A DNA stretch of 64,000 bases from NCBI GenBank assembly GCA_028284155.1, contig JANQSF010000058.1:1-64000 (forward strand), given 5' to 3'. Positions 1 to 64,000 of the stretch are shown here, piece by piece. This DNA comes from Phycisphaeraceae bacterium (GTDB lineage Bacteria; Planctomycetota; Phycisphaerae; Phycisphaerales; Phycisphaeraceae). Under the pieces are notes generated by a model that did not search any database, was not told the origin of the DNA, and worked only from the letters and a program-made list of their open reading frames with translations. A program made the translations under genes and the position numbers. Position 1 is the stretch's first letter. Every line of letters begins with the position of its first letter.

Positions 1-561
1 CGTGGCGTCCGGTCGGCCGTCTCGGCCGGGGCGCTCGACGTAGCTGATCTTGCCGGAAATGCCTTCACAATTCAGCTCGCCCAGCGGCTTGGTGTTGACC
101 GTTTCCTTGGGCAGCTTCTTGGCTTCCTTGAGCGGGCCCGCCAGGAACGCGGGCATCGGGCCGAGGTCGTCTTTTTCCAATGCTTCGGGGTCACGGCCTT
201 CGCGTTGCTGCAACCACCCGCGGATGTAGTTCTCCATCGGCGTCGCGCCCTTCTTGAGGTGCTTCTGCGGGACGAGCACCTTGGCCGTGACCTTCTCTTC
301 GCGCTCGCCTTCCGTCATGCGGAAGTCGAATTCGATCCAACGTGCGGTCTGGCCGTCTTCGGTGGCCGTGCCGACCACGGCCATCCGCAGCGAGCCATTC
401 ATCGTGCGCGTCTCGTCGCCGCGCGACATCTCCATCTTCATGTCGAACTTGGCCCACGCGCCGTCGGCGGGCAACTGGTACAGCAGGCCGTCCGCCAACG
501 CCGTCGAGGACGACACGGCGAACAGGGCGATCAGCGCTAAGGCAAGTGTGCGTTGAAACAT
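1..561 (-). CDS. secreted protein of unknown function, C-terminus outside window
   Basis: An open frame starts at an ATG at 561 and runs off the left edge without a stop, so 187 residues are visible. Residues 1-23 form a signal peptide: MFQR, a Leu/Ala-rich core, then ALA before DG. The mature part is hydrophilic and beta-rich, with segments such as MKMEMSRGDETRTMNGSL and ARWIEFDFRM that recall exported planctomycete proteins measuring change in a bound substrate or lipoprotein-carrier folds. I do not recognise a family. Codon use and GC match the neighbours. It is likely periplasmic or surface-exposed. Confidence 0.75.
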   Translation of the reverse strand, partial: MFQRTLALALIALFAVSSSTALADGLLYQLPADGAWAKFDMKMEMSRGDETRTMNGSLRMAVVGTATEDGQTARWIEFDFRMTEGEREEKVTAKVLVPQKHLKKGATPMENYIRGWLQQREGRDPEALEKDDLGPMPAFLAGPLKEAKKLPKETVNTKPLGELNCEGISGKISYVERPGRDGRPDAT

Positions 562-640
562 GAGCGAGGCCTCCGATGAGAGAAAGGACGGACGGGAAAG
601 GTTGCCACCAACGGGCATGATAACGAGATTCATGGATCGG

Positions 641-779
641 CTCCCTCTCCCGCTGGGAGAGGGCTGGGGTGAGGGTTCCGCGCGGGTTCACGACGTCTTG
701 CCATCGCGTCACGGCTGCGCGAACCCTCACCCGGCGGCGAAGCCGCCGACCTCTCCCATCGGGAGAGGTTGGGGGAAGG
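641..779. repeat. inverted-repeat element of the CTCTCCC/GGGAGAGG type
   Basis: The left part (641-685) contains CTCTCCCGCTGGGAGAGG followed by GGGGTGAGGGTTCCGCGCG. The right part (717-779) is its approximate reverse complement: CGCGAACCCTCACCC, a GGCGGCGAAGCCGCC hairpin, then CTCTCCCATCGGGAGAGG. Together they make a roughly 140-bp stem-loop between the partial secreted gene and the amidohydrolase gene. Short GAGAGGG...GTGAGGG elements like this are common dispersed intergenic repeats in bacteria. No ORF inside is credible. Confidence 0.8.
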
Positions 780-790
780 TCGTCAGGCTT

Positions 791-1669
791 TCACGACCAG
801 CCTTCGTCGTCGTCTTCGTCGCCCGCGATCGGGTCGCCGGCCGGCAGGCCGTAGAAACGCGCGGCCGTTCCGCCCATCAACATCGCCCAGTCGTCGTCGT
901 TGACCGAGCCCAAACATTCCATCAGGGCGTCGACGACCTGCCCGTACGACCCTGCCAACAGGCAGACCGGCCAATCGCTGCCGAACATCAGCCGGTCGTA
1001 GCCGAACGCCTTGACGACGAACTGGACAAAGGGCTTGAGGTCGCGCGGTTGCCAATCCCGGGCGGCCTCGGTGACCATACCGGAGAGTTTGCACACGACG
1101 TTGTTGTGTTCAGCCGCCGCAGCCAGGTCGTCCTGCCAGCCGTCCAAACGACCCTCGGCGATGGGCGGCTTGGCGATGTGGTCGATCACCATCGGCAGGT
1201 CGGGCAACGCCCTGGCCAACGTCGGCACGTGCTTCAGGTGTTGCGGTCGCAGCAGCAGGTCGTATGTCAGCCCGTGTTGCGCGACGCGTTCGAGCCCGCG
1301 CAGCACGTCGTCGCGGACGAGCCAGTCGTCGTCGGCCTCGTCGTGCACGAGGTGACGCACGCCGACGAACTTGCGCAGCGGCGCGAACTCGGCCAAGGCG
1401 TCGTCGATGTCTTCCGCGGTCAGATCGACCCAGCCGACAACGCCGGCGATCCAGTCGTTCTCGGCTGCGAGTTCAAGGGCGAACCGGTTCTCGTCCAGGT
1501 CGTGCGTGGCCTGCACGAACACCGTGCGGTCAACGCCCACGTCTCTGAGGTGTTGCGACAGGTCGCTTGGGAGATAGTCGCGGTTGAGCACGGTCAGGTC
1601 GGGCGTCATCCACGGGTAGGTCAGCCGCGACAGGTTCCAGAAATGCTGGTGCGCATCGATCACATGCAT
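791..1669 (-). CDS. amidohydrolase 2 family metal-dependent hydrolase (COG3618-like)
   Basis: The 292-residue product starts MHVIDAHQHFW, the metal-binding HxH strand of amidohydrolase-2 TIM barrels. Further on are VIDHIAKPPI (metal His) and MFGSDWPVC near the C-terminus (catalytic Asp). This family includes lactonases such as L-fucono-1,5-lactonase and 2-pyrone-4,6-dicarboxylate lactonase; the substrate cannot be read here. The protein is cytosolic with no signal peptide. I chose the ATG at 1669 rather than an upstream in-frame start because the family begins at this motif, and because TATACT lies 7 nt before it (1677-1682, reverse strand), which suggests a leaderless transcript. It diverges from the DUF218 gene. 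Confidence 0.9.
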   Translation of the reverse strand: MHVIDAHQHFWNLSRLTYPWMTPDLTVLNRDYLPSDLSQHLRDVGVDRTVFVQATHDLDENRFALELAAENDWIAGVVGWVDLTAEDIDDALAEFAPLRKFVGVRHLVHDEADDDWLVRDDVLRGLERVAQHGLTYDLLLRPQHLKHVPTLARALPDLPMVIDHIAKPPIAEGRLDGWQDDLAAAAEHNNVVCKLSGMVTEAARDWQPRDLKPFVQFVVKAFGYDRLMFGSDWPVCLLAGSYGQVVDALMECLGSVNDDDWAMLMGGTAARFYGLPAGDPIAGDEDDDEGWS

Positions 1670-1676
1670 GGCGGGC

Positions 1677-1682
1677 AGTATA
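1677..1682 (-). promoter_or_regulatory. -10 hexamer TATACT, probable leaderless promoter
   Basis: The reverse-strand TATACT ends 7 nt before the amidohydrolase ATG, so transcription would begin at or next to the start codon. No clear Shine-Dalgarno is present. The same arrangement recurs at several genes in this window. Confidence 0.5.
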
Positions 1683-1778
1683 CGGAAGCGTGTGGTTGCA
1701 CGACGTGTTTGGCAGTTCACATCGGATTGGCTGGCCGGTGTCAAAGCGACCGGCCAACGATCGACGATGTGTAGTGAC

Positions 1779-2942
1779 ATGCGCCTGCTCCCATCGCGTC
1801 AGACCGTTGCGACCGCCGTCGGTCGAGGCTTTGCTCTTTTCCTCGGTGGGTGGTCGCTGATGAGCCTCGTCTTCGCGGCGATCGATCCGGGTGGGCGGGG
1901 CGACAGCAACATCTGGTGGATCGACGTACGCTGGCTGTCGGGCGGGTTGGATCGCCTGTTCCTGCTGTTTGTGAGCGTTGCGTTGCTGTGGGTGGCGAGC
2001 GGAATAGTCCACTCGCGCACGGCTCGGCGGAGTATCACCATCCTGCTGGCGGCCGCGTTGGCGGTGAGTTTGATCAATTCGGTGACGTTCTGGGTGCTGC
2101 TGGGGCGAGGGTCGATTTTCACACGCGTGCCCGTGCCGGTGTCGTTGCTCATCGCTTGCATGTTGACGTTCATTCTGTGGACCCATGCGCGGGCCACGGT
2201 CCGGGTCGCGAACCGGGCGGGATCGGACAACGGCTCACGGCATGGATTGGTTGCTTGGGTGCCTGTGAATAAGCGGAGCGTTTCACGGAGCCGCCGACCC
2301 AACTCCGTGAAACGCTCCGCTTATTCACAGCCACCTATAGAACGGACCGCCAAGGGCACGCGAACGGCGGCGATCATGAACACGGCCGGCGTGTTGGTGG
2401 TCGCGTCGGTCTGCGTGTCGGTCGCGCCGCTGATTCAGATGGTCGGATTCGGCGGAACGGACTACCGCCGGCGGGCCGACGCAGCGGTCGTGTTCGGCGC
2501 GCGGGCGTACGCGGACGGTCGGCTGAGCCTGGCGTTGGAAGACCGGGTCCGCACAGCCTGCGATCTATACGACGACGGCCTGGTGGATCGGTTGATCTTC
2601 TCCGGCGGGCCGGGCGACGGGGACATTCACGAAACCGAGGCGATGCGTCGCTTCGCTATCGAACACGGCATTCCCGCGGAGGCGATCACACTCGATCCGG
2701 CCGGGCTGAACACCCGCGCGACCGTCGCGCAGACCGAGGCGATGTTCGCTGAACTCGGCGTGCAACGCGTGTTGGCCGTCAGTCACGGCTACCACTTGCC
2801 GCGCGTCAAGCTCACCTATCAACATGTTGGACGTGAGGTCTATACCGTTCCCGCGCGCGAGACGCGCACTCTGGCGGCGTTGCCTTTCAACATGGCCCGC
2901 GAGGTCGCGGCGTGGTGGGCGTACGCGGTCGGTGTGCGGTGA
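1779..2942 (+). CDS. DUF218 (SanA/YdcF/ElyC-like) membrane protein with in-frame palindromic insert
   Basis: The product has 387 residues from the ATG at 1779; an in-frame ATG at 1767 is an alternative. About four hydrophobic segments come first, then a linker, another membrane segment (IMNTAGVLVVASVCVSVAP), and a C-terminal DUF218 domain with AVVFGARAYADGRLS, LIFSGGPGDGDIHETEAM and VLAVSHGYHLPR. DUF218 proteins act in the envelope, for example in polyprenyl-carrier or vancomycin-barrier functions, but the exact role is unknown. Residues about 160-186 are encoded by a complete 78-bp palindromic repeat (2258-2335) read in frame. It lies in the loop between the membrane segments, where an insert is likely tolerated. 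Confidence 0.8.
   Translation: MRLLPSRQTVATAVGRGFALFLGGWSLMSLVFAAIDPGGRGDSNIWWIDVRWLSGGLDRLFLLFVSVALLWVASGIVHSRTARRSITILLAAALAVSLINSVTFWVLLGRGSIFTRVPVPVSLLIACMLTFILWTHARATVRVANRAGSDNGSRHGLVAWVPVNKRSVSRSRRPNSVKRSAYSQPPIERTAKGTRTAAIMNTAGVLVVASVCVSVAPLIQMVGFGGTDYRRRADAAVVFGARAYADGRLSLALEDRVRTACDLYDDGLVDRLIFSGGPGDGDIHETEAMRRFAIEHGIPAEAITLDPAGLNTRATVAQTEAMFAELGVQRVLAVSHGYHLPRVKLTYQHVGREVYTVPARETRTLAALPFNMAREVAAWWAYAVGVR
2258..2335. repeat. 78-bp palindromic element, hairpin family A copy 1, inside a gene
   Basis: The arms begin GGTGCCTGTGAATAAGCG and end with the reverse complement, closing on a short loop near 2303. Other copies lie at 4681-4755, 34952-35027 and 56049-56126. In this copy the stem carries GCGGAGCG/CGCTCCGC where the others mostly carry GCGAAGCG/CGCTTCGC, so both arms changed together. 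It is read in frame within the DUF218 gene. Confidence 0.9.
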
Positions 2943-2990
2943 GGCTTCGACATCTGCCCGCGCGGATCCATTAGAATCCGGCCTGCCGCG

Positions 2991-3311
2991 ATGTCTCGGA
3001 GTCGTGTGATGCACGAAGAGAACGAATTGGCCGATCTGGCTTACGCGTCGAACACGACGCCTCAAACCGCGCGGCGCGCACCGGGGCGCGGAGAGTCGAC
3101 GCGGGCCACGCGAGCACTTCGTCGGCGTTTGGGATGGGCAGCGCTGGCTGCACTCGGCTTGGGGTTCCTCGCGATCTGGTTGGCGGGCCCATTGGGGATG
3201 AAGTGGCTGACGCTGGTCGGCCTGCTGTGCCTGGTTGTCGGTGTGATTCTCGGGACGGTGTTCGGCTGGGTTTCCCGATTCCTGCGGGTCAGTCGGTTCA
3301 TAGACTCGTGA
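2991..3311 (+). CDS. small two-TM membrane protein, unknown function
   Basis: This 106-residue protein has a charged, Arg-rich N-terminal half, then two hydrophobic segments (WAALAALGLGFLAIWLAG and WLTLVGLLCLVVGVILGTVFGW) and a short basic tail. The ATG at 2991 is favoured because TAGAAT (2972-2977) lies 13 nt upstream; the ATG at 3009 (MHEENELAD) is an alternative. It lies 48 bp after the DUF218 gene. No family was recognised; inner-membrane location is inferred. Confidence 0.65.
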   Translation: MSRSRVMHEENELADLAYASNTTPQTARRAPGRGESTRATRALRRRLGWAALAALGLGFLAIWLAGPLGMKWLTLVGLLCLVVGVILGTVFGWVSRFLRVSRFIDS

Positions 3312-3362
3312 TTCGTAGCTTGTCGTTTCAGTCGTTCTGAGAACCTAAGGGGCGGACTCAAT

Positions 3363-3722
3363 GGCGGTGCACTCGCCGTGCGGGCCTGCTCAAGCGCCGC
3401 AGCGGCTTGGCGCTTCGCTTTGGTGGTACGGCTTCGCCGTGAAGACCACATGAGTTGGGGGACGCTCGCCGCCGCTCCCCCAAACCCCCAAGGCTCCCCC
3501 GCGGAAGCCGAGCCATGCATTGAGCGCCGGTTGTGCGACTCACTTTCCGGGGGCGGCCGGGCGTTATCCGAGCGTGCAGCTGCCTGTGGAAGACCTCAAT
3601 TGCCCGCGCATTTGATGTATGCGGCGCGTGGTCGGTTAACGCGGGCGAAACACTGTAATCAACCGGTGAGAAGTCCAAGCCACTCTGGCGATTGAAGAGG
3701 CCTGCACGGCGAGTGCACTGCC
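3363..3722. repeat. 360-bp element bounded by 31-bp inverted repeats (MITE-like)
   Basis: Positions 3363-3393 and 3692-3722 are inverted copies matching at about 27 of 31 bases, with the core GCACGGCGAGTGCAC in the right arm. The interior contains smaller hairpins, for example GGGGGACGC...GCTCCCCC near 3458-3483, and no convincing gene. It fills most of the 3312-3769 gap between convergent genes. I could not see a target-site duplication. A non-autonomous transposable element is the best guess. Confidence 0.6.
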
Positions 3723-3769
3723 TCATTCAATTCCGACAGAAATGGTGAAGGTGCAGACGTTCGATTTGG

Positions 3770-4624
3770 TCACTTCCCCGCCTTGATCTTCGGGTCGAAC
3801 TCGTCGCGTAGCCCGTCGCCTAACAGGTTGAAACCCAGGACGGTGATGAAGATGCAGCCGCCGGCCGCGGTCATTTGCAGGTCGGCTCGGCCGAGTTCTT
3901 CCATGGCTTGCTTGAGCATCAGGCCCCACTCGGGTTGGTACGGGTCGCCACCGAGGCCGAGGAACATCAGGCCGGCCACGTCGAGGACGGCTGTGCCCAT
4001 CGCGAGGGTCGACAGGACGATCAGCGGCGCGACGCAGTTGGGCAGGATGTGGAAGAGCATGACCCGGACAGGCCCGGCCCCGACGGCCCGCGCGGCGAGG
4101 ATGAAGTCGCGGGAGGCGATGCGCAGGACCTCGGCCCGCATCTGCCGGGCGAACAGCGGCGCACCGACCAGGCCGACCGCCCAGATGACGTTGCTCAACT
4201 GCTTACCGAGTACGGCCACGGTGACCATGGCCAACAGAAAGCCGGGGAAGCTCATGGCGAAGTCGACGCCGCGCATGAGCAGGAAGTCGGTCTTCCCGCC
4301 GGCGTAGCCGCTGACCGCGCCGATGATCGAGCCGAGCACAGCCGAGAGGACGGTGGCGAGCAGGGCGATCAGTAGCGTCGTGCGAGCGCCGGCGACGAGC
4401 CGGGCGAAGATGTCCCGCCCCTGCGAGTCGACGCCGAGCCAGTGCGACGCGCTGGGCGGGGCGTAGGCATCGGCGTCGGTGACGGGGTCCATCGCGTCGT
4501 GCGGTGAAACAATCGGGCCAACAAGCGCGATGAGCAGCACGATACCGACCAAGGTCGCGCCGACAGCGGCGGCGCGGTGCGTGGTGAGGAAACGTCGGAG
4601 CCAGGAGGTCAATTCAAAATGCAA
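3770..4624 (-). CDS. ABC transporter permease, DppC/OppC family
   Basis: The 284-residue product is an inner-membrane permease of the peptide/nickel importer class. An N-terminal TM is followed by YAPPSASHWLGVDSQGRDIF, the hallmark of DppC-type subunits, then several TM segments and the EAA-like loop AARAVGAGPVRVMLFHILPN that docks on the ATPase. The start is uncertain: the codon at 4624 is TTG, no SD is visible, and the upstream DNA is a GCAAAGT-rich repeat, so the natural start may differ. It lies downstream of the partner permease gene, separated by 146 bp holding two repeat elements. No binding protein or ATPase gene is in the window. Confidence 0.88.
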   Translation of the reverse strand: MHFELTSWLRRFLTTHRAAAVGATLVGIVLLIALVGPIVSPHDAMDPVTDADAYAPPSASHWLGVDSQGRDIFARLVAGARTTLLIALLATVLSAVLGSIIGAVSGYAGGKTDFLLMRGVDFAMSFPGFLLAMVTVAVLGKQLSNVIWAVGLVGAPLFARQMRAEVLRIASRDFILAARAVGAGPVRVMLFHILPNCVAPLIVLSTLAMGTAVLDVAGLMFLGLGGDPYQPEWGLMLKQAMEELGRADLQMTAAGGCIFITVLGFNLLGDGLRDEFDPKIKAGK

Positions 4625-4655
4625 AGTGCAAAGTTCAACATGCGGAGTGGGGGGC

Positions 4656-4673
4656 GCGCTAAGCCGCGAGCGG
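4656..4673 (-). repeat. degenerate copy of 19-nt GCGCTAAGCCGCAAGCGGC repeat
   Basis: GCGCTAAGCCGCGAGCGG differs from the consensus by one base and lacks the final C. It lies beside hairpin-family A copy 2, between the two permease genes. Confidence 0.7.
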
Positions 4674-4680
4674 GGGGGGT

Positions 4681-4755
4681 GGGTGGGAATAAGCGAAGCG
4701 TTTCACAGTGTTCGGTGTCAGAGCTGTGAAACGCTTCGCTTATTCACAGGCACCC
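4681..4755. repeat. palindromic element, hairpin family A copy 2
   Basis: The same inverted repeat as at 2258-2335, with a different loop (around TGTTCGGTGTCAGAG). The left arm has lost about five bases (GGGTGGGAAT instead of GGTGCCTGTGAAT), while the right arm TTATTCACAGGCACC is intact. It separates the two ABC permease genes, so a transcript spanning both would carry a strong hairpin. Confidence 0.9.
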
Positions 4756-4770
4756 ATCAACGGTATCTAA

Positions 4771-5856
4771 TCATGTGTTTTGGCGTTGTAAGCGGACGCG
4801 CGGGTCGATCAGGCCGTAGCTGAGGTCGACCAACAGGTTGATCAGGACGAAGGCGATGGCGATGACGAAGACGGCGGCCATGAGTTGTCGGTGTTCCTGT
4901 TTGAGGATGGATTGCACGACGAATTGGCCGAGGCCGGGCCACTGGAAGATCGTTTCGGTGAGGACGGCCCCGCCCAGCAGGTAGCCGAGCTGCGCGCCGA
5001 GTGTGGTGACAATGGCGATGGCGGCGTTGCGCAGGATGTGGCGGCGCATGATGCGGCGGCGCGGCACGCCCTTGGCCCGCGCCGTGCGGACATAGTCTTC
5101 ATTCAGTTCGCCGCCGATCGCGGCGCGGGTGATGCGTGCGATCATCGCGGTCGGCACGGTCGCCAGCACGAGTGCCGGCAACGCCAAGTGGGTAAGCACG
5201 TCGGTGAAGGCCGACCAGTCGCGGGCGATGAACGCGGCGTCGATGAGGTAGAAGCTGGTCGGTGCGGGGCCAAGGTCTGCCGCGGCGGCTTTTTCGAGTT
5301 GGGTGAACGTCAGGATCGTCGCGTCTGACGCTCGGCCGGTGACTTCGACACCGGCAAAACCGACCCACTCGCTTAGTAGTCCGCCGCGTCGGAAGCATCG
5401 TTGCGCTAGCAGGCCGAGCCAGAAGATCGGCAGCGACACACCGGCCAACGACGCGGTCATGACGGTGGCGTCGCGGAGTTTGCCAGCCCGCCCGGCGGCG
5501 ATCACGCCGGCGCTGATCCCGACGATCGTGGCGATGAACATCGCGGCCAACGCGAGTTCGATCGTCGCGGGGATGTGCGTGGCCAGGTGCCCGTTGATCG
5601 ATCGGCCGTCCATGTCGTCGCCGAAGTCGAAGCGGAGACCGACATCGCGGACGAAAAGGCCGAACTGCACGAGCAGCGGTTTGTCGAGGCCTAGTCGTTC
5701 GCGGATGGCCTGCGCACGTTCCTCGTCGTACTTGGGCCCCATGTGCGCGGTGACCGGGTCGCCCGGCAGCGCGTGCATGAGGATGAAGCACGCCAACAGC
5801 ACAGCCAGCAGCAGCGGGACGGCGATCGCAAGTCGGCGAAGGGCGTAGCCGAGCAT
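4771..5856 (-). CDS. ABC transporter permease, DppB/OppB family
   Basis: The 361-residue permease starts MLGYALRRLAIAVPLLLAVL at an ATG at 5856. It has the DppB periplasmic signature (FILMHALPGDPVTAHMGP), the basic RERLGLDKPLLVQF segment, about six TM helices, and the EAA loop DYVRTARAKGVPRRRIMRRH that contacts the ATPase. It ends SYGLIDPRVRLQ, as usual for the family. With the downstream DppC-type gene it forms the membrane channel of an oligopeptide or nickel importer. At 361 residues it is slightly longer than the usual 310-340, mainly from a periplasmic stretch around residues 165-215. Confidence 0.92.
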   Translation of the reverse strand: MLGYALRRLAIAVPLLLAVLLACFILMHALPGDPVTAHMGPKYDEERAQAIRERLGLDKPLLVQFGLFVRDVGLRFDFGDDMDGRSINGHLATHIPATIELALAAMFIATIVGISAGVIAAGRAGKLRDATVMTASLAGVSLPIFWLGLLAQRCFRRGGLLSEWVGFAGVEVTGRASDATILTFTQLEKAAAADLGPAPTSFYLIDAAFIARDWSAFTDVLTHLALPALVLATVPTAMIARITRAAIGGELNEDYVRTARAKGVPRRRIMRRHILRNAAIAIVTTLGAQLGYLLGGAVLTETIFQWPGLGQFVVQSILKQEHRQLMAAVFVIAIAFVLINLLVDLSYGLIDPRVRLQRQNT

Positions 5857-5885
5857 GGGGGGAGTTTAGCGGGCGGGTCGGCCGT

Positions 5886-5904
5886 GCGCTAAGCCGCAAG
5901 CGGC
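5886..5904 (-). repeat. 19-nt GCGCTAAGCCGCAAGCGGC repeat
   Basis: An exact copy immediately upstream of tgt, ending 3 nt before the annotated ATG. The repeat contains the small hairpin GCCGC-TT-GCGGC and an embedded TAA. Confidence 0.85.
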
Positions 5905-5907
5905 TCT

Positions 5908-7293
5908 ATGATCGTGGCTGTGCCCGCGCTAACCTTTGACATCACGGATCGCGCGACCGATTGCAACGCCCGGTGTGGCGTCGTGCATACGCCGAACGGG
6001 TCGTTTGCGACGCCGGTGTTCATGCCAGTCGGCACGCGCGGGTCGGTCAAGGGGTTGCTGCCGCGCGACGTGGAGGCGGTCGGTAGCGAGATCATTCTCG
6101 GCAACACCTACCACCTCATGCTCCGGCCTGGCTCGGAACTGGTGGCCGAGATGGGTGGGTTGCATCGGTGGACGAATTGGCCGCGCCCGATCCTGACCGA
6201 TTCCGGCGGTTTTCAGGTCTTCAGTTTGGCTGACCTGGCGAAGATCGACGACAACGGCGTGACGTTTCGCAGCCCGTATGACGGCGCGGCCGTCGAGCTG
6301 ACGCCCGAACGCTCGATGCAGGTGCAAAACGAGCTGGGCGCCGACATCATCATGGCGTTCGACGACTGCCCGCCGGCACAAGCGGGAGCGCAAGGCGGAA
6401 GCCCTGCGCCAGCCGACGCGTCCTTTGAACTCGAATCCAACGCCGATCGCGTTGCGGGCGGGGGGCATAGGGACGCGCGAGCTGGCGGCGGGCTTCCGCC
6501 CGACGCTCCCAGGCACGCCGTCGCACCGGCCGACTATGCGCAGCGGGTGCAGGTCGCCTGCGACCGGTCGTTGCGCTGGCTGGATCGGTGCGTTAAGGCA
6601 CACGCTCGGCTGAACGACCAGGCGTTGTTCGGCATCGTTCAGGGCGGGACCGACCTCGACCAGCGGACGTGGTGCGTCGATCGGGTCACCCAGCACGACC
6701 TGCCGGGGTTTGCGATCGGCGGCGTGGCTGTGGGCGAGGGGTATGAGGGGCTCAAGACGGTGGTGGAGCACACGGCCCCGTTATTACCGGACGCCAAGCC
6801 GCGGTACCTGATGGGCGTCGGCTACGAGCGCGACATCCTCGCGGCGGTGCGGGCGGGGGTCGATATGTTCGACTGCGTCCTGCCGACACGGAACGGCCGA
6901 AGTGCGAACGCGTTCACCTCGACGGGTCAGATTCGGCTGAAAAACGCCCGTTTCGCCCGGGACGATGGGCCGATTGAGGAGGGCTGCGACTGCCCAGCGT
7001 GTGGTGGGTGGACAGGGGACAGGGGACAGGAGACAAGGGACAGGGGTCTGGGAAAACAGGACGATCGGTCGCGTGACCTGTCTCCTGACTCCTGTCTCCC
7101 GTCCCCTGCCGCCGGCTACTTTTCCCGCTCGTACTTGCGTCACCTGTTCCTGGCCGGCGAGATGCTGGGGCCGATCCTCGTTAGCCTGCATAACATCCGA
7201 CATTTCCACCGGTTCCTGCTGGACATCCGGCTTGCGATCCGGGACAATGACTGGTCTTTGGTCCGCCGGCGTTGGCCAGTGGCCTTTATATAG
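5908..7293 (+). CDS. tgt: queuine/preQ1 tRNA-guanine transglycosylase with two in-frame inserts
   Basis: Tgt exchanges guanine-34 of GUN-anticodon tRNAs for preQ1. Visible landmarks are the general acid Asp98 in LTDSGGFQVF, nucleophile Asp322 in DMFDCVLPTRN, zinc ligands Cys360, Cys362 and Cys365 (CDCPAC), and His428 in LHNIRH. The protein has 461 residues against about 375 for E. coli Tgt. The excess is two inserts, about residues 157-205 and 366-402, each encoded by a palindromic element. The second sits directly after the third zinc cysteine. Removing both gives about 375 residues. A GTG at 5920 is an alternative start because TATGAT lies 7 nt before it. The order tgt-yajC-secDF is conserved in many bacteria. 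Confidence 0.95.
   Translation: MIVAVPALTFDITDRATDCNARCGVVHTPNGSFATPVFMPVGTRGSVKGLLPRDVEAVGSEIILGNTYHLMLRPGSELVAEMGGLHRWTNWPRPILTDSGGFQVFSLADLAKIDDNGVTFRSPYDGAAVELTPERSMQVQNELGADIIMAFDDCPPAQAGAQGGSPAPADASFELESNADRVAGGGHRDARAGGGLPPDAPRHAVAPADYAQRVQVACDRSLRWLDRCVKAHARLNDQALFGIVQGGTDLDQRTWCVDRVTQHDLPGFAIGGVAVGEGYEGLKTVVEHTAPLLPDAKPRYLMGVGYERDILAAVRAGVDMFDCVLPTRNGRSANAFTSTGQIRLKNARFARDDGPIEEGCDCPACGGWTGDRGQETRDRGLGKQDDRSRDLSPDSCLPSPAAGYFSRSYLRHLFLAGEMLGPILVSLHNIRHFHRFLLDIRLAIRDNDWSLVRRRWPVAFI
6376..6520. repeat. palindromic element inserted in frame in tgt (insert 1)
   Basis: The outer arms are 6382-6404 (GCGGGAGCGCAAGGCGGAAG...) and 6490-6510 (GGGCTTCCGCCCGACGCTCCC). An inner pair (GACGCGTCC near 6415, GGGACGCGCGAG near 6471) continues the hairpin, so nearly all of about 136 bp is an imperfect palindrome. 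It encodes a Gly/Ala-rich segment between the FDDCPP motif and the following helix of Tgt. All codons are sense. Confidence 0.75.
7010..7110. repeat. GGACAGG/CCTGTC palindromic element inserted in frame in tgt (insert 2)
   Basis: The left arm is a run of GGACAGG-type units (7010-7050) and the right arm is CCTGTCTCC-type units (7077-7108), with a loop containing ACGATCGGTCG. It encodes a Gly/Asp/Arg-rich peptide placed between zinc-binding Cys365 and the SRSYLRHLF helix of Tgt. No stop codon occurs in the reading frame. Confidence 0.85.
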
Positions 7294-7461
7294 GTGGGCG
7301 TCCGCCGACATCGGCGGGCGAGGCCCGGACGCCGGCTCCCTCGGATATGACGTGAACCCAACGCACACCGCCATGAAAGTGTGGCGGCCGGGGGGCGACT
7401 CACCCCATAACGAACGACACGATCACGCGCCAACTGCGCGCGACACGACAAGGGCAGACGC

Positions 7462-7962
7462 ATGCTTGATTTGAACAACCTCTCCTACGTCCTCACCCTC
7501 GGGCAGGACGACAAGCCGCCGACCCAACTGGACAAGACCGAGGGCGATTCGACCTCGCAATCCGGTGACGGCACGACCGAAAAGACGGGCGACGCGAAGA
7601 AAGAGGTCCCGCCGCAGGGAGGCGGGGGCGGCTTCGGCAGCATGATGCTCCCGATGTTGCTGATCATCGGCGTGTTTTTCTTCATGATGATGGGCGGCCA
7701 ACGTCGGGAGAAGAAAAAGCGGGCGGCGTTGCTCGCCTCGCTGCGCAAGGGCGACAAGGTTCAGTCGATCGGCGGCATCCGCGGCACGGTCGTCGAGGTG
7801 CGCGACAGCGAGGTCGTTTTGAAGGTGGACGAAAACAGCAACACCCGCATGCGCTTCGCGCGTGAGGCGATTCAAGGCGTCGTCGGCGATCGACCCGAAC
7901 GGGAGGACGAGGACGACCAGGACCAACAGGACGAAGAGGTAGAGGAACGCAAGTCGGCATGA
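7462..7962 (+). CDS. yajC: preprotein translocase subunit YajC
   Basis: The 166-residue protein has one TM helix (MMLPMLLIIGVFFFMMM, about residues 61-77) followed by the YajC hallmark RREKKKRAALLASLRKGDKVQSIGGIRGTV (positions 7702 onward). YajC associates with SecDF at the inner membrane. The N-terminal stretch of about 58 residues (acidic, Thr/Gly-rich) and the acidic C-terminal tail (EREDEDDQDQQDEEVEE) are longer than in E. coli YajC (110 residues). It lies between tgt and secDF. AAGGG precedes the ATG. Confidence 0.95.
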   Translation: MLDLNNLSYVLTLGQDDKPPTQLDKTEGDSTSQSGDGTTEKTGDAKKEVPPQGGGGGFGSMMLPMLLIIGVFFFMMMGGQRREKKKRAALLASLRKGDKVQSIGGIRGTVVEVRDSEVVLKVDENSNTRMRFAREAIQGVVGDRPEREDEDDQDQQDEEVEERKSA

Positions 7963-8096
7963 CCCCCGCCCCCGGCCCGCGGAAGTGACCTTCCGGAAGT
8001 TGTCCCGGCCTGTGACCGGGTCAACCGCAGACCGAGCGACTCGGCGTCGCGCCCGACTCGCCCCATTACGACAACCCAACTCGGACAAGCTGCAAG

Positions 8097-12014
<3,918 letters not shown>

Positions 12015-12019
12015 ATGTT

Positions 12020-12127
12020 GGACACGCAAGGTGACCGGGCGCTTGCGGACCGGGACGGTCCGCCTATTTAGGCCGACCATCCTGGTCGGCAAGCGCACCA
12101 CAAGCCTGGTCGACCGGTTGCGTGTCG
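12020..12127. repeat. structured inverted-repeat element between convergent genes
   Basis: Outer arms GACACGCAA (12021-12029) and TTGCGTGTC (12118-12126) enclose inner arms GCGCTTGC (12039-12046) and GCAAGCGC (12089-12096). Inside these are two hairpins, GGACCGGGACGGTCC and CCGACCATCCTGGTCGG. It fills the gap between secDF and the convergent DUF3500 gene and could act as a bidirectional terminator, but it lacks a T-tract. Another dispersed palindrome is equally likely. Confidence 0.7.
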
Positions 12128-12142
12128 ACCGACCGCAGTTCG

Positions 12143-13177
12143 TTACCGCTTGATCCCAAAATCCCCACGCAGGTCGCGCCACATGCAGTGGATGTGGCTG
12201 GCCGGGTTGCCCAACGAGTCGGGCTGCGTGTTGACGAACTCGACGAGGAAGGTCGGGCCCTGGATGCGGTAGTAGTGCCCGATGCCCGGCTTGTCGGCGC
12301 CAGCCCAGGCGAAGTGAACCTTGTCGAAGCCAGCTTGGTCGATCTCGGCCCAGCGACGCTTGGCGACCGCGTCGGGCATCGAGCGCAGGTACTCGTTGAT
12401 AATCGCTTTGAGTCCCGCCTTCTGCTTGTCGTTGAGTTTCGACGCGGCGATGCCGGCCGGTCCGTCGCTGGGCGGCTGCGCGTCGCCGGCCGACCGCATC
12501 TCGCGCGGCGCTTTGGCGGCGATGACGGCGACCTTGCGCTGGTCGGCGCTGAGCGCATGCAGCAGGTCGAATGCGCTTTGCTCCTCGACGCCGAGCACCT
12601 GCTCACCGCCCTTGTAGTGCGGCACGGCCCGCGGCAGTTTCGTCGGGTTCGCGCCAAACATGAACGGCGAGTGCGACGCCACTCGGCCGGCGGTGACGAC
12701 GAAATTCAGCGACAGGTGATGCCCCTCGAAACTCAGCCCCCACGTGCCCCGCGTCGATGGTTGGCCGAAGACCGTCACGTAGTACCGCTCGGCGTCGCGC
12801 ACCCATCGGCCGCTGCCACGCGCGACCTCGGCGTCGTTCAGGATCTGCTCCATCTCCATGATCGCGCGTGTCTTCTTCACACCCGTTTCGCTAAGCGCCG
12901 CGTTGAGCAGGTCGAACGTCGCCCGCCGCTGCGTGCTGTTCATGTCGTTCATCTCCAGCCCCTTGCGTTCGTCCTTGGGGATGAAGTGCCAATCGACCCG
13001 CCGCTTGTCGTCATACGACATCATCGCCGCCTTCTTCTGCGCGGGGCGAAGCGAATCAAGGAACGCCTTGGCGCGCGTGGTCATGTCCACGCCCGGCTCG
13101 GGCTTCACCGCGGCCGCGCCGATGGCCAGGCCGATCCAGAACAACACGAGGGCGGTCACGATACGGCGATGGGTCAT
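12143..13177 (-). CDS. secreted DUF3500 family protein
   Basis: 344 residues from the ATG at 13177, chosen because the signal peptide begins there (MTHRRIVTALVLFWIGLAIGAAA). DUF3500 hallmarks are present in order: RRVDWHFIPKDERKGLEMNDM, YYVTVFGQPSTRGTWGLSFEGHHLSLNF, FMFGANPTKLP, and a C-terminal HYYRIQGPTFLVEFVN...HIHCMWRDLRGDFG. The biochemical function of DUF3500 is unknown; it often appears in exported proteins of soil and aquatic bacteria. GGAAGG lies about 10 nt before the start. It is convergent with secDF and downstream of the LysR gene on the same strand. Confidence 0.9.
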   Translation of the reverse strand: MTHRRIVTALVLFWIGLAIGAAAVKPEPGVDMTTRAKAFLDSLRPAQKKAAMMSYDDKRRVDWHFIPKDERKGLEMNDMNSTQRRATFDLLNAALSETGVKKTRAIMEMEQILNDAEVARGSGRWVRDAERYYVTVFGQPSTRGTWGLSFEGHHLSLNFVVTAGRVASHSPFMFGANPTKLPRAVPHYKGGEQVLGVEEQSAFDLLHALSADQRKVAVIAAKAPREMRSAGDAQPPSDGPAGIAASKLNDKQKAGLKAIINEYLRSMPDAVAKRRWAEIDQAGFDKVHFAWAGADKPGIGHYYRIQGPTFLVEFVNTQPDSLGNPASHIHCMWRDLRGDFGIKR

Positions 13178-13243
13178 CGCTGAACTCCGGGAAGGGGTGT
13201 GCAAACCGCCATGATAACAAGCCGGCCGCGTCATCAGTCGCGG

Positions 13244-14173
13244 TCAGGCGTCGTCCTCGTACCGGCCGGCCTGCTCCTGCACGAACCGGACGAACCGTTC
13301 GGCCGCGTCGGACAAGGGTTCTCGCCGGCGGAACAGCACGCCGGACTGAATCGGACGAACGACCGAGCCCATCGGCCTCTCCCCGACACGTCGTCCCTTG
13401 GTCACCACGCCGCCGGGCAGTAGGGGGACGATCGCCACGCCGAGCCCCGCCTCCACCATCGCGATGACGACCTGCGTGCTGGTCGCCTCCATCTCGATGC
13501 GCGGCGACAGCCCGCGCCCCCGGAAGGCGTCGAACACGTGCTGCCGCCCTGTCGAGCCGCGCTCGAACACGATCAACGGTTCGTCGACCAGGTGTTCGAT
13601 GCGCAACTGTTTCCGTTTGAGCAGCGCATGCCGCGGCGGCGCGACGAAGTGCCACGGCAAGGTGAACAGGTGCGTGTAGTCGAGTTCCGAAGGCGGGTCG
13701 AACGGCGCGGAAAACCCGAGCGCCACAGCCGGGTCGTTGACGAGCGACGCCTCGACTTGCCGTTCGGTCTGCGTGCTCAGCCGGATGCGCACAGACGGCT
13801 CGGCCGCGTGGAATCGCTTGACCGCGTCGATGAGCACGTAGTACGTCAGGTACTGACTCGCGGCGACGTGTACTTCTTTCGGCGACGCGGCCTTGTCAAA
13901 GAATTCGCCCAGGTCGCGGGCGTGGTCGAGAAACGTCTGCGCGTGCGGCAGGAAGCGTCGGCCTTGCTCGGTCAGCACCGAGCCGCGCCGCACGCCGCGC
14001 TGCTTGTGATAAAGCTGAACGCCCAGGCGGTCTTCAAGCGCGATGAGTCGGCTGCGCACGCCCTGTTCGGTCAGGTGCACCTCGTCCGCTGCGGCCCGCA
14101 GGCTGCCCAAGCGGGCGACTTCGACAAACGCGGCGACCTGGTCGGTCGAAAGGGACGGGGCGGTATCGGGCAT
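13244..14173 (-). CDS. LysR-family transcriptional regulator
   Basis: 309 residues. The N-terminal winged helix-turn-helix (residues about 10-68: AAFVEVARLGSLRAAADEVH, LTEQGVRSRLIALEDRLGVQLYHK) is followed by a LysR substrate-binding domain (VHVAASQYLTYYVLIDAVKRF ... GLGVAIVPLLPGG). Such proteins bind an operator in divergent promoters and respond to a small ligand, unknown here. It is transcribed away from the secreted HEWGTFT gene across a 155-bp gap that holds a TGGTA/TACCA dyad at 14248-14267, a plausible operator. Codon use is normal for the window. Confidence 0.95.
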   Translation of the reverse strand: MPDTAPSLSTDQVAAFVEVARLGSLRAAADEVHLTEQGVRSRLIALEDRLGVQLYHKQRGVRRGSVLTEQGRRFLPHAQTFLDHARDLGEFFDKAASPKEVHVAASQYLTYYVLIDAVKRFHAAEPSVRIRLSTQTERQVEASLVNDPAVALGFSAPFDPPSELDYTHLFTLPWHFVAPPRHALLKRKQLRIEHLVDEPLIVFERGSTGRQHVFDAFRGRGLSPRIEMEATSTQVVIAMVEAGLGVAIVPLLPGGVVTKGRRVGERPMGSVVRPIQSGVLFRRREPLSDAAERFVRFVQEQAGRYEDDA

Positions 14174-14247
14174 GGTCGGTCTCCGGGTCGGTACGAGCCT
14201 TAAACAAGCAAATCCATTTTAACATCAACAATAAACCATGATCGTCG

Positions 14248-14267
14248 TGGTATGGCTGTCCGTACCA
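14248..14267. promoter_or_regulatory. dyad TGGTA-N10-TACCA, candidate LysR operator
   Basis: A 5-bp inverted repeat with a 10-nt spacer lies in the divergent lysR / HEWGTFT-gene intergenic region, the size and place expected for a LysR box. This is inference from symmetry and position only. Confidence 0.35.
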
Positions 14268-14328
14268 TCGAAGAGTGCGGGACGGGCCAACGGGTCCAAA
14301 GCCGTCCATCCACCAGTAGGAGCCTGCC

Positions 14329-15765
14329 ATGACGACCCCTCGCAACCTGACTCTCCTGATCGTCCTCGCGTTACTGATCGCCCCGGCGTTCGCGCCCGCC
14401 AAGTCGTCTCAGCCGGCGGTCCGCCACTCGGCCAGCGACCGGGTCAAGATGCACGAATGGGGCACATTTACCTGCCTGCAGGACGAGACCGGCCGAAGCC
14501 TCCGCGGCATCAACACCGACGACGAACCGGTACCCCGTTTCGTTCATCAATTGGCCGACCGGTTGTTGCTCAACCCCACCGATGTTGCGCCGGTCTACTT
14601 CAAGGGCGTGCCCGGCCTGCACCCCGACGTGCTGATGCGCCTCGAAACGCCGGTCATGTACTTCTACCCGCCGCGTGGCGGCACGCTCCCGATGAAACTC
14701 GACGTCCAAGTGGACTTCCGCGGCGGTTGGCTGAGTGAGTACTACCCCGACGCCAAGGTCCACGCGCCGGGATTCTGGAAGTGGTCGCGCGGCTTCGGCA
14801 AGATCAAGCCGGACATCAAAGGCTCTTTGATCTGGAAAGACCTGACGCTGACCGACGACCTGACCGCCGGGCCGAAGACAGACGAACGTGTCTGGCTGGC
14901 GCCGCGCGAGGTCGCCTCCGCCTCGGTCGTGACACCGAAGGGCCAAGAGGAACGCTACCTGTTCTATCGCGGCGTCGGCAACCTGACGGCACCGCTGCGC
15001 ATCAGCCGTGTGACGCAGAAGGGCAAGGAAGGCGCGTCACTTCAGATCCGTTCGCAACTCGACCCCAAGCTCGGCCTCGGCGACGCCATGCCGATCAAGT
15101 CGCTCTGGCTGGTGCATGTGCGCGAAGACGGGCAGGTCGCTTATCGCACGCTTGATCCGGTGACGGTGACGTCGGACAGTCAGCGCGTGCTCACGACGAC
15201 GCCCGCGTCGTTTAACAAAGCCCAGTACGCGCCGGACAACCTGGAACGTCTCCGCGACGACATGCGCAAAGCGCTGATCGCCGACGGTCTGTTTACCGAC
15301 GAGGCCGACGCCATGCTCAACACGTGGGAGTTGGCGTACTTCAAGAGCGAGGGCATGCGCGTCTTCTTCCTGCTCCCGCAGACCTGGACCGACGCCGTCC
15401 TGCCCGTGACTCTTTCACAGCCGGCCGACATCTCGCGCACGATGGTCGGCCGAATCGAGCTCATCACCCCCCGCCACCGCGAGTTGCTGGACAAGCTGTC
15501 GAAACTCCCGCCGTCCGAAACGGGTTGGCTGCACGGCGCTTTGCAACGAAGCAAGCTCTCGTCCACCGAGCACCGCCGCCTTTACAGCGGGCATGCCCGG
15601 ATGAAGAACCTGCGCGTCAAGATGCCGGCCGACTACCGCACGTATCTCGAACTCGGCCGATTCCGGAACGCCCTGCTGCTGGACCGGATCGAGCGTCAGG
15701 GGACGGCATCGCTAAGCAAGTTTGCGGACACCTACAAGATCAAGTATTTCGAGCCAGAAAAATGA
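14329..15765 (+). CDS. secreted HEWGTFT-type protein of unknown function
   Basis: 478 residues with a clear signal peptide (MTTPRNLTLLIVLALLIAPAFA), then KMHEWGTFTCLQDETG near residue 40. This HEWGTFT motif heads a family of exported proteins in planctomycetes and verrucomicrobia without an assigned role. Middle segments (ETPVMYFYPPRGG, FYRGVGNLTAPLRI) look beta-rich. The C-terminal part is helical with LETVELAYFKSEGMRVFFLLPQ-like features: WELAYFKSEGMRVFFLLPQ at positions 15330-15386. No catalytic motif is evident. It is divergent from a LysR gene, which may regulate it, and 60 bp upstream of a secreted LRR gene on the same strand. Confidence 0.8.
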   Translation: MTTPRNLTLLIVLALLIAPAFAPAKSSQPAVRHSASDRVKMHEWGTFTCLQDETGRSLRGINTDDEPVPRFVHQLADRLLLNPTDVAPVYFKGVPGLHPDVLMRLETPVMYFYPPRGGTLPMKLDVQVDFRGGWLSEYYPDAKVHAPGFWKWSRGFGKIKPDIKGSLIWKDLTLTDDLTAGPKTDERVWLAPREVASASVVTPKGQEERYLFYRGVGNLTAPLRISRVTQKGKEGASLQIRSQLDPKLGLGDAMPIKSLWLVHVREDGQVAYRTLDPVTVTSDSQRVLTTTPASFNKAQYAPDNLERLRDDMRKALIADGLFTDEADAMLNTWELAYFKSEGMRVFFLLPQTWTDAVLPVTLSQPADISRTMVGRIELITPRHRELLDKLSKLPPSETGWLHGALQRSKLSSTEHRRLYSGHARMKNLRVKMPADYRTYLELGRFRNALLLDRIERQGTASLSKFADTYKIKYFEPEK

Positions 15766-15825
15766 TCCGTCCTTTACCAACACATTGCCGACTGCGTGAC
15801 GCAGCGCTTATAGAAAGGCCTGACC

Positions 15826-16584
15826 ATGCGACAACTCATCACAATCACCGTGAGCGTACTTTTGCTGACGTTCGCCGACGGCGCGCTCGCTGACAGCAAG
15901 ACATCGGCCGCCGATGTCGCGATCGGCGCGATCAAGCGGGCGGGCGGCCGAATCACCTTTGACCAAGACCGGGCTGTGGTCGCCGTTGGCTTTTACGAGA
16001 CCAAGGTCTCGGACGCGACCTTTATCCACCTGCGCGCGTTGCCAAAGCTCAAACGCCTCACGCTCTACAAGGCGGACGTCAGTCAACACGGCATTTCCGG
16101 CATTGTCAGACTCACGGGCTTGACCGGCTTGTCGCTGCAGGGCACGGCTGTGGGCGACGAAGCGATGCCGGCCGTCGCGTCGCTCACGCGGCTCGAATCC
16201 CTCGACCTGTTGGGCACCAAGGTCACCGACGCTGGGTTGGCACGCCTGAAACAACTGACGAAACTCAAGCGATTGAACCTGCGCAGCACGGGGCTGACCG
16301 ACCTCGGCCTCGCGCACCTTGGCGACCTGAAGCAGTTGGAAAACCTGTCACTTGGTCGAACGAAGGTCACCGACGCCGGCCTGGCCCACATCAAGTCGCT
16401 GTCGAATCTGAAATCTTTGTCGTTGTACGACACAAACGTGGGCGACGGTCTGGTTCAGCAAGTCAAGGGTCTGACCAAGCTGCGTTTCCTCATGCTCAAG
16501 CGGACGCACGTCAGTGACCAGGCCGCGGCGAAGTTGAAATCGGCCTTGCCCGACTGTCTCGTTTCGCACTCGCCTAGAACCTGA
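15826..16584 (+). CDS. secreted leucine-rich repeat protein
   Basis: 252 residues: signal peptide ending GALA (about residue 22), a short lead-in, then six to seven LRRs of about 24 residues with the pattern LxxLxxLxLxxTxVTDxGLxxL, for example LESLDLLGTKVTDAGLARL and LENLSLGRTKVTDAGLAHI. This is the ribonuclease-inhibitor-like LRR type abundant in planctomycetes. Its likely role is protein-protein contact in the periplasm or on the surface; no partner can be named. It lies 60 bp after the HEWGTFT gene and is followed by a GC-rich hairpin. Confidence 0.88.
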   Translation: MRQLITITVSVLLLTFADGALADSKTSAADVAIGAIKRAGGRITFDQDRAVVAVGFYETKVSDATFIHLRALPKLKRLTLYKADVSQHGISGIVRLTGLTGLSLQGTAVGDEAMPAVASLTRLESLDLLGTKVTDAGLARLKQLTKLKRLNLRSTGLTDLGLAHLGDLKQLENLSLGRTKVTDAGLAHIKSLSNLKSLSLYDTNVGDGLVQQVKGLTKLRFLMLKRTHVSDQAAAKLKSALPDCLVSHSPRT

Positions 16585-16622
16585 TCGGCGAAGCGACACA
16601 AGAACGCGCAAAGGGTAAGATG

Positions 16623-16648
16623 GGCCGCACCGTTTCACCGGTGCGGCC
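16623..16648 (+). terminator. 10-bp GC hairpin after the LRR gene
   Basis: GGCCGCACCG (16623-16632) and CGGTGCGGCC (16639-16648) pair perfectly around TTTCAC. The tail TGTTTGATTC is only modestly T-rich, so termination is likely but not certain. It lies 39 bp after the LRR stop and 25 bp before a 38-residue ORF. Confidence 0.65.
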
Positions 16649-16672
16649 TGTTTGATTCGATGAGAGACTGAT

Positions 16673-16789
16673 ATGAAGGCGACGCAGAAACTCAAATTGA
16701 TGATGTTTGTTGCGAAGTACCGGACACACATCATCATCACGGCTGCTGTCATCGCGGCCGTATTGGTCTACGTCTTGATTCTTCGTTGA
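16673..16789 (+). CDS. 38-residue single-TM small protein
   Basis: The short frame starts MKATQKLKLMMFVAKYR, then HIIITAAVIAAVLVYVLIL and a final Arg. This is a basic cytosolic tail followed by one membrane helix, typical of a real bacterial small membrane protein. It sits alone between a terminator-like hairpin and a convergent lipoprotein gene. The SD is weak (GAGAG). No homologue was recognised. Confidence 0.45.
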   Translation: MKATQKLKLMMFVAKYRTHIIITAAVIAAVLVYVLILR

Positions 16790-16807
16790 CTTGGGGCGGG
16801 GTGCCTC

Positions 16808-17002
16808 TCAATTCAACGCGTCATCGACAGCGTCTTTCGCATCGTCAACGGCGTCTTCAGCCTTGTCTTTGATGTTCTCCGCCGCGTCGTCAATGGCCTT
16901 GCCGACCTTTTCAGCCGAGGGCTTGTCTTCTTCGCAACCGACGGTCAGGCCGCCGAGCGTGAGCGCGAACAGGGTGAGGCAGATCGAGACAAATCGGTAC
17001 AT
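16808..17002 (-). CDS. small lipoprotein with Ala/Asp helical repeats
   Basis: 64 residues: MYRFVSICLTLFALTLGGLTVGC is a lipoprotein signal with lipobox LTVGC, so Cys23 is the lipidated residue. The mature part (EEDKPSAEKVGKAIDDAAEN and onward) is an amphipathic Lys/Asp/Ala helix with DAxDDAxD repetition, similar in style to entericidin or small structural lipoproteins. The ATG at 17002 was chosen because the signal starts there. It is followed by 111 bp to the symporter gene start region on the same strand but is not obviously in its operon. Confidence 0.75.
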   Translation of the reverse strand: MYRFVSICLTLFALTLGGLTVGCEEDKPSAEKVGKAIDDAAENIKDKAEDAVDDAKDAVDDALN

Positions 17003-17113
17003 AGCAAGCAACTCCGTGAAAGGGGTGTAATCCCCGACCGCGGAGCATAGGGCCGCACGGCCGGTCGGTGGGTCCTCCTGTCGCAAATCGAGAGGATTCC
17101 AGCCGTGCCTCGT

Positions 17114-18871
17114 TCAGCGCGACGAGTCGTCCCCGACCAGTGTCGCGTACTCGCGCACGCGACCGGCGTCGGGACGTTTGGTGAACAGGCTGACGATCAT
17201 GAACACCACGACGTTGGCGATGAGACCCCACGCGCCGGAGTCGAACACTTTCTTAAGGTAGTCGAGCAATGTGAGCGCGCCCGACGGCTCGCCGCCGCGG
17301 TCGGCGATCATGCCGAAGAACGGCGTGAACAGGAACACGATCGCGATGCCGGCACACATGCCCGCCACCGCGCCGGCCCGCGTGCCGCGCCGCAGGAACA
17401 GCACGTCGACCGTGATCGGGATGAGTTGGCTGGTGAACGCGATGGCCAACAGGCCCATCTTAGCAATCGCGGCGAACACGGGGAACTGGTCGGCCCGGTT
17501 GTTCATCAGCCAGATCAGGCCGAGCGCCGCCAGCGTGGCGGCGATGATCACGCTGCGGCCGACCCACGTCCGCTCGCGCTGCGAGGCGTCGGGGCGAACG
17601 AAACGGTCGTAGATATCACGCGTCAGGACGGCGCTGACAGCGTGCAGGTTTGAGTCGGCCGTGGACATCGCGGCCGCGAGAATCGCCACCAGCAGCAGCG
17701 ACACGATGAACGGCCCGGCCGGGCCGAACAATGACGGGGCGTGCTCTTTCAACACGACGATCAGCACCTGGTCGAACTCGTTGCCCTTGGAGCCGACCGA
17801 CGGGTGCGGCAACATGACGCGACCCTTGAGTTTGTCGTGCGGGACGCGTTCGACGCTCGCGCCGCTGGTTTGCGTCTCGGCGGGCTGTTCGCCGGGCCTC
17901 GCTTCAACGAGGTACTGCCCGTTCTCGTCGGTCACGGGGTATAGCACATGCCCGCCCAGGCCGACCAGCATGACGCCGAATAGGAAGCACGACGTGAGCA
18001 AGACGGCGAGGATCAGTGCGCTGCGGCGTAGTGTCGCGCTTGACTTCGCCGCGTAGTACCGCATCCACTGGGCGGGCTGAATCATTGACCCGATCGACGC
18101 GAAGACGCACACGGTGAACAGCACGCCGGGCGTCCACGACCCGGTGACACCCGGGAATGAGAGCGCCTCGGGCGGCAGTTCGGACACGCGCTCAAAAAAC
18201 GGTCCGACGCCGCCGACCGCCGCGACGGCCGCCGCGCCCGCGATGAGCATGCCGCCGATGAGCAGGCCGCCCTGGATCACATCCGTCCACGCGACGCTGC
18301 GCATCCCGCCGATCAGGATGTAGAGCGTCGTGACAATCGATAGCGCCACGACGCCGATGGTGAACGCGTCGTCGCCGCCGAACAGTTTGGCGGCGAGAAA
18401 CCCCCCGGCCTGCAACTGCATGACGATGTAAACCACCGCGTAGACGAAGCCGACAAGCGTCACGAGCAGCCGCAGCGCGACCGGCGAGCCGTAGTAATCC
18501 GCCAGCAGGTCGGCCGGCGTGACGAAGCCTTTCGCTCGGCCGATCCGCGAGATCCGCGAACCGAGCACGTACACCACCCCGCCGGCTAGCGGCACGTTCA
18601 ACGCGAACAGCGCGAACACCACGCCGTCCTTATACACCATCGACGGCGCACCCAGCAGCGCGAACGAACTGAAGAACGTCGCCATGATCGTCAGCGACGA
18701 AACGATCCACCCCTGCCCTCGGCCGGCCAGGTAGTAGTCCTCCTCGCTCTGCTTGCTCCGCACGAGACCGACGACACCGATCACCAGCAACATGACCAGG
18801 TACAGCGCCAACACGACATGCGGCGTGTAGCCGAACCCGTCCGTCGCACTGTCCCCAAGCGTCAAGAGCAT
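17114..18871 (-). CDS. sodium:solute symporter (SSF family)
   Basis: A 585-residue multipass permease with about 13 TM helices. SSF features include the SEEDYYLAGRG(QG) segment after TM1, ATFFSSFALLGAP, and AWTDVIQGGLLIGGMLIAG, which matches the SSF signature region. An extended periplasmic loop around residues 315-370 (EARPGEQPAETQTSGASVE) is unusual. The substrate is unknown; relatives move pantothenate, proline, acetate or sugars with sodium. Start: ATG 18871, preceded by GGGGA; the TTG at 18883 is an alternative. A small DUF3311-like gene lies 24 bp upstream on the same strand. Confidence 0.93.
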   Translation of the reverse strand: MLLTLGDSATDGFGYTPHVVLALYLVMLLVIGVVGLVRSKQSEEDYYLAGRGQGWIVSSLTIMATFFSSFALLGAPSMVYKDGVVFALFALNVPLAGGVVYVLGSRISRIGRAKGFVTPADLLADYYGSPVALRLLVTLVGFVYAVVYIVMQLQAGGFLAAKLFGGDDAFTIGVVALSIVTTLYILIGGMRSVAWTDVIQGGLLIGGMLIAGAAAVAAVGGVGPFFERVSELPPEALSFPGVTGSWTPGVLFTVCVFASIGSMIQPAQWMRYYAAKSSATLRRSALILAVLLTSCFLFGVMLVGLGGHVLYPVTDENGQYLVEARPGEQPAETQTSGASVERVPHDKLKGRVMLPHPSVGSKGNEFDQVLIVVLKEHAPSLFGPAGPFIVSLLLVAILAAAMSTADSNLHAVSAVLTRDIYDRFVRPDASQRERTWVGRSVIIAATLAALGLIWLMNNRADQFPVFAAIAKMGLLAIAFTSQLIPITVDVLFLRRGTRAGAVAGMCAGIAIVFLFTPFFGMIADRGGEPSGALTLLDYLKKVFDSGAWGLIANVVVFMIVSLFTKRPDAGRVREYATLVGDDSSR

Positions 18872-18883
18872 CAGTTTCCCCAA

Positions 18884-18902
18884 GCCGCTTGCGGCTTAGC
18901 GC
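18884..18902 (+). repeat. 19-nt repeat supplying the stop codon of the upstream gene
   Basis: An exact GCCGCTTGCGGCTTAGCGC. On the reverse strand its TAA (18896-18898) is the stop codon of the DUF3311-like gene, and its end abuts the symporter start. Confidence 0.85.
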
Positions 18903-19156
18903 GTTCGATCGTCATCATCCCCGACCCAGACAAACCGATAGGCCAACCCCACCACGACCACCTGCACGACGAACCACAGCAGGCCCCACAGGTAGATCAC
19001 CGGCAGGCCGCATACTGTGCGAACCGCGTCGGGGTCGTTCACGTCCGGGTTGACCAGCAACACACCCCAGCCCGTGCCCATGAACATGGCCGCGAAGAAC
19101 ACGATCGACAGGACGACCGCCATGCGCGGCCGACGGGTAGAGCGATTGTCTGACAT
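18896..19156 (-). CDS. two-TM small protein, DUF3311-like, symporter partner
   Basis: 86 residues from the ATG at 19156: a basic N-terminus (MSDNRSTRRPR), TM1 (VVLSIVFFAAMFMGTGWGVL), a short loop ending CGLPVIYLWGLLWFVV that begins TM2, and an acidic/Arg tail. Small proteins with a GLPxxYxW motif (DUF3311, YhdT) are commonly encoded directly before SSF symporters and are thought to be accessory. The stop codon TAA is contributed by a dispersed 19-nt repeat, so the C-terminus may have been shaped by that insertion. It diverges from the AMMECR1 gene. Confidence 0.75.
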   Translation of the reverse strand: MSDNRSTRRPRMAVVLSIVFFAAMFMGTGWGVLLVNPDVNDPDAVRTVCGLPVIYLWGLLWFVVQVVVVGLAYRFVWVGDDDDRTR

Positions 19157-19244
19157 CGGCCGCATCGTACCAGACCGCACGTCGTCCGGGCCCGCACCTA
19201 GAGTCGTTTGCACGTCACTTGGATCATGTCTGGAGCGTGTCGCC

Positions 19245-19835
19245 ATGTCAGACTCCGAATCATCGGTCGCCCCGTCGTTGAACGAAGCCAACCGCGCGGC
19301 CCTGTTGCGCGTCGCCGAGGCGTCGGTCCGGCAGGGGTTGGTCGGCCGACGCCCGCCCGGCGTCGACCTGGAGAAGTTCGATGAAGCGTTGCGCGAGCCG
19401 CGCGCGACGTTTGTCACGCTTAAGCTGCACAGCCAACTGCGCGGCTGCATCGGCACGCTCGAACCGGTCCGCCCGCTCGTCGACGACGTGGCCCAGAACG
19501 CTTACGGCGCGGCGTTCGGCGACCCGCGATTTCCGGGCGTCTTGTACCATGAGGTCGATCAATTGACTTACCACATCTCCGTGCTCACGCCGGCTGCGCC
19601 TCTGTCATTCACCAGTGAAAGTGACCTGCTCAGTCAGGTTCGGCCGAGCATTGACGGGCTCATTCTTGAAGAGCCGACGCAGGAGAAGCGTGGGACGTTC
19701 CTGCCGGCCGTGTGGGAGACGATTCCCGACCCGCAACGGTTCCTGACGCAGCTCAAAATCAAGGCCGGACTCGACGCGTCGTACTGGTCGGACACGCTGC
19801 GCGTGTCGCGTTACCAATGCGAGTCGATCCACTGA
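19245..19835 (+). CDS. AMMECR1 domain protein
   Basis: 196 residues from the ATG at 19245. The family core is visible: FVTLKLHSQLRGCIGTLEP (RGCIG signature), then YGAAFGDPRFPGV, YHISVLTPAAPL, EKRGTFLPAVWE and a C-terminal LKIKAGLDASYWSDTLRVSRYQ. AMMECR1 proteins are cytosolic with unknown chemistry; in some bacteria they form the AmmeMemoRadiSam set with a MEMO1 protein and a radical-SAM enzyme, but neither partner is next to this gene. It is followed by the 19-nt repeat. Confidence 0.92.
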   Translation: MSDSESSVAPSLNEANRAALLRVAEASVRQGLVGRRPPGVDLEKFDEALREPRATFVTLKLHSQLRGCIGTLEPVRPLVDDVAQNAYGAAFGDPRFPGVLYHEVDQLTYHISVLTPAAPLSFTSESDLLSQVRPSIDGLILEEPTQEKRGTFLPAVWETIPDPQRFLTQLKIKAGLDASYWSDTLRVSRYQCESIH

Positions 19836-19846
19836 CCGCGACGCTC

Positions 19847-19865
19847 GCCGCTTGCGGCTTAGCGC
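19847..19865 (+). repeat. 19-nt GCCGCTTGCGGCTTAGCGC repeat
   Basis: An exact copy in the 53-bp gap between the AMMECR1 gene and the glycosyltransferase gene. Confidence 0.85.
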
Positions 19866-19888
19866 GTCGACCTTCTAACATCGAAGCC

Positions 19889-20902
19889 GTGCCGCACGCC
19901 CACCGCTCCATCCTGTTCCTGAGCAAGTCGCTCGAAGCGGCATCGACCCGCCACCGCGCGGCCGTCTATTTTGATCGGCTGCGCAATGCGGGCTGGTCGC
20001 CGACCCTCATGCCCGTCGGCGGCGGTCTGGGCGTCAAGCGCAACGTCCTGCGCGCGGCGCGGCGGGCCGACGTGGTCGTGCTGATGCGCAAGCTGTTGGC
20101 CTGGCCGATCGCGGCGGCGCTGCGACGTGCGGCGAGACGTTTGGTCTTCGACATGGACGACGCGATCTACACGTCGAGTTCCGGCGAGCCGTCACGCACA
20201 CGCGCGACGCGGTTTGAGCGCGTTGCCAAAACGTGCGACGCCGTTTGGGCGGGCAACAGCCACCTCGTCGACCGAGCGTCACAACACAACGACAACGTCA
20301 CGCTTTTACCCACGTCGCTCGACCCGCACCCCTACGCCATCGATCAACCCAAACCGACCGACTACACCGACGTCGTCTGGATCGGCTCGAGCGCGACGCG
20401 GCCCTACCTTGAACGCGCGTTGCCGATGCTCGTCGCGGCCGACGCACGTTTTAAGGCCGAAGGACTGCCACCGCTGCGGCTCAAGATCGTCGCCGACTTC
20501 GACCTGTCAGCCGACTGCGGCGTGACGACTTGGGCCGACCCGTGGGGCAGCGACACGGAAGCAGCGTCACTGGCGTCATCCCACGTCGGCATCGCGCCGA
20601 TGCCGGACGACCCGTGGACGCGCGGCAAGTGCGGGTTCAAGGTGTTGCAATACCTCGCCGCGGGCCTGCCCGTGGTCGTCTCCGACGTGGGCGTTCACCA
20701 AGACATCGTGGACGACGCGCGGCTTGGTGTGCGTGTCGGCGACGACCCGCAGGCGTGGGCGGAAGCGCTCGTCGCTCAGGCTTGCACGGCTTCTGATACT
20801 GCCTCGACCGCCTTTCGTCGCCAGCGGATTGTCGAAAGGTTCAGCCATGACGCGGCGTTCGATATCATGCAGCGACAGTTGGCTGCCGCCGCCCCGTTGT
20901 GA
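19889..20902 (+). CDS. glycosyltransferase, GT4-like (family 1)
   Basis: 337 residues from a GTG at 19889, chosen because TAACAT (19876-19881) lies 7 nt upstream and the product begins in register with the family (VPHAHRSILFLSKSLEAAST). The N-terminal half has DVVVLMRKL and LVFDMDDAIYTS. The C-terminal half holds the nucleotide-sugar site: HVGIAPMPDDPWTRGKCGFKVLQYLAAGLPVVVSDVGVHQDIV, spanning 20581-20710, where Lys-Cys-Gly and Glu/Asp positions are typical. It is probably a cytoplasmic or peripheral enzyme of glycan synthesis. The sugar is unknown. It lies 9 bp before a secreted-protein gene. Confidence 0.88.
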   Translation: MPHAHRSILFLSKSLEAASTRHRAAVYFDRLRNAGWSPTLMPVGGGLGVKRNVLRAARRADVVVLMRKLLAWPIAAALRRAARRLVFDMDDAIYTSSSGEPSRTRATRFERVAKTCDAVWAGNSHLVDRASQHNDNVTLLPTSLDPHPYAIDQPKPTDYTDVVWIGSSATRPYLERALPMLVAADARFKAEGLPPLRLKIVADFDLSADCGVTTWADPWGSDTEAASLASSHVGIAPMPDDPWTRGKCGFKVLQYLAAGLPVVVSDVGVHQDIVDDARLGVRVGDDPQAWAEALVAQACTASDTASTAFRRQRIVERFSHDAAFDIMQRQLAAAAPL

Positions 20903-20911
20903 AGACTCGCC

Positions 20912-21922
20912 ATGAAGACACGTTGGCTTATCCTCTCCCTGGTCATATTGGCGACCGCCGGTCATGAATGCGCCGCGGACCGTGCGGGTGTCACGTCGCT
21001 GACAAACGGCTCCGTGCGGTACGTCGTTCCCGACAAGCCGTACGTCGTGCTGAAACGCGGGGATGTCGAGGCTGTCATCGTCGACAACCGCGCCGTGGAC
21101 GACGACGTGCTGCCCGGCCACCGGGCGGGCTATAGCGGCGTCGCGTCGTTGAAGCAAAAGAGGCAGCCGCGCAACGTGTTCGTGCCGGCTTATGCGGGAC
21201 TCAACTTCGAGCACATCCACGACGGCACGACGCAAGACCGCGACGTGCTGTTTGAGCCGCGCCGCGTGCCGATGGAACTGCGCCGCATCGACGAATACAC
21301 GGTCGAGTTGTATCAGGCGCCGACGAAGACGTGGAAGCTCGAAAGCTGCTCGCGCTACCGGCTCCTGCCCGACGGCGTGATCGAGCTGACGTTCGAGTGC
21401 ATCCCGCGCAGCAAGACGTTTCGCAACGGTTACGTCGGTTTGTTCTGGGCGAGCTACATCAACCAGCCCGAATCGCTCGACATCCACTTCCGCGGCGTTG
21501 GCGACACCGGCGACCAGCGCGAGCCAATGGCCAAGTGGGTGCGCGGCGTCACGCCCGCGCACGGCCGACTCAGCACGCACCTGGCCTTCAACGACACGCG
21601 CTCATTCAAGCACGACGCAGATTTCCCGCTCTCACTCGTCTACAACCGCTCACGCCACCGCTATGTCGAGCCGTGGTACTACGGCGTCTGCCGAGGCATG
21701 GCGTTGGTCCAGGTCTTCCGGGCTGGCGACGGGGTTCGCCTGACCCAGTCGCCCTCCGGCGGCGGGGGCGGCAACCCCGCGTGGGACTTCCAGTGGTTCA
21801 TCCCGGACTACGAGGTGGACAAGATGTACCGGCTGGTCATGCGGGCGGCGTACGTGCCGTACACATCGCAAGACGACATGGCGAAGCTCGCCAGCGCGGA
21901 GATGCGAAAGCTGGCCCAATAA
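20912..21922 (+). CDS. secreted protein of unknown function
   Basis: 336 residues with signal peptide MKTRWLILSLVILATAGHECAA. The mature part is beta-rich and aromatic, with motifs such as YVVLKRGDVEAVIVDN, GYVGLFWASYINQPE, LDIHFRGVG, PWYYGVCRGMALVQVF and WDFQWFIPDYEV. It looks like a beta-sandwich exported protein, perhaps carbohydrate-binding, but I cannot assign a family. It follows the glycosyltransferase gene by 9 bp, so the two are probably co-transcribed. Confidence 0.75.
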   Translation: MKTRWLILSLVILATAGHECAADRAGVTSLTNGSVRYVVPDKPYVVLKRGDVEAVIVDNRAVDDDVLPGHRAGYSGVASLKQKRQPRNVFVPAYAGLNFEHIHDGTTQDRDVLFEPRRVPMELRRIDEYTVELYQAPTKTWKLESCSRYRLLPDGVIELTFECIPRSKTFRNGYVGLFWASYINQPESLDIHFRGVGDTGDQREPMAKWVRGVTPAHGRLSTHLAFNDTRSFKHDADFPLSLVYNRSRHRYVEPWYYGVCRGMALVQVFRAGDGVRLTQSPSGGGGGNPAWDFQWFIPDYEVDKMYRLVMRAAYVPYTSQDDMAKLASAEMRKLAQ

Positions 21923-22091
21923 CCGGGCCTACCTCCAAGCCCATCCAACTCGAAATACCACTCCTGACGGCACGACTGACAATCTTGCAGGGTGAAACGA
22001 ACCGCCGCGTCCGACATCGAATAAGACGGGCGGCTGCCAAGCTGTTTTGGCGGCCGATCGACCCCGTTCGATGTGAAGGAGACGACCCGTC

Positions 22092-22805
22092 ATGTTCTTC
22101 GACCCGCTCTGGTTCGTGTTCGTCGGCCCGGCGATGCTGTTGGCCTGGTGGGCGCAGGCCAAGGTGCACGGCGCGTTCGCACGCGCCAAGCAGATACCCG
22201 CCCGCAGCGGCATCACGGGGGCCGAGACGGCTGCGCGCATCCTGCTGCAGGCCGGCGTCGACAACGTCGGCATCGAACCGACGCAGGGCGTGCTCGGCGA
22301 CCACTACGACCCGCGGCACAAGGTGCTCCGACTCAGCCCCGACGTCTACAATGGCCGAAGCGTTGCCGCGCAGGGCATCGCCGCGCACGAGGTCGGCCAC
22401 GCCATCCAGGACGCCCGCCGGTACGGCCCGCTGATCCTCCGCAACGGCCTGGTGCCGTTGGCCTCGACGGGCAGTTGGCTGTCCAACATCCTGATCATCG
22501 GCGGCATCCTGTTCATGTTCCTCGTGCAGGGCGCGTCGCAGATCGCGTACTACTTGATCTGGGCGGGCGTGATCGCCTTCGCGACGACGGTCGTGTTTCA
22601 GTTGATCAACCTGCCCGTCGAGTTCGACGCCAGCAAACGCGCCAAGGCCGCGCTGGCCGACATGGGTCTGGTCACTGAACAGGAGATGCCCGAGGTACGC
22701 CGCGTCCTCAACGCGGCCGCGATGACCTACGTCGCCGCGACGGCCGTGGCGATCATGCAACTGCTCTACTGGATCGTTCGGCTCAGTGCGATGCGGCGGG
22801 AGTGA
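22092..22805 (+). CDS. YugP-type membrane zinc metallopeptidase
   Basis: 237 residues: an N-terminal TM (DPLWFVFVGPAMLLAWW), then DHYDPRHKVLRLSPDVY and the zinc site AAHEVGHAIQDA (HExxH), followed by two TM helices (LSNILIIGGILFMFLV, IAYYLIWAGVIAFATTVVF), NLPVEFDASKRAK and a last TM. This order defines the neutral zinc metallopeptidase family of B. subtilis YugP. It is an inner-membrane protein; substrates are unknown. GAAGGAGACG before the ATG gives a good SD (AAGGAG). Confidence 0.92.
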   Translation: MFFDPLWFVFVGPAMLLAWWAQAKVHGAFARAKQIPARSGITGAETAARILLQAGVDNVGIEPTQGVLGDHYDPRHKVLRLSPDVYNGRSVAAQGIAAHEVGHAIQDARRYGPLILRNGLVPLASTGSWLSNILIIGGILFMFLVQGASQIAYYLIWAGVIAFATTVVFQLINLPVEFDASKRAKAALADMGLVTEQEMPEVRRVLNAAAMTYVAATAVAIMQLLYWIVRLSAMRRE

Positions 22806-22832
22806 TCACCCCGCGTCGCCTGGTTGTACACC

Positions 22833-25322
22833 TCACTTTTTGGGCAGCGGGTGACCCAGGTCGTCGCCGTTCGGCTTAAACCCCTTGCCGTCCACGTCGA
22901 TGAAGATCGGGTTGGCGACGGCGATCGGCGGGAGGTTGCCGCGTTGCGGGCCCATCACCTTGCCGAGTTTCAACCCTTCGCCGATCGCCACGACGATCAG
23001 GTGCGCGTCTTCCTTTAGCGTGACGTTGATCGCCTGGTCGAACTTCACGACCTTGTCGCTAAAGAGCTTCGCGTGCGACTTGCGCGTGAAGTTGAGGCGA
23101 GGGTCAGGTCGGCCGTTGACGAAGACCTGGATGCGGTTGATGTCGAACCAGTTGGGGCATTGGACGCGCACGCCGAGCCCGACTTTGCCGTCGATAGCCA
23201 AGGCACTGTCACCCGGGCCGGCGCTGGCGCTGTCGTGCGCCGACGTGGTGGCCTGCACCTCAAGGTACGGCCCGGTCGACATGACGATGTTGCCCTTCTC
23301 GCTGGCGCGGACGATGTCGAGCACCTTGATCTTGGCGGGGTCGTCCGTCGAGCTCTTGACCCAGTTTCGGTACCAGCCCGAACCGTGGAAGTTGTAGTGC
23401 GCGTCGGTATTGACCACACCGGGGATGCGGAAGCCGTGGTTGAGCATCTGCATCCAGTTGACCATGCGGTTGTTGAACTTGCGCCCACGCGACTCGGACA
23501 CGGCCGGCTGAAAGATCGCCTGCGGCGGGTGCAGCTCGATCACGTCCATGAATGACAGGTTGTTGTATCCACCGTCGTGCTTGCCGTCGCGGTTGCGGTC
23601 CCACGCAAGCCGGACGAGGTCGGGGTGGTTCTGCTGAACGAGCTTTTCGCTCTTGTCGTCCCAGTACGCGATGCGCTCGACCTGCACGCGCGGGTCGGTG
23701 TGGACGGTCGGGGCGCCGCCGTCCTGCGTGCGCGGCTTGCGCTTCAGCGGGAAGATGTTCTGGTGGTTGACCGACCCGTCGCGCCCGGTCATCTCGATGC
23801 CCGAGGCCGTGCCCATCAGGTGCTCCGCCTTGAGCGCCTTGAGGTGCGGCACGTACGTGTCGATCCGCTGGTGCTCCGTGCAGGGGGCGAAGTCGATCTG
23901 CTCAGCCAGCAGGTTGAGCACTCGCCCGAGCTGGTCCGACGTGTTGTCGCCGGACGGGCTGGAGTGCGAGTGGTACTCCGTGCTGACCCAGCCGGGCGTG
24001 CTGACCGTCCGCTTGAGCTTCGTCTGGAAGGCCGTCGTCTTGCCGCGTGTGACGCGCACCTTGAGGAAGTCGGCGTCGTATTCCGGGCCGTGGCTGACGA
24101 TCACGTCGTAGTCGCCGGGCGCGATCGCCTGCTTGAAAGAACCGTTGTGCGAGTAGTACGCGTTGATGACGGCGTGCGTGCCCGTGTCGGTGAAGAAGTA
24201 CGGGTCTTTCGTGCCCTCGCGACCGACGAACTGCACCTTGCACGGGATGGGTTGGCCCTTGTCGTCCGTCACCTTCGCGCTGACATAGCCGGCCTGCTGT
24301 AGGTTGATGCCAATCAACGCCTCATTGCCGCTGTCGATCGAGAGCTGCCCCTCGCCGCGCGCGTGGTGCGCCGCGGTGATCTGAGCCGTGCCTTTGGGCA
24401 CCCACAGCGTGACCTTGCCGTTCGCGTCCGTCCGCGCCATCGTGCGGTCGCTACCCTTCTCGCCAAGCCGCACGTCGGCGTTGGCGACGGGGCCGTCCTT
24501 GTCCTTCACCGTCAGGTGTTGCGCGAATCGCTTCTCACCCGTCAGCTTCGACGCGACGCCGATCACGTCGAACAGGTTTGCCCCCGGAATCACACGCCGA
24601 CGTACGACGACCTGTTTGCCCGGCTCGACGGTCGCCTCGGCCTTGCCATCGACCTTGTACTGCACGCCGCCGCCGCGCCCGCCGCCGACGGCCGTCGCAA
24701 CCGACCCGTCGCCGAGGAAGCCGTACGCCTGTCCGTGCCACCGGTCGTAGACCGTCACGAGCTTGCCGCCGAACTCGCTTCCTTTCTGGAACGTGCGGTC
24801 AGCCCGGTACGAGTCGCTGAAGCGCGCCTGCAACGGCTTGTCGCCGGTGTTGAGGTACTTCGTTTCGATCGTGATGTATTCATCGCCATCGCGCAGGATG
24901 TAGCGCAGCTCGATGTTCGGTTGCCCCGGGGTTGGCTTGTTGGTGAGCAACAAGACGGCGTGTTTGCCCTGTTGCTCGATGATGGCTGAACGCAGGCCGT
25001 ACCGCGCGGCGTCGGGGTAGTACGCGCTGAGCTGGTCGTTCGGGTTGGCGCGCGACGTGAAGTCGAGCAGGCAGCCGGCGACGTTGTGAACGGTCAGGTT
25101 AGCGTGACGCGTCGCGACTGGGTCGCCAATCACCGCCACGACCTTGTCGTTGCGCAGCACATAGTCGCCATAGATCGCGTCGACCTCCTTGCCCCGTGGG
25201 ACGACCTTGTCGTAGTTATCCGGCGTGATCCGAACGACCTCGCCGGCGTGAGCGGGTAGGGCGATGGAAGCCATCGACAGGGCGGAGAGCGCGACGATCG
25301 ACAGGCGGCGTAATGCGTACAT
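22833..25322 (-). CDS. secreted CehA/McbA-family metallohydrolase (PHP-like)
   Basis: 829 residues from the ATG at 25322, chosen for the signal peptide (MYALRRLSIVALSALSMASIALPAHA) and the SD GAAGGAG upstream. The N-terminal 450 residues are beta-sandwich and carboxypeptidase-regulatory-like (KVTDDKGQPIPCKVQFVGRE). The metal site follows: WVSTEYHSHSSPSGDNTSD, DFAPCTEHQ, MGTASGIEMTG and GVVNTDAHYNFHG, matching the His/Asp pattern of PHP-type CehA/McbA hydrolases. The C-terminus has a beta domain (NGRPDPRLNF). Some relatives hydrolyse esters such as carbaryl; the substrate here is unknown. It is convergent with the YugP gene. Confidence 0.85.
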   Translation of the reverse strand: MYALRRLSIVALSALSMASIALPAHAGEVVRITPDNYDKVVPRGKEVDAIYGDYVLRNDKVVAVIGDPVATRHANLTVHNVAGCLLDFTSRANPNDQLSAYYPDAARYGLRSAIIEQQGKHAVLLLTNKPTPGQPNIELRYILRDGDEYITIETKYLNTGDKPLQARFSDSYRADRTFQKGSEFGGKLVTVYDRWHGQAYGFLGDGSVATAVGGGRGGGVQYKVDGKAEATVEPGKQVVVRRRVIPGANLFDVIGVASKLTGEKRFAQHLTVKDKDGPVANADVRLGEKGSDRTMARTDANGKVTLWVPKGTAQITAAHHARGEGQLSIDSGNEALIGINLQQAGYVSAKVTDDKGQPIPCKVQFVGREGTKDPYFFTDTGTHAVINAYYSHNGSFKQAIAPGDYDVIVSHGPEYDADFLKVRVTRGKTTAFQTKLKRTVSTPGWVSTEYHSHSSPSGDNTSDQLGRVLNLLAEQIDFAPCTEHQRIDTYVPHLKALKAEHLMGTASGIEMTGRDGSVNHQNIFPLKRKPRTQDGGAPTVHTDPRVQVERIAYWDDKSEKLVQQNHPDLVRLAWDRNRDGKHDGGYNNLSFMDVIELHPPQAIFQPAVSESRGRKFNNRMVNWMQMLNHGFRIPGVVNTDAHYNFHGSGWYRNWVKSSTDDPAKIKVLDIVRASEKGNIVMSTGPYLEVQATTSAHDSASAGPGDSALAIDGKVGLGVRVQCPNWFDINRIQVFVNGRPDPRLNFTRKSHAKLFSDKVVKFDQAINVTLKEDAHLIVVAIGEGLKLGKVMGPQRGNLPPIAVANPIFIDVDGKGFKPNGDDLGHPLPKK

Positions 25323-25477
25323 GATCGACTCCTTCGGTGGTGGAACGTCCATGATACCGCCGCCGAGTCGACGCCCCGTCATGAACGAACGGCATGCGCG
25401 TACAGGCCACCTCAAGAACTCGCGTAATTCGGGGTATTGGTGAATCTTGGACGTCCAGCAAAGGTCGGGTGCACTTC

Positions 25478-25483
25478 TATAAT
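25478..25483 (+). promoter_or_regulatory. -10 hexamer TATAAT before mnmG
   Basis: A perfect TATAAT ends 8 nt before the mnmG ATG. No convincing -35 at 16-18 bp was seen (TTGGAC at 25447-25452 is too far). The transcript would be nearly leaderless. It would drive the mnmG to pgl run. Confidence 0.6.
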
Positions 25484-25491
25484 CCCGCGCG

Positions 25492-27492
25492 ATGCGGAAG
25501 GTGGCACGATATGACGTGTTGGTGATCGGCGGCGGGCACGCCGGGGCCGAGGCCGCGTGGTCGGCCGCGAACCTCGGGGCGTCTGTCGCGATGGTCACGA
25601 TGGACCCAGCCAAGGTCGGCGCGATGTCGTGCAATCCCGCGATCGGCGGGTTGGCCAAGGGGCAGATGGTGCGCGAGATCGATGCGCTTGGCGGGCTGAT
25701 GGGCCTGGCCGCCGACGCGACGGGGATTCAGTTCAAGGTACTCAACGCCAGCCGAGGCCCGGCGGTGCGCGGCCCGCGGTGTCAGTCCGACAAGTACGCT
25801 TACGCGCGCGAGGTGCAACGACTGCTGCAAACGCGCGACACGCTCGACATCCTGGCCGGCACGGTCGAGTCGTTCATCGTCGAGCGCGGCCGAGTCGTCG
25901 GCGTGTGGGCGAAGCTCGACGCCGACGGGAATGCACCGCGCGAGACGGCCGACTGCTGCGGCGAGTTTGGTGCGATCGACCTGGCGGAGAAGCCTGTGCG
26001 CATTGACGCCGGCGCGGTCGTGCTGACTACCGGCACGTTCATGCGCGGCTTGATGCACACGGGTGAAAGCAAGACGGCCGGCGGCCGGGTCGGTGAGGGC
26101 GCATCGGTCGGGATCAGCGGCGCGCTGCGCGATCTGGGTTTCGAGTTGGGACGACTCAAGACCGGCACGCCGCCGCGACTGGATGGTCGCACGATTGACT
26201 TTACGTGGCTCGACGAGCAACCGGGCGATGACGAGCCTGTGCCGTTTAGTGACATGACACAGGCCGCTTGCGGCTTAGCGCCCCCGGAAGCGACATGCAC
26301 CGACGGTCAATCGGGGGCAACCAGCAACACTGGCGCTAAGCCGCAAGCGGCCTACGCGCGCGTGGCTGACCGCTTTCCCATTCTCGACCAACGTGTCTGT
26401 CACATCACACACACGACGGCCGCGATCCACGACCGCATCCGCGACAACCTCGACCGCGCGCCGATGTACAACGGTCAAATAGAGACCGCGGGGCCGCGCT
26501 ACTGCCCGAGCATCGAGGACAAGGTCGTCCGCTTCGCCGACCGCGCGTCGCATCACGTCTTTCTCGAACCGGAATCGCTCGAAACGGACGAGGTGTATTG
26601 CAACGGCATCTCGACATCCTTGCCGGCCGACGTGCAGGACTACATCGTCGCCAACCTGCCCGGTTGTGAGCGGGCGACGATCCTGCGGCACGGGTACGCG
26701 GTCGAGTACGACATGGTTTGGCCGCACCAGATCGACGCGACCTGCATGGCCAAGTCGATCGACGGGCTGTTCCTCGCCGGTCAGATCAACGGCACGAGCG
26801 GGTATGAGGAGGCGGCCGGCCAGGGTTTGCTCGCCGGTCTGAATGCCGTGCGTTACACGCGCGGCGAATCAATGATCAGACTTCGTCGCGACGAGTCGTA
26901 CATCGGCGTCATGATGGACGACCTGGTCACCAAGACGCCACGCGAGCCGTACCGCATGTTCACCAGCCGGGCCGAGTTCCGACTCCTGCTGCGGGCTGAC
27001 AACGCCGACGAGCGGCTCACACCGCTTGGGCGAGATTGGGGCCTCGTCGACGACGCACGTTGGGACGTCTTTAACGCGCGGGCGGACGCGATGCGCGCCT
27101 TACGCGACCACCTCTCACAGCAACGCCACAACGGCGCGTCGTTACTCGACTTCATCAAGCGACCTGAAACGACAACCGAGTGGGTCTTGTCGCAACTCAA
27201 TGGTGCGGCGTTGCCCGCCGCGTCGCGCGATCCGCGCCTGGTTGCAAGGCTCATTGCCGACGTGCAATACGCGGGCTACATCGACCGCCAGCGGCGTGAC
27301 GTCGAGAAACTCAAGCAACAGGAAACGACCCCGCTGCCGCCGACGTTCGATTACGAAGGCGTCGAGGGGTTGCGGCGGGAAGCGCAGCACGTGCTCAGCA
27401 AGTTCAAGCCCACGACGCTCGGCCAGGCGGCGCGCCTGGCGGGCATCACGCCGGCCGACCTGATGATCGTGACCGTCGCGATGGGGCGATGA
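25492..27492 (+). CDS. mnmG: tRNA uridine-34 modification enzyme MnmG (GidA) with in-frame repeat insert
   Basis: MnmG with MnmE makes cmnm5/nm5 at U34 of certain tRNAs. Visible are the FAD motif VIGGGHAGAEAA (residues about 7-18), SCNPAIGGLAKGQMVREIDALGG, GPRYCPSIEDK, GYAVEYDM and NGTSGYEEAAGQGLLAGLNA. Length is 666 against about 629 in E. coli. Residues about 256-290 replace a short loop between the PFS and CHITHTT segments and are encoded by a pair of inverted 19-nt repeats (26263-26351). A second, non-palindromic extra stretch lies near residues 143-168. Its stop overlaps the next start (ATGA), so it heads a coupled operon. Confidence 0.95.
   Translation: MRKVARYDVLVIGGGHAGAEAAWSAANLGASVAMVTMDPAKVGAMSCNPAIGGLAKGQMVREIDALGGLMGLAADATGIQFKVLNASRGPAVRGPRCQSDKYAYAREVQRLLQTRDTLDILAGTVESFIVERGRVVGVWAKLDADGNAPRETADCCGEFGAIDLAEKPVRIDAGAVVLTTGTFMRGLMHTGESKTAGGRVGEGASVGISGALRDLGFELGRLKTGTPPRLDGRTIDFTWLDEQPGDDEPVPFSDMTQAACGLAPPEATCTDGQSGATSNTGAKPQAAYARVADRFPILDQRVCHITHTTAAIHDRIRDNLDRAPMYNGQIETAGPRYCPSIEDKVVRFADRASHHVFLEPESLETDEVYCNGISTSLPADVQDYIVANLPGCERATILRHGYAVEYDMVWPHQIDATCMAKSIDGLFLAGQINGTSGYEEAAGQGLLAGLNAVRYTRGESMIRLRRDESYIGVMMDDLVTKTPREPYRMFTSRAEFRLLLRADNADERLTPLGRDWGLVDDARWDVFNARADAMRALRDHLSQQRHNGASLLDFIKRPETTTEWVLSQLNGAALPAASRDPRLVARLIADVQYAGYIDRQRRDVEKLKQQETTPLPPTFDYEGVEGLRREAQHVLSKFKPTTLGQAARLAGITPADLMIVTVAMGR
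26263..26351. repeat. paired inverted 19-nt repeats inserted in frame in mnmG
   Basis: GCCGCTTGCGGCTTAGCGC (26263-26281) and its exact reverse complement (26333-26351) flank 51 bp. The pairing extends by two or three bases on the outside (AG/CT), giving a 22-bp arm. In this frame the arms read QAACGLAP and GAKPQAA, avoiding the TAA present in another frame. This is the only place in the window where the 19-nt repeat occurs as a close inverted pair. Confidence 0.9.
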
Positions 27493-28097
27493 TGTCCGCG
27501 ACCGAGTCCAACCCGCTCGACGCCGTCCGCGCCGACCTGGCGTGCCCGGCCTGTGGCTACAACCTGCGCGGGCTGATCGGCGCGGTGGTCGATTGCCCCG
27601 AGTGCGGGCAGGCGTGTGACATCACGCAACTGCTGACACGGAGTTGGGACAAGCCGTGGTTCCACGCGCCGAACTTCAACCGCGTGTGTCTCCCGCCCGC
27701 GTGGGCGGCGCTCAGCGCGGTGGCGTTGCTTGTGCTGGTCGGTCCGATGATGGCGAGGCGGGCGACGTTGGCCATCGCGATGATCGCGGCGGGCACGCTG
27801 GCCGTTTGGGGACTACTCTGGGTCTACGCGTGGTTCGTCTTTCAAGACCTGCGCGGTGTCTGGGTGACGGCCGTGGCGCACCTGGTCATCGCCGCCGTGA
27901 CGCTCGGTCTGGTCGGCTGCTTCGTCGGCTTCATCACGACGGGGGTCTCCGTCCTGCAGGCCGAATGGGGCATGGCACTCGTCGGCTTGGCGATCCTGGC
28001 CGGCTCTGTCTTGTCGCTCTGGGCAGGCCACCGCGGCGAACGTGTCATCGCCCGGCAATGTATTAAGCGGTACCTCGACCGTCGGCCGACAAGCTGA
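27489..28097 (+). CDS. zinc-ribbon membrane protein, paralogue 1 of 3
   Basis: 202 residues. The N-terminal zinc ribbon has CPACGYNLRG, then CPECG sixteen residues later (two CxxC knuckles). After a DKPWFHAPNF segment come about four TM helices (ALSAVALLVLVGPMMA, AIAMIAAGTLAVWGLLWVY, VAHLVIAAVTLGLVGCFVGF, LVGLAILAGSVLSLWAG) and a basic C-terminus RQCIKRYLDRR. I do not know a function. It overlaps mnmG by 4 nt (ATGA; ATG at 27492 also possible) and precedes a paralogue by 14 bp. Ribbon and tail probably face the cytosol (inference). Confidence 0.85.
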   Translation: MMSATESNPLDAVRADLACPACGYNLRGLIGAVVDCPECGQACDITQLLTRSWDKPWFHAPNFNRVCLPPAWAALSAVALLVLVGPMMARRATLAIAMIAAGTLAVWGLLWVYAWFVFQDLRGVWVTAVAHLVIAAVTLGLVGCFVGFITTGVSVLQAEWGMALVGLAILAGSVLSLWAGHRGERVIARQCIKRYLDRRPTS

Positions 28098-28111
28098 CAG
28101 GGGCATGTGTC

Positions 28112-28717
28112 ATGCCCGACATTGAACCCCATATCGAAACGATCCGGCAGGACGTGGCCTGCCCAGCCTGCGACTACAACCTGCGCGGGTTGGTCGGTGC
28201 GGTCGTGAATTGTCCGGAGTGCGGGCATGAGTGCGACGTTGTGCAACTGCTGACGCGCCGGTGGGACAAGCCGTGGTATCACGCGCCGCGATACTCGACG
28301 GTCTGCCTGCCCGCGGGTTGGTTGCTCATTTGCATCGCGGTCTTGCCGTTGGGGCTGGCCGTGATCCGCCAACGTTTCGGCGGGTTGTTGTTCGCGACCT
28401 TGTTCACGGCGAGCCTGGTCATGGGCTGGGCATTCGTGATGGACCGCGCCTGGCGTGTGTTTCACGACCCACGCGGGTGGTGGGTTCCCGCGTTAGCGCA
28501 CGGCGTACTCGTCTTGCTGATTGCGGGATTAGCCGGCGTCGCGGTGTGTGTTGTGTGCATGTTGATTGCATTCATTGACTCGGACCCGTGGACGGCGACC
28601 GGTTTCGCGGTCCTCGCGCTCGTCGCGATCGCCTGTCTTTGGGCCGGCCGACTTGGCGAACGCTTCATGGCGGGCCAATGCATCAAACGCTACCTCGAAC
28701 ACACGCCGGCAGAGTAA
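28112..28717 (+). CDS. zinc-ribbon membrane protein, paralogue 2 of 3
   Basis: 201 residues, same architecture as its upstream neighbour: ACPACDYNLRGLVGAVVNCP, CPECGHECDVVQLLTRRWDK, four TM helices (WLLICIAVLPLGLAVI, FATLFTASLVMGWAFVM, HGVLVLLIAGLAGVAVCVVCML, VLALVAIACLWAG), and the tail GQCIKRYLEHTPAE. Close similarity in the ribbon and the CIKRY tail points to tandem duplication. It is separated by 14 bp from paralogue 1 and 4 bp from paralogue 3. Function unknown. Confidence 0.85.
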   Translation: MPDIEPHIETIRQDVACPACDYNLRGLVGAVVNCPECGHECDVVQLLTRRWDKPWYHAPRYSTVCLPAGWLLICIAVLPLGLAVIRQRFGGLLFATLFTASLVMGWAFVMDRAWRVFHDPRGWWVPALAHGVLVLLIAGLAGVAVCVVCMLIAFIDSDPWTATGFAVLALVAIACLWAGRLGERFMAGQCIKRYLEHTPAE

Positions 28718-28721
28718 GAGC

Positions 28722-29393
28722 ATGCAACAGGCGCAAAAGAATTCGGGCTATGCTGGCGAGATTAATTGCGATTTACCATGTCCGTCGTGCAAGTACAACT
28801 TGCGTAGTCAGGTTGGACCAGTGCTGACCTGCCCAGAATGTGGCAACACGTGTGACCTGCGGCGCGACCTTGGAAGTTGCTGGAAAAGGGCGTGGTGCTT
28901 TGCGCCTTGGCTGAACCGAGTGAGTTTGTCGGCCGCCTGGTTGTGTTTGTCCATGGTGTGTTCGGTTCTCTACACGGCCTTCTATTCCGGCTGGCCATAT
29001 GCAACAGTTGAAATCCGTGTGGGCCTTGCCGCGTTTTCGGTTTGGGTCGTGTTATTCTTTCCGGCGTGGTTGTTCTTCCGCGACATCCGCGGACTTTGGG
29101 TCCCCGCGCTCGCACACGCCGCAGTGATCTTGTTGACCGCCGGGACGGGTGGCATTGTGGCTTGCCTGATTGCGGTCATTGCGAGTCTGGTCTTGTTTAC
29201 AGGTGATTCAATCGGTCATGCTTTGGTGATTGTATTACCGTCATGTTTCCTTTTCTGGGCGGGATGGTCGGTGGCAAAAGACGTTGCCCGGGCGTGCATC
29301 AAGCGTTTCAACGAGCGCCGCCTGTCAGCGGCCCACACAGCGAAAGGCGACTCACCGGCTAACGTGAGCGGACCTATCGTGTCGCCCCCATGA
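28722..29393 (+). CDS. zinc-ribbon membrane protein, paralogue 3 of 3 (divergent)
   Basis: 223 residues from the ATG at 28722. The ribbon CPSCKYNLRSQVGPVLTCPE(CG) and the tail ARACIKRFNERR are kept, with four TM helices between, but the rest has drifted. Its DNA has visibly lower GC and more A/T-ending codons than its two neighbours, suggesting relaxed constraint, an older copy, or recent arrival by recombination. It has a 20-residue longer C-terminal tail. Its stop overlaps the zwf start by 4 nt (ATGA), indicating translational coupling. Confidence 0.8.
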   Translation: MQQAQKNSGYAGEINCDLPCPSCKYNLRSQVGPVLTCPECGNTCDLRRDLGSCWKRAWCFAPWLNRVSLSAAWLCLSMVCSVLYTAFYSGWPYATVEIRVGLAAFSVWVVLFFPAWLFFRDIRGLWVPALAHAAVILLTAGTGGIVACLIAVIASLVLFTGDSIGHALVIVLPSCFLFWAGWSVAKDVARACIKRFNERRLSAAHTAKGDSPANVSGPIVSPP

Positions 29394-30949
29394 CGCAAAC
29401 CAACTCCGCGACATCGCCCTGTCTCATCGTCATCTTCGGCGCGTCCGGCGACCTGACGCGGCGGAAGCTCATCCCCGCGCTGTACGACCTGTTCTGCGCC
29501 GACCTGCTGCCGAAAAACTTCGCCATTGTCGGCGTGAGTCGGTCGCCCTTTTCTGACGACGCGTACCGCGAGAAGGTCGAGCCGATGGCCCGGCAGTTCG
29601 CCAACGACTTCGCAGTCGACTCCTGGCGGGCGTTTGTCCAACGCCTGCACTACCACGCGGCCGACTCGACAAACAGCGACAACATTCCCGGCCTGAAGCA
29701 ACGCATGGCCGAACTCGCCGGCGAGCACAACACCGGCGACAACGTGTTGTATTACCTGTCCGTCGGCCCGTCGTTGTACGACGACATCATCGAGAACCTC
29801 GGCCGACACGACATGGTCACGGAGGGCAAGGCCTGGTGCAGCCTCGACCGCGACAACCGGGCCTGGCAGCGCATCGTCGTCGAGAAGCCGTTTGGTTCCG
29901 ACCCGGCCTCGGCCGCGCACCTCAACCGCGTGCTCGGGCGTGTCTTTGAAGAGGAAGACACCTACCGCATCGACCACTACTTGGGCAAGGAGACGGTGCA
30001 GAACCTGCTCGTCTTCCGCTTCGCCAACGCGATCTTCGAGCCGATCTGGAACCGTCAATACATCGACCACGTGCAGATCACCGCGGCTGAGACCGTCGGC
30101 GTTGAGGGGCGAGGCGGGTATTACGACTCGGGCGACGGCGGCGCGATGCGCGACATGATCCAGAGTCACCTGTTGCAGGTGCTCGCCGTCGTCGCGATGG
30201 AGCCGCCCGTTTCGATGCGGGCCGACGACGTGCGCGCGGAGAAGAACAAGTCGCTCGCGGCCGCGCGCATCCCTACGCCGGGTGACGTCCCGAGTATCGC
30301 CGTGCGCGGGCAGTACGGCCCGGGCACCGTCGACGGCGATAGCGTGGTCGGTTACCGCGAAGAAGAGGGCGTTAGCAAGCAAAGCCAGACCGACACGTAC
30401 GCCGCGTTGCAGGTCTACCTCGACACTTGGCGGTGGCAGGGCGTGCCGTTCTGCGTCCGGTCGGGCAAGCGCATGCCGCGCAAATTGACCGAGGTGGTCA
30501 TCACGTTCAAGCCCACGCCGCACAGCCTGTTCCGCGACCTGTCGGCCGGGGCCGACGCCCGCCCGCCGAACCGGATCGTGATCAACATTCAGCCCGACGA
30601 GGGCATCCACCTGCGCTTCGAGGGCAAGGTGCCCGGGTTGAGTGAAGGCCGCGGTGCGCAGGGCATGAAGATCAAGAGCGTCAACATGGCTTTCGACCTC
30701 GTACAAGAGTTCGGCGGCGAACCGCCGCAGGCTTATTCGACGCTGCTGCTCGATGCGCTGGAGGGCGATCAGACGTTGTTCAAACACCGCGACGAGATCG
30801 AACGCGCCTGGCAACTCGTTCAGCCCGTGCTCGACTACTGGGACGAACACCCGCAAAACGATCTGCCGAACTACGCGGCGGGCACGTGGGGTCCGAAGTC
30901 AGCCGACGACATGCTGGGCCGCGACGGGCGGGCGTGGCACAAGCCTTGA
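29390..30949 (+). CDS. zwf: glucose-6-phosphate 1-dehydrogenase
   Basis: 519 residues; oxidises glucose 6-phosphate to 6-phosphogluconolactone with NAD(P)+ in the oxidative pentose phosphate pathway. Visible are the Rossmann motif FGASGDLTRRKLIPALYDLF (residues about 12-31), IVVEKPFGSD, the active site RIDHYLGKETVQNLL, RNQ-type NRQYIDHVQITAAE, and the C-terminal EAYSTLLLD-like AYSTLLLDALEGDQTLFKH. Length is slightly above the usual 490. It starts inside the stop of the zinc-ribbon gene and is followed by pgl, giving the first two steps of the pathway in one operon. Confidence 0.97.
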   Translation: MTQTNSATSPCLIVIFGASGDLTRRKLIPALYDLFCADLLPKNFAIVGVSRSPFSDDAYREKVEPMARQFANDFAVDSWRAFVQRLHYHAADSTNSDNIPGLKQRMAELAGEHNTGDNVLYYLSVGPSLYDDIIENLGRHDMVTEGKAWCSLDRDNRAWQRIVVEKPFGSDPASAAHLNRVLGRVFEEEDTYRIDHYLGKETVQNLLVFRFANAIFEPIWNRQYIDHVQITAAETVGVEGRGGYYDSGDGGAMRDMIQSHLLQVLAVVAMEPPVSMRADDVRAEKNKSLAAARIPTPGDVPSIAVRGQYGPGTVDGDSVVGYREEEGVSKQSQTDTYAALQVYLDTWRWQGVPFCVRSGKRMPRKLTEVVITFKPTPHSLFRDLSAGADARPPNRIVINIQPDEGIHLRFEGKVPGLSEGRGAQGMKIKSVNMAFDLVQEFGGEPPQAYSTLLLDALEGDQTLFKHRDEIERAWQLVQPVLDYWDEHPQNDLPNYAAGTWGPKSADDMLGRDGRAWHKP

Positions 30950-31038
30950 TGCGCGATACGTTTAGTCGCGAAGAAACGGTTTCATCGTCGCGCCGAACAT
31001 CGATCAATCACCTGAACACCGACTGCGAAGGATTACTA

Positions 31039-31812
31039 GTGTCGCTTCAACTGACGGCCCCGGTCCACATCGCGCCGAACGCCGACCAACTCTACGACGA
31101 CCTTGCCGCCGACCTGTCACGTGCGGCCACGGAAGCCGTGCGCGACCGCGGCTTGTTTCACTTGGCGTTATCAGGCGGTTCGACGCCGGAGCCGTTTTAC
31201 ACGCGGCTGGTGCTCGACCCGCGCTACCGGCTGCTGCCGTGGCAGGCCGCGCACCTCTGGATCGTCGATGATCGACGTGTGCCTGAAGACGACCAGAAGT
31301 CGAACGTACGCATGATCCGCGAGTCGTTGGCTGACCATATCGATATCAAGAAGCGACACGTGCACGCGATGCCCGTCATGGAAGACGACCCGGCCGGGTT
31401 ATATGAGGCGGAATTGCGGCGTGCCTTCGAGCAGGGCGCGGATGACGCGCCACAACGTCCGCCCGCGCTTGACTACGTGTTGCTGGGTATGGGTGAGGAC
31501 GCCCACACGGCCAGCCTGTTCCCCAACTCGCCCGCACTCGACGAAGCGGAGCGTTGGATCGCCGTCAACGACGGCCCGCACGTCACGCCGCCCGACCGTG
31601 TGACGATGACCTACCCGCTGCTCAACGCCGCGCGGCGGATCGCCGTGCTGGTGACGGGGTCGAAGAAGTCGGCCACATTGCGGCGTATCGAAGCGGCGTT
31701 GGCCGACGGGTCGGCGGATAAGTCAGCGCTGCCGATCACGGGTGTTCAGCCCTGCGGCGACGTGATGAAGTGGTTCCTCGACGCGGAAGCGGCGGGCGAC
31801 ACGGACAACTGA
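31039..31812 (+). CDS. pgl: 6-phosphogluconolactonase
   Basis: 257 residues. Hydrolyses 6-phosphogluconolactone, the Zwf product. Motifs: LALSGGSTPEPFYTRL, LWIVDDRRVPEDDQKSN, YVLLGMGEDAHTASLFPNS and VTMTYPLLNAARRIAVLVTG. The GTG at 31039 is preferred because AAGGA (31028-31032) lies 6 nt before it and the length then fits the family. An ATG at 30949 overlapping the zwf stop would add 30 residues without family resemblance. It is the last gene of the mnmG-zwf-pgl run; a palindromic repeat follows. Confidence 0.93.
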   Translation: MSLQLTAPVHIAPNADQLYDDLAADLSRAATEAVRDRGLFHLALSGGSTPEPFYTRLVLDPRYRLLPWQAAHLWIVDDRRVPEDDQKSNVRMIRESLADHIDIKKRHVHAMPVMEDDPAGLYEAELRRAFEQGADDAPQRPPALDYVLLGMGEDAHTASLFPNSPALDEAERWIAVNDGPHVTPPDRVTMTYPLLNAARRIAVLVTGSKKSATLRRIEAALADGSADKSALPITGVQPCGDVMKWFLDAEAAGDTDN

Positions 31813-31833
31813 TACTTACTCGGCACCGTTCGA

Positions 31834-31945
31834 AATGTCTCCGGCCGACGCGTAGGGTGCGCTTCAGCGCACCAAGGCCGCCGGGAAACCGTCCGTTCAT
31901 CGTGGTGCGCTGAAGCACACCCTACTTTTCGGACGAAGCCAAGAT
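31834..31945. repeat. GTAGGGTGCGC palindromic element copy 1
   Basis: The core 31852-31925 has ends GTAGGGTGCGC and GTGCGCTGAAGCACACCCTAC around GGAAACCGTCCGTTCATCGT. Flanks on both sides (TTCGAAATGTCTCCGGCC and TTTTCGGACGAAGCC) match, in inverted orientation, the flanks of the copy at 48361-48480. The mobile unit is therefore at least about 110 bp. It lies in the 200-bp gap between the convergent pgl and spermidine-synthase-like genes. Confidence 0.85.
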
Positions 31946-31966
31946 CTCTTATCACTCGACAACCCC

Positions 31967-31985
31967 GCCGCTTGCGGCTTAGCGC
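31967..31985 (+). repeat. 19-nt GCCGCTTGCGGCTTAGCGC repeat
   Basis: An exact copy, 28 bp before the 3' end of the spermidine-synthase-like gene in the convergent intergenic region. Confidence 0.85.
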
Positions 31986-32012
31986 TGCAACTCAGTCCAC
32001 CGCATCAACCCT

Positions 32013-34883
32013 TCACTCCACCCCCGCCCGTTCCCGCCCCGCCTGCGCGTGCGGGCTGTACGGGTCGATCGCCAACGCCTTGTCATACGCCTCACGCGCA
32101 GCCTCGTCCTCGCCCAACATCCGCAGCGCGTCGCCCAGCAGCGCGTAAGCCATGTCGTCGTCGGGGTCGATCGCGATCGCGCGGCGGAAGGCAAGCACGG
32201 CGCGGTCAGCCTGACGTGCGTTCATATGCGTGACGCCGACCTGCACGTGAATGCCAGGCAGCGCGTCGGAGATATCCAGCAGGTCACCCAACGCCCTGAG
32301 TCGTTCGCGGACGGACTCAGCCGACGCCGCCTCACGCTGGAGCCGCTCGATGCCGACCCAGTCGGCCCCGGACAAATCGGGGGTGTGGTCGGCACTGTTG
32401 GGGTAGTTGAACGACAGGACGGGGAAATCGGGCACGCGATGCCGCAGTCGCCCCAGGTGCGTAACGACACGCCGCAACTCGTTCGCGTTAGCCAATGACG
32501 ACACGTTCAACTCGTCCAGCCAACCGGCCGGGTCATATGGCAAGGTCGTGACGCCCGAAGCGGCCATGAACGTCGTTGCAAAATCGTTGCGTTGATCGCT
32601 GACCGTTGGTGCGTCTTGCGTGAAGGCTCGCAACTGGCTCGGCCCCATGACGACGCGGGCCAACAGGTCGACGGCGCGGCGCGTGCCGAATCGGCGGAGG
32701 TCGAGTCGGACGAAGTCCGACGCGTTGAACCGTTGTTCGATCCGCTTCAGGTCGATCGGTTGCGCGCCGCCAACAAGAATGAACTCTCGGCCGTGCCCGA
32801 CGAACATCAGGGCGTGTGGGAACACGTCGATGAACGACGCGACCGCCATGCGCGCCGCCCGTGCGGGCATCTGATAAGCGGGCAGCCATTGGCTCATCAG
32901 GCCGGTCGGTGTGAGTCGTGCCGCCGCGTCGCAGTAATACTCGACTGAGTAAAGCCGCTGCACGCCGTCCTGCATCGGCGGCGGCGGCTCGCTGGTGATC
33001 AGGTCGTACCGCTCATTGGTCGCACGCAGGTAATGCCGCCCGTCGTCGTGGATGAAGCGAACACGCGAGTCGCGCTGCACACCGCCGTGCGTCCGGTCGA
33101 ACGCGTCGGCGCTGCGCACGACCTGCGTGTTCAGTTCGACGACATCGAGTTGCAGGATCGTGCCGTGCATCGCGATGGCCGACGCGGTGTTGCCGACGCC
33201 GAACCCGATCAGCAGCGCTCTTTGAGGGGCTTCTTGTGCGAGCAGCGGGAAGTGGGCCATGTGACGCATGTATCGCTGCGCCCCGTCGTGCGTGGCCGAC
33301 ATCGAGTGGTTGTCGAAGTAGAGCCGTTTGCCCGCCGGTTCTTCGACGACGTAGGTCGTGTGCGCGCCGTTGCTTCGCAGGTGGGAGACGGCGTCGGCGA
33401 ACTGCGCGGCCGGGCTGTTTGGTGTGACGGCGTTCGGGTTGAAGGTGCGCGGCGTGAGGATCGCCAGTGCCGACAAAGCGGCAACGACAAGGGCGGGCCG
33501 CCACCAGGTCAATCGTTGACTCGCACGCACCAATATCAAGCCCACGACCGCGACGGCGAGTACGGGTACGATCAACCGCATGGCGTAGAAGGCGTTGACG
33601 CGCGGCGCGATCCACATGAATACGATTAGCCCGATGCAGAACGCGACGGTGTTGCCGCCGTAGGCCAAGCCGACCCGCCTGCCCGAGCGTTGCAACGCGT
33701 CGCAGACCCAGGGCAGCAACATCGACACGCCGAACATCGCAGGAAACACGAACAGGCCGGTGAACACCGCGACCTGCAACAGACCGACCTGGAAACGGAC
33801 GGTGACCGCTGAGCCTTCGGTCAGTTGCTGCCGCGCCGTCTCGATGCTCGACGCATTCAGCGCGTCGCGGATCGGGTAAGCGAAGTAGCACACCGCCGTA
33901 TAGACGACGACGGCGACGACACACGCGGCCTTGATGTGCCACAAGCGCAACGCGGCGACACGGCGGACGACCGTGCTCGCGACAAAGATCGCCAAGACTG
34001 CCCAGAACGACACGAACGCCATGGCCGAGCCGCCCGTGCCGCCGAGGAACCAGACGCGTTTGACCGCGTCGCCCTCGATCGCGCCGGCCATGAAGCCGCC
34101 CAGCACAGCCAGGAACACGAGCGACGCATGCGACGCGGTTGCGTGCGTCGTGTTCGCCTCGACTGACGGCCGGGCCGTGTCTAACTGCTCGGCTGAATCG
34201 ATCGTTTCGACATCGAGTGTCATGGGCGACCACGCCGTTCCGCGCAGCAGGAAACCCGCGCCGATCAGCCCGTTCAGACCGACCATGACCCAGAACGTGA
34301 CATCGTGGCCGAGCGTTCTCAGGAGAGCGAACTGACAGACGACAACGGCGAGAGCCGCGCCCAACGTGTTCCACGCATACAAGCCGGACGCGATGCGACG
34401 GTCAGTTGTCGACTTGACGTCGTTGTCCGTGACGGGCCGAAACGCATCGCAAAGCAGCGGGTACGTCACACCCATCAAGAAGCATGGCAGGCCGACGCAA
34501 AGCACAGCCGCAACGACCTGCATCGCGCGGAACAGGATGCTTAACTCGTAGATGCCGTCACTGAGGGCGTACGGGAAGTCGCCCGCCGCGGCTGACAACG
34601 CCGGGGCGAGCAGCGGCGTGAGCATGGCCGTCGCGCTGACCAACAACTCGACGAGGCCGTACTGACGCAATGGCTGTGTGAGCCTGCACCGCGCGGCGAT
34701 CTGTTGCGTGACCCATCGGCTGGCCAGCGCGCCACCGCCAAGCCCCAACAGAAACGCACACACGACCAGCGCGAAGCCGAGCGTGCCCGAGCCGAATCGG
34801 TCGGTCCAGATGCGGAACCACACGACCTGGTAGCCGAGGCTGACGAACCCGGACAGGGCGTAGGCAAGATAGACGCGCCGCAT
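32013..34883 (-). CDS. membrane-fused spermidine-synthase-like protein with C-terminal TPR
   Basis: 956 residues. About 12-14 TM helices occupy residues 1-480 (YALSGFVSLGYQVVWFRIW, then FLLGLGGGALASRW). A spermidine-synthase-type Rossmann domain follows (residues about 500-760) with GFGVGNTASAIAMH, LDVVELNTQVV, RFIHDDGRHYLRAT and YDLITSEPPPP. The C-terminal 150 residues contain tetratricopeptide repeats (LAFRRAIAIDPDDDMAYALL, AYDKALAIDPYSPHA). Such fused membrane proteins are common in planctomycetes; most have unproven aminopropyl-transfer activity. SEPPPP replaces the canonical D-S-x-D-P loop, so synthase activity is doubtful. No neighbour clarifies the role. Confidence 0.87.
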   Translation of the reverse strand: MRRVYLAYALSGFVSLGYQVVWFRIWTDRFGSGTLGFALVVCAFLLGLGGGALASRWVTQQIAARCRLTQPLRQYGLVELLVSATAMLTPLLAPALSAAAGDFPYALSDGIYELSILFRAMQVVAAVLCVGLPCFLMGVTYPLLCDAFRPVTDNDVKSTTDRRIASGLYAWNTLGAALAVVVCQFALLRTLGHDVTFWVMVGLNGLIGAGFLLRGTAWSPMTLDVETIDSAEQLDTARPSVEANTTHATASHASLVFLAVLGGFMAGAIEGDAVKRVWFLGGTGGSAMAFVSFWAVLAIFVASTVVRRVAALRLWHIKAACVVAVVVYTAVCYFAYPIRDALNASSIETARQQLTEGSAVTVRFQVGLLQVAVFTGLFVFPAMFGVSMLLPWVCDALQRSGRRVGLAYGGNTVAFCIGLIVFMWIAPRVNAFYAMRLIVPVLAVAVVGLILVRASQRLTWWRPALVVAALSALAILTPRTFNPNAVTPNSPAAQFADAVSHLRSNGAHTTYVVEEPAGKRLYFDNHSMSATHDGAQRYMRHMAHFPLLAQEAPQRALLIGFGVGNTASAIAMHGTILQLDVVELNTQVVRSADAFDRTHGGVQRDSRVRFIHDDGRHYLRATNERYDLITSEPPPPMQDGVQRLYSVEYYCDAAARLTPTGLMSQWLPAYQMPARAARMAVASFIDVFPHALMFVGHGREFILVGGAQPIDLKRIEQRFNASDFVRLDLRRFGTRRAVDLLARVVMGPSQLRAFTQDAPTVSDQRNDFATTFMAASGVTTLPYDPAGWLDELNVSSLANANELRRVVTHLGRLRHRVPDFPVLSFNYPNSADHTPDLSGADWVGIERLQREAASAESVRERLRALGDLLDISDALPGIHVQVGVTHMNARQADRAVLAFRRAIAIDPDDDMAYALLGDALRMLGEDEAAREAYDKALAIDPYSPHAQAGRERAGVE

Positions 34884-34951
34884 GACCCGTCACCATACCG
34901 CGCAGCGAGGCGGGACGTTGGATGTTCAACGCCGCGCTATGAACGAGTTGC

Positions 34952-35027
34952 GTGCCTGTGAATAAGCGAAGCGTTTCACAGCCTTCACGTTCTGATTCTG
35001 TGAAAGGCTTCGCCATTCACAGGCACC
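34952..35027. repeat. palindromic element, hairpin family A copy 3
   Basis: GTGCCTGTGAATAAGCGAAG at the left and the inverted TTCGCCATTCACAGGCACC at the right. The right arm has a small deletion (GGCTTCGCCATTCAC). The loop CCTTCACGTTCTGATT differs from the other copies. It occupies the gap upstream of the spermidine-synthase-like gene and downstream of the GT2 gene. Confidence 0.9.
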
Positions 35028-35106
35028 CTGCGCACAGCCGAAACCGCGGCTCGGACGGAGCCTCGCCCTCCCGGTAACACGCGCGACATGTGCTACACAT
35101 CTACAA

Positions 35107-35811
35107 CTACGGCCGAAGCCCGTACTTCACAATACACCACAGCGCCGCGATGCCGTCACGCCAGGTGATCTTCTTCCCCTCCGCGTACGTTCGGCCCGAG
35201 TAACTGACAGGCGTCTCGTAAACCCGTGCGCCCCGTTTGGCGACTTTCGCCACGAGTTCCGGTTCCACGCCGAACCGGTTCTCCTCAACCGTGATCTGGT
35301 CAAGCAGCTCACGGCGGAACGCCTTGTAGCAGCACTCGATGTCGGTCAGGTTCAGGTTGGTGAACATGTTGCTCATCAGCGTGATGAACCGGTTGCCGAC
35401 CGAATGCCAGAAATAGAGCACGCGGTGCGTCTCGCCGATGAAGCGCGACCCGAACACGGCGTCGGCCCGGCCGTCCAGTAGCGGCTCGAGCAGGCGGGGG
35501 AACTGGGCCGGGTCGTACTCGAGGTCGGCGTCCTGGATGATGACCAGGTCGCCGGTCGCCGCGGCGAACCCCGTCCGCAGCGCGGCGCCCTTGCCGCGGT
35601 TGCGGTCGTGCTGTTCAAAGATCACATCGTCCCGCCGATCACCCAGGTCGGCCGCCCACGCGCCGGTGCCGTCCGTCGATCCGTCGTCAACGATCACCAG
35701 TTGCCGGGCGACGCCCTCGGGCAGCAGCGCGCCGTCGACGCGCTCAATGACGCGCGGCAGGAGGTCGGCCTCGTTGTAAACCGGGATGACAATGCTGAGG
35801 GTGAGACTCAC
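35107..35811 (-). CDS. glycosyltransferase family 2 (polyprenyl-phosphate sugar transferase-like)
   Basis: 234 residues, GT-A fold: [20 protein letters not shown] at the N-terminus, [12 protein letters not shown], then [17 protein letters not shown] (the DxD-type metal/nucleotide site) and FGSRF. The length and the [21 protein letters not shown] region match dolichol- or undecaprenyl-phosphate mannose/glucose synthases without a membrane anchor. It probably loads a sugar on a lipid carrier at the cytosolic face. It diverges from ubiB with a 75-bp gap. Confidence 0.92.
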
Positions 35812-35874
35812 GGCGGCCCAAGGTTACCTGACCCAGCCGAACTGACAAACCCGGCGGCGAAACGATTCAGACGA

Positions 35875-35880
35875 TAAACT
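35875..35880 (+). promoter_or_regulatory. -10 hexamer TAAACT, probable leaderless promoter of ubiB
   Basis: TAAACT ends 6 nt before the GTG start of ubiB, with no Shine-Dalgarno between. It is part of a recurring arrangement in this window. Confidence 0.45.
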
Positions 35881-35886
35881 GCCACC

Positions 35887-37575
<1,689 letters not shown>

Positions 37576-37623
37576 GGCGGCGAATCGGTCCGTATCGCAA
37601 GGCTTCGTACAATACGTCTGTCT

Positions 37624-37692
37624 CGTGCCACGGCCGTGTCGGCCGTGCGGAAGACTCTTAATGCACAGCACGGCCGACACGGCCGTGGCACG
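37624..37692. repeat. perfect 25-bp inverted repeat with CGGCCGTGTCGGCCGTG core
   Basis: 37624-37648 and 37668-37692 are exact reverse complements (ends CGTGCCACGG / CCGTGGCACG) with a 19-bp loop. It lies between the convergent ubiB and TIR-PDZ genes. It could terminate both transcripts; more likely it is a small dispersed palindrome (single copy in the window). Confidence 0.85.
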
Positions 37693-37721
37693 AAATCGCT
37701 TCCCGCAATTGGTCTGCATCG

Positions 37722-39515
37722 TCAGATCGGCATCGTGCTGATGCCGAGCGTGGTGCCCGGAAACGACACTTCCACGCGTTCGAATCCGTTCTCACCACCG
37801 GGGCGCAGCAGGATCATCGGGAACGGCCCGTCGCCTTTGATGGCCTGCTGGATCTGAATGAACGCCGGCTGGTCGGGCGTCGTGTGGCCGTTGTATTGGA
37901 TCACGATGTCGCCGACGCGCACGCCGAGTTTACTCGCGGCGCCATCGGGTTTGACTTCGTAGATGTACAGCCCGCCGCGTACGCCGAGTCGTTCAGCCTG
38001 CGTTGTGAATGACTTGGCGATCTTGGCGTACAGCGTCGCGGTCGGGTCGTCCTTGCCGAACATCGTGGCGTAAGTGTCGAACAAGCGCACGCTGTCGGTG
38101 ATTCGGCCGACCTTGCGGGCGTTGATCGCCTTGCCGACAACGACCTGCCACGAATCGTCCGGCTCGACCGTCCACAAGTCATCGAGTTTGGCCGGCTGCG
38201 CATCGACATATGCGGCGTATCGCTCAACCGCGGCCAACTGTCTGCCGGTCACAGCGCGGGCGTGTTCATCGAGCACGGCCAACTCATGGCCGATCTCTTC
38301 CTGACTGATCAGGTGATCCGGCCGGAGCACGGCCAGTTCCTTGAGCCGGCTCGATGTGTTCGGCGGCAGGTGTTTCTTGACGCTGTCGAGCACGCTCAAG
38401 GCTTGCAGGTGCGCCCGACGTGACGCGACCTCGAGTTGTTCAACATCACTCTTGATTAGTGCGATGTAAATGTCGCGGACCTCAGGGTCGATCGAATCGG
38501 ACTCGGCCGAGTAGTCCATGTTGTTCAGCATGGACGACATGCGCTTGCTCGATTGTTCGACCGCCTTGTCCAGTGTTTGCACGTACTCATAGACGGCGGG
38601 CAGGTCAGTCAGCGCGCTCTTGAGCGCGGGGGTCATCAGCGGCTTTGGCCTGCGTTCGCTGGCCATGAGTGCAAACGACCGCACGTGCGAGCGACGCAGC
38701 GTCTTCATGGCCGGCGCTTTGATCTTGAGTTGCTCGGCTGCGCCTGACGGAGTGTCCGAATCCACCACCGGGTTCTCAAAGTCCGCGATGGGCAGCGTCG
38801 ATTTCACGATGTTCAGGCGTGCGTCGATTTGCTCGACCTGTGCCAGCACGTCGCTGGCCAGGACGCGCAGCACGCCTTGAGTTTCTGGTGAGTGTTGACC
38901 GTTCTTGTCATCGCCGGACGCAGGCGGTCCGTTGCCATCCGGCCAGGCGAGCAAGGTGATGGCGATCAACAACAGCACGGCCGCGACCGCGACGCCCGGT
39001 TTGAACAGGCGGTGTTGCGTGAGCGCCGCGATACCGGACGCGGGTGTCGAATCCTGGTCTTGCGGTCTGTCGTCGTCGGCTTTGGACGAGGCGGGCGGCG
39101 AAGTGTCTGTCGATCCTTCGATCAGCGTCTTGATCGTGCCGGCCAGTTTTTCCAGGTGCGCTTCCAGCGGCGGCGTCAGCGCGTCCAGCCAGTGCGTCGT
39201 GCTGATGTAGTACTCCAAAGCCTTGGATGGCCTGACTTCCTCGACGCGCAGCGGGATGATCGGCCGAGCGTTGTGCACGGCACGCTCGACCTCGCGCTTA
39301 ATCTGCTTCGACGTGTTGGCGTTGTCGGTGAAGACGAGCACGAGCACGTGGCTCTGCTCGATCGCGTCGATGATCGCGGCGCTCCAGTCCTGTCCCGGCA
39401 GCACGTCGCGCGGGGCCATCCAGCAGCGGACGCCGTTCTTCTCGAGCGTGGCGCACGTCGCGTCGGCGACGGTCTTGTCGTCGGTCGAGTAGCTGATGAA
39501 GGCGTCGTACCGCAT
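37722..39515 (-). CDS. TIR domain - TM - coiled coil - PDZ domain protein
   Basis: 597 residues from the ATG at 39515. Residues 1-135 are a TIR domain: YDAFISYSTDDKTVADATCA, VRCWMAPRDVLPGQDW, VLVLVFTDNANTSKQIKREV (conserved Ser and putative catalytic Glu) and TTHWLDALTPP. A Ser/Asp-rich linker follows, one TM (about 172-190, VAVAAVLLLIAITLLAW), a long helical extracytoplasmic part, and a C-terminal PDZ domain (GLYIYEVKPDGAASKLGVRV). Many bacterial TIR domains cleave NAD+ or bind partners in immunity or signalling. A membrane-spanning TIR-PDZ layout suggests sensing outside and signalling inside (inference). It lies 20 bp after purM on the same strand. Confidence 0.88.
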   Translation of the reverse strand: MRYDAFISYSTDDKTVADATCATLEKNGVRCWMAPRDVLPGQDWSAAIIDAIEQSHVLVLVFTDNANTSKQIKREVERAVHNARPIIPLRVEEVRPSKALEYYISTTHWLDALTPPLEAHLEKLAGTIKTLIEGSTDTSPPASSKADDDRPQDQDSTPASGIAALTQHRLFKPGVAVAAVLLLIAITLLAWPDGNGPPASGDDKNGQHSPETQGVLRVLASDVLAQVEQIDARLNIVKSTLPIADFENPVVDSDTPSGAAEQLKIKAPAMKTLRRSHVRSFALMASERRPKPLMTPALKSALTDLPAVYEYVQTLDKAVEQSSKRMSSMLNNMDYSAESDSIDPEVRDIYIALIKSDVEQLEVASRRAHLQALSVLDSVKKHLPPNTSSRLKELAVLRPDHLISQEEIGHELAVLDEHARAVTGRQLAAVERYAAYVDAQPAKLDDLWTVEPDDSWQVVVGKAINARKVGRITDSVRLFDTYATMFGKDDPTATLYAKIAKSFTTQAERLGVRGGLYIYEVKPDGAASKLGVRVGDIVIQYNGHTTPDQPAFIQIQQAIKGDGPFPMILLRPGGENGFERVEVSFPGTTLGISTMPI

Positions 39516-39535
39516 GCTCCAACCCCCGCTTGAAC

Positions 39536-40663
39536 TCAACTCATCACCACACGGCCGTTGCCCTTGGTCACCTTGCCGATGACGTGTACGCGTTCGCCCT
39601 TGCGTTCCAGGTGTCGTGCAGCCGACTCGGCGAAGTGCGGGCGGACAATGACGCAGTAGCCGATGCCCATGTTGAACACACGCCACATTTCAGCGTCTTC
39701 GACACGCCCGTGTTGCTGGAGGAACTTGAAGATCGGCGGAACGGTCCAGGCCTTCGTATTGATCTTCGCGTTCAAGTCGGGACCGAGCGCGCGGGGCAGG
39801 TTGTCGACCAGCCCGCCGCCGGTAATATGCGACATACCCGACACAACCTTCTTGACCTTGTACTTACGCAGCAATGAAACGACCTGCTTCGCGTAGATGC
39901 GTGTCGGGGTTAGCAACACTTGCCCCAAGGTCTGCTCGGTTTCCAAGGCGTCGTACGTTTTCTTCAGGTCGAGTTTCGCTTCGCGCAGGATCGCGCGGAT
40001 GAGCGAAAAGCCGTTGGAATGAACGCCGTCGGATTCCAGACCGAGGATCACGTCGCCCTCTTCGACGCGCGTGCCGTCGACGACCCGGCTGAGTTCGACG
40101 ACGCCGACGGCGAAGCCGGCCAGGTCGTATTCGTCCTTGTCGTAGATGTCGGGCATCTCGGCCGTCTCCCCGCCGAGCAGCGCGCAGCCTGCCAACTCAC
40201 AACCGTCGGCCACGCCCTTGACGATGTGTTCGATGTTCGCCGGGTTGACTTTGTGCGTGCCGATGTAGTCGAGGAACAGCAGCGGCTCGGCGCCCTGCAC
40301 GATCAGGTCGTTCACGTTCATCGCGACGCAGTCCTGGCCGATCGTGTCGTGCACGCCGAGTTGGATAGCGAGTTTCACTTTCGTGCCCACGCCGTCCGTG
40401 CACGCCACGAGCACGGGGTCGCGGTAATTGCGCTTGAATAGACGTTCGTTGAAGTCGAGCCGGAAGCAGCCCGCGAACGCGCCGTCTCGGCCGAGCACCC
40501 GCGGGCCGTATGTCCGCCGCATATGGGCGACGATCCGGCGGGCCGACTCGTCGCCGGCGTCGATATCGACACCCGAGCCGGCGTAGGTCATGCCCGCGGG
40601 CTCAGTGGTTGCGGGGGTGATGGGTGGGTCGGCCAGATCGTTGTCGGCGGTTTTGGGCGGCAT
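39536..40663 (-). CDS. purM: phosphoribosylformylglycinamidine cyclo-ligase
   Basis: 375 residues. Forms AIR from FGAM and ATP in purine synthesis. Motifs: MTYAGSGVDIDAGDESARRI, LVACTDGVGTKVKLA, QDCVAMNVNDLIVQGAEPL, GCALLGGETAEMPD and GLESDGVHSNGFSLIR, ending with SHITGGGLVDNLPR. The usual length is about 345; the extra residues are an N-terminal extension before MTYAGSG. The ATG at 40663 is supported by TAAACT 8 nt upstream (40672-40677, reverse strand); the ATG of MTYAGSG is an alternative. The TIR-PDZ gene follows after 20 bp. Confidence 0.95.
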   Translation of the reverse strand: MPPKTADNDLADPPITPATTEPAGMTYAGSGVDIDAGDESARRIVAHMRRTYGPRVLGRDGAFAGCFRLDFNERLFKRNYRDPVLVACTDGVGTKVKLAIQLGVHDTIGQDCVAMNVNDLIVQGAEPLLFLDYIGTHKVNPANIEHIVKGVADGCELAGCALLGGETAEMPDIYDKDEYDLAGFAVGVVELSRVVDGTRVEEGDVILGLESDGVHSNGFSLIRAILREAKLDLKKTYDALETEQTLGQVLLTPTRIYAKQVVSLLRKYKVKKVVSGMSHITGGGLVDNLPRALGPDLNAKINTKAWTVPPIFKFLQQHGRVEDAEMWRVFNMGIGYCVIVRPHFAESAARHLERKGERVHVIGKVTKGNGRVVMS

Positions 40664-40671
40664 CGTTGGAC

Positions 40672-40677
40672 AGTTTA
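40672..40677 (-). promoter_or_regulatory. -10 hexamer TAAACT before purM
   Basis: The reverse-strand TAAACT lies 8 nt before the purM ATG, which suggests a leaderless purM-TIR transcript. Confidence 0.45.
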
Positions 40678-40719
40678 TGGAATGCGCCGGCCGACGGGGC
40701 GGGCGTTTCAAAACAGTGA

Positions 40720-40769
40720 GGCAGACATTCCTGTTTGCCGGCTTGGGAAGGCAGACAGGAATGTCCGCC
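40720..40769. repeat. GGCAGACATTCCTGTTTGCC palindromic element
   Basis: Arms 40720-40739 and 40750-40769 are inverted copies (two mismatches) around GGCTTGGGAA. It lies in the divergent purM/fur gap of 232 bp. The short hairpin resembles widely dispersed AGACATTCCTGTCT-type repeats. Confidence 0.8.
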
Positions 40770-40895
40770 CCACTACTCTAAGTTGCGAATCAGGCGCTAA
40801 GTCGCTTCACAGTCAATCGATAGGGCCTATCGAGTGGGCAGACGAGCGGGTATCACGTGCATAGAATGAGGTCGGCCCCCACAGGTTCCTGCCTG

Positions 40896-41414
40896 ATGCA
40901 CGCTCACGATGCCAAATCTGTCGCCGACCTATTGACCCGCCACGGTTTACGCCGAACGCGGCAGCGTGTCGCGTTGTATCAGGCCTTGGCGGCCAGCAAG
41001 GCGCATCCGACGGCGGATGAGTTGTACCGCGCCGTCGCCGACGACCTCGACGGCATCAGCGTTGCGACGGTTTACAACAGCCTCGAAGCGTTTTGTAAGG
41101 CGGGGCTGATCAACAAGCTACCGCCCGCGCCCACGACGGATCGTGTCTTTGACGATGAGGGGGAGGCAGACGCCGACACCGCCGCCAGCGAGGTGCCGTC
41201 GAGCGGCCGGGCCGCGCGGTACGACGCCTCGACACATCCGCACATGCACATCCGCTGCCTTCGCACCGGGCGCGTCCGCGACGTGCCGGACGACCTCGGT
41301 GAGCAGTTGCTCGCGCACCTGCCGCAGGACGTGCTGCGGCGGTTGGAGGATGAGTTGGGGTTTGACGTCCGGCAGGTGCAGGTCGAACTGGTGGGAGAGA
41401 GCCGGTCGCGCTAA
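40896..41414 (+). CDS. Fur-family metalloregulator lacking CxxC
   Basis: 172 residues from the ATG at 40896. The winged-helix part is typical: LLTRHGLRRTRQRVALYQAL, HPTADELYRAV, ISVATVYNSLEAFCKAGLI. After it comes an unusual acidic insert (DEGEADADTAASE, about residues 82-105). The dimerisation domain has HPHMHIRCLRTGRVRDV, where Fur/PerR usually has HHHxxCxxC; only one Cys of the structural zinc pair remains and the second CxxC is absent. It probably senses a metal or peroxide, unassigned. The stop codon TAA (41412-41414) lies within a dispersed 19-nt repeat. Followed after 82 bp by an SMP-30 lipoprotein gene. Confidence 0.88.
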   Translation: MHAHDAKSVADLLTRHGLRRTRQRVALYQALAASKAHPTADELYRAVADDLDGISVATVYNSLEAFCKAGLINKLPPAPTTDRVFDDEGEADADTAASEVPSSGRAARYDASTHPHMHIRCLRTGRVRDVPDDLGEQLLAHLPQDVLRRLEDELGFDVRQVQVELVGESRSR

Positions 41415-41426
41415 GCCGCAAGCGGC
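41408..41426 (-). repeat. 19-nt GCGCTAAGCCGCAAGCGGC repeat supplying the fur stop codon
   Basis: An exact copy that begins within the last codons of the Fur-family gene; its TAA is the in-frame stop. The protein end (ESRSR) is therefore partly repeat-encoded. Confidence 0.85.
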
Positions 41427-41454
41427 TGCGGCGGCAACCATCACAGCCTTTTGT

Positions 41455-41460
41455 TAGACT
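41455..41460 (+). promoter_or_regulatory. candidate -10 TAGACT upstream of the SMP-30 lipoprotein gene
   Basis: TAGACT lies 36 nt before the ATG. Between them is GGGAG (41485-41489) at SD distance, so this gene has a normal leader, unlike the leaderless genes. No good -35 was seen. Confidence 0.3.
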
Positions 41461-41496
41461 CTCGCGATCGACCTTACCTCGATCGGGAGTCTTGTC

Positions 41497-42600
41497 ATGT
41501 CGAAGTTGAGCCTTATCACCGCGTCATTGCTTCTTGTCTCGTTGTTCGTCGTGGCCGGCTGTGCGGGGCCGAAGCCGGCCGTGCCGCCATATGTCGCCAC
41601 AGACGCGCCCATCGACCCGATCGTGTCGCACAGCGCGCCGTACCCGACGATCGGCAGCGTCATCCGCAAGGACGGCCGACTCGACATGCTGCTCGACGCC
41701 GACGCGAAGATCGAGGTGTTGGCGGAGGGCTTCGTCTGGACCGAAGGCCCGGTCTGGGTCAGCGGCTTTGCGGGCGGGCATCTGCTGTTCAGCGACATCC
41801 CGCCGAACGCGATTTACAAGTGGGAAGAAGGCCAAGGCGCGTCGGTCTGGATGCGGCCGTCAGGCTATACCGGCTCGACACCGCGCACGGGTGAGCCGGG
41901 GACGAACGGCCTGATCCTCGACGCCGGTGGCCGACTGGTCGCCTGCGCGCATGGCGACCGTATGGTCTTCCGTCTCAACTGCATCTGCGACCCGCAGGGC
42001 GGGCGGACGGTTTTGGCCGACAAGTACATGGGCAAGCGGTTCAACAGCCCGAACGACCTGGTTTATCACTCGAACGGCGACCTTTACTTCACCGACCCGC
42101 CGTACGGCCTGCAAAAGCGCATGGACGACCCAGCCAAGGAACTGGATTTCCAAGGCGTTTATCGACTCGGCACGGACGGCAAGATCACGCTGCTGACGGA
42201 CAAAGTGACGCGGCCGAACGGCATCGCGTTTTCGCCGGACGAGAAGACGCTCTACGTGGCCAGCAGCGATCCGAAGCTGGCTGTGTGGCATTCATTCCCC
42301 GTCAACGATGACGGCACGCTGGGCGAGGGCAAGGTCTTCGCCGACTTCACCGACAAGTTCGGCAAACCCGAATTCCCCGGCCTGCCCGACGGGTTGAAGG
42401 TCGATAAGGACGGCAACCTCTGGGCAACCGGCCCGGGCGGCGTGCACATTTTCGCGCCGGACGGCACTCACCTCGGCTCGGTCGCGACGGGTCAAAAGAC
42501 CGCCAACTGCGCGTGGGGCGAAGACGGCAGCGTGCTGTATATCGCGGCTGACATGTACTTGGCTCGCATTCAGACCAAGACAAAGGGCGCGGGTTGGTAA
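41497..42600 (+). CDS. SMP-30/gluconolactonase-like lipoprotein
   Basis: 367 residues. The lipoprotein signal MSKLSLITASLLLVSLFVVAGC has lipobox VAGC (Cys22). The six-bladed propeller shows SMP-30 motifs: GFVWTEGPVWV, LLFSDIPPNAIYKW, GEPGTNGLILDAGGRLVACAH (split across 41892-41949), NSPNDLVYHSNGDLYFTDPP, RPNGIAFSPDEKTLYVASSD and FPGLPDGLKVDKDGNLWATG. Metal ligands Glu, Asn and Asp of the family are in these motifs. It probably hydrolyses a sugar lactone in the periplasm. GGGAG lies 7 nt before the ATG. Confidence 0.93.
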   Translation: MSKLSLITASLLLVSLFVVAGCAGPKPAVPPYVATDAPIDPIVSHSAPYPTIGSVIRKDGRLDMLLDADAKIEVLAEGFVWTEGPVWVSGFAGGHLLFSDIPPNAIYKWEEGQGASVWMRPSGYTGSTPRTGEPGTNGLILDAGGRLVACAHGDRMVFRLNCICDPQGGRTVLADKYMGKRFNSPNDLVYHSNGDLYFTDPPYGLQKRMDDPAKELDFQGVYRLGTDGKITLLTDKVTRPNGIAFSPDEKTLYVASSDPKLAVWHSFPVNDDGTLGEGKVFADFTDKFGKPEFPGLPDGLKVDKDGNLWATGPGGVHIFAPDGTHLGSVATGQKTANCAWGEDGSVLYIAADMYLARIQTKTKGAGW

Positions 42601-42612
42601 TCCCACGCCCTT
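42583..42612. terminator. hairpin overlapping the SMP-30 gene stop codon
   Basis: AAGGGCGCGGG (42583-42593) pairs with CCCACGCCCTT (42602-42612) with one mismatch. The loop contains the TAA stop region. No T-tract follows. The position between convergent genes suggests a transcription end. Confidence 0.45.
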
Positions 42613-42658
42613 GGCGTTGATGTCGAATTGATGTGTTGCTGATCCGGTGACTTACGTG

Positions 42659-45004
42659 TTATCGAGTGCGCCGACGCCGCGTCAGCAGGGCCGCGCCTGA
42701 CAGGACGAGCAGGCCAACCGTGGCCGGCTCCGGAACCGGCGCGAGGATGATCAGGTTGTCGTACAGGGCGTGCCCGCCGGTCGGTCCCGCACGTCGAAGA
42801 CCCATCGGCTGACCGACCGCGCCGGGACTGAAGAACGACGTCGTGAAGATGTTGGTCGGGTTGCCGGCGTCCTGCAGCGTGACGTCGAAGTTGCCCTCGC
42901 CGTCAGCCTGAATGAGCAACAGGTGGAGCAGGTCGTTGGCGGGGGTGAAGCCGACATTGGTGTTGCCGAAGCCGCCCGGCCCTTCGACGCGCAACGCGCC
43001 GCCGCCGAATCCGGGGTGGAAGACAATGTTGTTCGGTCCAATCTGCAGGCCGACATTGTATGAGCCGTTGCTATCGTCAGCGCCGATCTCGGCCGAGAGT
43101 GTGAACGGGCCGTCACGGCCGTCCAGCAACAGGTTCTGAACGTAGTTGTTTGGGGCATTGGCGATCGGCAGGACGCGGAGCACGCCGTTGTCGACGTACG
43201 CACCGCCACCGTTGAGGGTTGGCGTGAGTTGTGGGTAGTGCGCTGTCGCGTCGGTATTCGTCGCGAACGTCTGCGTGTCACCGTTGATGATGAGGTTGTC
43301 GTAGAAGCCGATGCCGTTGCTCGGCCCTGCGCGGCGGGGGCCGACGTTGCCGCCGACGGAACCGGGGTTGCTGAACGAGGCGTTGAAGACGTTGCCGGGG
43401 TTCGCGCCATCAGTGAGCGTGAGGTTGAAGTTTCCCGCTCCGTCGCCGGTGACGCGCAGGTTGTGAAGCAAGCCGTTAGCGGGCGTGAAGCCGACGTTCG
43501 TGTTACCGAAGCCGCCCGGCCCTTCGACGCGCAGCGCGCCGCCGCCCAGACCTGGGTGGAACACGATGTTGTTCTGTCCCACTTGCAGGCCGACGTTGTA
43601 CGACCCGTTGCTGTTGTCTGCGCCAAGGTCGAGGGACACGTCGAGTGAGCCGGTCGGGCCCGCGAAGACGAAGTCCTGGCTGTCGTTGTTGCCGGGTCGC
43701 GTGCCGAGCACGAGCGTCTCACTGCCGACCACAGCCGAGCCGCCGTTGAGTCGGCCACCCGCACCGTAGGTCAACTGGGTGTCGTTGCTCTGGTCGAACA
43801 GGATCGCGGACGCGCCCTGTTGGGAGCCGTTGACCGCAAGCGGATGCAAGGCCAGCGAGCGGACGAACGCGTTGCCGGCTGTCGGGCCGGACCGCGTCGG
43901 GCCGAAATCCGCGCCGACCGCACCGGGGCTGCTAAAGCTGGTCGAGAACGTGTTGGCGGGGTTCGCGCCGTCCGTCAGCGTGACGATGAAGTTGCCCGAC
44001 CCGTCCGAAGTGACGTCGAGTTGGTGCGCGACGCCATTGGCGGGCGTGAAGCCGACGTTCGTGTTACCGAAGCCGCCCGGCCCTTCAACGCGCAGCGCGC
44101 CGCCCCCGAACCCGGGGTGGAAGACGATACGGTTCGGCCCGACACGCAGGCCGACGTTGTAGCTGCCGTTGCTGTTGTCGGCCCCGATCTGTGCGCTGAT
44201 CGTGTGCGGCAGTTTCAAGCCGCTGCGCAGCGTGTTCTGCTCGGTGTTCGCACCGGCGCTGCGCAGTTCAAGTTGCCCGCCGCCGACGTCGGCTCGGCCG
44301 TCGTCCAGGTCGAACGAGAACACGCCGCTTCGTCCGACGTTGGTGTTGCTGTTGAACGACTCGACAACGCCGTCGATGTTCAGGTCGTCATAGATGCCGC
44401 GGCCGACCGGTTGCCCCGCGCGTCGCAGCGCGATGTCGCCGCCGACCGCGCCACCGTTGACGAATGCGGCGTTGAACGTCTCGGCTGGATTGCCCCCGTT
44501 GGTCAGGTTGACGTTGAAGTTGCCGCCACCGGTGTGCGAAACTGACAAGTCGTGAGGGACGACATTGGCGGGTACGAAGCCCAAGTTTGAATTACCGAAG
44601 CCGCCCGGGCCTTCGACGCGCAGGGCACCGGGGATGGGGAGGAATTCGGGGTGGAAGACGACGTTGTTCGGCCCGACACTGATGCCGACGTTGTAGCTGC
44701 CGAAGCTGGCCGACGCGCCAACGCGGGCTGAGACATTCGTCCCCGACACGCCGACAAGCCGCAACGCCTGCGCGCTGTCGGTCGGGCCGTTGAGGATGTT
44801 CAGTTGCCCGTTGGCGACGGCGGCCGAGCCGTCCTGCACAAAAGCGGCGGAGAACTGCTGGTACCTCTCCAGCGTGGCGATCGTGAAGTCGTTGGTCGAA
44901 TTGTCGTACGACTCGTGATAAATCGATCCAGTGGCCAGATTGGCGCCGACCGCCACCACGATGACCGCGCTCAGGACAAAACGCTTCCAGCGAATCGAAG
45001 TCAT
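42659..45004 (-). CDS. PEP-CTERM protein with four tandem repeat domains
   Basis: 781 residues: an N-terminal signal (FVLSAVIVVAVGANLATG), four repeats of about 180 residues, then the sorting tail VPEPATVGLLVLSGAALLTR plus RRRTR. Each repeat has a near-identical core, VFHPGFGGGALRVEGPGGFG, then NTNVGFTPAN and GNFxVTLTDGANP, and looks like a beta-sandwich (LamG or similar). DNA of the repeats is also nearly identical (cores near 42946-43030, 43487-43575, 44047-44120, 44573-44640). PEP-CTERM proteins are cut by an exosortase, not found here, and released to the surface or matrix. Confidence 0.88.
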   Translation of the reverse strand: MTSIRWKRFVLSAVIVVAVGANLATGSIYHESYDNSTNDFTIATLERYQQFSAAFVQDGSAAVANGQLNILNGPTDSAQALRLVGVSGTNVSARVGASASFGSYNVGISVGPNNVVFHPEFLPIPGALRVEGPGGFGNSNLGFVPANVVPHDLSVSHTGGGNFNVNLTNGGNPAETFNAAFVNGGAVGGDIALRRAGQPVGRGIYDDLNIDGVVESFNSNTNVGRSGVFSFDLDDGRADVGGGQLELRSAGANTEQNTLRSGLKLPHTISAQIGADNSNGSYNVGLRVGPNRIVFHPGFGGGALRVEGPGGFGNTNVGFTPANGVAHQLDVTSDGSGNFIVTLTDGANPANTFSTSFSSPGAVGADFGPTRSGPTAGNAFVRSLALHPLAVNGSQQGASAILFDQSNDTQLTYGAGGRLNGGSAVVGSETLVLGTRPGNNDSQDFVFAGPTGSLDVSLDLGADNSNGSYNVGLQVGQNNIVFHPGLGGGALRVEGPGGFGNTNVGFTPANGLLHNLRVTGDGAGNFNLTLTDGANPGNVFNASFSNPGSVGGNVGPRRAGPSNGIGFYDNLIINGDTQTFATNTDATAHYPQLTPTLNGGGAYVDNGVLRVLPIANAPNNYVQNLLLDGRDGPFTLSAEIGADDSNGSYNVGLQIGPNNIVFHPGFGGGALRVEGPGGFGNTNVGFTPANDLLHLLLIQADGEGNFDVTLQDAGNPTNIFTTSFFSPGAVGQPMGLRRAGPTGGHALYDNLIILAPVPEPATVGLLVLSGAALLTRRRRTR

Positions 45005-45139
45005 GTCGTCTCTCCGATCAGAGTGTTTGGCTTGGAAGATGGGGCCTCAACCAAGAACTGGTTTTCAATATACCCTCGATTCATGGCGGGACCAAGGGAA
45101 AACCTTGGATTGGGACTGGATTCAGGGATACCGGCAACG

Positions 45140-45168
45140 TTGTGTCAAGTGGGGTGATGCTCTATAAT
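45140..45168 (+). promoter_or_regulatory. sigma70-type promoter TTGTGT-N17-TATAAT for the isoprenoid genes
   Basis: TTGTGT (45140-45145), a 17-bp spacer and a perfect TATAAT (45163-45168). Transcription would start near 45175, giving a leader of about 28 nt before the polyprenyl synthase ATG at 45203. Confidence 0.65.
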
Positions 45169-45202
45169 CGGCCTTGTTTTCCCAAGTTAGCGTCGCCAAA
45201 CC

Positions 45203-46114
45203 ATGAGCATCACCGTGGGTCAAGACGAGGAAACTGCCACCGCGCCGGAGGCTGAGCCCGCCGGTGCGGTTGAGCAATACTTGGCCGAGTTCGTGGCGGA
45301 TCGGCTGTTGCCGGACAACCTGCGGGCGGCGATTGAGTACGCCCTGCTGGGTGGCGGGAAGCGGTTGCGCCCCGTGTTGGTGATCCGCGCATTCGAGGCG
45401 GTGGCCGGGCCGGGTGCCGATGTCGGCCCCGCGATGCCCGCGGCCGGCGCGATCGAGATGATCCACTGCTTCAGCCTCGTCCACGACGACCTGCCGGCCA
45501 TGGACGACGACGACCTGCGGCGGGGTCGGCCGACGCTTCACAAGGCGACCAACGAGGCGATGGCGATCCTGGCGGGCGACGCGATGACGGGGCTGGCGTT
45601 TGAGCTGGTTGCGACGCGGGTCCCCGACCCGACGTTGGCCGGCCTGATCACCCGTGAGTTGGCCATCGCGACCAACGACATGATCGCCGGGCAGGTCTAC
45701 GACACGCTGCCGGACTTCGACGACACGATTGATCCGATCGACCGGCTTCGGACGATCCATAGTAACAAGACGGGCGCCCTGATCCGCGGCTCCGTCCGGA
45801 TGGGTGCGATCCTGGCCGGCGCGTCCGATAATCAGCTCGATTCGCTGACGCAGTACGGCCAAACAATGGGCCTGATGTTCCAGGTCGTGGACGACCTGCT
45901 CGACGTGACACAAACGACCGAACACCTTGGCAAAGCAGCGGGTAAAGATGCTGGGATGGGCAAAATGACCTATCCCGGGCTGCTGGGCGTCGACGGCAGC
46001 CGGGCGGAGGTCGAACGCCTTCGCACTTTGGCGACCGAATCCCTACAATCGTTCGGCCCGGAGGCAACGCCCCTCCGGGAATTGTGCGACTACTTCGCGG
46101 TGAGGACCCGATGA
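45203..46114 (+). CDS. ispA: polyprenyl diphosphate synthase (FPP/GGPP synthase, IspA type)
   Basis: 303 residues. Condenses DMAPP/GPP with IPP. The first aspartate-rich motif is LVHDDLPAMDDDDLRRGRP (DDxxxxD type, with the two-residue insert of bacterial enzymes) and the second is VVDDLLDVT. Other family motifs are GGGKRLRPVLV and LHKATNEAMAILAGDAM. Product length cannot be fixed from the sequence; FPP or GGPP is likely. It is followed by dxs, the first enzyme of the MEP pathway, so the two form an isoprenoid operon driven by the promoter at 45140. Confidence 0.93.
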   Translation: MSITVGQDEETATAPEAEPAGAVEQYLAEFVADRLLPDNLRAAIEYALLGGGKRLRPVLVIRAFEAVAGPGADVGPAMPAAGAIEMIHCFSLVHDDLPAMDDDDLRRGRPTLHKATNEAMAILAGDAMTGLAFELVATRVPDPTLAGLITRELAIATNDMIAGQVYDTLPDFDDTIDPIDRLRTIHSNKTGALIRGSVRMGAILAGASDNQLDSLTQYGQTMGLMFQVVDDLLDVTQTTEHLGKAAGKDAGMGKMTYPGLLGVDGSRAEVERLRTLATESLQSFGPEATPLRELCDYFAVRTR

Positions 46115-46203
46115 GGCCCCCTGCCCGCCTGATCCCGCGACCGACCCGTCGGCCTGCCAAGGGCAAGGCCGTGCGATGGATCAAGCACGCCGCCAACCAC
46201 TAA
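46111..46203 (+). CDS. possible 30-residue basic peptide between ispA and dxs
   Basis: The frame starts at ATG 46111, overlapping the ispA stop as ATGA, and ends TAA 46201-46203. The product MRPPARLIPRPTRRPAKGKA plus ten residues is rich in Arg, Lys and Pro. The overlap is typical of translational coupling, but no homologue or domain is recognisable and the length is near chance. It could instead be a ribosome-carrying bridge toward dxs. Confidence 0.25.
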   Translation: MRPPARLIPRPTRRPAKGKAVRWIKHAANH

Positions 46204-46282
46204 GCCGCCCGTCGACGCCGCCCCGCCCTCGCACGACCGAAAGGGCGGGCCCAAGCGGCGTCGGCTCAAGAGGTAACCGTTC

Positions 46283-48286
46283 ATGGCCACCGCCTTGCTC
46301 CCCACCATTCAGTCACCCCAAGACCTTAAGCGACTCAAAGTCGATCAACTTGAGGCACTGGCGGGCGAGATTCGGCAGGCCATCTGCGATCAGGTCTCTC
46401 AATCCGGCGGTCACCTGGCACCCAATCTCGGCGTGGTCGAGTTGACCATCGCGTTGCACTACGTTTTTGATTTTGGGCCGAAGCGCGAAGGTGACGACGA
46501 CGATGCTTCCGGGGGCGGCGGCGACCATCTGCTGTTCGACGTCGGTCACCAGTGTTACCCTCACAAACTGCTCACGGGACGGCAACACTTGTTGCCCAAG
46601 CTGCGTCAGCGCGAGGGCATGGCCGGCTTCCCCGAGCCGAACGAAAGTGACTACGACCTGTTCAGTGTCGGCCACGCCGGCACGGCGATCAGCACGGCCG
46701 TGGGCATGGCCCGCGGTGACGAGCTGCAAGGCCAAGCCGACCGCCGAACGGTCGCGCTGATCGGCGACGCGTCGATCGTCAACGGCGTGGCGATGGAAGG
46801 CCTGAACAACGCCGGCACGCTCAAGCGCCAGTTTCTGGTCGTACTCAACGACAACGGCATGTCCATCGCCAAGCCGCAGGGCGCGATGGCGCAGTATTTC
46901 GATAACGTCCGCGTGTCGCACACGTACACCGGCCTGAAGCGCAAAGCACGCAAGGTGCTGGAGTCCATCCCCGGCGGGTCGGCGTTGGGCGACATCTACC
47001 ACCGCTGCGGCGAGATGATGAAGGCCGCCCTGTTCGACGGTCACATGTTCGAGCAGTTCGGCCTGGTCTGTGTCGGCCCGATCGACGGACACGACATTAA
47101 GACGCTCGTGCACATGTTTGAAGAGGTCAAGGACATCGACCGCCCGATCCTTCTGCATTGCAAGACGGTCAAGGGCAAGGGCTTCGAATTCGCAGAGGGC
47201 GACGCGACGACGTTCCACTCGCCCAAGCCGTTCGTGGTCGAAGGCTGCCGGGTCGAGGTGAAGTCGTCCGGTCGATCGTTCACGTCGGCCTACGCCGACG
47301 CGATGATCGACCTAATGGAGCGGGACGACAAGGTCTTCGCCGTCACGGCCGCGATGCCCGACGGCACGGGCCTGGCCAAGGTCATACCGAAGTTCCCGGA
47401 CCGCACGATCGACACCGGCATCTGCGAGTCGCACGCGATGGACATGTGCGCCGGGCTGGCCAAGACCGGCGTCAAGCCGTTCTTCGCCGTCTATTCGACC
47501 TTCGCGCAACGCGCGCTCGACCAGGTGTTCCAGGAAGTGTCGTTGCAGGGCTTGCCCGTGCGGGTGTGCATGGACCGGGCCGGCTTCGTCGGCGGCGACG
47601 GCGCGGTGCATCACGGCTTCATGGACATCAGCATGTTCAGCCCGCTGCCGGGCGTGGCGATGCTCGCCGCCAGCGACGAGCCGAACCTGCGGGCTGGGCT
47701 GGAGTTCATGCGTCAGTACGAAGACGGTGCGAGTTTCATCCGCTACCCGCGCGACAATGTGCCGGCCGAGCCGCTCGAGACCGAGGTCCCGCCGTTCCAA
47801 CTCGGCAAGGCGCACCTCGTCCGTCCGGGCCACAACGGTCGGCCGCAACTGGCCATCCTCGCCTACGGCGCGATGGTGTACGAGGCGCTCGAAGCGCTCA
47901 AGGAACTCGACCAGCAGGGCTACGACGTGGCGCTCTACGACGCGCGGTTCGCCAAACCGGTCGACGTCGAACTGGTCCGCTACCTGATCGACTCGTCCAC
48001 CCCCGTGCTGACGATCGAAGACCACGCGCTGGCCGGCGGGTTCGGGGCGAACGTCCTGTGCGCCTGCCACGACGAAGGCATCGCGACCGACAAGATCCAC
48101 CGCATGGCCATGCCGGAGAAATGGATCTACCAGGACAGCCGACCCAACCAGTTGGCCGAGGCGGGCCTGGACGCCAAGAGCATCGCCCGCCGCGTCCGCG
48201 CGATCCTCGACACGAACGGTGACGCGCCGGCCGCCACGCCGCACATCCACGTCAACGTCAACCAGGCGTCCAAGGTCACGCGCTGA
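46283..48286 (+). CDS. dxs: 1-deoxy-D-xylulose-5-phosphate synthase
   Basis: 667 residues (about 620 in E. coli). Thiamine-dependent first step of the MEP isoprenoid pathway. Motifs: SGGHLAPNLGVVELTIALHY, FDVGHQCYPHKLLTGR, GHAGTAISTAVGMA, the TPP site GDASIVNGVAMEGLNNAG, VVLNDNGMSIAKP, and the C-terminal domains with YSTFAQRALDQVFQEV, DRAGFVGGDGAVHHGFMDIS and FVRYPR-like FIRYPRDN. There is a small acidic insert after FDFGPK (EGDDDDASGGGG). A short C-terminal extension follows HVNVNQASK. AGAGG precedes the ATG. It lies downstream of ispA. Confidence 0.96.
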   Translation: MATALLPTIQSPQDLKRLKVDQLEALAGEIRQAICDQVSQSGGHLAPNLGVVELTIALHYVFDFGPKREGDDDDASGGGGDHLLFDVGHQCYPHKLLTGRQHLLPKLRQREGMAGFPEPNESDYDLFSVGHAGTAISTAVGMARGDELQGQADRRTVALIGDASIVNGVAMEGLNNAGTLKRQFLVVLNDNGMSIAKPQGAMAQYFDNVRVSHTYTGLKRKARKVLESIPGGSALGDIYHRCGEMMKAALFDGHMFEQFGLVCVGPIDGHDIKTLVHMFEEVKDIDRPILLHCKTVKGKGFEFAEGDATTFHSPKPFVVEGCRVEVKSSGRSFTSAYADAMIDLMERDDKVFAVTAAMPDGTGLAKVIPKFPDRTIDTGICESHAMDMCAGLAKTGVKPFFAVYSTFAQRALDQVFQEVSLQGLPVRVCMDRAGFVGGDGAVHHGFMDISMFSPLPGVAMLAASDEPNLRAGLEFMRQYEDGASFIRYPRDNVPAEPLETEVPPFQLGKAHLVRPGHNGRPQLAILAYGAMVYEALEALKELDQQGYDVALYDARFAKPVDVELVRYLIDSSTPVLTIEDHALAGGFGANVLCACHDEGIATDKIHRMAMPEKWIYQDSRPNQLAEAGLDAKSIARRVRAILDTNGDAPAATPHIHVNVNQASKVTR

Positions 48287-48318
48287 GCGCGCGTTTTCGG
48301 TATCACAACAACCCCCAA

Positions 48319-48523
48319 AGCCGGGCCTTTCCGAAAGCCCAAATCTCTTGTTGACCACAGGCGTCGTCCCAAAAGTAGGGTGCGCTTCAGCGCACCACGA
48401 TGAACGGACGGTTTCCCCGCGTACTTGGTGCGCTAAAGCGCACCCTACGGGTGGGCCGGTGACACTTCGGACTTTGCCCAGGTTGCTGTGCACCTTGATC
48501 CGGGCCTTCGGAAAGGCCCGGCT
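48319..48523. repeat. composite repeat: GTAGGGTGCGC element nested in a second inverted repeat
   Basis: The outer arms 48319-48340 and 48502-48523 (AGCCGGGCCTTTCCG... / ...CGGAAAGGCCCGGCT) are inverted with one mismatch. Inside lies the second copy of the GTAGGGTGCGC element (core 48375-48448), in the opposite orientation to the copy at 31852-31925. The 321-bp gap after dxs holds only this structure and the SD of the next gene. Nesting suggests that one mobile palindrome inserted in another. Confidence 0.8.
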
Positions 48524-48607
48524 TCGCGCGCTCCATGTACGGTCCTTTATTGTGAGAGGCTCCGGTCTACCATGAAGCGGGGCGATCGGGCAACCAGGAG
48601 ACACGCC

Positions 48608-49285
48608 ATGCCTGACACAAACCATACCAATCCCGCCGAGGCCGCCGAGTCGATCGTCAACGAAGGTCAAAACATCCGTGACCGTGTGCGCGAGTTAGTC
48701 GTGCGCGCCGTGCGGGAGCGTGGCATCGGCATCGACGAGTTACGCGACCTGGCCCGTGAGGTATTCGAGGGCGCGACCAACGGCATCAAGGACGCGCTGC
48801 CGGACGAGCAACAGTCGGTCCTGCGCCGCGTGGTCGACGGGTTGAGCGACGGATTGGCCGTGGCGGCGAACGCGACGAAACTCGCATTCGAAGAGGCACG
48901 CGATCGCGGACAGGCATTCGCCGAAGACGACATCCAGCAGACCATCGACGACCTGAAGTCGCTGGAGGAGTGTTTCGTCGAGTCGGTCGCCGGCGCAGCC
49001 GGCAAGGCCAAATCGGGCGCGCGTCAGCAGGCCGGCGAGTTGGCGACGCACGCGCGGCGCGCGTTCGGCGCGGCCCGGCCGGCCATCGAGCAGGCGTTGC
49101 GGGCCGCTGCCAAACATCCCGTCACCCTCGCTGGCGAGGCCGGCCGAACCGGCGCGGGCGTGACACGTAAAGCCGCCGGTTCGCTGCTGCAAGCGATGGG
49201 CGGCCTGCTCGACGCGGCGGGTCAGTTGTTGGCTGAAAGTGGCGACGCGGTGAAGGGGGATGACTCTGAAGAAACGTCGTCCTGA
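48608..49285 (+). CDS. phasin-like helical protein (DUF6781-like)
   Basis: 225 residues from the ATG at 48608, selected because AGGAG (48596-48600) lies 7 nt upstream. The protein is almost wholly alpha-helical and Ala-rich: IRDRVRELVVRAVRERGIGI, IDELRDLAREVFEGATNGIK, then an amphipathic LEEC motif and Ala/Gly/Arg helices. This resembles phasin-type or DUF6781 proteins that coat granules or membranes. No catalytic motif is seen. It is convergent with the rhomboid gene (15-bp gap). Function not established. Confidence 0.7.
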   Translation: MPDTNHTNPAEAAESIVNEGQNIRDRVRELVVRAVRERGIGIDELRDLAREVFEGATNGIKDALPDEQQSVLRRVVDGLSDGLAVAANATKLAFEEARDRGQAFAEDDIQQTIDDLKSLEECFVESVAGAAGKAKSGARQQAGELATHARRAFGAARPAIEQALRAAAKHPVTLAGEAGRTGAGVTRKAAGSLLQAMGGLLDAAGQLLAESGDAVKGDDSEETSS

Positions 49286-49300
49286 CGACGCGGCGCGGCC

Positions 49301-50227
49301 TTACCCCGCGCGCTTCTGCTGCTCGGCCGTCGCGCGCTGGAGCGTCCTCTTCTCTTTCTCGGTCAGGCTGTGCATCCCGTCTTCTTTGACCTTCGACAGG
49401 ATACGGTCGACCTCGCGCTCCATCGCGGCCTGGCGTTCCGCCTCGCGCTGCGCTTTGCGATCAGAACGCCGCTCGGCAAACGTCGGTTTCGTTCGTGTCC
49501 CGCGCGGCTTTGCCCAATGCAGGAGGACGGGCGCTTTCATTAGCAGGAAGCCGATGGCCGCGCCGCCCAAGTGCCCCGCCTCGCCGCCGTCATTGGCCGA
49601 ACCGACCACGACGGAGAATACCGCGATGCCGAGAAAGATCTTCGCCATTGTGCGGATCTGCATCGGGATCGGCGGGAAAATGAGGTGGACCGTTTGTTTC
49701 GGCGCGATGATCGCGGCCCCCACCAGCACGCCAAACACGCACCCCGAAGCGCCGACGAGTTTCGTCTCAATCCCGACACCCAACAGGCCGGGGATGTAGG
49801 CCAACCCCGTGTACAACGCGATCGATCCCACGCCGCAGATTAGGTAGAACGCGAGGAAGCGTGCGCGTCCCCACCAGTGCTCCAACATCGGGCCAAAGTA
49901 GTAAAGCGCGAGCATATTAAAGAAGATGTGAAGCAGACCGCCGTGCAGAAACTGATACGTCACCACTCTCCACAGTTGGAATCCATACAGTCCTTTCTCG
50001 ATGCTGAAATGCCCGAATTCATACGGTGCGAGAAAAGACGCCCGCCGACTACCGATGAGAATGGAGTCGAGCACGAAAACGACAAGGTTGATGATCAGCA
50101 GCCACGACACCACGGACTTGCCGCCCTGCCAGCCGCCGAGCACGCGCCGGCCGCCACCACCACCTTCTCCGGCGCCGTAGCTGCCGGTGTAGGTCGGTCG
50201 GTTGTAATCGCGTGTTTCCCAACTCAT
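49301..50227 (-). CDS. rhomboid family intramembrane serine protease
   Basis: 308 residues, six-TM rhomboid core. Visible are the HGGLLHIFFNMLALYYFG helix (conserved His/Asn oxyanion residues), catalytic Ser in LVGASGCVFGVLVGA (GxSG), and catalytic His in GHLGGAAIGFLLMK. The N-terminus is Gly/Tyr-rich and disordered (GAGEGGGGGRRVLGG); the C-terminus is a charged helix (ERRSDRKAQREAERQAAMER). It cleaves TM segments of unknown substrates. It lies downstream of the NUDIX gene on the same strand with a 19-nt repeat between them. Confidence 0.94.
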   Translation of the reverse strand: MSWETRDYNRPTYTGSYGAGEGGGGGRRVLGGWQGGKSVVSWLLIINLVVFVLDSILIGSRRASFLAPYEFGHFSIEKGLYGFQLWRVVTYQFLHGGLLHIFFNMLALYYFGPMLEHWWGRARFLAFYLICGVGSIALYTGLAYIPGLLGVGIETKLVGASGCVFGVLVGAAIIAPKQTVHLIFPPIPMQIRTMAKIFLGIAVFSVVVGSANDGGEAGHLGGAAIGFLLMKAPVLLHWAKPRGTRTKPTFAERRSDRKAQREAERQAAMEREVDRILSKVKEDGMHSLTEKEKRTLQRATAEQQKRAG

Positions 50228-50246
50228 CGTCGTCTGCCCAGTTCAC

Positions 50247-50265
50247 GCCGCTTGCGGCTTAGCGC
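50247..50265 (+). repeat. 19-nt GCCGCTTGCGGCTTAGCGC repeat
   Basis: An exact copy in the 44-bp gap between the NUDIX and rhomboid genes, 6 nt after the NUDIX stop on the reverse strand. Confidence 0.85.
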
Positions 50266-50271
50266 GGTCCA

Positions 50272-50844
50272 TCAATCAGTGCCCGGCCCGCGACCACGAA
50301 ACGCCTGGTAATAGAGCAACGCGGCCACCGTCTTGCCGTCCACGATTCGGCCGTCGCTAATCATCTGTATCGCCTCGGTCAGGGGGACTACTTCAGCGGT
50401 AATCCGTTCGCCGGCGTCAAGATTCTGCCCCACGTGCGTCAGGTCGTACGCGGCGAAGGCGTACATCCGTTCGGTGCAGATGCCGGGCGTCGTGTAGAAG
50501 TCGAACAACGGTTCGACCCGGCCGGCCCGATAGCCGCTCTCTTCGATCAGCTCGCGCGCGGCGCAGTCGATCGGGTCCTCGTTGGGCTCCAGCGTGCCGC
50601 AGGGCACTTCCCACAGCGTATCGTCTACGGCGAACCGCATGTTGCGGATCAGCACGACCTTGTCGTCGTCCATGATCGGCACGGCCAACGCCGCGCCGGG
50701 GTGGACGACCACGTCGCGGAGCACCGGCCGCGCCTCCGGGTCGTCGGCCGACGACCCCTCAGCCTGAGGCAGCCGAACGCGGTGCACGTCGAACCGGAAG
50801 CCCTTAAAAACCTGTTCGTTGTCGGTCAGGGTGTCGGGGAGCAT
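50272..50844 (-). CDS. NUDIX hydrolase, ADP-ribose pyrophosphatase-like
   Basis: 190 residues from the ATG at 50844, chosen because TACAAT lies 6 nt upstream (50851-50856, reverse strand). The Nudix box reads GTLEPNEDPIDCAARELIEE followed by SGY (GxxxxxExxxxxxxREUxEExGU). VLIRNMRFAVDDTLWEVPCG precedes it, and FYTTPGICTERMYAFAAYDL follows, as in ADP-ribose or sugar-nucleotide pyrophosphatases. Cytosolic housekeeping of ADP-ribose is the likely role. The rhomboid gene follows. Confidence 0.93.
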   Translation of the reverse strand: MLPDTLTDNEQVFKGFRFDVHRVRLPQAEGSSADDPEARPVLRDVVVHPGAALAVPIMDDDKVVLIRNMRFAVDDTLWEVPCGTLEPNEDPIDCAARELIEESGYRAGRVEPLFDFYTTPGICTERMYAFAAYDLTHVGQNLDAGERITAEVVPLTEAIQMISDGRIVDGKTVAALLYYQAFRGRGPGTD

Positions 50845-50850
50845 CGCGGG

Positions 50851-50856
50851 ATTGTA
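50851..50856 (-). promoter_or_regulatory. -10 hexamer TACAAT before the NUDIX gene
   Basis: The reverse-strand TACAAT lies 6 nt before the ATG at 50844, again suggesting a leaderless start. Confidence 0.4.
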
Positions 50857-50926
50857 CGGGTCGGCTGTAACTGCGGGTTGCGGCGGAGTCAATTAAGTCA
50901 GACCGCCCATGTACGGAGACCGATCG

Positions 50927-52522
50927 ATGACACGCCACTGCAAACGCCCCGTCGCGATGCTCCTGTTCCTGGCATCGCTAGGCCTGCTCGCCGACCTGTT
51001 AGCCGCCGCCGACTGGCCACAATGGCGGGGGTCGAACCGCAACGGCTCGGCCGTGAGCAGCGTGCCGCTGGCCAACCAATGGCCGCGCGAAGGGCCGGCC
51101 ATGATCTGGGAGAGCGAGGAGTTGCCCGGCCACCGCGAGGGCGGGCTCGGCAGCGTGGTCGTGGCCGGCGGGCGGGTCTATCTCTACGTCCTCTGGCACC
51201 GCAACGACGACATCCCGCACCGCGTCGTGAGCGACAGCGTCCTACGCGGCGTGGGTTGGGACAGGAACATGCCGACCGGCGACCTGCTGGCGATGGTCGA
51301 AAAGACACGGACCAGCGCCGCGTTCAACGCCCTGTCGCGCAATGAGCAGCGCGACTTCGCGCGCGACTTCGCCGAGAAGCACGCCAACACGGACGAGGCG
51401 AAAAGATGGCGCGGCTGGATCGAGCGACGCATCCGTGAGGGCGATGAGGCCATTGCCTTGGCCACGTTCGACAAGCTCGTGACGATCAAGGACCGCAAGT
51501 TCGAGTCGGAAACAGCGTTGGTCAAGTGGTTCGACGAACACAAGATCGACGACGCGACGCGCAAGCGTGTGCTCGACCGCATCCAGAAAACGACCCGCTT
51601 AGCGGACGACGTGGTCGTCTGCCTCGACGCGGCGACGGGCAAGACGGTGTGGAAGAAGTCGTTCCCCGGTCAGCCAAACGATGCGCGCGGGTCGAGCACG
51701 CCGGCCATCGTCGGCGATCGGCTGTTCGTCGTCGGGTCGGGCAAGGCCTACTGCCTCGACACGAAGTCTGGCGAGCCGGTCTGGCAGACGGAGGTCGAAT
51801 CCAAGGGCGTGCCGTCGTCGTTCCTCGTGGCCGACGGGGTCGCCGTCGTGTTGGCCCGCCAACTGACCGCCTTCGACGCGAAGACGGGCAAGATCCTTTG
51901 GCAGCAGAAAGAAGTCAGCGGCGACCAGTCATCACCCGTCGTCTGGCGGCACGGCGGGCGGTCTTACGTGCTGTGCAATACGAACAAGTCGCTCGCGTGC
52001 GTCGACCTGAAATCCGGCGAGGTCGCATGGACCGCGCCGGGCGGCGGCATCTCGACACCGGTCGTGTTCGGGGACACCGTGGTGGTCGCCTCGAAAGACG
52101 AGAAGGTCGGCCTGGCGGCGCACCGCATGTCGGCCGGCGGCGCGAAGCAACTCTGGACCGTCCCGCTCAAGGGCCGAGGCGCGGCCAGCCCCGCGATCTA
52201 CAACGGCCATGTCTACCACGTCGGCTCGAACGTAGCGATGTGCGTCGAGCTGGAGTCGGGCAAGGTCATGTGGCAGGACAAGATCAAGGGCGAGATCAAC
52301 TCGCCCATCGTGGCGGACGGCAAGGTGTTCGCCCTGACCAACAACGGCGGGATGCTGGTCATGCTCGATACGTCGCCCGAGAAGCACGACGAACTTGCCA
52401 AGGCCCGGATCAAGGCGTTGTGGTGCCCGTCGCCCGCCATCGTCGAAGGTCGGCTGTATTTGCGCATGCCCAAGGGCGTCGCGTGTTTCGACCTGACGGG
52501 GAAGGTCAAGCGCGACGATTGA
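50927..52522 (+). CDS. secreted PQQ-binding-like beta-propeller protein
   Basis: 531 residues from the ATG at 50927 (GGAG 8 nt upstream). Signal peptide VAMLLFLASLGLLADLLAA, then ADWPQWRGSNRNG, the typical opening of planctomycete exported WD40/PQQ propellers. Propeller blades show the PQQ-repeat style DAATGKTVWKKSF, DTKSGEPVWQTEV, DAKTGKILWQQKE, DLKSGEVAWTAP and ELESGKVMWQDK. A helical insert (about residues 95-220: EKTRTSAAFNALSRNEQRDF and on) interrupts the first part. No methanol-dehydrogenase-type active site is evident, so a scaffold or assembly role is as likely as catalysis. Confidence 0.9.
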   Translation: MTRHCKRPVAMLLFLASLGLLADLLAAADWPQWRGSNRNGSAVSSVPLANQWPREGPAMIWESEELPGHREGGLGSVVVAGGRVYLYVLWHRNDDIPHRVVSDSVLRGVGWDRNMPTGDLLAMVEKTRTSAAFNALSRNEQRDFARDFAEKHANTDEAKRWRGWIERRIREGDEAIALATFDKLVTIKDRKFESETALVKWFDEHKIDDATRKRVLDRIQKTTRLADDVVVCLDAATGKTVWKKSFPGQPNDARGSSTPAIVGDRLFVVGSGKAYCLDTKSGEPVWQTEVESKGVPSSFLVADGVAVVLARQLTAFDAKTGKILWQQKEVSGDQSSPVVWRHGGRSYVLCNTNKSLACVDLKSGEVAWTAPGGGISTPVVFGDTVVVASKDEKVGLAAHRMSAGGAKQLWTVPLKGRGAASPAIYNGHVYHVGSNVAMCVELESGKVMWQDKIKGEINSPIVADGKVFALTNNGGMLVMLDTSPEKHDELAKARIKALWCPSPAIVEGRLYLRMPKGVACFDLTGKVKRDD

Positions 52523-52525
52523 CCC

Positions 52526-52631
52526 GTTTAGCCGCGGAGCTTGCTCCGCGCGTCGGGCGCGCATTTCGCCGGTCGATACGCGGAGCAAGCTCCGCGGCTA
52601 AACGTGTGCGGGACGCACACCGCGGCTAAAC
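52526..52631. repeat. GTTTAGCCGCGGAGC palindromic element with tail
   Basis: 25-bp perfect arms at 52526-52550 and 52579-52603 (ends GTTTAGCCGCGG / CCGCGGCTAAAC), followed by GTGTGCG-GGA-CGCACAC (52604-52620) and another CCGCGGCTAAAC (52620-52631). It lies directly upstream of the dehydrogenase gene. The last TAAACT (52627-52632) is 9 nt before that gene's ATG and may serve as its -10. Confidence 0.85.
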
Positions 52632-52641
52632 TGAGGCGATC

Positions 52642-53970
52642 ATGAGTGATCGCCTCGACATCGCCGACCTGTTCGAAGAACTCGGTTACGAGTATCGGCA
52701 GGACAACCTCTATCACCAGACCATCCGATCCGTGCTCGACGCGGCTGAACGCATCGGCCTGCCGCGGTCGTTGCGCCTCATCTTGGCGCAGCCGAAGAAC
52801 GAGTTGATGGTCCACTTCCCGGTGAAGCTGGACAGCGGCGAGCACCGGTTGGTCAAGGGTTACCGCGTGCAGCACAACAACGTGCTGGGGCCTTACAAGG
52901 GCGGGATTCGATATCACGCCGCGACGAGCCTGGACCACGTCAAGGCGCTGGCGGCGTTGATGACCATGAAGTGCGCCGTCGCCCGACTCCCGCTGGGCGG
53001 GGCCAAGGGCGGCGTGAAGATCGACCCGCACGCGATGTCGTGCGAAGAGCTGCGCGGTTTGACGCGCCGGTTCACCAGTGCGCTGGGGACGAACATCGGC
53101 CCCGCGTACGACATCCCCGCGCCGGACGTTGGCACCAATGCGCAGACGATGGCCTGGATGGCGGACACGTTCATCAACCTCCGCGACCCACACGACCGCG
53201 TCGGCGCACGCGGCGTTGTGACGGGCAAGCCGTTGGAGTTCGGCGGATCGCACGGCCGAGAGCAGGCGACGGGTCAAGGCCTGGTCTACGTGCTCGAAGA
53301 ACTGCTGCCCGAACTCGGGTTGGACATGATGAACGTCACGTTCAGCCTGATCGGTTACGGCAACGTCGGCTCGTGGGCGGGTCGTTTGCTCACCCGCCGC
53401 GGCGCGGCGTTGCGGGCGGTGATGGATCATGAAGGCGCGATCGTTTACGACTCGGCCAAGTCGTCGGGCGAGGGCCTCGACGCCGACGCGCTGGCGGAAC
53501 ACGTCAAACAGACGGGCAGCGTCGTCGGCTTCCCGGGCGGCGAGCCGATCAGCGAAGAAGACTTCTACCGCCACCAAGTTGACCTGTTGATCCCGGCTGC
53601 GCTCGAGCAGATGATCCACGTCGAGAACGTCGACCTGCTTGACTGCAAGGTCGTGGTCGAGGGAGCCAACGCGCCGGTCACGCCGTTGGCTGACGAACGG
53701 CTCGCGGAGCGCGGCATCACGGTCTTGCCCGCCATCCTCGTCAACGTCGGCGGCGTGACCGTCAGCTACCTCGAGTGGAAGCAGAACCGCCAGTGTGAGA
53801 CTTGGGTCCCCGAGCACGTCGACCGCGAGATGAAACGCCTGCTCGTCTCCGCGGCCCAGCGCGTCAAGCACACCAGCGACACGCTCGGCTGCGACCTGCG
53901 CACCGCCGCGTACTGCTCGGCCTTGGAGCACATCGGGGAGGTCTATGCGCTGCGTGGGATTTTCCCCTGA
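52642..53970 (+). CDS. gdhA: Glu/Leu/Phe/Val dehydrogenase (glutamate dehydrogenase type)
   Basis: 442 residues. Reversible NAD(P)-dependent deamination of glutamate. Motifs: VQHNNVLGPYKGGIRYH (substrate), LMTMKCAVARLPLGGAKGG (catalytic Lys within MKCAVA), GPAYDIPAPDVGTNAQTMAW, the Rossmann-type SLIGYGNVGSWAG, and C-terminal VVVEGANAPVTPLADERL. NILPAILVNVGGVTVSYLEW-like segment ILVNVGGVTVSYLEWKQN is standard. Glutamate specificity is inferred; other amino acids are possible. The preceding palindrome may supply its -10. Confidence 0.94.
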   Translation: MSDRLDIADLFEELGYEYRQDNLYHQTIRSVLDAAERIGLPRSLRLILAQPKNELMVHFPVKLDSGEHRLVKGYRVQHNNVLGPYKGGIRYHAATSLDHVKALAALMTMKCAVARLPLGGAKGGVKIDPHAMSCEELRGLTRRFTSALGTNIGPAYDIPAPDVGTNAQTMAWMADTFINLRDPHDRVGARGVVTGKPLEFGGSHGREQATGQGLVYVLEELLPELGLDMMNVTFSLIGYGNVGSWAGRLLTRRGAALRAVMDHEGAIVYDSAKSSGEGLDADALAEHVKQTGSVVGFPGGEPISEEDFYRHQVDLLIPAALEQMIHVENVDLLDCKVVVEGANAPVTPLADERLAERGITVLPAILVNVGGVTVSYLEWKQNRQCETWVPEHVDREMKRLLVSAAQRVKHTSDTLGCDLRTAAYCSALEHIGEVYALRGIFP

Positions 53971-53989
53971 CGTGCGTGAATGACGAATA

Positions 53990-54131
53990 TCGAAAGTCAA
54001 ATGTCGAAACTATGACGAATCTCCAAGCCCGAATGATGGGCGGGCGTAACGTCACCGGGCGTGGAGCCATCGAACGGCTTTACCATTTTCGTCATTCGGA
54101 CTTCGTCATTCTTTCGACATTTGACTTTCGA
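53990..54131. repeat. TCGAAAGTCAAATGTCGAAA palindromic element
   Basis: Perfect 20-bp arms at 53990-54009 and 54112-54131, with inner GACGAAT/ATTCGTC pairs and a loop containing GGGCGGGCGTAACGTCACC. It lies in the 177-bp gap between gdhA and the EamA gene, ending 16 nt before the EamA ATG. AT-rich arms contrast with the local GC. Confidence 0.85.
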
Positions 54132-54147
54132 CCTTCTTGCCGCCGCC

Positions 54148-55110
54148 ATGCACCACGTCCTATTCGCATTGATCTGCCTGATCTGGGGCACGTCCTTCAT
54201 GTTCATGAAGGTCGGGCTGGTCGTGTACGGCCCGGTGACGGTCGGGGCCTGGCGGGTCGGGTGGGCGGCGCTGGTGATTGCGCTGGTCTGGCTGTGTCAG
54301 CGTCGGCCGTGGCCGTTTTCGCGCGCGGACGTCGTGCACCTGGTTGGGATCAGCCTGCTCGGCGTCGCGTTCCCGTACGTCGCGCAGCCTTACATCATCA
54401 AGGTCATCGAACGGCACACGGAAAACGGCAGCTCGTTCGCGGGCATGATGGTCGCGCTCGTGCCGCTGTCGACGATCGTCGCGTCGGTGTTCATGCTGCG
54501 TGTCTTTCCGACCGTGCGGCAGGCAGTGGGTGTGTTGGTCGGCTTCACGGCCTTCGGCGTGTTGTTGCGGTATGAGTTTGAGGAAGGCGTCCGCCTGTCG
54601 GACCTGATGCTCGCGTCGATCACGCCGATGCTCTACGCGTTCACGAACACGTGGATCAAACGCCGGTTCGGTTCGTACCCGACGACGCCCGTGCTGCTGA
54701 TGACGATGTCGGTCTCGCTGCCGATCCTGCTTGTGGTCATGTCACTTGTCGGCCCGATGGCCGAGGTGACCGCCCAGCCGGCGGTCGTCGTGCCGGGCGT
54801 CGAGCCGCTGCCGGCCGCGCTGGGGGCGATGTTCGTGCTCGGCGTGGTCTGCACCGCCGCGGCAGTTTTCATGTTTTACAAGCTCGTCCAGACACGCGGC
54901 CCACTGTTCGCCGGCATGGTCACGTACATCATCCCCTGCCTGGCCATGCTCGTCGGTCTGGCGACGGGCGAGACGATCTCCAAAACACAGTGGGGCGCGC
55001 TGGCCGTCATTCTTTGCATGGTCGCCCTCGTGCAGACCGGTCATCGACCCGTACCACAAACGACAAATGAACGGTTGGCCGACGAGGCGCAGTTGTCGCA
55101 GCCAGAGTGA
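54148..55110 (+). CDS. EamA (DMT superfamily) transporter
   Basis: 320 residues from the ATG at 54148. Ten TM helices in two EamA halves: LFALICLIWGTSFMFMKVGL at the start (typical first helix), FAGMMVALVPLSTIVASVFM, and in the second half MLASITPMLYAFTNTWIKRR and LFAGMVTYIIPCLAMLVGLA. Family members export amino acids, nucleotides or metabolites; the substrate here is unknown. A longer ORF start inside the upstream palindrome is rejected because TM1 starts at this ATG. It is convergent with kdsA. Confidence 0.9.
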   Translation: MHHVLFALICLIWGTSFMFMKVGLVVYGPVTVGAWRVGWAALVIALVWLCQRRPWPFSRADVVHLVGISLLGVAFPYVAQPYIIKVIERHTENGSSFAGMMVALVPLSTIVASVFMLRVFPTVRQAVGVLVGFTAFGVLLRYEFEEGVRLSDLMLASITPMLYAFTNTWIKRRFGSYPTTPVLLMTMSVSLPILLVVMSLVGPMAEVTAQPAVVVPGVEPLPAALGAMFVLGVVCTAAAVFMFYKLVQTRGPLFAGMVTYIIPCLAMLVGLATGETISKTQWGALAVILCMVALVQTGHRPVPQTTNERLADEAQLSQPE

Positions 55111-55128
55111 GACGTCGTCACTTTGAGA

Positions 55129-55950
55129 TCACGCGTTGCGCGCACACGCGTGCAGCCGCGCCAACTCACCCAGCAACGCGTGCATCGACTCGAGCGGCTG
55201 CATCGTCGCGCCGTCGGACTTGGCGTTGGGCGGGTCGGGGTGTGTTTCGATGAATAAGGCCTGTACACCCGCGGCGACGGCCGCGCGGGCGAGCAGCGGG
55301 CCGCGCTCGGGTCGGCCGGCGGTTGACGTGCCCGCCCCGCCGGGCTGCTGCGTTGAGTGCGTGACATCGAAGCAGATCGGCCAACCCAATTCCATCAGGT
55401 CGCCGAGGCCGACGAAATCGTTGACCAATCGGTTGTAGCCAAAGAACGTCCCGCGCTCGGTGAGCACGATGCCGGCCGCGTCCGCCTCGGTCAGTTTGAC
55501 GACGACGTTGCGCATCTCGTCCGGTGACAAGAACTGACCCTTCTTGACGTTGACCGGTTTGCCGGTTTTCGCCGCGGCAACGAGCAGGTCGGTTTGGCGG
55601 CACAGAAACGCGGGGATCTGCAACAGGTCAACCGCCTGCCCGGCCGGTTCGGCCTGCGTCGGTTCGTGGAGGTCGGTCGTCGTCGGCACGGCGAGTGCTT
55701 TGCCGACGTCTTCGATCAGCCGCAGCCCCTCGTCGATGCCCGGCCCGCGTTCGCTGTGGATCGAACTGCGGTTGGCCTTGTCGAAACTGGCCTTGAAGAT
55801 GTAGTTGAGCCCAAGCTCCGCGCAACGGTCCCTCACGGCAGAGCCGACCGTCATGCACAGATCATGCGACTCGGCCTGGCAGGGGCCGGCGATGATGGTG
55901 AGCGGCGCGTCGTGACCGATCGTGATGTTCGTGACTTTGACAGTTTGCAT
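55129..55950 (-). CDS. kdsA: 3-deoxy-8-phosphooctulonate synthase
   Basis: 273 residues from the ATG at 55950. Condenses arabinose 5-phosphate with PEP to Kdo-8-P for LPS core. Motifs: TIIAGPCQAESHDLCM, YIFKASFDKANRSS, IHSERGPGIDEGLRLI, TTDLHEPTQ, LQIPAFLCRQTDLLVAAAKT, VNVKKGQFLSP, TERGTFFGYNRLVNDF and FDVTHSTQQPG. All substrate residues of the family appear to be present. This is evidence for a Gram-negative LPS layer. The usual length is 275-285. Confidence 0.96.
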   Translation of the reverse strand: MQTVKVTNITIGHDAPLTIIAGPCQAESHDLCMTVGSAVRDRCAELGLNYIFKASFDKANRSSIHSERGPGIDEGLRLIEDVGKALAVPTTTDLHEPTQAEPAGQAVDLLQIPAFLCRQTDLLVAAAKTGKPVNVKKGQFLSPDEMRNVVVKLTEADAAGIVLTERGTFFGYNRLVNDFVGLGDLMELGWPICFDVTHSTQQPGGAGTSTAGRPERGPLLARAAVAAGVQALFIETHPDPPNAKSDGATMQPLESMHALLGELARLHACARNA

Positions 55951-55981
55951 ACACACATAGTTGATGGTGCGATTGGACACC

Positions 55982-56030
55982 CAATCGTAATCGTGCTCGT
56001 GATCGTAATCGTAATCGATTGATTGGGCGC
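55982..56030. repeat. CGTAAT short tandem stretch within a hairpin
   Basis: Upstream of kdsA there is CCCAATCGTAATCG, a run of ATCGTAATCG-like units, then CGATTGATTGGG, making a small imperfect hairpin. It could be slippage-prone DNA. No regulatory role is evident. Confidence 0.5.
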
Positions 56031-56048
56031 GCAGTGCATCGACGCGCG

Positions 56049-56126
56049 GGTGCCCGTGAATGAGCGAAGCGTTTCACGGATTCGGCCACCAGCGCCGTGA
56101 AACGCTTCGCTTATTCACAGGCACCC
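56049..56126. repeat. palindromic element, hairpin family A copy 4
   Basis: GGTGCCCGTGAATGAGCGAA ... TTCGCTTATTCACAGGCACC with loop around ATTCGGCCACCAGCG. The stem end TTTCACGG/CCGTGAAA matches copy 1 rather than copies 2-3, again paired on both arms. It lies between kdsA and the convergent-side PhoX gene. Confidence 0.9.
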
Positions 56127-56188
56127 CACACACCGAGGCGCAAATCCGAGACGAAATCAGCCGCGATTGTGGTCATCGCCTGAAGCGA

Positions 56189-57595
56189 TTACTTCAGCGA
56201 CTGCCACGGCCCGGTGATCGCCAGCGTGTAGCCGACGCCTTGGATGTTGACGAACAGCGTCGTGCCATCCGGGCTGAAACAGGCGCCGGCGAACTCGTGA
56301 TTGTTCACAGCGTTGCGGGCGAAGCGCGTGATCTCGCCCTGCGGCGTGACGCGCACCAGAAACTGATCGCCCTTGCCGTCCTCGCAGACGATCAGGTCGC
56401 CCCAAGGCGCGACGGTGAGGTTGTCGGCGTACTCGACGACCGACTTGTCGTTGGGCTCGATGAACAATTGGAGTCGGCCGGGAAAGCGTTCCTCGTCGGG
56501 TTGACCCTCGAATCGGCTGGGCACGTAGCGGAAGATCTGCCCGACGCGCGCCGCGCCGCCGGATGTGCAGGCGAAGTAGACGGATCGCCTGCCGAACCAC
56601 ATCCCCTCGCCGCGGGCGAACAAGGCTGCGCCCGCCTTGTGCCCGCGGTGGCGCAGGTCGTTGTTCGGGTTGTGCGTGTCGGTCACGTCGATCCACTCGA
56701 CGGCGGCGACGCCGCCGATGGGGAACGGCGTGCCGACCGGTTTGTTCTGCTTGTCCAGCCAATTGCGGGTGTCGGCTGACGGCACATCGCGGATCGCCAT
56801 CGCCTGCAACCGCCCGCCTTTCTGCAGGTCGTTGCGGTCGTTGGGGATCATTCGGTAGATCAGGCCGTCCTGCTCGTCTTCGGTTTCGTAGACGATGCCG
56901 GTGTCCGGGTCGACGGCGATTGCTTCGTGCCGGAATCGGCCTAATGCATGAATAGGCTTGGGGTCGGCCAACCCCGGTGTGGCGGTCGCGGGCACGTCGA
57001 AGCAGTAGCCGTGATCGACGGCGCACTGGTCGTCGGCCTTCTGCGTCCATTCCTCGCAGGTGATCCACGAGTTCCACGGCGTCGGTCCGCCGGCGCAGTT
57101 CTTCTTTGTGCCGGCCAGGCTCAGGAAGTGTCGTTCGAGCTTGCGCGTCTTCGTGTCGTAAACGAGCGTGGTCGTGCCGCCGCGCCACGGTCCCTTGCCG
57201 TTTCGGCCTTGGTCATACACCTTCTTAGGGTCGACACGGTCAGCTAACTCCATCTTCTTGCCGAACGGGCCGTGGTGGATTTGCTCGTCGGCGACCTCGT
57301 GGTTGCGGACGAGGATCGTCTTGCCGTTCGGTCCGGGGAACGCGGCCATGCCGTCGTGCTTGCCGGGCACGAGCAGGCCGTCGTCCATCTTCTCGCCCCA
57401 CTTGGAAAACACGTGGTAAGTAAATCCTTCCGGCAGGTCGAGCACGCCCTTGGGGTCGGCCAGGAGTTTCGCGATCCGGGTCGACCCGTTGGCGGCGTCA
57501 CTCGCCCCTTGCGCGTCGATGCCTTTGTGCAGACCGGTGAAGCCGAGCGTGACAGCCGCGGCGCCGCGCATCCATTGACGTCGGGTGGGTTTCAT
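56189..57595 (-). CDS. Tat-exported PhoX-family protein (DUF839)
   Basis: 468 residues with a twin-arginine signal (KPTRRQWMRGAAAVTLGF). PhoX-type motifs: EGFTYHVFSKWGEKMDDGLL, KTILVRNHEV, GGTTTLVYDTKTRKLERHFL, GGPTPWNSWITCEEW, RFRHEAIAVDPDTGIVYETE, and the C-terminal FSPDGTTLFVNIQ. PhoX enzymes are calcium/iron phosphatases folded in the cytosol before Tat export. Several PhoX family members are not phosphatases, so activity is inferred. It is a single-gene unit on the reverse strand. Confidence 0.9.
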   Translation of the reverse strand: MKPTRRQWMRGAAAVTLGFTGLHKGIDAQGASDAANGSTRIAKLLADPKGVLDLPEGFTYHVFSKWGEKMDDGLLVPGKHDGMAAFPGPNGKTILVRNHEVADEQIHHGPFGKKMELADRVDPKKVYDQGRNGKGPWRGGTTTLVYDTKTRKLERHFLSLAGTKKNCAGGPTPWNSWITCEEWTQKADDQCAVDHGYCFDVPATATPGLADPKPIHALGRFRHEAIAVDPDTGIVYETEDEQDGLIYRMIPNDRNDLQKGGRLQAMAIRDVPSADTRNWLDKQNKPVGTPFPIGGVAAVEWIDVTDTHNPNNDLRHRGHKAGAALFARGEGMWFGRRSVYFACTSGGAARVGQIFRYVPSRFEGQPDEERFPGRLQLFIEPNDKSVVEYADNLTVAPWGDLIVCEDGKGDQFLVRVTPQGEITRFARNAVNNHEFAGACFSPDGTTLFVNIQGVGYTLAITGPWQSLK

Positions 57596-57771
57596 CGCGC
57601 TTGGCCTTTCGTTGCGGATTGGGCTGAGGGCGGGCTATCTATCGTATCAGCGTTCGTCCCGCGGCCAACGGTTCGGGCGTCCTGAAGGGCCGACAACAAG
57701 GGATTCACCCACGTCTGGGGACGGTCTGTGGCACGTCGGCGGGGTGGCGGGGATGGACGCTCCGGCGCGGC

Positions 57772-57799
57772 TTGGGTATTCTGGGCCGTCGAATACAAT
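57772..57799 (+). promoter_or_regulatory. candidate promoter TTGGGT-N16-TACAAT
   Basis: TTGGGT (57772-57777), a 16-bp spacer and TACAAT (57794-57799) in the 276-bp divergent gap after the PhoX start. It would give a leader of about 65 nt for the small gene at 57872. The rest of the gap shows nothing else clear. Confidence 0.45.
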
Positions 57800-57871
57800 G
57801 AGTTGCGGGGTCAGCGTCGGTCGGTTCGCATTGGACGAGCCCCCAAGCCCCCGGACTCACGGGACGATGTC

Positions 57872-58264
57872 ATGAAGATCATCATCGGGTTGGTTGTGTT
57901 GGTCGTTGTCGGTGTGGTCGTTGTGACATTGGCCGGCGGGTTGGTCGGGTTCGACCCGGCTGAGGAGGCCAAGCAGTTCACGGCGACGGTCAAGCGCGGC
58001 ATGAGTTGGCGGGACGTGGTGGATGTGAAGGAGCCTGCCAAGCTCATGGTCGGCGATTCAGCGCAACCGGTCGCCTTCCACCGGTCGAACTTCGAGGCGC
58101 GTTTCAAGCAGGCCAAGTACCTGGAAGGGTTTCGGTTCCCGTACGCGTTTACCGAGGACCACCTCTACGTGGTCGAGTTCGACAGCACGGGCACGGTGAT
58201 CGACGTACGCAAGGACGAGACGTTCAAAAACCTGCTCGACGGACAACCCTTTAAGAAACCTTGA
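57872..58264 (+). CDS. membrane-anchored small protein of unknown function
   Basis: 130 residues from the ATG at 57872: an N-terminal TM (MKIIIGLVVLVVVGVVVVTL) then a polar domain with TVKRGMSWRDVVDVKEPAKL and FPYAFTEDHLYVVEFDSTGT. The layout (TM plus small alpha/beta domain with a GMSWRDVV helix) resembles SmpA/BamE-like or similar periplasmic modules, but I cannot assign it. It is followed 35 bp later by a zinc-ribbon membrane protein gene, so the two may be co-transcribed. Confidence 0.7.
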   Translation: MKIIIGLVVLVVVGVVVVTLAGGLVGFDPAEEAKQFTATVKRGMSWRDVVDVKEPAKLMVGDSAQPVAFHRSNFEARFKQAKYLEGFRFPYAFTEDHLYVVEFDSTGTVIDVRKDETFKNLLDGQPFKKP

Positions 58265-58299
58265 CCGACAGGGGCCGTCGACAGGAAGGGGAGCGAGTC

Positions 58300-59211
58300 A
58301 TGGCTGACGCCATCGTTGCGTGCCCGGCTTGTGGCAAACAGTTCCGGCGACCGGCCTCCGCGGCGGAAGGCCAACGGATGCGCTGTCTCTGCGGGGAAGT
58401 GTTCGCCGTTGGCGATGTGGTGTCGGACGATGCACCCGGGGGTGATGTCGATGCGGCGCTTGGTGGCGATGAGCCGTCCGATCTGGGTTTGGACGAACCT
58501 GTCGAAAGCTACGAACTTGATGAGTCAGAACAGGTGGAGGCGACGGTACCTGCGCCGCCGACGTTGCTGAGCATGACCGACGTGGTGGACGGCGACGACG
58601 ACGAACCGGAACGTGATCCCTCATCGGAAGAACAAGACAACCCGCGCAAAGTCGTCGGGCGCAGCGCTGTCGAGCAGGCGTTGCTGGACCGCCAGTTCGA
58701 CGCGCCCGAGCCGCTGTTCCGCGACCGCTACCTGCCGGCGATGCTGATCGCGATCGGCCTGATCGTGCAGGTCGTGCTTTGCCTGGCCTGGCTGCCGACG
58801 ACGGGCTGGCGGGTGCGCGTGTTGGCGGTGTCGTTCGCGGCGCAGGCGTTCCTGTTCCTGCCGGCCATGTTCGGCTCATTGCTGCTGGCAACGCGGTGGT
58901 TCGGCTTCGACCTGGGCACGCCGCGCGTGGCGGTGCTAAAGATGGTCGCCTTGGTCGTCGGCCCCGCGGCCGTCGCCGACGTGCTGCACACGACCGCGCT
59001 CGTGGCCGGCGGCGGGGGCGTCGGCTACCTGCTGGCCGGCCTGGCGGTGTTCTTCATCATGGTCGTCATCCCCCTGATCTACCTGTTCGAGATGGACCGC
59101 CAGGACGCGGCCGTCGTCACGATCATGAACTTTTTTGTGCACGCCGTGGCGGCCCTGGCGATGTCGATCTGGCTCGAGCCGTTAATCGGCGGCGGGACGA
59201 TGGGGATTTAG
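58300..59211 (+). CDS. MJ0042-like zinc-ribbon membrane protein with acidic linker
   Basis: 303 residues from the ATG at 58300 (AGGGGAG upstream at SD distance). The zinc ribbon VACPACGKQFRRPASAAEGQ then RCLCGEVF has two Cys pairs. A disordered Asp/Glu-rich stretch follows (about residues 45-135), then five or so TM helices (MLIAIGLIVQVVLCLAWLP, FAAQAFLFLPAMFGSLLLAT, MVALVVGPAAVADVLHTTAL, YLLAGLAVFFIMVVIPLIYL, FFVHAVAALAMSIWL). Such proteins are common in planctomycetes; function unknown. It probably sits in the inner membrane with the ribbon in the cytosol. Confidence 0.8.
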   Translation: MADAIVACPACGKQFRRPASAAEGQRMRCLCGEVFAVGDVVSDDAPGGDVDAALGGDEPSDLGLDEPVESYELDESEQVEATVPAPPTLLSMTDVVDGDDDEPERDPSSEEQDNPRKVVGRSAVEQALLDRQFDAPEPLFRDRYLPAMLIAIGLIVQVVLCLAWLPTTGWRVRVLAVSFAAQAFLFLPAMFGSLLLATRWFGFDLGTPRVAVLKMVALVVGPAAVADVLHTTALVAGGGGVGYLLAGLAVFFIMVVIPLIYLFEMDRQDAAVVTIMNFFVHAVAALAMSIWLEPLIGGGTMGI

Positions 59212-59222
59212 GGGGAGGGGGA

Positions 59223-59556
59223 GGCACGAAGGCACTGAGGCACGGAGGCACGGAGGGGTGGTTAACCGGCGCGCTGTTTAGCGGCGAGCCCGCAGGGACG
59301 CCTTTCGCCGATACAAGAGTGCCGATGGTTGCGGCGCGCGAACAAACGCCCGGAAGGATTGACGAATGATGATTAGCGATTGTTGATTTGCGAAGTCGGA
59401 GCGAGACGGACGCTGACTCCGACTTCTTGAATCTCGATTCAACAATCATCATTCGTCACTCGCCTTGAATCCAAGCCGCCTTGTGTGCGTACCGCGAAAT
59501 ACAGGCACAAATCACAACCCTTCGTGCCTCCGTGCCTAAGTGCCTTCGTGCCTTCC
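59223..59556. repeat. composite non-coding region: GGCACGAA repeats flanking a second palindrome
   Basis: This 347-bp gap (59212-59558) has no gene. 59223-59256 is a run of GGCACGAA/GGCACGGA units; 59522-59556 is its inverted copy (about 34-bp arms). Inside, 59361-59386 and 59439-59457 (GACGAATGATGATT... / ...AATCATCATTCGTC) form another palindrome with inner AGTCGGAGCG / GACTCCGACTT arms. It looks like a nested pair of palindromic elements. Confidence 0.75.
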
Positions 59557-59558
59557 CC

Positions 59559-60176
59559 CTACCTGTAATACCAATGCAAACTCATCGCCCCGTACGCGCG
59601 CGAGTCCGGCCCTTCCCAACCTTCGATCGCGGGCGCCTCGGCCTCCGTCTCGCCGCGCAGCATCAGGACGGCGCCGTGGACGCAGGCGTCGGCCAAGGCA
59701 GCGCCGAGCGCGGCGATCTTGCTCGTCGCCTGTTCGTCACGCAGCAGCGCGTAGGGCGGGTCGAGCATGACCAGGCGGACGGGCGTCTCGGGCAGCGATC
59801 GCACCCAAAGGTCGGGCGGCTCGAACGCGAGCACATCGACACCGAGCACGGTCGCGCGGTCGGCCAGGTCGAGATCGTCAAGGTTCTTTTCAAGCAGCCT
59901 GCGGGCCGTGCGGTCGCGGTCGACAAAGACGCAGTGGTCCGCCCCGCGCGACAACGCCTCCAGCCCGAGGCTGCCCGTCCCGCAGAACACGTCGAGCGCG
60001 ATCAGCGGCACGCCCGGCTCACCCGGGGGCGGCTCGTCGGCGAATGGCAATGCGCGGGCCTGGATGAGCCGACTGAAGGCCGCCTCCTTGACACGGTCGG
60101 TGATCGGCCGAGTCGTCTTCTCGTCCAGCGGGCCGAGGATCGGCCGTCTGCGATGGGTGCCGCCGATGATGCGCAT
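59559..60176 (-). CDS. rsmD: 16S rRNA (guanine-966 N2) methyltransferase
   Basis: 205 residues from the ATG at 60176. RsmD methylates G966 of 16S rRNA using SAM. Motifs: MRIIGGTHRRRPILGP (typical start), TRPITDRVKEAAFSRL, LDVFCGTGSLGLEALSRGA (SAM loop), VFVDRD, and the catalytic LVMLDPPYALL (DPPY). A little longer than E. coli RsmD (198). The gene is followed by the repeat-rich gap and is divergent from the methyltransferase at 60401. Confidence 0.94.
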   Translation of the reverse strand: MRIIGGTHRRRPILGPLDEKTTRPITDRVKEAAFSRLIQARALPFADEPPPGEPGVPLIALDVFCGTGSLGLEALSRGADHCVFVDRDRTARRLLEKNLDDLDLADRATVLGVDVLAFEPPDLWVRSLPETPVRLVMLDPPYALLRDEQATSKIAALGAALADACVHGAVLMLRGETEAEAPAIEGWEGPDSRAYGAMSLHWYYR

Positions 60177-60278
60177 GAAGTCTTGAAGCGATGAGGGACA
60201 AGCGACGAGCCACAAGGGGTGTGACACGGTACACGTGGGGTGGGGGTTGAGCAATGGGTGGAGGTGTGGTTGGGCATC

Positions 60279-60297
60279 GCGCTAAGCCGCAAGCGGC
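60279..60297 (-). repeat. 19-nt GCGCTAAGCCGCAAGCGGC repeat
   Basis: An exact copy in the divergent gap upstream of rsmD. Confidence 0.85.
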
Positions 60298-60321
60298 CAA
60301 GAATTGGTGCGCCATTCCCAA

Positions 60322-60362
60322 CCCTTCGTGCCTCCGTGCCTAGGTGCCTTCGTGCCTTCCCC
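60322..60362. repeat. CGTGCCTCCGTGCC/GTGCCTTC repeat run
   Basis: CTTCGTGCCTCCGTGCCTAG and following GTGCCTTCGTGCCTTCC. It is the inverted counterpart of 61243-61280, so the methyltransferase gene at 60401 is flanked by inverted copies about 0.9 kb apart. Confidence 0.75.
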
Positions 60363-60386
60363 TCGTCCCTTGTCGCTTCCGCCCCG

Positions 60387-60392
60387 TATACT
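60387..60392 (+). promoter_or_regulatory. -10 hexamer TATACT, probable leaderless promoter
   Basis: TATACT ends 8 nt before the methyltransferase ATG at 60401. No -35 at a normal distance (TTGTCG is only 11 bp away). Confidence 0.5.
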
Positions 60393-60400
60393 CTGCGGCC

Positions 60401-61234
60401 ATGAGTAAGCAACGAAAGAAAAAGAAAAAGGCCGGGCCCGGCAAGGCCGCCTCGGCGGACAAGTACGACCTGTACCAGAAGTCGGTGCAGGTGCCGGACT
60501 ACGAGGCAGACTTTCTGGACCGCGTCTACAAGGACGAGTTCGGCAAGTCGCCGAGCGTGCTGCGCGAGGACTTCTGCGGCACGTTCGCCGTCTGCTGCGA
60601 GTGGGTCAAGAAGGATTCGACCCGCCAGGCGATCGGTGTCGACCTCGACCCCGAGCCGTTGGCGTGGGGACGCGAACACAACCTGTCGAAGATCAAGCCG
60701 GAGCAACAGGAGCGCGTCACGTTACTCAAAGCCGACGTGCGCGAGGTGCAGGGCACCAAGGCCGACATCGTCGCCGCGGAAAACTTTTCGTGGTGGATCT
60801 TCAAGACCCGCGACGACGTGAAGCGGTACTTCAAAGCCGCCTACGACAACCTCGCTGACGAGGGCGTGTTCGTGCTCGACTGCATGGGCGGCTCCGACGT
60901 GCAGATCGAGGACCAGGAAGACATCCACAAGTACAAGGGATTCAAGTACGTCTGGGAAGAAGAACGCTTCGACCCGATCACGCATGACTGCCGGTTCCAC
61001 ATCCACTTCCGGTTCAAGGACGGCAGCGAGATGTCGGAGGCGTTTACCTACGACTGGCGGCTGTGGACGCTGCCCGAGGCCCGCGAGATGCTGCTCGAAA
61101 CCGGCTTCCGGCAGGTGCATTTCTATTGGGAAGGCACGGACCCGGAAACGGGCGAGGGGAACGACGTGTACTCGAAGGAAACATCCGCTCCGGCCGACGC
61201 GGTGTGGATCGCGTACATCGTCGGTGTGAAGTAG
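60401..61234 (+). CDS. class I SAM-dependent methyltransferase
   Basis: 277 residues. The N-terminus is a Lys-rich tail (SKQRKKKKKAGPGK), possibly nucleic-acid binding. The Rossmann part has VLREDFCGTFAVCCEWVKK (SAM loop in place of GxGxG), AIGVDLDPEPLAWG and VTLLKADVREVQG. A C-terminal beta domain (HDCRFHIHFRFKDGSEMSEA) resembles methyltransferases of small molecules. The substrate cannot be inferred. It stands between inverted GGCACGAA repeats and upstream of hisS, and has its own TATACT. Confidence 0.85.
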   Translation: MSKQRKKKKKAGPGKAASADKYDLYQKSVQVPDYEADFLDRVYKDEFGKSPSVLREDFCGTFAVCCEWVKKDSTRQAIGVDLDPEPLAWGREHNLSKIKPEQQERVTLLKADVREVQGTKADIVAAENFSWWIFKTRDDVKRYFKAAYDNLADEGVFVLDCMGGSDVQIEDQEDIHKYKGFKYVWEEERFDPITHDCRFHIHFRFKDGSEMSEAFTYDWRLWTLPEAREMLLETGFRQVHFYWEGTDPETGEGNDVYSKETSAPADAVWIAYIVGVK

Positions 61235-61242
61235 GCGAGCAG

Positions 61243-61280
61243 AAAGGCACGAAGGCACGGAGGCACTCAGGCACGAAGGG
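61243..61280. repeat. GGCACGAAGGCACGGA repeat run
   Basis: A tandem of GGCACGAA/GGCACGGA/GGCACTCA units just after the methyltransferase stop; the inverted partner is 60322-60362. Confidence 0.75.
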
Positions 61281-61335
61281 TGGGGGCGAATGTACATCTT
61301 CAGGGCCCCTTTGGGCTTAGCGCGTGTGGGGCACC

Positions 61336-61341
61336 TAAACT
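61336..61341 (+). promoter_or_regulatory. -10 hexamer TAAACT before hisS
   Basis: TAAACT ends 9 nt before the hisS ATG. A truncated copy of the 19-nt repeat (GGGCTTAGCGCG, about 61313-61324) lies just upstream. Confidence 0.45.
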
Positions 61342-61350
61342 CGATTCGAC

Positions 61351-62643
61351 ATGAAACTCCAATCCCCCAAAGGCACGCGCGACTTCTACCCGAAGGAGAT
61401 GGCCGATCACAACTACGTGATCGACGCCTGGCGGCGGGTCTCGATCCGCAACGGGTACGAGCAGATCGACGGGCCGATCTTCGAGACGCTCGACCTGTAC
61501 AAGATCAAGTCGGGTGAGGGGATCGTCAGTGAGCTGTTCAGCTTCCGGCGCACGGGCGGCGACACCGACTACGCGATCCGCCCCGAGTTCACGCCGACGC
61601 TGGCCCGCATGGTCGCCGCTAAGGCCAACGCGTTGCCCAAGCCGATCAAGTGGTTCTGCACACCCAACTTCTGCCGGGCGGAGCGGCCGCAACGCGGTCG
61701 GCTGCGCGAGTTCTGGCAGTGGAACGTCGACATCCTCGGCCTCGACTCACCGTTGGCCGACGCGGAGGTCATCTTCACGGCCGTCGACCTGTTCGCGGAG
61801 TTGGGCCTGACGCACGAGCAGGTGCGGGTCAAGATCAGCCACCGCGACACGACCCGCCACATCCTGCTCAAGCTCGGCGTTTCGGACGACCGAATGCTCG
61901 CCGCGTTCAACCTGCTCGACCGCCGCGAGAAGATGGACGACGACGCGTTCGTCAAGGCCGCGGCCGACCTCGGCCTGGAAGAGCACAACGTCAAGCGGTT
62001 CGACGAGGTCTGTCGGATGACGTACTCGATCGGCGGGTTGGCCGCGCTGCGCGCGTCGGTCGGCGCCGGCGTCGATCTTTCTGACCTCGAAGGTTTGGAC
62101 GAGCAACTCAAGGCGTTCGGCATCGCCGACTGGTGCGAGTACGACCTGGGCATCGTGCGCGGGTTGGCCTACTACACGGGCACGGTGTTCGAGATCAAGG
62201 AGGTCAGCGGCGTCGAACGCGCGATCGCCGGCGGCGGGCGGTACGACAAGCTGATCGAGCTGTTCGACGGCCCGCCGACGCCGGCCGTCGGGTTCGGCAT
62301 GGGCGACGTCGTATTGACTAATGTATTATTAGATAAGGGCCTGATGCCCGAAGACGCGTCGCCGGCGCCGGACGTGTTTCTCATCGCCGCCAGTGACGCG
62401 GGCGCGGCGCAACTGCCGGCCGTCGCGTCGCAACTGCGCCGTGCGGGCCTGCATGCGCGGTTCAGCTACAAAGCGACACGCAACATCGGCAAGCTGTTGC
62501 GTGATGCGACAACGTCGCGGGCACGCTACACCGTCATTGTGGACGATCGCATTTCAGAGAACATCGTCGCGATGAAAGACATGGCCAGCGGCGAGCAGAG
62601 CGATGTCGCGCTCGACCAGATAGCAGACCAGATCAATCAGTGA
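61351..62643 (+). CDS. hisS: histidyl-tRNA synthetase
   Basis: 430 residues. Class II synthetase charging tRNA-His. Motifs: QSPKGTRDFYPKEMADHNYV, motif 2 FCRAERPQRGRLREFWQWNV, the HisRS-specific GLAYYTGTVFEI, and motif 3 GGGRYDKLIELF plus AVGFGMGDV, followed by an anticodon-binding domain (DVFLIAASDAGA). Length is typical. There is no T-box or His leader upstream. Its 3' end overlaps the convergent membrane-protein gene by 11 nt. Confidence 0.96.
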   Translation: MKLQSPKGTRDFYPKEMADHNYVIDAWRRVSIRNGYEQIDGPIFETLDLYKIKSGEGIVSELFSFRRTGGDTDYAIRPEFTPTLARMVAAKANALPKPIKWFCTPNFCRAERPQRGRLREFWQWNVDILGLDSPLADAEVIFTAVDLFAELGLTHEQVRVKISHRDTTRHILLKLGVSDDRMLAAFNLLDRREKMDDDAFVKAAADLGLEEHNVKRFDEVCRMTYSIGGLAALRASVGAGVDLSDLEGLDEQLKAFGIADWCEYDLGIVRGLAYYTGTVFEIKEVSGVERAIAGGGRYDKLIELFDGPPTPAVGFGMGDVVLTNVLLDKGLMPEDASPAPDVFLIAASDAGAAQLPAVASQLRRAGLHARFSYKATRNIGKLLRDATTSRARYTVIVDDRISENIVAMKDMASGEQSDVALDQIADQINQ

Positions 62644-63106
62644 TCGCCTGTGAAGGTTCAGGTCGTCGCCAGGCTGCGGCGATCAGGCCGATCAGGATCA
62701 GAACGACCGCGGTCTTGATCAGCCCGTCGATCGACCACCACATGCGAAACCACGTGCTGATGGCGACGGTGCTCGCGCCCATCGCGAATAGGCTCACGCG
62801 CTTGGCGAACTCGGCTGGCAGTAAGCGCAACGCCGTCGCCAGCAACGTCGCCGCACAAACCACGTGCAGGACGAACAATGCGGGGTGTTGCACCAGCGCG
62901 AGGCGCGGGATCGGGTTCGCCTCGATCGCGGCTGCGCGGTCGCCCGCCCAGTAGTCAGCCGGTTGGCCGAGCAGTGTGACGGTCATGTCCGTGGCGATGA
63001 AGCACACCGGGCCGAGCACGATCCACAACGGGCGCTGCTCCGCCGCGCGTAGGAGTCGCTTCCACAACGTCAGGGGCGAACGTGATTGGGGTGGTGTGAT
63101 CGTCAT
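62633..63106 (-). CDS. four-TM membrane protein of unknown function
   Basis: 157 residues from the ATG at 63106: a basic N-terminus (SPLTLWKRLLRAAEQRP), then about four TM helices (WIVLGPVCFIATDMTVTLL, ALFVLHVVCAATLLATALRL, FAMGASTVAISTWFRMWW, IKTAVVLILIGLIAAAW). It resembles small DUF5658-type membrane proteins in layout, but this is not certain. Its end overlaps hisS by 11 nt tail to tail, which would produce antisense transcript ends. Confidence 0.7.
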   Translation of the reverse strand: MTITPPQSRSPLTLWKRLLRAAEQRPLWIVLGPVCFIATDMTVTLLGQPADYWAGDRAAAIEANPIPRLALVQHPALFVLHVVCAATLLATALRLLPAEFAKRVSLFAMGASTVAISTWFRMWWSIDGLIKTAVVLILIGLIAAAWRRPEPSQAITD

Positions 63107-63175
63107 AGGCAAATTGTACCGGGGCGTGACACAACCGCGGCCTCCAACGCGACCTGATACACTGCCCGCCCGGGC

Positions 63176-63685
63176 ATGGCTCAACGGCGATTCCATTACG
63201 ACGTCGCGTTCGAACGCTACCTGCGTGAGCGGACATTGCCCTACATCGCCGTCGACGAGGCCAAGCGGTCCCTGCAGAGCACCGACCCGCCGTCGTCGCT
63301 GAAGAACTTCGACTTCGTCGTCTACTCGCCGTCGAAGACCAACCTGCTGATCGACGTGAAGGGGCGGAAGCACTCGGGCAAGAGCAACCGCAGCCTCGAC
63401 AATTGGGTGACCGACGGCGACGTGACGTGCATGGGCCAATGGGAGGGCATCTTCGGCGAGGGGTTCACGGCCGCGTTCGTCTTTTTGTATTGGTGCCAGG
63501 CCCAGCCGCCCGACGCCCTGTTCCAGGAGGTGTTCGAGTCGAGCGACCGGTGGTACGCCGTGCTGGCGATCACGCTGGACGATTACAAGGCCCACATGCG
63601 GCAGCGCAGCCCCAAGTGGGGCACGGTGAGCATGCCGGCCGACGCGTTCAACCGGTTGGCCGTGCCGCTGCGTGAGTTGCTCTGA
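63176..63685 (+). CDS. HYExAFE family protein, PD-(D/E)xK nuclease-like fold
   Basis: 169 residues. It opens FHYDVAFERYLRERTLPYIA, the HYExAFE hallmark (here HYDVAFE), a family I know only from planctomycetes. The core NFDFVVYSPSKTNLLIDVKG then RK looks like the D...DxK strands of restriction-endonuclease-like folds, followed by a WYxxL-type strand RWYAVLAITLDDYKAHM. Function unknown; DNA binding or cleavage is only an inference from fold. The ATG at 63176 follows TACACT by 12 nt. The ileS attenuator region begins 2 nt after its stop with a 19-nt repeat. Confidence 0.85.
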   Translation: MAQRRFHYDVAFERYLRERTLPYIAVDEAKRSLQSTDPPSSLKNFDFVVYSPSKTNLLIDVKGRKHSGKSNRSLDNWVTDGDVTCMGQWEGIFGEGFTAAFVFLYWCQAQPPDALFQEVFESSDRWYAVLAITLDDYKAHMRQRSPKWGTVSMPADAFNRLAVPLRELL

Positions 63686-63686
63686 C

Positions 63687-63705
63687 GCCGCTTGCGGCTT
63701 AGCGC
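63687..63705 (+). repeat. 19-nt GCCGCTTGCGGCTTAGCGC repeat
   Basis: An exact copy starting 2 nt after the HYExAFE stop codon and ending 12 nt before the -35 of the ileS leader. Confidence 0.85.
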
Positions 63706-63716
63706 TCTCGCTCTGC

Positions 63717-63744
63717 TTGCCTGCGCTGTCTGCCGCTCTATACT
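63717..63744 (+). promoter_or_regulatory. promoter TTGCCT-N16-TATACT of the ileS leader
   Basis: TTGCCT (63717-63722), a 16-bp spacer and TATACT (63739-63744). The start would fall near 63751, about 20 nt before the leader ORF. It fits a sigma70-like promoter. Confidence 0.6.
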
Positions 63745-63771
63745 TGCCCCGATAACCGATTGACGACCGAC

Positions 63772-63831
63772 ATGCACACCCCCGCCCGCATCATCGCCGA
63801 GATTACCATTACCCGCCCCGCGCGGCGGTAG
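63772..63831 (+). CDS. candidate ileS leader peptide, 19 residues with four Ile codons
   Basis: MHTPARIIAEITITRPARR encoded by ATC ATC (63790-63795), ATT (63802-63804) and ATT (63808-63810). Four of 19 codons are Ile, upstream of isoleucyl-tRNA synthetase. The stop TAG (63829-63831) lies inside GGTAGGG (63827-63833), which can pair (7 bp, one G-U) with CCCTGCC, the 5' arm of the following terminator. A ribosome stalled at Ile codons would leave GGTAGGG free to form an antiterminator; a ribosome reaching the stop would cover it. No strong SD is visible. Confidence 0.65.
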   Translation: MHTPARIIAEITITRPARR

Positions 63832-63870
63832 GGTCGGCGATGCTCACGCACCAACGCACGACGCCCTGCC
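63827..63870 (+). promoter_or_regulatory. putative antiterminator of the ileS attenuator
   Basis: GGTAGGG (63827-63833), overlapping the leader stop codon, is complementary to CCCTGCC (63864-63870), the 5' arm of the terminator. The two structures are mutually exclusive, as in classic leader-peptide attenuation. Inference from base pairing only. Confidence 0.55.
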
Positions 63871-63889
63871 CCGCGAGGCAGGGTTTTTT
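63864..63889 (+). terminator. intrinsic terminator of the ileS leader (attenuator)
   Basis: CCCTGCC (63864-63870), loop CCGCGA, GGCAGGG (63877-63883), then TTTTTT (63884-63889). A 7-bp all-paired GC-rich stem plus six T is the clearest rho-independent terminator in the window. It lies 48 nt before the ileS ATG and after the leader ORF, so full termination would silence ileS. Confidence 0.85.
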
Positions 63890-63937
63890 GTTGACACGAC
63901 ACTCCGACGCCACGTTGCCAACCTGAACGGTCCACCC

Positions 63938-64000
63938 ATGACCCAGCAAACCGAAAAACGCACTTACAAGAAGACGCTGAACCTGCCCAAGACGTCGTTC
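63938..64000 (+). CDS. ileS: isoleucyl-tRNA synthetase, first 21 codons
   Basis: The frame begins ATG 63938 and is cut by the window edge. MTQQTEKRTYKKTLNLPKTS followed by F matches the N-terminus of IleRS (KxTLNLPKTxFPMRA pattern). The enzyme charges tRNA-Ile. The gene is preceded by promoter, leader peptide and terminator, so expression is probably controlled by Ile-tRNA supply. Only the first residues are visible, so domain content is inferred from this match. Confidence 0.85.
   Translation, partial: MTQQTEKRTYKKTLNLPKTSF

Follow-up and report, generated by a model that had tools for sequence, protein, structure and literature searches.

How does a planctomycete adjust the expression of ileS, the gene for isoleucyl-tRNA synthetase, to the charging of tRNA-Ile? 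The question is raised by the end of a 64,000-nucleotide stretch of DNA from a Phycisphaeraceae bacterium (hereafter the window), where a short Ile-rich ORF and a terminator-like stem-loop precede the start of ileS. An original prediction, made from the letters of this DNA, had read the arrangement as Ile-codon attenuation of ileS. Our results support this reading through conservation, the in-frame placement of Ile codons and the pairings, and we consider it very probable that a ribosome-mediated transcription attenuator senses charged tRNA-Ile here and controls ileS, and that a like element controls cimA. The anatomy of the element, its conservation, the in-frame Ile codons and their position, the mutually exclusive pairings, the specificity for certain genes and the lack of T-boxes above the cut-off were all observed directly. 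From these we infer that the leader is translated, that the ribosome stalls on it, and that read-through into the gene follows when charged tRNA-Ile is scarce.

The components named in the original prediction are all in place (Table 1). The promoter-like pair is the sole match between positions 62600 and 64000, where shuffling leads one to expect 0.1. The four Ile codons of the leader are codons 7, 8, 11 and 13, two of them adjacent, and 16 nt lie between the last one and GGTAGGG, the segment that overlaps the stop codon. GGTAGGG is complementary to CCCTGCC, the 5' arm of the terminator, over 7 bp with one G-U pair. The downstream gene matches TIGR00392 with an E-value of 9.3e-244 (811 bits against a cut-off of 621). 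When the intergenic region was shuffled 20,000 times with its dinucleotides preserved, 15 of the shuffles contained an ORF that had four or more Ile codons within a length of 25 codons or less; the decisive evidence, for which we take the element before ileS as real, is its conservation in relatives. In the surrounding DNA, a GC-rich segment at 63679-63725, around GCCGCTTGCGGCTTAGCGC and 3' of the upstream gene, has at least 11 other copies in the genome and represents a dispersed repeat. Another synthetase gene, hisS (TIGR00442), lies at 61351-62643, 1.3 kb ahead of ileS, and no His-rich leader was evident by inspection of the 150 bases 5' of it.

Table 1. Coordinates of the features before ileS in the window, and loci of the related leaders
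Feature	Position or loci	Strand	Description
Promoter, sigma-70-like	63717..63744	+	TTGCCT 63717-63722, 16 nt, TATACT 63739-63744
Putative leader peptide ORF	63772..63831	+	19 codons, MHTPARIIAEITITRPARR, then TAG (63829-63831, within GGTAGGG); Ile-rich ORF in 57 homologous loci
Predicted stall region	63790..63810	+	Ile codons ATC 63790, ATC 63793, ATT 63802, ATT 63808
Region 1	63792..63807	+	CATCGCCGA 63792-63800 and TTACC 63803-63807; from RNAfold and locus-specific complementarity
Region 2	63827..63842	+	GGTAGGG 63827-63833 (antiterminator 5' strand) and TCGGCGATG 63834-63842
Region 3	63864..63870	+	CCCTGCC; partner is region 2 (antiterminator) or region 4 (terminator)
Region 4	63877..63889	+	GGCAGGG 63877-63883 and T6 63884-63889; 3' part of the intrinsic terminator
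Intrinsic terminator	63863-63889	+	Arms CCCTGCC/GGCAGGG, then T6
ileS, isoleucyl-tRNA synthetase	63938..64000	+	968 aa, continuing past the window end (G000:C27:63938-66844); TIGR00392
cimA copy of the attenuator	G000:C59:2458-2528 (L109, L112)	-	In the window's own genome; leader MQPNGTIIIAIISNPPLR, then stop
ileS leaders of family f5	L031, L033, L034		MKPLTAAISIRISITKPH, then stop, and similar; TGA stop in TGAGGCGG
Type II leaders	L185-L199		15 genomes of families f2, f4 and f5; before ileS
Leu leaders of leuA	L200-L205, L207, L208, L210; L220; L240		Stop in antiterminator strand, terminator before leuA

We located ileS in 41 related genomes and 66 contigs and read the DNA 5' of the gene. 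About ten genomes of the same family, with 57-67% IleS identity, share the design and have leaders of unrelated letters and like content, such as MNTVTIQIADIIMITPDIAR, MPPNRTIFRIIITITITSTHSR and MTHAQPTIIAIIISDPDQR, each followed by a stop. In nearly all of these relatives the stop lies inside GGTAGGG, followed by (A/G)CCCTGCC...GG(C/T)GGGG-Tn. The original prediction had expected related Phycisphaerae to keep the Ile codons, the stop position and the pairing, and had named a lack of conservation of the short ORF or of its Ile codons as the outcome that would speak against it. The leaders of the relatives exclude that outcome. Across the 57 leaders, 273 Ile codons stand in frame versus 14 and 13 in the alternative frames, Ile makes up 27% of the residues, and the stop codon is TAG in 54, nearly always inside GGTAGGG. 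Judged by its reading frame and composition, the leader ORF is probably coding and is Ile-directed.

The Ile codons are also confined mostly to positions -6 to -14 relative to the stop, and the last of them ends at least 13 nt ahead of region 2 in 44 of 52 leaders. Beyond its A site, a ribosome shields some dozen nucleotides of the downstream mRNA. With this footprint and this codon spacing, a ribosome stalled at the Ile codons would leave region 2 free, and one standing at the stop codon would cover it. Codon choice is equally distinctive, with an ATT:ATC ratio of 166:96 in the leaders versus 40:196 in ten ileS genes (p 9e-27). What is found at these loci is, in short, a small ORF with clustered cognate codons, whose translation would provide the sensor.

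Downstream of the leader, an intrinsic terminator stands between it and the gene, and the antiterminator helix (regions 2 and 3) and the terminator helix (regions 3 and 4) are mutually exclusive. The terminator helix reaches 98.5% pairing across 60 aligned elements; three of its eight pairs have changed on both sides, and none of 500 shuffles attained its covariation score. These statistics lean towards the 3:4 pairing, the alignment having been fitted to that helix. The antiterminator helix is 93% paired in the same 60 elements, versus 29-56% for slid partners. This segment hardly varies, so that double-sided changes in the helix are scarce (4 cells, 2 pairs); the 2:3 logic is kept with altered letters in genome G022 and in family f5. 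When the RNA was folded without region 4, region 2 paired with region 3 over at least five bases in 52 of 57 cases. The copy in the window is one of the five exceptions: only four bases of its region 2 pair with region 3 before region 4, because a competing hairpin forms.

A further pairing, absent from the original prediction, joins the leader itself to region 2. In the window, RNAfold pairs CATCGCCGA, which lies over an Ile codon, with TCGGCGATG in a 9-bp helix, extended by TTACC with GGTAG (63827-63831). Over all loci the duplex between leader and region 2 is locus-specific, with a mean of -16.0 versus -14.2 kcal/mol for permuted partners, a value reached in none of 2000 permutations; for the ileS subset alone, the figure is 22 of 2000. 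A 1:2 helix that, in the absence of a ribosome, would sequester the antiterminator strand is thus part of the element.

Taken together, the features suggest the following course of events. Transcription would begin just ahead of the leader ORF. When Ile-tRNA is ample, the ribosome would pass the Ile codons and reach the TAG inside GGUAGGG; this strand would then be masked by the ribosome at the stop or, after its release, held by the 1:2 helix. With GGUAGGG masked, CCCUGCC would pair with GGCAGGG and transcription would end at U6 before ileS. When Ile-tRNA is scarce, the ribosome would stall at the Ile codons, some 13 or more nucleotides ahead of GGUAGGG, and would disrupt region 1, freeing GGUAGGG. 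Before GGCAGGG has been transcribed, the free strand would engage CCCUGCC, resulting in read-through into ileS.

A TATACT/TATAAT-like -10 box lies 6-10 nt 5' of the leader ATG in 44 of the 57 loci. From the position of the box, most leaders are probably leaderless, with the transcript starting at the ATG or a few nucleotides from it. The ileS leader of the window deviates in this respect, as its -10 box lies 27 nt before the ATG. It lacks both a clear Shine-Dalgarno sequence and the spacing that makes most of its relatives look leaderless.

The element is tied to two genes. Among 397 genomes of the class, a strict pattern of it matched five times, upstream of ileS in two cases and of a second gene in three, and the reversed control pattern gave no match; a chance origin was rejected on these grounds. 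We identified the second gene as the citramalate synthase gene cimA (TIGR00977, 549 bits against a cut-off of 450). Citramalate synthase catalyses the first step in making isoleucine from pyruvate, so that either target makes or uses the amino acid that would be sensed. The genome of the window carries the element before both genes, and its cimA copy had not been part of the original prediction. With a covariance model trained on eight examples and run over the 51 genomes of the window's family, the element was found in 40, before both genes in 16, before ileS only in seven and before cimA only in 17; the model detected no element in the other 11. Among its strongest matches (E at most 5e-6), 51 of 54 stand before ileS or cimA. 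In family f6 of the same order, the element precedes cimA in four genomes and ileS in one, and cimA was not found in the 26 genomes of the order that were tested outside families f1 and f6. Three matches from a search of the phylum (G459, G641 and G029:C45) have no Ile leader and were discarded.

Could the stem-loop simply terminate the upstream HYExAFE gene (63176-63685), the short ORF being incidental? That gene runs in the same direction and stops 180 nt ahead, and a terminator-like match by itself is at chance level in this region (1 found versus 1.0 expected). However, a promoter sits between the HYExAFE gene and the leader, tens of genomes keep the Ile-rich ORF, its stop position and the antiterminator strand independently of the upstream gene, and the element recurs before the unrelated gene cimA, always with Ile codons. 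We rejected this explanation on the strength of the conserved leader and antiterminator and their recurrence before cimA, and regard it as extremely unlikely. The leader might instead act on the translation of ileS, by freeing or hiding its start, or act through Rho, in either case without intrinsic termination. The type II leaders and the f5 elements that stand before ileS in sister families (Table 1) have no clear U-tract, and another output may exist there. Elements of type I, on the contrary, have a GC-rich helix followed by a U-tract in nearly all cases, with covariation in the helix, and anything from about 14 to 210 nt separates the terminator from the start of ileS or cimA; for them we find such an output very unlikely.

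Control by a T-box or a ligand-binding riboswitch deserves mention because ileS is a common T-box target, being regulated in this way in Firmicutes and Actinobacteria (PMC1262725). Gene and signal, the charging of tRNA-Ile, would be shared with the element described here; the T-box RNA differs in binding the tRNA directly and in having no translated leader. In the window, no Rfam family reached its gathering score, and in the leader neither the T-box nor the Rfam amino-acid leader families (Phe, Thr, Leu, His, Trp and others) appeared at E-values up to 10. Likewise, RF00230 (T-box) gave no match above the cut-off in the 51 genomes of the family, with Bacillus subtilis and other controls positive, and the leader, at about 140 nt, is shorter than the 219-position T-box model. 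These covariance-model results led us to reject the T-box and the other Rfam families, to which we now assign virtually no probability. As a separate observation, a below-cut-off T-box match occurs at G419:C155:80-351 (L236; 75 bits, E 1.8e-16), in a genome that is 66% complete, and may be contamination. Lastly, the element might sense the general speed of translation or the modification state of tRNA-Ile instead of its charging. Any slowing at Ile codons would stall the ribosome, and AUU is favoured over AUC in the leaders. Against this, both targets serve the synthesis or charging of isoleucine, and leuA in relatives has a Leu leader instead, which argues for an amino-acid-specific signal and makes this option decidedly unlikely. 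The reading that we prefer remains attenuation by charged tRNA-Ile.

The mechanism itself is classical. In Escherichia coli, pheST is preceded by a Phe-rich leader and by alternative terminator and antiterminator helices, and in the ilvGMEDA and thr leaders of enteric bacteria Ile codons sense Ile-tRNA. The ileS element resembles pheST in placing a synthetase gene under a leader rich in the cognate codon. It differs from it in amino acid, genes and sequence, in the stop inside the antiterminator strand, and in that most leaders are probably leaderless. In the ilvGMEDA, ilvBN and thr leaders, Ile is mixed with Val, Leu or Thr and the targets are biosynthesis operons, whereas here Ile stands alone, the targets are ileS and cimA, and no Rfam model matches. 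The Corynebacterium ilvB motif contains a uORF with branched-chain codons, a terminator (P2) and a complementary antiterminator in P1, but its codons are mixed Ile/Leu/Val, its target is ilvB and it belongs to one actinobacterial genus (PMC11109978, PMC10272879). Streptomyces trpS and leuS have leader attenuators (PMC1262725); ribosome-mediated attenuation of synthetase genes is thus also known outside Proteobacteria, with other amino acids and in another phylum. In the searchable literature, we found nothing relevant on citramalate synthase with a leader peptide or attenuation, and no report of leader-peptide attenuation in Planctomycetota, although a listing in a 2010 comparative survey is possible. 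Within that literature, the RNA family, its two isoleucine targets, the phylum and the probably leaderless design appear to be new.

If our reading is correct, classical leader-peptide attenuation reaches Planctomycetota and its targets gain ileS and cimA, so that one RNA family would tie the gene of a tRNA synthetase and that of the enzyme at the head of the citramalate route to a single signal. The work also yields about 60 annotations of missed small ORFs and a search model. T-boxes and leader peptides replacing each other at one gene would constitute a natural experiment, and the placement rule for Ile codons, together with the AUU preference, may serve as quantitative input when the sensitivity of attenuators is modelled, as in PMC1183508.

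Leaders of parallel design precede leuA. In nine of the 11 related genomes checked, leuA has a Leu-rich leader, mostly ending in GLLLLxxAG before the stop, with the stop in GGATAGGG or similar, followed by a terminator of the CCCTGTCC...GGACAGGG-Tn type; the window's own leuA (L206) has no Leu leader. A leuA with a Leu leader was also found in another family of the phylum (G625). A generic TAGGG...CCCT...GGG-U pattern recovered, in 10 genomes, only Ile and Leu leaders besides three unrelated or chance sites. No leaders for other amino acids appeared by this TAG-stop pattern in the 10 genomes, a search that other designs would escape.

At ileS, the sister families show other variants. A type II pattern, ATTANNNNGCCCCNNTGAGGG, searched without reference to ileS, gave 15 matches among 151 genomes, all of them 145-290 nt before ileS, and its control pattern gave none in the same 151 genomes. 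The type II peptides end in R-I-x-x-P-(R/L) or nearly so, and their TGA stop lies inside a GCCCC..TGAGGGG hairpin; we did not assign them to the same mechanism, as this hairpin has no U-tract. Family f5 expresses the type I logic in a third form: its TGAGGCGG is complementary to CCGCCTC, which lies in a GC-rich hairpin further downstream that has no clear U-tract. We see about an even chance that Planctomycetota harbour a general, undescribed family of branched-chain leader attenuators (Ile for ileS and cimA, Leu for leuA), mostly leaderless and with the stop within the antiterminator strand, and that the type II leaders of the sister families do the same job before ileS through another output. 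Finally, two other Phycisphaerales contigs (L052 and L064) carry short ORFs before ileS, MHIMTRRMPSIAGIMIICPPDGGRVAIDC and MASWQQVGIIMTCPPDGGRAMIEC, each followed by a stop and sharing an ending that contains CPPDGGR, which are possibly another type of ileS leader.
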